Positions 1 to 32,335 of a stretch of 32,335 nucleotides of DNA are shown one piece after another (positions within the stretch are counted from its first letter, which is position 1; the number at the start of each line of letters is the position of its first letter). Source of the DNA: Campylobacteraceae bacterium (GTDB taxonomy: Bacteria > Campylobacterota > Campylobacteria > Campylobacterales > Sulfurovaceae); assembly GCA_027014605.1 (NCBI GenBank), contig JALWDJ010000058.1, positions 1-32,335 on the forward strand, read 5' to 3'. Both the position numbers and the translations under genes were made by a program. Below the pieces are notes generated by a model that saw only the letters and a program-made list of their open reading frames with translations, ran no database searches and was not told the DNA's origin.

Positions 1-2
1 TA

Positions 3-998
3 GAACCTATAGATAAAGTTATAGCAATTCATCCACATCTATTACAAAAATTTATGAGACATAAAAAAGATTTTGCCAATCTATTAGCTCTATATACTTT
101 CTATCTCTATCACGCAAATAGACAAAAAACCAATAGCATATTAGCAACAGATGAATTTACAAAAAATGGTTTAAATTGGGCATTAGATAGAGTTAAAAGA
201 GTAAAAAAGTTATTAAAAGAGCTTGGAGTAATTGTTGTTCAACAAAAAGGTTACTACTCATATATTAAATTAGCATATATATATACTAAAAATAAGATAG
301 ATATGCTTTTAGGAAAAGATAATACAAAAGATGAAAAAAAAGAGTCAACAAAACCTAAAGTAGAAGAGCAAAAAGAGGAAAAAAAGGTAGAGAAAGTAAA
401 ACCAAAAAGAGAAGAGAAGCCAAAAGAGGAGAAGAAAGCTACTAAGGTAGAAGCTCCTAAAAAAAGTATATTTGCTAAAGTATTAGAGGAGAACCATCTA
501 AAATATGAAAAAATTAAAGAGATAATAGATTATATAAATGGAAATAAAGATAAATTTAATTTTAAAAGATTTAATCAATTAGCTCTGGCTAAATGGATAG
601 GATATTGTCATAGAAATAAAATAGCATATAATAATAACTCAATAAAAGGTTGGATAGAGAAAATTCAATTAAAACCATCAATAGAGCAATTAGATGCAGT
701 TAATCAAGCAATAGAAAATGGTTGGAAAAACTTCTATATGCCATCTTTAAATGACTCAAAATATCAAAAATATTTTGGAAGACATCTAAAAGTAGATAAT
801 ATTATATTGAATAATTTAATAGATGTTGAATATCTAAAAGATGGTAGATTTAACTATGTTTTTATGGGAAAACATATTACAATAGATATGACTATAGATG
901 AGCTATTTAAAAGATATGAATATATAAAACCAGATAGTAAAGCAAAGCAAAATTTTAAAGATAAGTTTTTAGGTTTAGTTAATTCTAAAAAGTTTTAA
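3..998 (+). CDS. Unrecognised protein with possible winged-helix N-terminal part; 5' end outside window
   Basis: The reading frame stays open to the left edge (frame of base 3), so the ATG at 54 is probably internal and the true start lies outside the window. The visible 331 residues fall into three parts. The first (about 20-105, counted from base 3) is helical and ends in two short beta-like stretches, a pattern that resembles a winged helix. Next comes a charged Lys/Glu-rich linker (about 110-155) with several KEEKK-type runs. The C-terminal part is basic and helical, with a W-I-G-Y-C segment and a G-W-I-E-K segment. Similar layouts occur in plasmid or phage replication and partition proteins, but no diagnostic motif is present, so I give no function. 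The stop at 996-998 is followed by a hairpin shared with aroC. Confidence 0.6.
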   Translation, partial: EPIDKVIAIHPHLLQKFMRHKKDFANLLALYTFYLYHANRQKTNSILATDEFTKNGLNWALDRVKRVKKLLKELGVIVVQQKGYYSYIKLAYIYTKNKIDMLLGKDNTKDEKKESTKPKVEEQKEEKKVEKVKPKREEKPKEEKKATKVEAPKKSIFAKVLEENHLKYEKIKEIIDYINGNKDKFNFKRFNQLALAKWIGYCHRNKIAYNNNSIKGWIEKIQLKPSIEQLDAVNQAIENGWKNFYMPSLNDSKYQKYFGRHLKVDNIILNNLIDVEYLKDGRFNYVFMGKHITIDMTIDELFKRYEYIKPDSKAKQNFKDKFLGLVNSKKF

Positions 999-1004
999 AG
1001 AGTA

Positions 1005-1031
1005 AAAAGCCTATCTATATTTTAGGCTTTT
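1005..1031. terminator. Bidirectional terminator between the left-edge gene and aroC
   Basis: A perfect 9-bp inverted repeat (AAAAGCCTA at 1005-1013, TAGGCTTTT at 1023-1031) lies between two convergent genes. The A-run on one side and T-run on the other let it work as an intrinsic terminator on both strands. Confidence 0.8.
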
Positions 1032-1036
1032 AAAAA

Positions 1037-2113
1037 CTAAGATAAGTAGATACTTTTAATATGTTCCATTCTATTGCCCATATTTAAGAGTAACATATCA
1101 ACAAGAACTAATGCCATCATAGCTTCACATACAATAGAACCTCTAATAGCAATACATGGGTCATGTCTTCCTTTTAGTTCACATACTACAGGATTATTAC
1201 TCTTATCTACGCTCTTTTGGGGTTTAAATATAGATGGAGTTGGTTTAAAATAGGTTTTTACAATAATATTATCTCCATTAGATATACCTCCAAGAGTACC
1301 TCCTGAGTGATTAGATTTAAATCCTTCTGGAGTTATCTCATCATTATTTTGGCTACCTCTTAGTTTAGTAGATAAAATACCATCTCCAATCTCTACAGCT
1401 TTTGAGCCATTTATACTCATCATTGCATCTGCTAATAGAGCATCTAACTTATAATATATAGGCTCACCTAAGCCAATAGGGACCCCTTTTGCAATAGTAA
1501 CAACTACTCCACCAACAGAGTCATGACTATTTTTAGCTTCCAAGATAGCTTTTTCTTGAAGTCTCTCTATATATTTATCTAATGAATAGAGTTTACTTTT
1601 TTTTGCATAACTGAAATCATACTCCCTAGCTTCTATTCCTGCAATTTGAGATATACCAGACTCTATCTCTATTCCAATACTCTTTAATATCAATTTAGCA
1701 ATAGCACCTCCTGCTACTCTACTAGCAGTCTCTCTTGCTGAACTTCTACCACCTCCTCTATAATCTCGAACTCCATATTTATGATAATATGTAAAGTCTG
1801 CATGAGATGGTCTAAATAGATTTTTAATATTATCATAATCACGGCTCTTTTGATTATTATTATAGATTATCATCATAATAGGAGTACCTGTAGATACCCC
1901 TTCAAAAGTACCAGATAGTATCTCTACTCTATCATCTTCTCTTCTTGCAGTCTCTAATTTACTTTTCCCTGGTTTTCTCCTATCTAATTCATGTTGAATA
2001 TACTCTACATCTATATCCAATCCAGCAGGAACTCCATCAACAATACATCCAATAGCCTTCCCGTGAGACTCTCCAAAAGTCGTAATTGAAAATCTCTCTC
2101 CAAATCTATTCAC
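1037..2113 (-). CDS. aroC: Chorismate synthase
   Basis: It converts 5-enolpyruvylshikimate-3-phosphate to chorismate, the last shikimate step, using reduced FMN in the cytoplasm. The protein is 358 aa, the usual length. Family signatures are visible: GESHG at residues 14-18, RPSHAD at 101-106, the Arg/Ser block [17 protein letters not shown] at 121-137, and a late GRHDPC segment near 314-319. The ATG (2111-2113) lies inside the 3' end of rnc, with an 8-bp overlap, so the two are translationally coupled. The rnc-aroC pairing is known in Campylobacter. Its product feeds pheA further along this window. Confidence 0.97.
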
Positions 2114-2789
2114 GACTCTCTCCTTGAAGTTTTTTTAGAGCAATATTGGCAGCTTTTTGTTGTGCCTCTTTTTTACTTCTTCCAATAGCTGTAGATATAA
2201 TCTTATTTTGTAACTCAACTGCTATCTCGAACTCTTTTTTATGGTCAGGACCAAAAGCTCTAATCATTTTATAATTCGGGGTCTCTCCATAATCAGCTTG
2301 TGTTAACTCTTGAAGAGCAGTTTTAAAATCTTTTGATAGAGAGTTTAAATCTATATTATCGTAACTCTTTTCAATAAGTTCTACTACTATTTTAGATGTA
2401 ATTACTAATCCACTCTCCAAATATATAGCTCCAATTACAGCTTCAAATGCATTTGAGAGTAGAGATGGTTTACTTCTACCTCCATTATTTTCTTCAGCTA
2501 AAGATATAAATATAGAGTCACCTAAATTTATATTTTGAGCTAATTTTGTAAAACCTTTTTCATTAACTAAAGAGGCTCTAATTTTAGATAAAATCCCCTC
2601 ATCTTCATTTTTAAATTTTTTAAAAAGATACTCACCTACTATTAAATCAAGAACAGCATCACCTAAAAACTCCAATCTTTCATTATTATAAGGTTTTTTA
2701 TAACTTTTATGAGTGAGTGCTTCGGTGATGAGATTTTCATTTTTAAAACTATAGTTCAAAGCATTTTCTAAAGCTTTAAATTTACTCAT
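2106..2789 (-). CDS. rnc: Ribonuclease III
   Basis: This double-strand-specific endoribonuclease processes rRNA precursors and structured mRNAs. The 227-aa protein has the RNase III signature ERLEFLGDA at residues 37-45, with E40 and D44 as metal-binding residues. The second metal site is in [15 protein letters not shown] at 111-125; it has Asn at the position that is Asp114 in E. coli, which is a common natural variant, plus E116. A double-stranded RNA-binding domain follows at about 153-222, ending in the typical [16 protein letters not shown] helix. The ATG at 2787-2789 is preceded by AAAGGA. It overlaps aroC by 8 bp. Confidence 0.97.
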
Positions 2790-2827
2790 TTCTTTCCTTT
2801 ATTAAAATTTTAATACTACAATAACAA

Positions 2828-3877
2828 TTAAAGTAGAGAGTATCCTTGATAAGCTCTCTTTTCTGTTATTGTACTATTTAATATTATAGAATTTACAGCA
2901 TAACATCTAGGACATTTATCAAATGATATAGGAAAATTATCTCTACATCTACTACAGCTATAACTAAAATTTAAATCAATATTAAAAGAGCCTCCTTTTT
3001 GTGCAGAGTTAATAGTATCAATAACAAATATACCAATATTAGGTAAACTATCTTCTATATGTAAAATCCCCTTTGCAGTATAGATACTCTTTAGTATCTC
3101 ATTAGATGAGATTATATCAAAATTGAGGTTTGAAGAGGGTAATAACCATAAAATATCAAGAATTATATCAATTCTATCCATATCTAAACTATTCCAAGCA
3201 CTATTTATATCTATTTTAAAAAGTTCTCTTACTATTCTTCTATATAAAAATGGTTCTCTTTTTATAAACTCTATTAGTCTCTCTATCCTCTTCTCTTTAG
3301 AGATACTTTTATCCTTAAGATAAGCAGATAACTCTAAATTTACTCTTAAATTTTTAATATTTTCTCCCATAATCTCAAGTGGAATAAGAGTCTCTTTAGC
3401 TCTCTTATAATCATTTAAACGCTCATATATAGTCTCTAATAAGTATAAAACTTCTCTATTTCTTGGGTGTTTTCTTAAAATCTCTAAAAAGATAGACTCA
3501 GCTCGTTTTAAAAAACCAGCTTTTAGATAGGTCTCTCCTAACTCTTTTAATAGATACTCTTTTTGAAAAAATGGTTGAATATGGTTAATAAGATATAAAT
3601 ATATGCTAATAGACTTTTGATACTCTCCATTAATAGTAAAGCTTTTAGCAACCATAGATAGAGGGGATATTAGTGATGTTTCAAATGGTAACTTATCAAT
3701 ATCTAATATTGAGTTATCAACACTAATAGTTCCTAAAAATTTCTTTAAACTCTCTCTCTCTTTCTCTTCTTTATAGTTACCTAAAAAATATGATACAAGT
3801 GCAACTATGAGTATAAGTATTGTAATTATTAAAATACTAAATAGAGGGTCATTATATGATGGAAAAATCTTATCCAA
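2828..3877 (-). CDS. LapB-like membrane-anchored TPR protein with C-terminal zinc ribbon
   Basis: The 349-aa protein has one N-terminal transmembrane helix (about 12-32), a cytoplasmic helical TPR region (about 75-205), and a C-terminal rubredoxin-like knuckle of C308-x2-C311 and C322-x2-C325. This is the architecture of E. coli LapB/YciM, which controls LpxC turnover in LPS synthesis. The match is by layout only, and the TPR units are divergent. The start is TTG (3875-3877). No in-frame ATG precedes residue 76, and the membrane helix lies upstream of that residue, so TTG is the only sensible start. A TPR gene sits at the equivalent place near rnc and aroC in Campylobacter. Confidence 0.75.
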   Translation of the reverse strand: MDKIFPSYNDPLFSILIITILILIVALVSYFLGNYKEEKERESLKKFLGTISVDNSILDIDKLPFETSLISPLSMVAKSFTINGEYQKSISIYLYLINHIQPFFQKEYLLKELGETYLKAGFLKRAESIFLEILRKHPRNREVLYLLETIYERLNDYKRAKETLIPLEIMGENIKNLRVNLELSAYLKDKSISKEKRIERLIEFIKREPFLYRRIVRELFKIDINSAWNSLDMDRIDIILDILWLLPSSNLNFDIISSNEILKSIYTAKGILHIEDSLPNIGIFVIDTINSAQKGGSFNIDLNFSYSCSRCRDNFPISFDKCPRCYAVNSIILNSTITEKRAYQGYSLL

Positions 3878-3908
3878 TTTATGCCTTTTTTTTATATTTT
3901 AACATATT

Positions 3909-4418
3909 TTAAATAGGTGATATAGAGTAAAAATAGATAAATCCACTACTATATAACACTCCAAATATTAAAAAAATAGATATATGCCATAGTGGAATAT
4001 TTTTTTTTAAAAATGCCATAACTATGCTATATATACTATATCCAAAAGATAATAGTATAAAAAATATTATACCCATAATACCACTATATGATAATGGATA
4101 TTTTATGAAATAGTCTATAACATGGTAAAAATTATGAAAAGATAGTATATAAAATATAATTATAGTTGATATAGATACTACAATAAAACTAGCTCTTTTT
4201 ATAAAATATATATTTACTAAGTTAATAAATGAAACCATTACTATTTGAACTCCAAAAAGATATATAAATATATAACTATATAGTATAAATAGTCTATATA
4301 TTGAAAAGTGTTCAATAATTAAACTATATACATATATAAATTGCCAATAGAAAATTCCTAAAAATATTATACTATATAGTAGTGATGGAATAAATTTAGA
4401 TAATAGTTGAAAAATCAT
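3909..4418 (-). CDS. Unknown small multi-pass membrane protein
   Basis: I do not recognise this 169-aa protein. It is almost entirely hydrophobic, with about five predicted membrane segments separated by very short polar loops rich in Tyr, Ser, Phe and Ile. It has no cysteines and no recognisable motif. I chose the ATG at 4416-4418 because AAAGAG lies 5 nt upstream. A TTG 15 bp further upstream (4431-4433) would give 174 aa but has no ribosome-binding site. It lies between the LapB-like gene and the sugar-phosphate transferase gene on the same strand, with 31 bp and 48 bp gaps. A role in envelope or glycan assembly is possible, by position only. Confidence 0.6.
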   Translation of the reverse strand: MIFQLLSKFIPSLLYSIIFLGIFYWQFIYVYSLIIEHFSIYRLFILYSYIFIYLFGVQIVMVSFINLVNIYFIKRASFIVVSISTIIIFYILSFHNFYHVIDYFIKYPLSYSGIMGIIFFILLSFGYSIYSIVMAFLKKNIPLWHISIFLIFGVLYSSGFIYFYSISPI

Positions 4419-4466
4419 AAAAACTCTTTGCAATTTTTTTTCATATTATATCTTATTTTGTGTGGA

Positions 4467-5789
4467 TTAATTGACTCCTACTTTTAGAAAAACTACTTTA
4501 ATAGTTTTAATTAAAATAATAAAATCATCCCAAAATAGCCAATTTTTAATATACCAAATTTCTAATTCATTTCTTTGCTTAAAAGTTAGATTATTTCTTC
4601 CACTAACTTGCCAAAGTCCTGTAATCCCTGGTTTTACTTTGAGTATTAAATCTCTATCTTTGCCTAACTTTTCTGCTTCATTTAACATATATGGTCTAGG
4701 ACCTACTAGACTCATCTCCCCTTTTAATATATTTAAAATTTGTGGAAGTTCATCAAGAGAGGTTGAACGAAGAAAAGAACCTATTTTAGTAACTCTTGGG
4801 TCATTTTTATATTTATGATATTTACTATAATAATCCATCTCATCAGGATTTTTTAGAAGATACTCTTTTAATATATTATCTGAATTTTCATACATAGTTC
4901 TATATTTATAGCATAAAAATATACTATTATCTTTTCCTAAACGGGGCTGTTTAAAGAAAATAGAGCCTTTTGAGTCTATTTTTATTAAGATGGATATAAC
5001 TATATGAATTGGTATAAATATAGGCATAATTAGAATAGCTACAATCTTATCAAATATATTTTTTAGAATTATATTTTTTTTTATAAGCAATCTATTTTCA
5101 ATAAATATAGAGTTTAATTGAATATTTGAATACTCCATAATAGTTGAATATGCAAAATTTATATCTGTAATATATGGAACAATATATACTCCACCACTAA
5201 TATCTCTATATTTATATATTAGACTATTTAACTTATCAACTTTCATATTTTTTGAGATAATAATAACTGTATCATAACTTTTCTTATCATAAGAGTATCC
5301 TAAATAGAAATTTTCTTTAAATTCACTTTTAAATCTCTCTTTTTCTATATTATTCCCAATAATAAGTACTCTTTTTTTAAAAAAGTTAAATGAATATATC
5401 AATTTTTTAATATATCTTTTAACAATAGGAATTAAAATCATGGCCAATATAAAATATATAGTTATAAATAGTCTTGAATACTCCTGATTTGTTTTCATTA
5501 AAGCTAATATTGTTAAAACCAATAGATATGTTAAAAATAGAGATTTAATTATCTTTTTAGACTCTTGCCAAAAATCATATCTAAATGAGTATATCTTTTC
5601 ATTAAAAAAGAGAAATAGTGCTATAACTATAGCAAAAGAGAAATTTATAAACTCTATTTTAATAAATGGAGGAATAGTATTACTATATATATTATATCTA
5701 ATAAAAAGAGTTATATAAAATAGTAAAATTAATATGATTATATCAATGAAAAATAAAAATATGAAATTAACTATATTTTTATTAATCAT
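4467..5789 (-). CDS. Polyprenyl glycosylphosphotransferase (WbaP/WcaJ-type initiating sugar-phosphate transferase)
   Basis: This family transfers a sugar-1-phosphate from a UDP-sugar to undecaprenyl phosphate at the inner membrane, starting an O-antigen, capsule or exopolysaccharide unit. The 440-aa protein has four N-terminal membrane helices (about 8-30, 46-63, 84-98, 108-124), a soluble Rossmann-like middle part (about 138-235), and a re-entrant hydrophobic segment (246-270) leading into the catalytic domain. Motifs are KYRTM at 295-299, the catalytic Asp-Glu pair D346-E347 in SLDELPQ, SLVGPRP at 360-366, and the PGITGLWQVSGR block at 387-398. The ATG has AGGAG upstream. It is divergent from the KpsC-like gene across 55 bp. 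Motifs alone do not identify the sugar. Confidence 0.92.
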   Translation of the reverse strand: MINKNIVNFIFLFFIDIIILILLFYITLFIRYNIYSNTIPPFIKIEFINFSFAIVIALFLFFNEKIYSFRYDFWQESKKIIKSLFLTYLLVLTILALMKTNQEYSRLFITIYFILAMILIPIVKRYIKKLIYSFNFFKKRVLIIGNNIEKERFKSEFKENFYLGYSYDKKSYDTVIIISKNMKVDKLNSLIYKYRDISGGVYIVPYITDINFAYSTIMEYSNIQLNSIFIENRLLIKKNIILKNIFDKIVAILIMPIFIPIHIVISILIKIDSKGSIFFKQPRLGKDNSIFLCYKYRTMYENSDNILKEYLLKNPDEMDYYSKYHKYKNDPRVTKIGSFLRSTSLDELPQILNILKGEMSLVGPRPYMLNEAEKLGKDRDLILKVKPGITGLWQVSGRNNLTFKQRNELEIWYIKNWLFWDDFIILIKTIKVVFLKVGVN

Positions 5790-5813
5790 CTAATCTCCTA
5801 TTTTTACTTATAT

Positions 5814-5824
5814 TATAATATAAT
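5814..5824 (+). promoter_or_regulatory. Putative -10 region for the KpsC-like gene
   Basis: Two overlapping TATAAT hexamers (5814-5819 and 5819-5824) lie in the 55-bp divergent spacer, about 20-30 bp before the start codon. There is no obvious -35 box, as is usual in Campylobacterota. Confidence 0.5.
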
Positions 5825-5844
5825 TATTGTAAAAAGAGGATTTT

Positions 5845-6966
5845 ATGTCTAATATAAGTTATCCTTCAAATCAAGGAAGACTCTACTTTTTTAATTTCTC
5901 TCCATGGAGAATGATGCAGATAGAGCCATTTTTCTATGCACCTAATAATAAAAAAATTATATGTAGAGATTTAGATGATGCTATAAAAAAAGGGTTAGGA
6001 GATAATTCAAACATATTTATATATGGAATTAAGAGATTAAAAAGAGTTGAAGAGTTTGCTAAAAAAAAAGGTATAGATATCTATAGAATTGAAGATGCTT
6101 TTATTCGCTCAGTTGCACTTGGTTCTGGATTTGCTAAACCATACTCTTTAGGGATAGACTCAAGAGGAGTCTATTTTAATCCTAAAAAAAGTTCTGATTT
6201 AGAACATATGTTACAAAACTATAGATTTAGTAAAGAGTTATTAGATAGAGCCAAAAGAGTTAGAGAGATGGTCATAGAGTCTAAATTTTCAAAATATAAC
6301 CATCTAGCACATGTAAATTTAAATATAGATAGAGATAGATACCAAAAAATAATCTTAGTTACAGGGCAGGTTGAAGATGATATGTCTATTAAATATGGAG
6401 CATTTGGATTAAATAATAGTGATTTATTAGAGATTGTTAAAAAAAATAATCCTGATGCTTTTATTATCTATAAACCCCATCCAGATGTACTCTCAGGTAA
6501 TAGGATAGGAGATGTACCTAAAGAGATTACAGATAGATATGCCAATTTAGTTGTGACTAATATTAGTATAGATAGTGCAATTAGTGCAAGTGATGAGGTT
6601 CATACTTTAACTTCAGGTGCGGGATTTGATGCACTACTTAGAGAAAAAAAAGTTTTTACCTATGGTATGCCATTTTATGCAGGTTGGGGACTTACAGTTG
6701 ATTATAGAGAATGTAAAAGAAGAACTAGAAAAATATCATTAGATGAGTTAGTTGCAGTATCTTTAATTTTATATCCTAGATATATTTCTCCTAAAACAGA
6801 AAAATTTTGTGAAGTTGAACAGACCTTAATAGAGTTAAAAGAGGAACAAGAGAGATATTTTAACGATAGATTATATAGATATGGAGTAAATCTTAAAGGG
6901 TATATTTTACCAAGAGGTAGAAAAATATTAAGAGCTATATTAAAGCCATTTAAATTAAAGATTTAG
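5845..6966 (+). CDS. KpsC/LpsZ-like capsule polysaccharide glycosyltransferase, single module
   Basis: KpsC proteins add beta-linked Kdo to the lipid terminus of ABC-exported capsules. The usual KpsC is about 670 aa with two related modules; this 373-aa protein holds one. Family segments are R-I-E-D-A-F-I-R-S at 81-89, with PYSLGIDSRGVYF at 99-111, GQVEDD at 174-179, KPHPDV at 210-215, TLTSGAGFDALL at 254-265 and YGMPFYAGWGLT at 273-284. There is no signal peptide or membrane segment, so it is probably cytoplasmic. The ATG is preceded by AGAGGA. It lies opposite the initiating sugar-phosphate transferase, which supports a surface-glycan role. Whether it still uses CMP-Kdo is inference. Confidence 0.88.
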   Translation: MSNISYPSNQGRLYFFNFSPWRMMQIEPFFYAPNNKKIICRDLDDAIKKGLGDNSNIFIYGIKRLKRVEEFAKKKGIDIYRIEDAFIRSVALGSGFAKPYSLGIDSRGVYFNPKKSSDLEHMLQNYRFSKELLDRAKRVREMVIESKFSKYNHLAHVNLNIDRDRYQKIILVTGQVEDDMSIKYGAFGLNNSDLLEIVKKNNPDAFIIYKPHPDVLSGNRIGDVPKEITDRYANLVVTNISIDSAISASDEVHTLTSGAGFDALLREKKVFTYGMPFYAGWGLTVDYRECKRRTRKISLDELVAVSLILYPRYISPKTEKFCEVEQTLIELKEEQERYFNDRLYRYGVNLKGYILPRGRKILRAILKPFKLKI

Positions 6967-6972
6967 AAAGAT

Positions 6973-7133
6973 ATGAGATAGTTTTAAAGTAAAAGGAGTA
7001 AGGGAGGGGGAGTTTTATCTATAAAAATATTTAATATTATATAAAAATCTACTATAAATAACTTATCTCATTTTGAAATCTACTATTACAAAAGATTTCA
7101 AAGTAGATAGGAAAAGGAGGTATATCTATCTAC
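6973..7133. other. Structured non-coding element of three abutting stems
   Basis: The 266-bp gap between the KpsC-like gene and the lipoprotein gene holds no convincing ORF. Stem A pairs 6973-6983 with 7060-7071 (8 bp plus 3 bp, one bulged T). Stem B is a perfect 10-bp repeat, TTTGAAATCT (7072-7081) with AGATTTCAAA (7093-7102). Stem C is a perfect 8-bp repeat, GTAGATAG (7103-7110) with CTATCTAC (7126-7133). No spacer separates the stems. The 15-nt loop of C contains AAAAGGAGG on the plus strand and CCTCCTTTT on the minus strand. No strong T-run follows on either strand, so this is not a plain terminator. The transcribed strand cannot be decided from sequence. Confidence 0.5.
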
Positions 7134-7216
7134 ATCTTTCATAATGATATTATATATCTATTGTGTAAACAGATAAAAAACCAAAAATTAACAGTTGGTT
7201 AATATTAAATTATATT

Positions 7217-7240
7217 GTGAGTAGAAATTAATCTACTCAC
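7217..7240 (-). terminator. Hairpin over the stop codon of the HYR-repeat lipoprotein gene
   Basis: A perfect 8-bp inverted repeat (GTGAGTAG / CTACTCAC, 8-nt loop) includes the stop codon at 7233-7235. The following bases are AT-rich but lack a T-run, so termination is likely weak. Confidence 0.45.
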
Positions 7241-8342
7241 TATCATCAAAGAAAATTCTCATAATTTTATATGGTTTAAAGTATATATATAATCCTGCAT
7301 TACTATCATGAGTATTTCCAGAACCTCCATGAATATTTCTAAAATATCTAAATAGTGCATTTCGTTCTGATACAGTATCATACTGTTTTTTTAGAGTTTC
7401 TGTATTATGATCTATATGTAATCCCCACATCTCATGAATATCTCTAATAGGGCTAAAATCAATATAGCTAAGATTATTATAACTCAAATCAAGGTCATCA
7501 ATTCCATCAAAGATACTCAAAGGAGATAAATCTATACTACTTAATCCTCTATGAGAGCAGTCTATTTTACCATGATATTTATGAGTTGAAGCATCATATA
7601 AAGAGTCATTAAATGTTCCCCCACAAGTGCTACTATACCATGCTTTAAAGTTATCTAATTCACTATAGTAACTATTATTATTATTGTTATTGTCATTATT
7701 ATCATCATAATAGTTTTGAACAACAACTATTTTATCTTTATATGTAGTATTTCCAGAGCTATCTGTTACACTATATGTAACTACATAAGTTCCTGGACTA
7801 TTAGTATTAAGTTGGCTATCATCAATATAGACTTGACTTGTTAAATCTCCATCTTCAGCATCTGTAGCTCTGTAATCATTATAATATTGAGAAGTACGGA
7901 AATTTTCTCCTAAAGTTAGATATACAGTATCTTGATTGAATGATATGACAGGTTTATGATTATTATCTCCATTATTATATAAAGAGTCACCATTATCATT
8001 TACAATTTTTACATGTCTAACAGCTCTACCCACATTTCCATCACTATCTGTTACAGTGTATATAACTTCATAATCTCCTGCTCTGTTCCAATCTATATTG
8101 TCACTTCTTTCAACTTTATCTGTTAAATCTCCATCTTGAAAATCATAAGCAGTATAACCATCTTCTGGAATAGTCATTGTCCCTAATGGAATTTGAATAT
8201 TAGTATCTCCTTGAAGAGTTATAATAGGGGTTTCTCCATCTGAAGCAGTTGAATTACTATCATCGCCACCACATCCCGTGAAGATAGTTGTAGTATATAG
8301 AGCAAATATTATCATAAATACTACTATATTAATCTTTTTCAT
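7233..8342 (-). CDS. Putative lipoprotein with two HYR/DUF5011-like repeats and a leucine-rich-repeat-like segment
   Basis: The 369-aa protein begins with a signal peptide ending in FTGC, a near-lipobox with acceptor C24. Two immunoglobulin-like repeats follow (about 38-114 and 130-208). Each carries DGDLT, then a G-[DT]-Y-x-V-x-Y-[TS]-V-T-D stretch, then GN. An Asn/Asp-rich linker (about 212-224) follows. The last part has C240 and C262 and one or two degenerate leucine-rich turns (LSSIDLSPL, LDDLDLSYNNLSYIDFSPI-like, about 267-299). Such repeats occur in surface adhesins and polysaccharide-binding proteins; the ligand is unknown. The ATG has AAAGGA upstream. The gene is flanked by the structured gap on its 3' side and by divergent der on its 5' side. 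Confidence 0.7.
   Translation of the reverse strand: MKKINIVVFMIIFALYTTTIFTGCGGDDSNSTASDGETPIITLQGDTNIQIPLGTMTIPEDGYTAYDFQDGDLTDKVERSDNIDWNRAGDYEVIYTVTDSDGNVGRAVRHVKIVNDNGDSLYNNGDNNHKPVISFNQDTVYLTLGENFRTSQYYNDYRATDAEDGDLTSQVYIDDSQLNTNSPGTYVVTYSVTDSSGNTTYKDKIVVVQNYYDDNNDNNNNNNSYYSELDNFKAWYSSTCGGTFNDSLYDASTHKYHGKIDCSHRGLSSIDLSPLSIFDGIDDLDLSYNNLSYIDFSPIRDIHEMWGLHIDHNTETLKKQYDTVSERNALFRYFRNIHGGSGNTHDSNAGLYIYFKPYKIMRIFFDDSE
7675..7710. repeat. Trinucleotide-rich tract encoding the Asn/Asp linker
   Basis: Reiterated ATT/GTT/ATC triplets on the plus strand encode the Asn/Asp-rich linker of the lipoprotein on the minus strand. Changes in triplet number would alter linker length in frame. Confidence 0.5.
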
Positions 8343-8460
8343 TATTTTATCCTTTAAAAAAAATTCAAATATTTATATTATAACATAATATTTGTTATTA
8401 TTAGAGAAAAAATATTAAATTACTCTCTCTCTTAGATTTATTATAAAAATAAAACTTTGA

Positions 8461-8466
8461 TATAAT
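8461..8466 (+). promoter_or_regulatory. Putative -10 box for der
   Basis: TATAAT lies 30 bp before the der ATG, which would leave a leader of roughly 25 nt. No clear -35 box is seen. Confidence 0.5.
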
Positions 8467-8496
8467 TTCAGAAATAATATAAAAAAGAGTTTTATA

Positions 8497-9888
8497 ATGG
8501 ATTTAAAAAAAGTAGCTATATTAGGGAGACCAAATGTTGGTAAAAGCTCCCTATTTAATAGACTTGCAAGGGTAAGAGATGCAATCACATCTGATATAGA
8601 GGGTACAACTAGAGATATTAAAAAGCGAGTTGTTACCATATCAGATAATCGTGATTTTGAAGTAATTGATACAGGTGGTATTGATGATAGTACAGAGATG
8701 TTTTCTACTGTAAAAAAGCTCTCTCTAAAGACAGCTAAAGAGGCTGATATTATTATCTATATGGTAGATGGCAAAACTATCCCACAAGATGAGGATAAAG
8801 AGTTATTTTATAGACTTCAAAAGCTAAATAAACCAATAGTATTAATTGTAAATAAGATAGATAATGATAGAGATAGAGATAGTAAATTTTGGGATTTTTA
8901 TGATTTTGGAGCTGATATAACTCTGCCAATATCAGTAAGTCATAACCGTTATATGAATGCTCTATATAGTTGGTTAGAGGAGCATATCCCTGCAAGAAAA
9001 CAGAAAGAGACTCTAATTTTAGAAGAGGATAATGAACCATCATTTGAAGATATTGTAAAGAAGATTGATGATATTGATATAGTAGATAAAGATATAAAAG
9101 TAGCAATTATTGGTAGAGTAAATACAGGTAAGAGTTCACTTCTAAATGCACTTCTTAAAGAGGAGAGAGCAGTTGTATCTAGTGTGGCAGGGACTACGAT
9201 TGACCCAATTAATGAGTCTATAGAGTATAAAGATTACAATATTACATTTATAGATACAGCAGGGATTAGAAGACGAGGCAAAATAGAAGGGATTGAGAAG
9301 TATGCTCTATATAGAACTGAAGAGATGTTAAAAAAAGCAGATATTGCTCTACTTATTATTGATGCAACTGTTGGAGTCTTTGAGTTAGATGAGAGAATTG
9401 CCAATCTAATAGAAAAATATAGGCTTGGTTCTTTAATTGTTATAAATAAGTGGGATATAAGAGGAGATATAACTTATGAAAAGGCTGTTGAAGATATTCG
9501 TGATAAATTAAAATTTCTACATTATGCACCACTTATTACAGTTTCAGCTAAAACAGGTCAAAGAGTTAATAAAATATTAGATGAGATAATTTCAATCTAT
9601 GAGAGATATAAACAGAGAATACCTACATCTAAACTTAATGAAGTAATCAAATTCGCAGTAGGAAAACATCACCCACCATCATATAATGGAGCTGTTGTTA
9701 AGATAAAATTTGCTACTCAATATGAGATAAAACCACCAAAAATTGCTCTTATTATGAATAGACCTGATGGACTCCACTTTTCATATAAGAGATATCTTGC
9801 AAATACTCTTAGAAGTAAGTTTGATTTTAGAGGAGTTCCACTTGATATATCTGCACGGCGTAGAGGCGAAAGAGTAGAAGATGATTAA
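8497..9888 (+). CDS. der: Ribosome-assembly GTPase Der (EngA)
   Basis: Der is a tandem-GTPase factor needed for late 50S subunit assembly. The 463-aa protein has two G domains: the first P-loop is GRPNVGKSS (10-18) with DTGG, and the second is GRVNTGKSS (about 205-213) with DTAG. NKID and NKWD supply the guanine-specificity motifs. A C-terminal KH-like domain follows (about 365-455). The length is normal. Its stop overlaps the stop of the convergent downstream gene by 4 bp. A TATAAT box 30 bp upstream suggests its own promoter. Confidence 0.97.
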   Translation: MDLKKVAILGRPNVGKSSLFNRLARVRDAITSDIEGTTRDIKKRVVTISDNRDFEVIDTGGIDDSTEMFSTVKKLSLKTAKEADIIIYMVDGKTIPQDEDKELFYRLQKLNKPIVLIVNKIDNDRDRDSKFWDFYDFGADITLPISVSHNRYMNALYSWLEEHIPARKQKETLILEEDNEPSFEDIVKKIDDIDIVDKDIKVAIIGRVNTGKSSLLNALLKEERAVVSSVAGTTIDPINESIEYKDYNITFIDTAGIRRRGKIEGIEKYALYRTEEMLKKADIALLIIDATVGVFELDERIANLIEKYRLGSLIVINKWDIRGDITYEKAVEDIRDKLKFLHYAPLITVSAKTGQRVNKILDEIISIYERYKQRIPTSKLNEVIKFAVGKHHPPSYNGAVVKIKFATQYEIKPPKIALIMNRPDGLHFSYKRYLANTLRSKFDFRGVPLDISARRRGERVEDD

Positions 9889-10478
9889 CTCTTTTTCTCT
9901 AAAACTTCTAAATCTCTTTTACCTAATTTAACATATTTTTTAAACATAGTTAATATAATATCTTTAGGTTGCTTAAACTCTTTAATAAAAAATGCTGTTG
10001 GGTCATTTTCATCAATAGAGCTAGTATCAGCTAAATTATCAATAAAACTATCAAAACTATGCCCTGCCATAACAGCACAAGCGTGTATCATCATTGCATC
10101 TTTTAGCTCATTATCTTCTATGGTATGGTGTAATACTAAAAATATCTCTTTAGCACCCTTTATATCATTTTCGCTGTATCTTTGAATACCATGTTCATAT
10201 ATAGCTCTAGCAGTTGATAACTCTTCTGGATTATTTAGATTAAATCCTTTATGTTGTATAAGATAATCTGCAAGTACATCAAATGATTGATTTACAATAA
10301 AAGTAAAAAGTTCATCTATCTCATCTTGATTAGCCTCTATAGCTAGTTTTGTACCTAATAACCGATATGCCTTATCTATACTCTTTTGGCTCTTTACCTC
10401 ATCTTCTAACTTTTTTAAATCTCTAATAAAAGTTTCATCTTTTTTTAGAGCTTCTATATCTATCTTAGGTTCTTTCAT
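9885..10478 (-). CDS. Conserved unknown protein, helical, coupled to the DapC-like gene
   Basis: I do not recognise a family. The 197-aa protein is acidic and mostly helical, with no signal peptide or membrane segment, so it is probably cytoplasmic. Visible points are a His pair in VLHHTIEDNELKDAMMIHAC and a later AGHSFDSFID segment, around residues 124-152. The ATG (10476-10478) overlaps the stop of the aminotransferase gene by one base (TAATG), with GGAG about 8 nt upstream, so translation is coupled. The stop overlaps der by 4 bp. Position suggests it belongs with the aminotransferase, but there is no functional evidence. Confidence 0.7.
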   Translation of the reverse strand: MKEPKIDIEALKKDETFIRDLKKLEDEVKSQKSIDKAYRLLGTKLAIEANQDEIDELFTFIVNQSFDVLADYLIQHKGFNLNNPEELSTARAIYEHGIQRYSENDIKGAKEIFLVLHHTIEDNELKDAMMIHACAVMAGHSFDSFIDNLADTSSIDENDPTAFFIKEFKQPKDIILTMFKKYVKLGKRDLEVLEKKS

Positions 10479-11611
10479 TAATTATTCTCCTTATAGAGTG
10501 CTTCTTTTAATCTTTTTAATGCCTCTCTTGTTTTATCTTTATCATATACTAATGCTAATCTAACAAATCCTTTACCTTCTCCATCTCTTCCTAAAAATGA
10601 ACCTGCTATTACCTTTAGATTATACTCTTTATATAATCTTTTTGTAAACTCTATATCATTATTAACCTTTAACCATATATAGAATGTAGCTAATGGTGGA
10701 TTAATACCTAAAATCTCTTTAGCTATTTTAAAATTCTCAATATATTTAGCTCTAAACTTATCTACATGAGATTGGTCTGCCCACGCTTTAGCTGAAGCAT
10801 ATTGAAGTGGAAGTGGAGAAGCACACCCTACATAGGTTCTATATTTTATATACTCTCTTAATATATTTTCATCTCCTGCTATAAATCCACTTCTAAGCCC
10901 AGGGGCTGATGAGCGTTTAGATATGGAGTTGACAACCAATATATTTTTAAAACTACTATTCCCAACCTCTATACTAGCATTTAGTAGTGATGGGAGAGGT
11001 TTATCTAAATATAGGTCAATATAACACTCATCATTTAATAGAATAAAATTATATTTTAGTGCAAGTTCTACCCACCTCTTTAGCTCGTCCATTAATATAA
11101 CTGATGAGGTTGGATTATTTGGAGTATTAATAATAACTAAATTACATCTGGTAAGAACCTTTTCATCTACCTTAGGTTTAAAAGAGTTTTGGGGAGTTAA
11201 ATTAAGATACATAACTTTAGCTCTACTAGCTATTGATGCTCCCTCATATATTTGATAAAATGGATTTGTAAATGCCATTATAGGATTTTCTATATTATGG
11301 AGTAGAAATTGAGGAAAATTAAATAGTACCTCTCTTGTTCCAAATGTTGGTATGATTTGAGAACTATCTAAATCTAAATTAAAACGATTTTTTAAATAGG
11401 TTAATATCCCTTTTAGTAAAATAGGTTCACCTGAACTTTTAGGATATCTGTTTAATAGATAAGCTTTACTATTTAATTCATCTAAGATAAATTTTGGTGT
11501 AGAAAATTGTGGTTCTCCAATAGTTAAATTAAGTGGTTTTAAATTAGGATTTGGGATAATATCTTGTATTAGATTATTTAGTTTTTCAAATGGATATGTT
11601 TCAAAGTTCAA
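10478..11611 (-). CDS. Class I/II aminotransferase, probably succinyldiaminopimelate transaminase (DapC-like)
   Basis: This fold-type I PLP aminotransferase has 377 aa. Visible residues are NTPNNPT at 162-168, the DEC-Y cofactor site at 194-197, the Schiff-base lysine K232 in SISKRSSAPGLRSGF, and the substrate-carboxylate arginine R240. Campylobacterota proteins of this type are assigned to N-succinyl-LL-diaminopimelate transamination in lysine and peptidoglycan synthesis; lysA nearby fits, but an aspartate or aromatic aminotransferase is possible. The start is TTG (11609-11611), with GAGGA at a good distance. That ribosome-binding site and the first base of the start lie in a 10-bp inverted repeat. 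Confidence 0.8.
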   Translation of the reverse strand: MNFETYPFEKLNNLIQDIIPNPNLKPLNLTIGEPQFSTPKFILDELNSKAYLLNRYPKSSGEPILLKGILTYLKNRFNLDLDSSQIIPTFGTREVLFNFPQFLLHNIENPIMAFTNPFYQIYEGASIASRAKVMYLNLTPQNSFKPKVDEKVLTRCNLVIINTPNNPTSSVILMDELKRWVELALKYNFILLNDECYIDLYLDKPLPSLLNASIEVGNSSFKNILVVNSISKRSSAPGLRSGFIAGDENILREYIKYRTYVGCASPLPLQYASAKAWADQSHVDKFRAKYIENFKIAKEILGINPPLATFYIWLKVNNDIEFTKRLYKEYNLKVIAGSFLGRDGEGKGFVRLALVYDKDKTREALKRLKEALYKENN

Positions 11612-11641
11612 TATAATCCTCTTTTTTAAAAAGGATTATAT
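11611..11641 (-). promoter_or_regulatory. Inverted repeat covering the ribosome-binding site of the DapC-like gene, overlapping a TATAAT box
   Basis: A perfect 10-bp inverted repeat (11611-11620 with 11632-11641, 11-nt loop) masks the Shine-Dalgarno sequence on the minus strand. The distal arm contains TATAAT in the right orientation and about 24 bp before the start codon. It could be a -10 box, an RNA hairpin, or both depending on where transcription begins. Confidence 0.4.
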
Positions 11642-11660
11642 CAAAAATATCTTTCTTTTT

Positions 11661-12038
11661 CTACTCATCTCCCTCACAACTTCCATCTGTTTGTGTTGTA
11701 GGTAACTCTTTATAGTTATAGTCATTAAGTTTTGCAGGTTTTAATTTTTTACAATCTACTTTATCACATGGTTCAGTTTTAGCCATAGGATAATCAACAA
11801 ATACCTCACCCTTAGCCTCCTCTAAATCCTCACAACCTTTACCTTTTTTAAGTTTTGGATTATTTGGTGTTGATTTATCTACTTTTAATTTAATTATTGG
11901 TAAATCAATATCTGATTTTGAGCCTTTTTTTTGAACCTTGGATTTTGTTGTTGTATTTGTTTCTGCTTGACAATTTACTCCTAATCCAACAATAATTAAT
12001 ACACTTAATGCAATATATTTTAATACTACACTTCTCAT
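11661..12038 (-). CDS. Unknown secreted protein with four mature cysteines
   Basis: I do not recognise this 125-aa protein. Residues 1-25 form a signal peptide with a likely cleavage after C-Q-A (23-25). The mature chain is Lys-rich and unstructured-looking, with cysteines at 69, 91, 96 and 121, enough for two disulfides or a metal site. C91-x4-C96 is the closest pair. The ATG is preceded by AAAGGAG. It is divergent from a thioredoxin-fold protein across 160 bp, so it might be a client or partner of that protein; this is inference from position. The DapC-like gene follows on the same strand after 49 bp. Confidence 0.65.
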   Translation of the reverse strand: MRSVVLKYIALSVLIIVGLGVNCQAETNTTTKSKVQKKGSKSDIDLPIIKLKVDKSTPNNPKLKKGKGCEDLEEAKGEVFVDYPMAKTEPCDKVDCKKLKPAKLNDYNYKELPTTQTDGSCEGDE

Positions 12039-12165
12039 ATGTTCTCCTTTATTAATAATTATGCTTAATCGTATGATACATCATTTTTGTTTAGTTAGAC
12101 ATAAATTTTAAAAATAAACTTAATATTATATAGTATATTTAACATAAAAATAATAGAATTTCATA

Positions 12166-12171
12166 TATAAT
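12166..12171 (+). promoter_or_regulatory. Putative -10 box for the tandem thioredoxin gene
   Basis: TATAAT lies 28 bp before the start codon at 12199, in the 160-bp divergent spacer. No -35 box is evident. Confidence 0.45.
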
Positions 12172-12198
12172 TTATTAAAAACTCAAAAAGGAAAATAG

Positions 12199-12972
12199 AT
12201 GAAAAATTTTCTATTACTACTATCAATTCCAGCTATATTAATCTCAGGAGGCTTAAAAAGCTCACTTCTTCAATCTAAAAGAGAAAATAGACCTGTTATG
12301 GTACTTGTAACAGCAGAACATTGCAAATATTGTGCTAAGATGAAAAAATATACTTTAAGTAATCCAGATGTTAAACAAAACTTAGAGGGATTTATATTTA
12401 CACAAGTTGATAAAAATAGTTTAGATGCTCAAAAATATTTGCCACACACTAGATATACTCCAACTATATATTTTATATCTTCAAAATTCCATGTAGTAAA
12501 TACTGTAAGAGGATATCTTAATGCTTATGACTTTAATATGTGGGTTGATGATAGTAGAAAAAAACTTGGAATGGGTACACTATCACACATTGCAAAAACT
12601 GATACAGCAAATAGTTATGTAAAACCTGAAAAAAATTCTATATGGATGTATGATGTTGCATCTGCTATTGATTATGCAAATCAGACAGATAAAAATATTA
12701 TGATTTTTGTTGGCTCTACAAAATCCAAATGGTCAAAAAAGATGGAGACTACAACACTAAAAGATAAAAATATAATAAAAAAATTAGATAATTTTGTATG
12801 GGTAAAATTAAATCATGGAGATAAAGATGCAAAAGCATACGGTATAAATCCTAAACATGTTCCTGTAGTATATTTTATGAGAAGTGATATGAGTGAAATA
12901 GCAGTAGCTAAGGGTTACTATAAAAGTAAGGATTTTGAAAAATGGATAAGATATGTAAAATCTAAAATATAA
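12199..12972 (+). CDS. Exported protein with two thioredoxin-fold domains, the second lacking its cysteines
   Basis: The 257-aa protein starts with a hydrophobic signal-like segment (about 3-18), so it is probably periplasmic. Domain 1 (about 20-125) has the redox motif C42-K-Y-C45 and a Thr-cis-Pro at 87-88, as in thiol-disulfide reductases and DUF255/thioredoxin_7-type proteins. Domain 2 (about 150-255) aligns with domain 1 but has S176-K-W-S179 where the active site should be, and keeps a Pro at 222. Only domain 1 can do dithiol chemistry; domain 2 may bind a partner. The ATG has AAGGA upstream. The Cys-bearing secreted protein is divergent and a His-rich propeller lipoprotein lies downstream. 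Confidence 0.8.
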   Translation: MKNFLLLLSIPAILISGGLKSSLLQSKRENRPVMVLVTAEHCKYCAKMKKYTLSNPDVKQNLEGFIFTQVDKNSLDAQKYLPHTRYTPTIYFISSKFHVVNTVRGYLNAYDFNMWVDDSRKKLGMGTLSHIAKTDTANSYVKPEKNSIWMYDVASAIDYANQTDKNIMIFVGSTKSKWSKKMETTTLKDKNIIKKLDNFVWVKLNHGDKDAKAYGINPKHVPVVYFMRSDMSEIAVAKGYYKSKDFEKWIRYVKSKI

Positions 12973-13021
12973 TAGTTTTTAATAAAAATTCCAATATTTG
13001 TATTTAGTTAAATTTAACATC

Positions 13022-13060
13022 AGTAATACTTATAAATTACTAATACTTTTATATTATACT
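13022..13060 (+). promoter_or_regulatory. Putative promoter and operator-like repeat for the propeller lipoprotein
   Basis: AGTAAT (13022-13027) and ATTACT (13036-13041) form a 6-bp inverted repeat with an 8-nt spacer. It lies just upstream of a TATACT -10 candidate at 13055-13060, which is 28 bp before the start codon. The placement would suit a regulator site, but no regulator is identified. Confidence 0.35.
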
Positions 13061-13088
13061 TTTTCATTAAAATATTTAAGGATAAAAA

Positions 13089-14507
13089 ATGAAAAAGTTA
13101 ATAATAGCTAATCTATTTATCATGTCATTTTTACTTATAGGTTGTGGTAAAGATAATAATTTCATAACAGAAAATAGAGTTCAAAACAGAACAGATAGAG
13201 ATTTTTATATAAACTCTTCAAATGAAAAAACAAGAGCTTATTTTGGAGATAAGGTAAACAACCTTATTGTTGTAGTAGATGTTGAAAATATGAAAGTTCT
13301 TAAAAAAATTCCAACAGGAAATAGTATTAGTTATGCATCTGAAGTAATTAAAACAGAAGCTTCTCATGGTTTATCAACACCAAAAATGTATATTGATAAT
13401 AGAGGAAGTAATGTAATTAGTGTTTTAGATTCAGCGACTAATACAATTACAAAAAATATTGCATTAAAGTTTTATCCAAGAAGTATTGATGTAGAGAAGA
13501 GAACAGGTTTAGTATCTGTTTCGGGAGTTAACAAACCAATGGTATCTATTATAGATAGTAAAACAGATACTGTTATTGCTACAGTTGGAGATAATGAAGT
13601 AACTGCTCCAACAACTAGTGGACATAGTTATTTAGCTAGTGGAACTATGGCTTCAGGACACCCACATTGGTTAAATCAAAACCATTTTATCTTAATTGAC
13701 CGTCAACATAAATCAATCTCTACTTATAAAATTGAGAAAAATAGTGATGGAACTTGGAACACAACAAAATTAAATGAGATTACAACGCCATCACCTGTTC
13801 ATAATCTTATTCCACCAGAGATACATGGACAACATGGAAGAAGACATGGAGAGTATCTATCAACAATTTTTTATGCTACAGCAGAAGGAGCAACAGATAT
13901 ATATCCATCAGTATTGAAGTTAGAGTTTTTAGAGGGAAAAGGATTATCTATTGTTGATAATTTAGAGATTAAAAAAGATGGACTCTCACCTAATATAATG
14001 GGTGTTCATCATCTTAACTTTCTAAAAGACCAAAAGACAATTTATGTTGGCTCAGATGAAGGAAACCTTTTTATAGTAGATTATAGTACTTCTCCAATGC
14101 GTATTATAAAAACTGTTAAAGCAGGAATGGGAGCAGGACACACTGATGAGATGAAACATAATAATATTGCTGTTGTAATTAATCATAAAGATAGTTTTAT
14201 TACACTCATGAATACAGCAACAAATGAAAAGATAGCTGATATTGAAGTAAGTAAATTATCAAAAGATGAATTAGGTTCTGTGCAGACACAATCTCACCCT
14301 AAATATCACTTTTCAAGAGATGGTCGTTACTTTTATATGTTTTTAACTGAAGAGGGAGCTTTTGTAAAAGTTGATTTAGTAGCTAAAAAAGTTGTAGAGC
14401 GTCTTGAAATTGGTGGAAAATTAGCTATGGGTTCTTTTATTAAAGTTAAAAATGGGAAACATTCAAATAATAATGGGCATCATAATTCCAATAGACACAA
14501 AAAATAA
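13089..14507 (+). CDS. His-rich YncE-like beta-propeller lipoprotein
   Basis: The 472-aa protein has a lipoprotein signal ending L16-I-G-C19, so it should be lipid-anchored facing the periplasm or surface. The rest shows propeller-type repeats resembling YncE and cytochrome d1-like folds, such as VVDVENMKVLKKIPTG, VISVLDSATNTI and VSIIDSKTDTVIATVGD. Histidines cluster in conserved-looking loops: H191/H193/H199, H238, H246/H249/H253, H307/H308, H351/H357, H403/H407. A His-rich tail follows (H458, H464, H465, H470). There is no CxxCH haem motif. A metal site is plausible but inferred. The ATG is preceded by AAGGA. It lies 116 bp after the tandem thioredoxin gene, with its own promoter candidate. 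Confidence 0.72.
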   Translation: MKKLIIANLFIMSFLLIGCGKDNNFITENRVQNRTDRDFYINSSNEKTRAYFGDKVNNLIVVVDVENMKVLKKIPTGNSISYASEVIKTEASHGLSTPKMYIDNRGSNVISVLDSATNTITKNIALKFYPRSIDVEKRTGLVSVSGVNKPMVSIIDSKTDTVIATVGDNEVTAPTTSGHSYLASGTMASGHPHWLNQNHFILIDRQHKSISTYKIEKNSDGTWNTTKLNEITTPSPVHNLIPPEIHGQHGRRHGEYLSTIFYATAEGATDIYPSVLKLEFLEGKGLSIVDNLEIKKDGLSPNIMGVHHLNFLKDQKTIYVGSDEGNLFIVDYSTSPMRIIKTVKAGMGAGHTDEMKHNNIAVVINHKDSFITLMNTATNEKIADIEVSKLSKDELGSVQTQSHPKYHFSRDGRYFYMFLTEEGAFVKVDLVAKKVVERLEIGGKLAMGSFIKVKNGKHSNNNGHHNSNRHKK

Positions 14508-14580
14508 GACATTTTATTTGATTAGTATTTTAAAAGTTAATATAGAGAAGTAAAAATCTAAACTATAACAAAAATTTAGA

Positions 14581-14586
14581 TAAAAT
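14581..14586 (+). promoter_or_regulatory. Putative -10 box for lysA
   Basis: GATAAAAT centred here lies about 33 bp before the lysA ATG. A 7-bp inverted repeat (ATCTAAA 14556-14562, TTTAGAT 14575-14581) abuts it and could be an operator. Confidence 0.45.
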
Positions 14587-14618
14587 CCCAATTAATAATA
14601 GAAATTAGGATTTAATTA

Positions 14619-15839
14619 ATGAGTTTAGATATTAAAACTTTAGTCAAAAAGTATGATACACCTCTATATATATATGATTTTAATAGAGTTGAAAAACAGT
14701 ATAATGGTTTAAAAGAGGTATTTAGTGGTAAAAAATCACTAATAGCTTATGCAGTCAAAGCAAACTCAAATCTAGCACTTCTTAAATATTTAGCAAAGCT
14801 TGGAAGTGGAGCAGATTGTGTAAGTATTGGAGAGATTAAAAGAGCTTTAAGAGCAGGGATTAAAAAATATAAGATAATATTTTCAGGTGTGGGGAAGAGA
14901 GACAGAGAGATAAGAGAAGCTTTAGAGAATAATATTTTACTTATAAATTTAGAAAGTGAAGCTGAGATGAAGAGAGTTGAAATGATAGCTAAAGATTTAG
15001 AGATAGAGGCTAGAATTTCAATTAGAGTTAACCCTAATGTTGACCCTAAAACTCACCCATATATCTCTACAGGATTACATAAAAATAAATTTGGAGTTAG
15101 TATAGATATGGCAAAAAGAATGTATATCTATGCAAAAAAATCTAAAAATCTAAATCCTATAGGGATACATTTTCATATTGGCTCACAACTAACAGAGCTA
15201 TCTCCAATTAAAGAGGCGTGTGAAATTGTAGCAGATTTAGTTCGCTCACTAAAAGCTATTGATATTGATATTAAATTTTTTGATATTGGTGGAGGATTGG
15301 GGGTTATTTATAATGATGAAACTCCTATTAATCCAAAAGATTACGCATTAACTATTATAAGAGCTATTAAGGATTTAGACTTAACCATTGTTCTAGAACC
15401 AGGTAGATATCTAATGGCAAACTCTGGAATTTTTTTAACAAGAGTTCTATATGAAAAACAGAATGGAGACAAGAGATTTGTTATTGTTGATGGTGCCATG
15501 AATGACCTATTAAGACCAAGTCTATATAGTGCATATCATAAGATAGAGGCAGTTCAAAAAGAGGGTGAGAAGAGTTTAGCCGATGTGGTAGGGCCTGTTT
15601 GTGAAAGTGGTGATTTTTTAGGAAAAGATATTTTACTCCCTCCACTAAATCATGGGGATGTTTTAGTAGTACATAGTGCAGGGGCTTATGGATTTACAAT
15701 GTCTAGTAACTATAACACTAGAGGTAGAGTAGCAGAGGTTGCAATATATAATGGTAAAGATTATCTAATTAGAGAGAGAGAGTCGTTTAGTGACCAGATA
15801 AGATTAGAAGAGAGTTGTGATACAAGTTGGCAAGATTAA
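14619..15839 (+). CDS. lysA: Diaminopimelate decarboxylase
   Basis: It decarboxylates meso-diaminopimelate to L-lysine, the last step of the pathway. The 406-aa fold-type III PLP enzyme has the Schiff-base K48 in AYAVKANS, HIGSQ near residue 197, the phosphate-binding GGGLG near 234, EPGR near 265 and the C-E-S-G-D segment from the partner subunit near 338. The ATG has AGGAT upstream. pheA follows after 12 bp and starts a long co-directional run to metK. The DapC-like enzyme at 10478-11611 would supply an earlier step. Confidence 0.97.
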   Translation: MSLDIKTLVKKYDTPLYIYDFNRVEKQYNGLKEVFSGKKSLIAYAVKANSNLALLKYLAKLGSGADCVSIGEIKRALRAGIKKYKIIFSGVGKRDREIREALENNILLINLESEAEMKRVEMIAKDLEIEARISIRVNPNVDPKTHPYISTGLHKNKFGVSIDMAKRMYIYAKKSKNLNPIGIHFHIGSQLTELSPIKEACEIVADLVRSLKAIDIDIKFFDIGGGLGVIYNDETPINPKDYALTIIRAIKDLDLTIVLEPGRYLMANSGIFLTRVLYEKQNGDKRFVIVDGAMNDLLRPSLYSAYHKIEAVQKEGEKSLADVVGPVCESGDFLGKDILLPPLNHGDVLVVHSAGAYGFTMSSNYNTRGRVAEVAIYNGKDYLIRERESFSDQIRLEESCDTSWQD

Positions 15840-15851
15840 AAAGGGTAAATT

Positions 15852-16910
15852 ATGACACTAGATGAGTTAAGAGCTAAAATTGATGAGATAGATAATAAGT
15901 TACTAGAGCTTTATAATCAGAGAATGGAATTTGTTCATAAGGTAGGAGAGTTAAAAAATACAATAGGTGCACCAATCTATAGGCCAGAGAGAGAACTCTC
16001 TATTTTAACTCGTCTAAAAGAGAAAAATAGAGGAAAGTTAACAGACAAAGCTATTGATGCTCTATTTTTGGAGCTTTTTGCTGTAGCTAGAAATATGGAA
16101 TTACCAGAGAGAGTGGCCTATCTTGGACCAGAAGCTAGTTTTACACATCAAGCAGCAGAGAGTAAATTTGGAGCTATGAGTTCATATTTACCAATAAAAT
16201 CTATTAAAGGTGTTTTTAGAGAGGTAAACAGAGGAACAGCAAAATTTGGGGTAATTCCTATTGAAAATAGCTCTAATGGGTTTGTAACAGATACAATTAA
16301 TGGATTAACTAATTATAATTTAAAAATTATCGCAGAAGTTTTTGTAGATGTTCATCATGCTTTAGCTACAACTTGTAATAGTATTAAAGATATAAAGAGA
16401 CTCTATTCTAAAGATATAGCATTTGGTCAGTGTCAAAACTTTTTGCAAGATTGTGGATTAGATGAGGTCGAACAGATACCAGTAGAATCAACAGCAAAAG
16501 CTGCAAAACTTGCTAAAGAAGATAAAGAGAGTGGTGCAATATGTGCTAATGTTGCTGCAAAATTATATAACTTACCAATTCTATTTGAAAATATAGAAGA
16601 TTTTGATAATAATAGAACACGATTTTTTATTATTAGTAATTTCGATAATTTACCATCTAAATCAGATAAAACATCTATTATAGTTAAACTTCCAAATAAA
16701 CCAGGAGCTTTAGTTCACTTTTTAAATGATTTTGAGAAGGCAAAAATTAATCTTACTAAGATAAAATCACACATAGTAAAGGGAGAGTCTATATTTTTTA
16801 TTGAATTTAATGGACATAAAGATAATCCTGATATAAAGGATATTTTAGATAAACATAAAGAGTCCATAAAAATTTTAGGCTCTTATGTAAAAGAGAGTGA
16901 TGATATTTAA
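15852..16910 (+). CDS. pheA: Bifunctional chorismate mutase/prephenate dehydratase (P-protein)
   Basis: It converts chorismate to prephenate and then to phenylpyruvate for phenylalanine. The 352-aa protein has an AroQ-type chorismate mutase (1-85), a prephenate dehydratase (about 87-262) with AYLGPEASFTHQA and the catalytic T256-R-F258, and a C-terminal ACT domain (about 274-345). The ACT domain keeps GALV (285-288) but has KSHI (305-308) where the Phe-binding ESRP motif is expected, which may change feedback inhibition. The ATG has AAGGG upstream. It sits 12 bp after lysA and 9 bp before hisC. Confidence 0.96.
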   Translation: MTLDELRAKIDEIDNKLLELYNQRMEFVHKVGELKNTIGAPIYRPERELSILTRLKEKNRGKLTDKAIDALFLELFAVARNMELPERVAYLGPEASFTHQAAESKFGAMSSYLPIKSIKGVFREVNRGTAKFGVIPIENSSNGFVTDTINGLTNYNLKIIAEVFVDVHHALATTCNSIKDIKRLYSKDIAFGQCQNFLQDCGLDEVEQIPVESTAKAAKLAKEDKESGAICANVAAKLYNLPILFENIEDFDNNRTRFFIISNFDNLPSKSDKTSIIVKLPNKPGALVHFLNDFEKAKINLTKIKSHIVKGESIFFIEFNGHKDNPDIKDILDKHKESIKILGSYVKESDDI

Positions 16911-16919
16911 AGGATAATA

Positions 16920-18014
16920 GTGGAGTTTAATAAGAGTTTAAAAGATATAAAAATCTATGAAGCAGGAAAACCTATTGAGTTAGTAGTAAGAGAGTTTGGT
17001 ATAGAGCCAAAAGATGTAGTAAAACTAGCATCAAATGAGAACCCATTAGGGTGTAGTCCAAAAGTAGCAGAGGCAATTAGTAAAAATGCCCATAAGGCAT
17101 ATCTATATCCTGATGATAGTTTTTATGAGTTAAAAGATGAGCTAAGTAGAAGATTTAGTGTAGATGATAATAATATAATTATTGGTGCAGGTAGTGACCA
17201 AGTTTTAGAGTTTATATCAAGAGCATTATTAAATGAGAGAGAGTCTGTCTTAATGAGTAGAGTTACATTTGCTATGTATGAGATATATGCTAGGCAGATG
17301 GGAGCTAAAATTATACGCACCTCATCATATCAACATATAGCAGATGAGTTTATAGAGAGCTATCAAAAATATAAACCAAAAATTATATATCTATGTACTC
17401 CAAATAATCCAACAGGAGATGGGATAACTAAAGATGAGGTATTTAAGATTATCAATGAAGTAGATAAAGATACTCTTATAGTTATTGATGGTGCTTATAT
17501 GGAGTATGCTATGGCAAAAGATATAGCATATAAGATAGAGCCTAATGATATTATAGATAGAGAGAATACTGTATATCTAGGGACATTCTCTAAAGCATAC
17601 GGTTTAGGTGGTATGAGAGTTGGATATGGAATTGCAAATAGCTCTCTTATTAGAGAACTATATAAGATGAGACCACCATTTAATATTACAACTCTATCTC
17701 TAATTGGAGCAATAGAGGCGTGTAGAGATAATGAGTTTGTAGAGAAATCTATATCACTACATCAAAAAGAGATTAAGAGATATGAAGAGTTTGCAAAAGA
17801 GAGTGGATTTGATTATATAGATAGCTATACAAACTTTATTACATATCTATTTAATGATAATATCAACTCAACTAAAATTTCAGAAGCTCTCCTTAGAGAA
17901 GGAGTTATTATTAGAGATTTAGCATCTTATGGAATGAATGCTATTCGTATTACAGTAGGAACTAATAAACAAAATAGTAGATTTTTTAAAACTTTTAAAA
18001 AGGTTGCTATGTGA
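16920..18014 (+). CDS. hisC: Histidinol-phosphate aminotransferase
   Basis: This PLP enzyme transaminates imidazole-acetol phosphate in histidine synthesis; in organisms with one broad enzyme it may also serve phenylalanine and tyrosine. The 364-aa protein has LASNENPLG (37-45), PNNPTGDG (161-168), D190-GAY and the Schiff-base K225 in [15 protein letters not shown]. The start is GTG (16920-16922) with AAAGGA upstream. Following pheA directly fits a role in the last step of phenylalanine synthesis as well. Its stop overlaps the dxs start by 4 bp. Confidence 0.95.
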
Positions 18015-19837
18015 ATAGATTTGGAGATTTAAGTAAAAAGAGTATTAAAGAGTTAGAGGAGATTGCATCTGATATTAGGGAAAGAATACTCCAAGTAGTT
18101 AGTAAAAATGGAGGACACCTTAGTTCAACACTAGGGGCAACTGATATAATTGTAGCTATGCACGCTGTATTTAACTCTGAAAATAATCCATTTATTTTTG
18201 ATGTATCACATCAAGCCTATGCCCATAAACTATTAACTAATAGATGGGATGAATTTGATACTTTAAGACAATTTAATGGAATTAGTGGATATACAAAACC
18301 AAAAGAGTCTAATAGTGATTACTATATGGCAGGACATAGCTCAACTTCCATCTCTTTAGCAGTTGGCTCTGCAAAAGCAATTAGATTAAAAGGAGAAGAG
18401 GGTTTTAGGGTTCCTGTTGTTCTAATTGGAGATGGAAGTATGAGTGCTGGAATGGTATATGAGGCATTAAATGAGCTTGGGGATAAAAAATATCCTGCAA
18501 TTATTATATTAAATGATAATGAGATGAGTATAGCATCTCCTATTGGAGCATTAAGTAGAATACTATCTCAAACAATGGCATCACCATTTTATCAAAAGTT
18601 TAAAAACAGAACAAAAGATATATTAGAGGCACTTCCAAAGAGTGCAACATATATGGCCAAAAGATTTGAAGAGTCTTTTCAACTTATTACTCCAGGGATT
18701 TTATTTGAAGAGTTAGGATTAGAGTATATTGGTCCAATTGATGGACATAATATCTCTTCACTCATAGATACTCTAAAACTTGCTAAAAGTATAAAGAGAC
18801 CTGTGATTATCCATGTTCAAACTACAAAGGGGAAAGGGTATAAGATTGCAGAGGGTGCTGGTTCAAATAAGGAGCATTGGCATGGTGTTGGTGCTTTTAA
18901 TATAGAGAGTGGAGAAAGTTTAAAAAAATCATCTCCAAAACCATCGACTGCCATATTCTCTGAAACTCTATTGAAACTTGCAAGTAACGACAATAAAATA
19001 GTAGGAGTTACCGCAGCAATGCCAAGTGGAACAGGAATGAGTGCTGTTATGAAGGAGTATCCAGATAGATTTTGGGATGTAGCAATAGCAGAGCAACATG
19101 CAGTAACCTCTATGGGTGCTTTAGCAAAAGAGGGATTTAAACCATTCTGTGCAATCTATTCAACTTTTTTACAAAGAGGTTATGACCAAGTTATACATGA
19201 TGTATGTTTAATGAATTTAGGTGTAGTTTTTGCTATTGATAGAGCTGGAATTGTAGGGGAAGATGGAGAGACACATCAAGGGGTATTTGATATATCATAT
19301 CTAAGAGCTATTCCAAATATGACTCTATTTGCTCCATCTTCAAATCTCTCTATGGTAGAGGCTATGAAGTTTGCAAAAGATTTTCCAACCCCTTGTGCTT
19401 TTAGATACCCAAGAGGTGCATTTATCTTTGAAGAGGAGACTACTCCTCCGTTCAAATTAGGTAAATCTTATACTATTAAAGATGGAAAAGATATACTATT
19501 TATAGGGTATGGTAATGGAGTTGGTAGAGCTATCAAAACAGAAGAGTTAATAGATAAAAATCTAACTATATTGGATTTAAGATTTGTAAAACCATTAGAC
19601 AAAGAGAGATTAAAAGAGCTATCTCATACTCATAAAAAATGGTTTGTATTTAGTGATAGTGTAAAAATTGGTGGAGTTGGAAGTGCTATTTTAGAGTTCT
19701 TAAATGAAAATGGCATTAGTGATATTGAAGTTACCTCATTTGAGTATGATGATGAGTTTATAACTCATGGAAATACAAAATTAGTAGAGGAGAGTTTAGG
19801 ACTTCTCCCAGAACAGTTAGCCAAAAGGGTAAAATAG
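18011..19837 (+). CDS. dxs: 1-deoxy-D-xylulose-5-phosphate synthase
   Basis: This thiamine-diphosphate enzyme condenses pyruvate and glyceraldehyde-3-phosphate, the first step of the MEP isoprenoid route. The 608-aa protein has GGHLSSTLG (34-42), [10 protein letters not shown] (64-73), the ThDP motif opening with GDGSMSAGM (about 144-152), the catalytic Glu in [12 protein letters not shown] and the C-terminal transketolase domain. The start is GTG, overlapping the hisC stop by 4 bp (GTGA), and its stop shares one base with the metK start. Translation of hisC, dxs and metK is therefore coupled. Confidence 0.97.
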
Positions 19838-21000
19838 TGTCAAGAGAGTATATTTTTACTTCAGAGTCTGTAACGGAGGGACATCCAGATAAGATGGCAG
19901 ACCAGATAAGCGATGCCATTTTAGACTATATTATAGAGAGAGATAAGAGTGCAAGAGTTGCTTGTGAGACTATTTTAACTACAGGAATATGTCTAATTGC
20001 AGGAGAGCTTAAGACTAAGATATATGCACCTATGCAGGATATTGCTAGAGAGGTTATTAGAGAGATTGGATATACTGATGCTAGTTTTGGATTTGATTAT
20101 AGAAGTGCAGGAATACTTAATGCAATTGGAGAGCAGAGCATAGATATTAATCAGGGTGTAGATAAAATATCAGGAGAGCTTGGGGCAGGTGACCAAGGAA
20201 TGATGTTTGGATATGCTTGTAGTGAGACTCCAGAGCTTATGCCACTTCCAATCTCATTAGCTCATAAATTAACATCAAAATTATCAGAGGTGAGAAAAAA
20301 TGGAACAGCCCCATTTTTAAGACCAGATGGAAAAGCACAAGTTAGTGTTAGATATAGTGATGGAAAACCTATATCTGTAGATACTGTTATTGTATCAGCT
20401 CAACATAGTCAAGATATATCTAGCAATATGCTAAGAGATTCTATTATTACAGAAGTTATAGAGGAGGTTATTCCAAAAGAGTTACTAAAAGATACAACCT
20501 ATCATATTAATCCTACAGGTAGATTTGTTATAGGTGGACCTCAAGGAGATGCAGGATTGACAGGCAGAAAAATTGTAGTTGATACTTATGGTGGGAGTTG
20601 TCCCCATGGTGGTGGAGCATTTTCTGGAAAAGATCCAACTAAAGTTGATAGAAGTGGTAGTTATATGGCAAGATATATAGCTAAAAATCTTGTAAAAGCA
20701 GGAGTCAGTGAGAAATTAACAATTCAGATTGCTTATGCTATAGGTGTTAGTAAACCTATATCTATTATGGTAAATACACACGGTACAAGTAGTATTGATA
20801 ATTTAGAGATAGAGAGATGTATAAGAGAGATTTTTGATTTAACTCCATTAGGAATTATTGGAGAACTTGATTTATTAAAACCAATATATAGAAAGACTGC
20901 TTCATATGGACACTTCGGAAGGGAAAATATGGGTTTTATTTGGGAAGAGACTAATAAGATAGATGAGATAAAAAGCTACCTAAATATAAAAAAATATTAG
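19837..21000 (+). CDS. metK: S-adenosylmethionine synthetase
   Basis: It makes S-adenosylmethionine from methionine and ATP. The 387-aa protein has the N-terminal TSESVTEGHPDKMADQISDA (8-27) with metal and ATP residues, GAGDQGMMFGYA and the C-terminal signature GGGAFSGKDPTKVDRS. The start is GTG, sharing one base with the dxs stop (TAGTG). It is the last gene of the co-directional lysA-metK run; no strong terminator follows. Confidence 0.98.
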   Translation: MSREYIFTSESVTEGHPDKMADQISDAILDYIIERDKSARVACETILTTGICLIAGELKTKIYAPMQDIAREVIREIGYTDASFGFDYRSAGILNAIGEQSIDINQGVDKISGELGAGDQGMMFGYACSETPELMPLPISLAHKLTSKLSEVRKNGTAPFLRPDGKAQVSVRYSDGKPISVDTVIVSAQHSQDISSNMLRDSIITEVIEEVIPKELLKDTTYHINPTGRFVIGGPQGDAGLTGRKIVVDTYGGSCPHGGGAFSGKDPTKVDRSGSYMARYIAKNLVKAGVSEKLTIQIAYAIGVSKPISIMVNTHGTSSIDNLEIERCIREIFDLTPLGIIGELDLLKPIYRKTASYGHFGRENMGFIWEETNKIDEIKSYLNIKKY

Positions 21001-21040
21001 TTAAATTAAACATTTAAAGGGTTATTTAATTATCTTTTGC

Positions 21041-21046
21041 TATAGT
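21041..21046 (+). promoter_or_regulatory. Putative extended -10 box for the ferredoxin gene
   Basis: TGCTATAGT gives an extended -10 (TATAGT at 21041-21046), 28 bp before the ferredoxin ATG. Confidence 0.45.
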
Positions 21047-21074
21047 TTGGAGTAATTTAAAATTAGGAGAAAAT

Positions 21075-21350
21075 ATGGCAGTAATTATTACTGATACTTG
21101 TATTAATTGTGCGGCTTGTATTGACGAATGTCCAGTAGAAGCTATTGTAGATGAGGATGATAACCCAACTGGTGAAGAGATTTACTATGTTTATCCAGAT
21201 AAGTGTGTTGAGTGTGTTGACCACTTCGATACTCCAGCATGTGCTGAAGCTTGTCCAACAGAGGGTTGTATCCAATGGGATGATTGTGTAGATGGTATGC
21301 CTTGCTCACCAAATAGAGGTGAAAAAGGTCAACCTGTAGTTGAAGATTAA
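21075..21350 (+). CDS. 2[4Fe-4S] ferredoxin of the Alvin (YfhL) type
   Basis: This small electron carrier has 91 aa. The first cysteine set is C9-x2-C12-x2-C15-x3-C19-P. The second is C44-x2-C47-x8-C56-x3-C60-P, with the 8-residue loop typical of Alvin-type ferredoxins, which have low and unequal potentials. Three more cysteines lie in the C-terminal extension (C65, C71, C77). The net charge is strongly acidic. AGGAGA precedes the ATG. It appears monocistronic, with its own promoter candidate and a weak hairpin downstream. The redox partner is not shown by context. Confidence 0.93.
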   Translation: MAVIITDTCINCAACIDECPVEAIVDEDDNPTGEEIYYVYPDKCVECVDHFDTPACAEACPTEGCIQWDDCVDGMPCSPNRGEKGQPVVED

Positions 21351-21651
21351 TTCTTCTTTCAAAGGCACTCACTTTGAGTGTCACATTTATTTTACTCTAT
21401 TTTATATAAGTGAACCTAACTCTCCCAAATCGTAGATTATAGAATAGGATTACCAATTATATTTTGTTCAAAAAATTAAAATTAAATATATCAATTGTAA
21501 TTGCATAAGTGAGTTAGAAAATTAAGATTTATTAAATAAAATTCCATTAAAACATATCTTATAAAAAGCTTTTTTTCAATAAATTTTAGATACCATTCCA
21601 CTCTAAATTAAAATGGATAGTAGTATGTTATCTATAATGGAGCAAATATCA
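21351..21651. other. Non-coding gap between ferredoxin and ndk
   Basis: I see no gene here. A short hairpin (CACTCA 21366-21371 with TGAGTG 21375-21380) just after the ferredoxin stop may be a weak terminator. CTAACTC (21416-21422) and GAGTTAG (21511-21517) form a long-range inverted repeat. The palindrome AAAAAGCTTTTT lies near 21565. The promoter of ndk should be within the last 80 bases but has no clear -10 box. Confidence 0.4.
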
Positions 21652-22065
21652 ATGGAACAAACATTATCAATTATTAAGCCTGATGCAGTAGCAAAAAATG
21701 TAATAGGTAAAATTCTTACAAGATTTGAAGATGCAGGACTTAGAATTGCTGTAACTAAAAAAATTCAACTAAGTAGAGAAGATGCCAAAGCTTTCTATGC
21801 AGTGCATAAAGATAGACCTTTTTTTAATGATTTAGTTGAATTTATGATTTCAGGACCTGTTGTGGTTAGCGTATTAGAGGGTGATAATGCAGTAGCTAAA
21901 AACAGAGAGCTTATGGGTGCGACTAATCCTAAAGATGCCCAAAAGGGTACAATTAGAGCAGATTTTGCAGAGAGTATTGATGCTAATGCTGTTCATGGAA
22001 GTGACTCTTTAGAGAATGCTAAAATAGAGATTGAGTTCTTTTTTGCACAAAGAGAGATTGTCTAA
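21652..22065 (+). CDS. ndk: Nucleoside diphosphate kinase
   Basis: It balances nucleoside triphosphate pools by phosphate transfer through an active-site histidine. From the ATG at 21652 the protein has 137 aa, the standard length, starting [12 protein letters not shown]. The catalytic site is NAVHGSDS with H115. A longer frame opens at ATG 21613, but its 13 extra residues do not fit the family, while GGAG lies 9 nt before 21652. The YceD-like gene follows after 8 bp. Confidence 0.97.
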
Positions 22066-22073
22066 TCAAAACT

Positions 22074-22448
22074 ATGAAAATAGTTTTTGATAAGATAGGC
22101 TATAGTAAGCGAGATTTTAATCTAAACTCTGAAAATATCTCTTTTAGTGGCAATTTAATAAAAGATAGTAGAGATAGAGTTAAATTAGATGCCAATCTAA
22201 ATGGCAATATAGAGTTAATTTGTGATAGATGTGGAGATAGATTTATAAAAGATATTAATTTCCCTCTAAATTTAACTCTAACCAATAGGGTAGTTGAAAC
22301 ACAAGATGATTTAGATATAATTGAGTTTTTAGATGGGGTTATTGACCTTAATTTTATTGTTGAGAGTGAAATCTCCTCCATAGAAAACTCATATCATATC
22401 TGTAATATATGTAAAAACGATAAAAATGAATTTGAAAAAGAGTTCTAA
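22074..22448 (+). CDS. YceD/DUF177-like protein with four cysteines
   Basis: The 124-aa protein belongs with DUF177 (YceD), which is almost always encoded directly upstream of rpmF and is linked to 23S rRNA accumulation or ribosome biogenesis. Two cysteine pairs, C50-x2-C53 and C110-x2-C113, could bind zinc. The ATG has no good Shine-Dalgarno sequence, so it probably depends on translation from ndk 8 bp upstream. rpmF follows after 21 bp. Confidence 0.85.
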   Translation: MKIVFDKIGYSKRDFNLNSENISFSGNLIKDSRDRVKLDANLNGNIELICDRCGDRFIKDINFPLNLTLTNRVVETQDDLDIIEFLDGVIDLNFIVESEISSIENSYHICNICKNDKNEFEKEF

Positions 22449-22469
22449 ATAAAAAATAAAGGATAAAAA

Positions 22470-22625
22470 ATGGCAGTACCAAAGAGACGAGTAAGTAAAA
22501 CAAGAGCAGCAAAGAGAAGAACACATTATAAAGTAACACTTCCAAGACCTGTAAAAGATGAAGATGGAACATGGAGAATGCCTCACCATATGAACTTAAC
22601 AACTGGTGAATATAAAAAAGCGTAG
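22470..22625 (+). CDS. rpmF: 50S ribosomal protein L32
   Basis: The 51-aa protein starts [20 protein letters not shown], the clear L32 N-terminus, and ends GEYKKA. Unlike many bacterial L32 proteins it has no cysteines, so it is the zinc-free form. AAAGGA lies upstream of the ATG. It sits between the YceD-like gene and plsX (12 bp gap), the usual rpmF-plsX-fabH order that links ribosome and lipid synthesis. Confidence 0.97.
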
Positions 22626-22637
22626 TAAAGTAGTTCT

Positions 22638-23636
22638 ATGATAAAAATTGCCATAGATGCAATGGGGGGTGATTTTGGCCCAGAACCTATTATTGAAGGT
22701 GTAATTCAAGCTCTTGATGAGAAGAGTTTTTTACCAATACTAGTAGGTGATAGAGAACAGATATTTCATCATCTTCCACAATACTATTTAGACAAGGTAA
22801 AAATTGTAGAAGCTTTAGATGTAATCTCTATGAGTGACTCTGCAACACAGGCACTTAAAAGAAAAGATTCATCTATCTATAAAGCTGTTGAACTTGTTAG
22901 AGATAAAAAAGCTGATGGAGTAGTCTCTGCTGGACATAGTGGGGCTACTATGGCACTAGCAACACTTAGAATTGGACGACTTCCTGATATATCAAAACCA
23001 GCACTTGCTACTATTATGCCTAGTCTATCACCCATAGCAAATACACTTCTACTTGATGTTGGAGCTGTTACAGATTGTACTCCTAGAAATTTATATGAGT
23101 TTGCTATTATGGGTGAAGTTTATGCTCAAAGAGTTTTAGGTTTACGAAAACCATCTGTTGGACTACTTGCTAATGGTGAAGAAGATAGTAAAGGAAATGC
23201 ACTAACTAAAGAGGCATTTAAACTTATTAAAAATCGTGTTCCTGGATTTAAAGGAAATGTTGAGGGGTCTGATATATTTAACGGCTCTGTTGATGTAGTT
23301 GTATGTGATGGATTTACAGGAAATATTACTCTAAAAGCTAGTGAAGGTGTTGCATCTACTATTTTTGATTTAATGAAAACAGAAATAAGAAAATCAATTC
23401 CTGCTAAGATTGGTGCATTACTAATGAAGAAAAAAGTGTTTAGAAAACTCAAAAATAAAGTAGATTATGCAGAATATGGTGGAGCACCTTTACTTGGAGT
23501 AAATGGTTGTGCTATTATATCGCATGGAAAAAGTAATGCGAAAGCTATTAAAAATGCTATTTTTCAAGCTATAGCATTTAAAGACTCTAAAGTTAATATT
23601 GCAATTGAAGAGTTACTTCTAAAAAATAAAGCTTAA
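22638..23636 (+). CDS. plsX: Phosphate acyltransferase PlsX
   Basis: It makes acyl-phosphate from acyl-ACP for phospholipid synthesis, at the membrane surface. The 332-aa protein starts [18 protein letters not shown], the PlsX N-terminal signature, and has [18 protein letters not shown] and [13 protein letters not shown] further on. The ribosome-binding site is weak, so coupling to rpmF is likely. fabH follows after 8 bp. Confidence 0.97.
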
Positions 23637-23644
23637 GGTAAAAT

Positions 23645-24643
23645 ATGTATGCAAAATTTCACTCAATAGGGGCTTATGTTCCATCAAAGGTACTAAGCAA
23701 TGCAGATTTAGAAAAGATGGTTGATACTAGTGATGAATGGATTTTAAAGCGTACAGGTATTAAAGAGAGGCGTATAGCTAGAGATAATGAAGTAACTAGC
23801 GATATGGCTAAGATTGCCTCAGATATTGCTATTAAGAGAGCTGGATTAAAAAATGAAGATATAGATTTAATAGTTTGTGCTACTGTAACACCAGACTATT
23901 TTAATATGCCATCAACTGCATGTATTATTGCTGATAAATTAGGGATTAAAAATGTTCAAGCGTTTGATATAAGTGCTGCTTGTAGTGGATTTGTATATGC
24001 TTTAAGTGTTGCAAAGGCGTTTATAGAATCTGGTATGAAGAGACATGTTTTAATTATTGGTGCAGAGAAGTTTAGTTCTATTGTTGACTATACAGATAGA
24101 AGCACATGTATTCTATTTGGAGATGGAGCTGGTGCATCTGTTATATCTGCTACAAAAGATAAGAGTGAGGCTATAATAGATATTCATGCTAGTGCTGATG
24201 GGGGATATGCTGACTTCTTGGTAACTCCAGCACCAGGGGCTGTAAATCCTCTATCTCAAAGAGTATTAGATGAGGGTTTAAATTTTGTACAGATGAAAGG
24301 GAATGAGACCTTTAAATTGGCTGTTAAGACTCTTACAAAAGATGTAAAAGAGATTTTAGCAGATAATAATATAGATGCAAAAGATATTCCCCACTTTGTT
24401 CCACATCAAGCAAACTATCGGATAATTAAAGCTGTGGGTGGTGCTTTAAAGATGACAAAAGAGCAGGTAGTCTTAACTGTAGATAAGTATGGTAATACCT
24501 CTGCAGCATCAATTCCTATGGCAATTAATGATATATATGAAGCAGGACGACTTAAAAAGGGTGAACTTATGCTATTAGATACCTTTGGAGGTGGTTTAAC
24601 TTGGGCTAGTGCTTTACTACCATTTGCAGGTGAAACTTTATAA
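23645..24643 (+). CDS. fabH: Beta-ketoacyl-ACP synthase III
   Basis: It starts fatty-acid synthesis by condensing acetyl-CoA with malonyl-ACP. The 332-aa thiolase-fold enzyme has the triad C113 ([12 protein letters not shown]), H254 ([10 protein letters not shown]) and N284 ([10 protein letters not shown]). AAGG precedes the ATG. It is the last gene of the ndk-to-fabH run before a hairpin that covers its stop codon. Confidence 0.97.
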
Positions 24644-24650
24644 TTTCACC
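24629..24650 (+). terminator. Hairpin over the fabH stop codon
   Basis: GGTGAAA (24629-24635) and TTTCACC (24644-24650) form a perfect 7-bp stem with the TAA in the loop, followed by AATTTTC. The T-run is short, so termination is probably partial before mnmG, 28 bp on. Confidence 0.5.
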
Positions 24651-24677
24651 AATTTTCAATAGAAAAAAAGTTTTTTT

Positions 24678-26549
24678 ATGAATTATGATATTATAGTAAT
24701 AGGTGGTGGACATGCAGGAATTGAGGCTAGTTTAGCACCTGCTAGAATGGGATTAAAAACTCTAATGGTTACTATATTAGCTGAGCAGATTGGAGCATCT
24801 AGTTGTAATCCAGCTATTGGTGGTTTAGCTAAAGGGCATTTAGTAAAAGAGATTGATGCTATTGGTGGAGAGATGGGTTTAGCTACTGATGCAACAGGTT
24901 TACAATTTAGAATTTTAAATCAATCAAAAGGTCCAGCTGTTAGAGGTAGTAGAGCTCAAATTGATATGGATAGATATAGAATATATATGCGAAATGTTCT
25001 ATTAAATAGTCCAAATTTAGATATTAAGCAGGAGATTGTAACCTCACTTATTATAGAAGATAATCGAGTCTTAGGAGTTGAGACACAACTTGGAAATAGA
25101 TATTTAGCCTCTAAAGTGATTATTGCATCTGGAACTTTTTTAAATGGACTTATACATATTGGAGAGAAACAACAACAGGCAGGACGACAAGGAGAGTTTG
25201 CATCTACTAATTTAGCAGACTACCTAAGAAGAGGTTTGGGTTTAGATATAGGACGACTTAAAACAGGTACTTGTGCAAGAATAGAGGGGGGTAGTATAGA
25301 TTTCTCTGTTATGGAGGCTCAAAATGGAGATATTAATCCAATACCATTCTCATTTAGAACAGATAGAGAGACTTTTAATCCGACTCAACTCCCATGCCAT
25401 ATTACATATACAAATGAGACTACACACAATATTATAGAGAGTAATTTCTATAGAGCACCACTCTTTTCAGGACAGATAGCGGGAACTGGCCCTAGATATT
25501 GTCCTAGTATAGAAGATAAGATAAATAGATTTAGAGATAGACCACGACACCAGATATTTATAGAGCCTCAAACTAGAGAGGCTAATGAGTTTTATATTAA
25601 CGGTATGAGTACATCTTTGCCAACTGATGTGCAGTTAGATATGATACGCTCTGTTAAAGGAATGGAGAGTGCTAAAATTGTCCGTTATGGGTATGCTATT
25701 GAGTATGATTTTATCCAACCAACAGAGTTAAAACATACCCTAGAGGTAAAAAAGATAGATGGACTATATTGTGCAGGTCAGGTTAATGGAACAACAGGAT
25801 ATGAAGAGGCTGCTGCACAAGGATTAGTAGCAGGGATTAATGCAGGATTGGCAGTTAAAGATAAAAAGCCATTTATTTTAGGACGACATGAGGCATATAT
25901 TGGAGTCTTAATAGATGATTTGGTAACAAAAGGTACAAAAGAGCCATATAGAATGTTTACAAGTCGCTCTGAGTATAGACTTCTTTTAAGAGAGGATAAT
26001 GCAGATATTAGACTCTATAGATATGGCAAAGAGTTTGGACTATTAGATAAGAGTTATATTGAAAAAGTTGAGAAGAAAGAGAGAGATATTAAAGAGGCTT
26101 TAGAGTATCTAAAAGAGAATTTTGCAACACCAACAAAAGAGTTTATAGAGCTACTTAAAAGCATTGGTGAAGAGAAAATTAATGATAAGATATATCTTAT
26201 AGATTTACTTGCTCGTTCATCTATGACAAAAGAGAAACTTCTAACTATAGTTCCATCATTTAAAAAGTATAGTAGTGAGATAATAGAGCAGATATTAATA
26301 GAGGCAAAATATAGCCGTTACATTGCAAAACAGCAACTTCAAGTTAATAAGATGAAAGATATGTTACAGGTTAAAATTCCAAAAGATTTTGATTTTAGTA
26401 AGGTATCAGGACTTAGTAATGAAATAGTAGAAAAACTAACTAAAATTAATCCACCTACTCTATTTAATGCTTCAGAGATTTCAGGAGTAACTCCAGCATC
26501 ATTAGAAATTTTACATATATATATTAAAATGGCTCAAAAATTAAAATAG
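24678..26549 (+). CDS. mnmG: tRNA uridine-5-carboxymethylaminomethyl modification enzyme MnmG (GidA)
   Basis: With MnmE it installs the (carboxymethyl)aminomethyl group on the wobble uridine of some tRNAs, using FAD. The 623-aa protein has the FAD-binding IGGGHAG at 7-13, then [20 protein letters not shown] near 42-61, the [11 protein letters not shown] block near 193-203 and [20 protein letters not shown] near 358-377. The length is normal. The ATG has only an A-rich upstream region. The next gene is convergent, 231 bp away. Confidence 0.97.
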
Positions 26550-26694
26550 CTAATATTTTAAATTATTAAAATACACCTCTTATATAAAACTATTCCATTT
26601 AAATAATTAATACTAATCTAATTTTTTTATATTAATTCTATAGAAGAGTATATTAAAACAGTAACTAAATAATTATATTTCAGCATTTTAAGAA

Positions 26695-26742
26695 AAAAAA
26701 TACTTAAAAATAGTTTTGCTTTTAAGAGGCTATTTTAGCTTT
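26695..26742 (-). terminator. Possible terminator of the tig-clpP-def-ruvX run
   Basis: On the minus strand AAAATAG and CTATTTT form a 7-bp stem with a 16-nt loop, and a long T-rich run follows shortly after. It lies about 45-80 bp after the ruvX stop. No other hairpin stands out in the 231-bp convergent gap. Confidence 0.4.
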
Positions 26743-26780
26743 AATAGATAAATTCTAATAATATTAAAGTATTTGCTTTA

Positions 26781-27176
26781 TTATATTTTGGTTTTTAACC
26801 ATCTCTCTAATATTATTTTAGATGCAATAGAGTCTATTTTTCCATCTTTTTTATGTCGAAAAACTCCTCTAGTTAATTCTTTTGCCTCTACTGAAGAGTA
26901 TTCTTCATTTTGATATATAACATCTATATCTTTTAGATTAAGTAGAGATATAAAATGTTTTATTCTTCTCTCCATCTCATCTTGACTACTAGAGCCTTTT
27001 GGTAAACCTACTATTAGAGTATCTATCTCCCACTCATTTAAAAAGTTTTGTAAATCTCTTGATGTCTGTTTACGATTTTTTCTTATAATTGCATTTTGAG
27101 GAAATATAATTTTTTTATCTAAACATAGAGCTAAACCTATTCGTTTTAGTCCCACATCTACACTTGCTACTCTCAT
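26781..27176 (-). CDS. ruvX: RuvX/YqgF-type RNase H-fold nuclease
   Basis: This family comprises Holliday-junction resolvase-like nucleases implicated in pre-16S rRNA processing. From the ATG at 27174-27176 the protein has 131 aa, starting MRVASVDVGLKRIGLAL with the first catalytic Asp at residue 7. It goes on with LIVGLPKG, YQNEEYSSVEA (catalytic Glu) and KIDSIASKIILERW (last Asp). The frame opens 51 bp earlier at 27227, but that extension lies inside def and does not fit the family. It follows def after 10 bp. Confidence 0.92.
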   Translation of the reverse strand: MRVASVDVGLKRIGLALCLDKKIIFPQNAIIRKNRKQTSRDLQNFLNEWEIDTLIVGLPKGSSSQDEMERRIKHFISLLNLKDIDVIYQNEEYSSVEAKELTRGVFRHKKDGKIDSIASKIILERWLKTKI

Positions 27177-27186
27177 ATTACTATTG

Positions 27187-27714
27187 TTAAAGAGTATTTT
27201 TTCTTCTCTTTTTCCACTCTTTTTCAAACTTTTTTCGTTTAATAAAAGAGAGTTTTTCTATAAAAACCTTTCCATCAAGATGGTCTATTTCATGTTGAAT
27301 TGCTACAGCTAAAAAATCATTATTTTCTATTTTACATTTTTTTCCATAACGGTCTTGATACTCAATATAGACATACTTTGCTCTCTCAATATCCTCATAG
27401 ATACCAGGAACACTTAAGCAACCCTCTTGATGTTTCTCTTTACCAGATTTTTTTATTATTATAGGATTAATAATTTCTAAAGTATTCTCTTTGGGTTGTT
27501 CATCTTCTCCATTTTTATTTTCTATTGGAAGATTGATGATAAGTACTCTTTTAGGGATACCTACCTGAATACTAGCTAAACCTACACCTTTTTTACTAAT
27601 CATAGTATCATACATATCATCTAAGAGAGTATGTAATTCATTATCAAAAGAGGTAACCTCTTTTGATATTAGCTTTAATCTCTTATCGGGATAGATAACT
27701 ATATCACGAATCAT
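27187..27714 (-). CDS. def: Peptide deformylase
   Basis: It removes the formyl group from N-termini of new proteins. The 175-aa metalloenzyme has motif 1 GVGLASIQVG (43-52), motif 2 EGCLSVP with ligand C99, and motif 3 H141-E-I-D-H145. Motif 1 has Ser where GLAA is commonest. Residues 66-77 are a hydrophilic insert rich in Glu, Asn and Lys. AGGA lies before the ATG. It follows clpP after 9 bp. Confidence 0.97.
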   Translation of the reverse strand: MIRDIVIYPDKRLKLISKEVTSFDNELHTLLDDMYDTMISKKGVGLASIQVGIPKRVLIINLPIENKNGEDEQPKENTLEIINPIIIKKSGKEKHQEGCLSVPGIYEDIERAKYVYIEYQDRYGKKCKIENNDFLAVAIQHEIDHLDGKVFIEKLSFIKRKKFEKEWKKRRKNTL

Positions 27715-27723
27715 TATAAAATC

Positions 27724-28314
27724 CTAATCTTTAATACTCTTCTCAAGAACTTTATCTATTAATCCATACTCTAATGCCTCTTGTGAAGACATAAAGTTAT
27801 CTCGCTCTGTATCTCTTTCTAACTCTTCTGGGGTTTTACCGCAATTTTTTGCCATTATTCTATTTAGAGTATCTTTTAATCTCTGTATCTCTTGTGCTTG
27901 AATTTGAATATCAGTAGATTGTCCTTGAGCTCCACCTGATGGCTGATGTATCATAATTCGTGCATTTGGAAGTGCATATCTTTTTCCCTTAGTACCAGAA
28001 GAGAGTAAAAAAGCACCCATTGATGCAGCTTGACCAATACATATTGTCACAACGTCTGGCTTAATATAGTTCATTGTATCATACATTGATAATCCTGAGG
28101 TTATTACACCACCAGGTGAATTTATGTAGAAATATATATCTTTATCTGGATCTTGTGCCTCTAAAAATAGAAGTTGTGCTACAATAGTAGATGCTACTTG
28201 GTCATTAACTTCACCACTTAACATAATAATTCTATCTTTTAGAAGTCTTGAATATATATCATAACTTCTCTCACCTCTACCTGTTTGTTCTACAACATAA
28301 GGAATATAACTCAT
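27724..28314 (-). CDS. clpP: ATP-dependent Clp protease proteolytic subunit
   Basis: It forms the tetradecameric protease chamber fed by ClpX or ClpA. The 196-aa serine protease has the triad S98 ([11 protein letters not shown]), H123 (MIHQPSGG) and D172 (TERDNFMS). The length is normal and the short N-terminal propeptide is typical. Its ATG begins 1 bp after the tig stop. The tig-clpP adjacency is common in bacteria; def following is frequent in Campylobacterota. Confidence 0.98.
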
Positions 28315-28315
28315 A

Positions 28316-29617
28316 TTATTTATTTAATCCTAATATTTTCTGAAATAGTTTATCTTCAATCAAGCCCATTTTAATGGCTGGAAATAGATTATTTTCTTTA
28401 TAATATTTTATAAGCTCTTCAATGTCATGATTTGCTCTTATAGCTTCATAATATATAACTTCTGTTACCTCTTGGTCACTAACTGTAATATTCTCTTTTT
28501 TAGCTAATGCATCAACTAAAAATGTAGCTTTTACAGAATTTTTAGCGTCTTCTCTAACAGACTCTCTAAGTTCATTAATTTTTTCTTCATTTCCTTTATA
28601 CTCATTTAACTCATCCTCACTCATTGTTTGAGCTTTTTGATTAACTTGTGCATCAATCTCTTGTTCTAAAATATTATTTGGTAAATCAAATTCATATTTC
28701 TCAACTAATGCTTCAACAAGTTTTGGTTTAAGCTCCTCATTATATAGTTTTAATAATTTTTCAGATTTAATCTCATCTTTAATTTGCTCTTTTATTGTCT
28801 CTACAGTAGCACTCTCATCACCTGGAAGTAGTCTTTTAACCATATCCTCATCTAATTTAGCATCACCTTTTGCTTTAATTGTATGTAGTGTGATTGTAAA
28901 AACAGCATCTTTTCCAGCTAACTCTTTAGATTGATAATCTTTAGGGAATTTTACATTAATATCTTTTGTCTCACCCATTTTCATGCCAATCATCTGCTCT
29001 TCAAATCCATTTATAAATTGACCTGAACCTATAATTAATTCGAATTTTTCAGCACTACCACCATCAAATTCTTTTTCGTCTATTTTTCCAACAAAATCAA
29101 ATACTGCTTGGTCACCATTTTGTAATGCTCTATCCTCTTTTATCTTTTTGTAAGGAGAGTTTTGTTCAACTATTAACTCTATTCTCTCTTCTATTTCATT
29201 ATTATCTACTTTTGGCTCTTCATAACTAATATCTTTTGCTAACTCTTCATAACCTTCTAGTTGAATAGTTGGTTTAATAGATAGAGTTATTTCAACATCT
29301 ATAATACCATCACTATTTTTTTCATATTTTTTAAATACAGGCTCTCCAATAATATCTTCATTTTTTATATCAAGCTCTTTTTTTGCATATTCTATAATTT
29401 CTCCAATAATATCACTCTCTGCTTCTTGTTGAAGTTTTTTACCATACATTTTTTTTATAATCTTAACAGGTACTTTACCTTTTCTAAAACCATCTACCTG
29501 TTGAGTTTTTGCAAGTTTTTTAGCTATTTTATTTATATTTTTTTCAATTGTAGCATTATCTATTTTTGCCGTTATTAAGATATTTGCTGTATCACTCTTT
29601 ACTGCTGTAATGTTCAT
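28316..29617 (-). CDS. tig: Trigger factor
   Basis: This ribosome-bound chaperone and peptidyl-prolyl isomerase has 433 aa from the ATG at 29615-29617 (MNITAVKSD). The N-terminal domain holds the ribosome-docking GFRKGKVP near residues 45-52. An FKBP-type PPIase domain follows (about 155-240), then a helical chaperone domain. The frame opens 39 bp earlier at 29656, but AAAGGA stands at the right distance before 29617 and the extra residues do not fit the family. A minus-strand -10 candidate (TATACT or TAAAAT) lies about 30-60 bp upstream. Confidence 0.96.
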
Positions 29618-29693
29618 TACAATCCTTTTTTCATAATAATCTTGGAATTTTAGCAAAAATAGTATAAAAGCTTTCTATAAATGGGGTTATCTC

Positions 29694-29710
29694 TTCAAAG
29701 AAGAGAATAT
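29694..29710 (-). other. Perfect hairpin between the bactofilin gene and tig
   Basis: TCTCTTC and GAAGAGA form a perfect 7-bp stem with a 3-nt loop a few bases after the bactofilin stop. It has no T-run on either strand. It may be an mRNA-end stabiliser or a weak terminator. Confidence 0.4.
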
Positions 29711-29716
29711 TAAAAA

Positions 29717-30508
29717 TTAAGCTGGTTCTATATCTATAACTTCTGTATCTAAATTATTATTGTTATCATTTGGTGCTAACTGTTTAGGTTTTGTCTCTTC
29801 ATAAGTTACCATTGTTCCAATAACTCGTCCACCCTCTTCAGTTTTAATATTTTTAACAGTAATTTCTCCTTGAACAAATCCATTTCTACCAACTTCTAAT
29901 AGTTGAGATGCTGTAATTTTCCCATCTATTTTTCCATTAACGACAACTTTTTGACTCTCTAATCTCTCTGTTGTAACTTTACCATCATGTCCTACTTCAA
30001 TAATATTTTCTCCATGGACTTTTCCATCTACTGTACCATGAATTATAACTTTTTTACTCTGGATATTTTCTGCTTTAACTTTACCCTCTTTAGATATTGT
30101 AATCATATTTTGAGCTTTTATATCACCAATTACTGCACCACTAATAAGTAGATTAACACACTCTATTTTATTAGATACTCTACCTGTTCTCTTTATCTCT
30201 ATATCTTCACACTCTACCTGTCCTTTAAGTTCACCCTCTATTGAGACATTTTCTGCTTTTATAGTACCTTTTACAATACCACTTGGTCCTATTGTAACAT
30301 TTGATATTATAATATTGCCCTCTAACATTCCGTTAATTTGAACAAAATCGCTACCACTAATATTACCTTCAACCTTAATACCTTTTGATATAATTGTTTC
30401 TGTTCTTGGTTTTGGTTTAGGTCTTGGTTTTGGTTGTACTTTTTGAATAACTTCAGCCTCCTTTTGAGATATATCTTCTTTTCTTTCGTTTTTTCTAAAA
30501 AATGCCAT
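29717..30508 (-). CDS. Long bactofilin with extended beta-helix
   Basis: Bactofilins (DUF583) polymerise into filaments that place cell-wall enzymes and help set cell shape, as CcmA does in Helicobacter. This 263-aa protein has a basic N-terminal tail with a Pro-Lys/Arg run (PKPRPKPKPR, 26-35), then a beta-helix of repeating short strands and G-x-[VI]-x-G turns from about 38 to 235, and an acidic Asn-rich tail. Typical bactofilins have about 110-180 aa, so the helix is longer than usual. AAGGGGA precedes the ATG. No peptidoglycan hydrolase gene is adjacent. Confidence 0.85.
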   Translation of the reverse strand: MAFFRKNERKEDISQKEAEVIQKVQPKPRPKPKPRTETIISKGIKVEGNISGSDFVQINGMLEGNIIISNVTIGPSGIVKGTIKAENVSIEGELKGQVECEDIEIKRTGRVSNKIECVNLLISGAVIGDIKAQNMITISKEGKVKAENIQSKKVIIHGTVDGKVHGENIIEVGHDGKVTTERLESQKVVVNGKIDGKITASQLLEVGRNGFVQGEITVKNIKTEEGGRVIGTMVTYEETKPKQLAPNDNNNNLDTEVIDIEPA

Positions 30509-30695
30509 ATTGTTCCCCTTTCAGAATTTATTTTTTTATATGACAATAATAACCAATAGTAGCTTAGTAAGTTGATTATTCTTAACTAATATAAATCTAT
30601 AGTTATAATTTTTTTAATTATTTAAAAAAAATAGATAGTATAATATTTTTTTTTGTTTAAAAATATTATATAATAAAACTTTAAATTAATTTAGA

Positions 30696-30722
30696 TATAA
30701 TACGCGACTCATTCTCTATGAG
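30696..30722 (+). promoter_or_regulatory. Promoter and 5' leader hairpin of rpmI
   Basis: TATAAT at 30696-30701 (within GATATAATAC) is the best -10 box in the window. A 5-bp hairpin (CTCAT 30708-30712, ATGAG 30718-30722) lies at the start of the predicted leader, 24 bp before the rpmI ATG. Confidence 0.6.
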
Positions 30723-30745
30723 ATTACTCTATTCAAGGATAAAAT

Positions 30746-30937
30746 ATGCCAAAAATGAAAAGCATTAAAGGTGCTGTAAAGCGTTTTAAAGTTAAAAAAA
30801 GTGGTAAAATAAAGAGAGGAACTGCTTTTAGAAGTCATATCTTAACTAAAGTTGATGGTGCACATCATCGTGCAAATAGAAAAGCAAGATATGTATCTAA
30901 AGCAGATGCCTCTAATATTAGAGAGATGATTGTTTAA
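30746..30937 (+). CDS. rpmI: 50S ribosomal protein L35
   Basis: The 63-aa basic protein starts [20 protein letters not shown] and has the L35 core [21 protein letters not shown] precedes the ATG. A good promoter lies directly upstream, and infC, often the first gene of this operon elsewhere, is not here. rplT follows after 114 bp. Confidence 0.97.
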
Positions 30938-30966
30938 ATTTAATTAAATAGTTCAAAACAAGCTAC

Positions 30967-31016
30967 TCCTAAAATTAATTTATAATATTTAGGACAAGTT
31001 CAAGTAAAATACTTGA
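30967..31016 (+). promoter_or_regulatory. Two hairpins in the rpmI-rplT spacer
   Basis: TCCTAAA (30967-30973) pairs with TTTAGGA (30988-30994), and TCAAGTA (31000-31006) pairs with TACTTGA (31010-31016). Both stems have 7 bp and lie in a 114-bp spacer that is long for ribosomal protein neighbours. L20 is a known translational autorepressor in other bacteria, so a regulatory role is possible. A TTGACA at about 31013 has no matching -10 box. Confidence 0.4.
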
Positions 31017-31051
31017 CACCTATTCTTAAAAAGAGATGGTAAAGGAAAAAT

Positions 31052-31408
31052 ATGAGAGTAAAAACAGGAACAGTAAGAAGAAGAAGACATAAAAAGCTTT
31101 TAAAACAGGCTAGAGGTTTCTATAGTGGAAGAAGAAAACACTTTAGAAAGGCAAAAGAGCAACTTGAACGCTCAATGGTATATGCCTATAGAGATAGAAG
31201 ACAGAGAAAAAGAGATTTTAGAAGACTCTGGATTATACGAATTAATGCAGGTGCTAGACTTCATGATATGAACTATTCAACATTTATGTATGGCTTGAAA
31301 GTTGCAAATATAGAGTTAGATAGAAAGATATTAGCTGACATGGCTATGAATGCTCCTGAGAGTTTTGCAAAAGTAGTAGAGGCATCAAAAAAAGCTCTAT
31401 CCAAATAG
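31052..31408 (+). CDS. rplT: 50S ribosomal protein L20
   Basis: The 118-aa protein starts [20 protein letters not shown], and continues [18 protein letters not shown] and [20 protein letters not shown], all typical of L20, which binds 23S rRNA early in 50S assembly. AAAGGA precedes the ATG. A strong terminator follows. Confidence 0.98.
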
Positions 31409-31421
31409 AGTTAATTAATCT

Positions 31422-31458
31422 AAGCACCATAGAAAAAAATATGGTGTTTTTAATTTTT
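31422..31458 (+). terminator. Intrinsic terminator after rplT
   Basis: AGCACCATA and TATGGTGTT form a stem with an A-rich loop, followed by TTTAATTTTT. It ends the rpmI-rplT unit just before the Cmr remnant. Confidence 0.85.
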
Positions 31459-31468
31459 AGTTATTTAA

Positions 31469-31768
31469 CTAGGAAAAATATCCATACCCTACAGCACTCT
31501 TACCACCTATACCATGATTTTGCAAAGCCTTTTTAAACCACTCCTCAATAGATTTATCTTTTATTTTAAAACTCTCTAAACTCTCTTTTGAAGTGATAAA
31601 AAACTTAAACTCTGTCTCTTCAACTCTTAGTTTAAATCGCCAAAATCACAAAGACTAAGGTCATGATTAAGGTCTAAGCTACCTTTTTGTAATTTTTGTC
31701 CTAATTTATAGTAAATCCCATAAAAGCTTGGATTTCGCTGATTATGTTATTTCTTTTTTAATAGACAT
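31469..31768 (-). pseudogene. Remnant of cmr6 (type III-B RAMP protein), frameshifted and internally deleted
   Basis: The last 56 or so codons (about 31639 down to the stop at 31469-31471) end in GIGGKSAVGYGYF, the glycine-rich C-terminal motif of Cmr6 and related RAMP proteins, after a basic FKLRVEETEFKFF strand. In another frame, roughly 31740-31627, a stretch containing NPSFYGIYYKLGQKLQ may be from the N-terminal part. A possible original ATG is at 31766-31768. The two frames are out of register and separated by stops, and about 200 codons of a normal Cmr6 are missing. The C-terminal assignment is solid; the N-terminal one is tentative. Confidence 0.65.
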
Positions 31769-31864
31769 CTGTATTATATAATATTTTTTATTGTGTATAT
31801 CTTAATTTTTTAAATATTTTTTTTATTTTTATTGGCTATTTTATTGTGATTTTTGCGTTGTTTT

Positions 31865-32299
31865 TCAACTGATAATCCACTCAACTAAATCTACTTTTTG
31901 ACAATCTATATTTTTATCTTTATAACACTCATTTTCTTTATTGCATTGACCATTTTTATAATTTTTATTTAACCATTCATTTATCTGACTATAAATCAAA
32001 TCATAAGATTCATTTTTTGTTTTTTTAGAACAAATAAAAGCAAATGTAGCCCCCAATCCATTATTTAAAATCATCATAGGAATTTTTTTAACATAACCTT
32101 TATACTCTTTTTGCTGTTTACTTGGCACTAATTTATTAGTTTTATCATCTTTTACATTTGGATATTTCTCAATAGCTTCTTTTACTTTTTTATAAGCAAA
32201 CTGTGAACGCCGACAAGAAAAACCTACAAAAATCTCCAAAATAGTATTAAAAAATCTGTAAATCTTTACTTTATCGTTTGAATGGCACTTGATAGCCAC
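31865..32299 (-). CDS. Cmr5-like subunit of a type III-B CRISPR effector, C-terminally short
   Basis: Cmr5 is the small alpha-helical subunit that lines the Cmr effector filament. The family match rests on CRRSQFAYKKVKEAI (29-43) and YKGYVKKIPMMILNNGLGAT (about 66-85). The protein stops after DLVEWIIS, while Cmr5 proteins normally run on for a further helix with an LLNW-x-RRFA-type end, so about 30-40 residues seem lost. The start is uncertain. The longest frame uses GTG at 32297-32299, but its first 28 residues do not look like Cmr5; a TTG at 32237-32239 is closer to the family start. It is probably part of a decaying locus running off the right edge. Confidence 0.75.
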   Translation of the reverse strand: MAIKCHSNDKVKIYRFFNTILEIFVGFSCRRSQFAYKKVKEAIEKYPNVKDDKTNKLVPSKQQKEYKGYVKKIPMMILNNGLGATFAFICSKKTKNESYDLIYSQINEWLNKNYKNGQCNKENECYKDKNIDCQKVDLVEWIIS

Positions 32300-32335
32300 T
32301 CTTTACCTGCATCACTATTCCACTTCACACAGAGA
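32266..32335 (-). CDS. C-terminal end of an unidentified gene entering from the right edge
   Basis: A frame open at the window edge codes ...VKWNSDAGKEWLSSAIQTIK and stops at 32266-32268, overlapping the longest cmr5 frame. In Cmr operons the gene before cmr5 is usually cmr4, but these 22 residues do not show a recognisable Cmr4 end. Confidence 0.3.
   Translation of the reverse strand, partial: LCVKWNSDAGKEWLSSAIQTIK

Follow-up and report, generated by a model that had tools for sequence, protein, structure and literature searches.

The stretch of DNA analysed here (the window) comprises 32,335 nt of a genome of the Sulfurovaceae. In the gap between a capsule-synthesis gene on the plus strand and a lipoprotein gene on the minus strand it carries an element of inverted repeats, and the minus strand from about 7142 to 6966 is in all probability a real conserved RNA gene. 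The features of the locus are given below.

5845-6966, plus strand: capsule polysaccharide biosynthesis gene (KpsC/KpsS-like; PF05159, 131.5 bits)
6966-7142, minus strand: predicted small RNA gene, 5' end at about 7145-7142, 3' part reaching at least to 6966; 159.5 bits over the full length with a covariance model of 8 sequences, the window's own among them
6966-6972, minus strand: 3' strand of helix P1, AUCUUUC; 6966 is also the last stop-codon base of the plus-strand gene
6973-7071, minus strand: hairpin A, basal helix 6973-6980/7064-7071, large loop with CUCCCCCUCCCUUACUCCUUUU; both-side changes at 6 of 8 pairs, swap test z 12.5
7072-7102, minus strand: hairpin B, 10 bp; both-side changes at 4 of 10 pairs, absent in L010, L015 and other relatives
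7103-7133, minus strand: hairpin C, 8 bp, loop with CCUCCUUUU; both-side changes at 6 of 8 pairs (8 sequences), swap test z 13.6 (40 RNAs)
7134-7140, minus strand: 5' strand of P1, GAAAGAU, pairing with 6966-6972 in MFE and centroid structures; all 7 pairs form in each of the 8 aligned sequences, and the wider alignment shows no variation
7149-7154, minus strand: predicted -10 element TATAAT, 10 bp past the last repeat of the box; near-invariant in 32 non-redundant copies
7165-7203, minus strand: predicted regulator box of four direct repeats with 11-bp period, reading from 7203 to 7165 ATTAAC-caact-GTTAAT-ttttg-GTTTTT-tatct-GTTTAC; exact match to the pattern
7217-7240, minus strand: intrinsic-terminator-like hairpin, 9-bp stem, loop of 6
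7233-8342, minus strand: lipoprotein gene with Ig-like/PKD-type domains (PF16403, 96.8 bits)

The hairpin at 7217-7240 is the sole terminator-like site between 6700 and 7500; it stands right in front of the box, where it ends the lipoprotein gene and isolates the RNA gene. The next minus-strand gene past the RNA lies more than 1 kb off, beyond the antisense gene. Neither a tRNA at the locus nor an open reading frame of note across the RNA region was found. Rfam 15 gave no match at gathering score in the window, a loose threshold yielded only chance matches to microRNA models, and among the loci of relatives the only match was an unrelated tRNA.

Fold and conservation of the RNA

The original prediction described three inverted repeats abutting without a spacer. 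This arrangement was borne out: stems A (8 bp, 6973-6980/7064-7071, lengthened inward by bulged pairs), B (10/10 bp, 7072-7081/7093-7102) and C (8/8 bp, 7103-7110/7126-7133) are all present and join with zero spacer bases. It had listed these three correctly but missed the promoter, the four-repeat regulator box, the RNA family and a fourth stem, P1, which is formed by GAAAGAT (6966-6972) and ATCTTTC (7134-7140) in both MFE and centroid structures and, by closing the other three, completes a four-way junction with no unpaired base at its centre. The proposed SD/anti-SD sequence in the loop of C is likewise there, at 7112-7120, reading AAAAGGAGG on the plus and CCUCCUUUU on the minus strand, and the loop of A (6991-7012) holds a longer run of the same kind, CUCCCCCUCCCUUACUCCUUUU on the minus strand. 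The P1 strands GAAAGAU/AUCUUUC are nearly invariant in sequence among the RNAs, and no intrinsic terminator was seen behind the RNA in the scan of 6700-7500.

Several lines of evidence favour an RNA read from the minus strand. Pairs that are G-U on this strand would be A-C on the plus strand, which points to the minus strand as the transcribed one, and the conserved promoter lies on it as well. The minus-strand fold has a z value of -4.56, with none of 200 dinucleotide shuffles as good, against -1.69 and 9 of 200 for the plus strand, and the covariance model, which includes the window's own sequence, scores 159.5 bits on the minus versus 15.8 bits on the plus strand. The predicted transcript would be roughly 177 nt long. 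Together with the compensatory changes in relatives described below, the minus-strand z value confirms the early claim that the arrangement is unlikely to have arisen by chance.

A nucleotide search of 60 related genomes returned same-genus homologues that match most of the length at 93, 88, 78, 71 and 68% identity, as well as other relatives matching the promoter and the 5' end only. Two close relatives keep fold, loops and promoter at 88-93% identity. On the minus strand the homologues share a common order of TATAAT, 6-9 nt, AUGAAAGAU, hairpins and a final AUCUUUC. The covariance model found homologues in 21 of 34 same-genus genomes, to which the promoter search adds more; outside the genus it gave nothing credible, the sole match (L074) being doubtful (E 0.008, no promoter) and rejected. 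A further model match (L063 in G007) was rejected as well. Many relatives have the RNA behind kdsB and ahead of a gene for an htrA/degP-type protease (Trypsin_2 and PDZ domains). In the window, as in its two closest relatives, the RNA adjoins the lipoprotein gene, and one of these two relatives also has the same capsule gene.

Covariation in related genomes, which had been suggested as a check, is strong. In an alignment of 8 homologues, both-side changes occur at 16 of 33 pairs (shuffled mean 6.7; slid registers 1-6) and 93.4% of the cells are standard pairs (shuffled 85.7%; slid registers 32-52%); none of 500 shuffles came up to the observed figures, the one exception being the number of pair types, which 136 of 500 reached. 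In addition, an alignment-free swap test was carried out in which, for helices A and C, anchored strands were exchanged among 40 non-redundant RNAs. Helix A scored 18.1 with its own partners and 11.8 with swapped ones (z 12.5; best of 5000 permutations 14.0), and helix C 17.2 and 11.6, respectively (z 13.6; best of 5000 permutations 13.6). The median fold z of these 40 RNAs is -4.1. The structure of the RNA is thus under selection. P1 hardly varies and is therefore conserved as sequence too, and hairpin B is optional, being missing in some relatives.

The four-repeat box and the ArsRS system

Upstream of the RNA, the box follows the consensus of four RTTNWY-N5 direct repeats, then 10 bp and TATAAT. 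Counted relative to the first modelled base, its TT doublets at -57/-56, -46/-45, -35/-34 and -24/-23 are invariant in 32 non-redundant copies. Tandem OmpR-family response-regulator sites are laid out as 11-bp-period repeats placed in this way, and the present repeats, the last of which stops about 10 bp short of the -10 element, show this feature of OmpR-family-controlled promoters. By its geometry, the box is a predicted response-regulator site of the OmpR/PhoB type. Two other identities were dismissed: the TTTACA near -25 belongs to the box as its repeat 4 and is hence no sigma-70 -35 element, and a Pho box (PhoB) was set aside because the geometry suits any OmpR-family regulator and the adjacency to arsRS is preferred.

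With at most one mismatch, each of 34 genus genomes contains 2-8 box sites, and a reversed-pattern control gave nearly none. We read 92 non-redundant sites: all 65 exact ones lead to a CUCC-bearing RNA, as do 21 of the 27 with one mismatch, and of the other six, two immediately precede htrA. Promoters of class 1 had helped to define the pattern, which makes their recovery circular in part. The definition drew on neither the sister class nor the second copy of the window's own genome nor the matches in other families, and these are independent of it.

Searching the window's own genome for further copies, as the original prediction had advised, yielded no second copy of high identity. One diverged copy with a box was found, between proC and gyrB (G000:C29 from 21853, plus strand; gene names assigned by eye from translations). 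The complement of this copy resembles a start region, TATAAAGGAGATTATTATGAAAA, and this second RNA would therefore be both anti-SD and anti-AUG. A third box, which is imperfect, lies before the operon of a moxR-type ATPase (G000:C43:26204-26258, L135). Relatives have up to eight box sites per genome.

The sister RNA class shares the box and has three CU-rich loops, one of which is the complement of TTACAAAGGAGGTCTAAATATG (SD, spacer and AUG). With its box it lies directly upstream of an arsR-arsS operon in 27 of 30 genomes examined. The regulator of this operon has receiver and Trans_reg_C domains, and the kinase passes the ArsS model NF038389 with 390 bits at a cut-off of 250. Among the 30 genomes, the sister RNA was not found upstream of arsR in the window's own and two others, and the own arsR also has no box, so that the link to ArsR rests on the relatives. 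From this adjacency it is rather probable that ArsR is the regulator of the box, which it would bind, activating its own operon and the RNAs. For ArsR of H. pylori, no binding consensus has been described (PMC11162790).

In places the box also precedes htrA, moxR and a gene of the LTXXQ (CpxP/Spy) type. Such a set of htrA, moxR and CpxP/Spy-type genes resembles the output of Cpx-type envelope-stress systems. A box before a moxR/von Willebrand (Bat-type) operon was seen in two distant families (L135, L189, L190), which suggests that the moxR operon is an old member of the regulon.

A side observation concerns the arsR genes themselves. In most of the 30 orthologues (L147-L176), which include the own-genome gene (G000:C30:21906, L174), the reading frame opens five codons before KILMIEDD and offers no ATG, GTG or TTG there. 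The layout GGA TTT nnn ATT/ATC ATA AAA, with AAGGA 6 nt before the ATT/ATC, is kept in 30 of 30. Judged by this layout, translation of the response regulator seems to begin at AUU or AUC, as in infC.

Beyond the genus, 20 of 249 genomes of the order contain an exact match to the box pattern, and the control gave none. In genomes which by resemblance are Arcobacter-like and in other families, the box mostly leads to short RNAs that consist of a hairpin, an unpaired stretch with CUCCUCCU or UUCUCCU and an intrinsic terminator, some other-family genomes having tandem copies. The loci with such short CUCC/terminator RNAs behind a four-repeat box are L177-L186, L196, L197 and L199; those tested gave no Rfam match. 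In two genomes of another family the box stands before moxR. As boxes of other families lead to short CUCC RNAs, the link between box and anti-SD RNA is wider than the junction fold. At L188, in another family, ATTCAC repeats with an 11-bp period precede TATAAT and the gene of a secreted-looking protein, possibly another OmpR-family regulon.

Loop motif, proposed action and alternatives

The motif CUCC, which is the complement of the Shine-Dalgarno core, occurs 121 times in 40 RNAs where 29.2 are expected, and GGAG occurs 0 times. Within these RNAs 92% of the CUCC bases are unpaired, compared with 44% of all bases. A CAU complementary to the start codon stands beside the anti-SD sequence in the sister class and in the second copy of the window's genome, but not in the window's RNA. 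Hfq was absent from 34 of 34 genus genomes in a search that was positive for control genomes. Promoter, fold plan and loop motif are shared throughout the family, which is multi-copy in this Sulfurovum-like genus.

These features led us to a main reading with a probability of about 0.7, namely that the window encodes a trans-acting anti-SD small RNA under the control of an envelope-stress two-component system; transcription, regulator and targets are inferred here from comparative sequence data, and the anti-SD action itself is likewise probable. A two-component system, most likely ArsRS, would switch the RNAs on under envelope stress, the four-way junction would hold the CUCC loops open, and the loops would block the translation of selected mRNAs by pairing with their Shine-Dalgarno regions, without Hfq. 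Copies in htrA or arsR leaders, where the RNA is located in several relatives, may for this reason act in cis or be processed from a longer transcript. Of the readings offered at the outset, a small RNA whose minus-strand loop pairs with ribosome-binding sites is strongly supported by the minus-strand promoter, the G-U pairs, the covariation and the conserved CU-rich loops.

Searches for targets of the window's RNA covered the long loop complements and a duplex scan of 30 genes, and no specific mRNA stood out. The loop sequences bound 30 local start regions no better than shuffled loops did. Sequences complementary to the A-loop core do recur in the genome, but it takes 3 mismatches to find them and none lies at a convincing start site. 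For the loop of the sister RNA, an extended complement turned up essentially nowhere else in the genus. This outcome keeps alive a different explanation, in which the repeated CUCC(U/C)UUG loops act as a decoy for an RNA-binding protein and titrate it, in the manner of CsrB, whose GGA loops sequester CsrA. Each RNA indeed shows two to four copies of one short motif in its loops and several RNAs occur per genome, which would suit such a decoy; the lack of GGAG motifs implies that the protein is not CsrA. A CsrB/RsmZ-type sponge for CsrA was consequently rejected (0 GGAG on the transcribed strand of 40 RNAs), as was a plus-strand GGA-loop version of it, since promoter and G-U pairs are on the minus strand. 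Against a decoy in general stands the fact that the motif complements the Shine-Dalgarno core, and C/U-rich loops of Campylobacter and Helicobacter small RNAs pair with G-rich mRNA sites (PMC8687705, PMC8322730). We therefore consider it unlikely.

It is quite unlikely that the RNA is mainly a cis-acting leader (5' UTR) which controls or times the downstream gene, the stand-alone copies being relics. The position directly upstream of htrA on the same strand in many relatives, and that of the sister class directly upstream of arsR, agree with a leader. In the window, however, fold, loops and promoter are intact although the next minus-strand gene is more than 1 kb off, and many other copies also stand alone.

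The original prediction had also allowed for a structured 3' UTR and for a small mobile repeat, neither of which held up. That P1 starts on the last base of the capsule gene's stop codon would suit a 3' UTR structure or a bidirectional terminator of this gene, but such a role is very improbable given the conserved minus-strand promoter and G-U pairs, a plus-strand fold only slightly better than shuffles, and homologues that lie beside quite different genes (kdsB, htrA, proC-gyrB and others). A mobile or REP-like repeat, to which several copies per genome in some relatives might point, is hardly tenable, as only two copies were found here with no high-identity second copy, the stems have diverged past simple duplication, the copies share a common promoter, and the kdsB/htrA/arsR synteny is stable in many relatives.

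Comparison with known small RNAs

The anti-SD reading finds its closest parallels among the following known RNAs. The csRNAs of Streptococcus belong to the CiaRH regulon and have a CiaR box, TTTAAG-N5-TTTAAG, 10 nt before TATAAT (PMC3091779, PMC4507080). They resemble the present family in that several related small RNAs per genome are driven by an 11-bp direct-repeat box of the response-regulator type 10 nt before TATAAT and expose an unpaired anti-SD sequence, next to which an anti-start-codon CAU is found, here in the sister class and the second copy. The two differ in the number of repeats (four here, two there) and their sequence (RTTNWY versus TTTAAG), in the fold (a closed multi-helix junction versus two hairpins and a linker), in the terminator hairpin, which was not seen here, and in phylum and regulator. 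LhrC of Listeria, a multicopy member of the LisRK regulon responding to envelope stress, has three redundant CU-rich sites per RNA (PMC4132741). Common to both are multiple copies and redundant CU-rich sites, and also two-component control and envelope stress, which for the present RNAs are predicted. No kinship in sequence or structure was seen; the UCCC sites of LhrC are spread over two hairpins and a linker, and LhrC binds Hfq, whereas Hfq is absent from the genus studied here.

Within the same phylum, CJnc190 of Campylobacter jejuni and RepG of Helicobacter pylori pair through C/U-rich loops with G-rich mRNA sites, and H. pylori has neither Hfq nor ProQ (PMC8687705, PMC8322730). Unlike the present family, they are single genes with a different fold and no reported four-repeat box. 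The Xanthomonas RNA sX13 acts on G-rich motifs near start codons independently of Hfq (PMC3771888). Like actinobacterial 6C/B11 RNA, it has several hairpins with C-rich loops as found here, but both are without a closing P1 and unrelated in sequence (no Rfam match here). We know of no two-component box for either sX13 or 6C/B11 RNA.

To our knowledge, the well-studied Campylobacterota lack Hfq and ProQ, and few of their small RNAs are understood. The family presented here is undescribed before, of a known regulator kind, and has a strikingly uniform promoter code. As a tentative view, for which the odds are a little short of even, ArsRS, which is widespread in Campylobacterota, might have as a main output rapidly diversifying, multi-copy, Hfq-independent anti-SD RNAs together with htrA, moxR and CpxP/Spy; this would be a Cpx-like envelope-stress response largely carried by small RNAs, with junction RNAs in Sulfurovum relatives and short terminator-ended RNAs in Arcobacter-like families. 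With promoter signature, fold plan and exposed motif uniform throughout the family, its regulon can be predicted from sequence in dozens of species, and the box suggests a binding site for an ArsR-type regulator, previously without a consensus. With the streptococcal csRNAs and LhrC of Listeria there is an apparent convergence, in which a two-component stress sensor leads to multicopy anti-SD RNAs.
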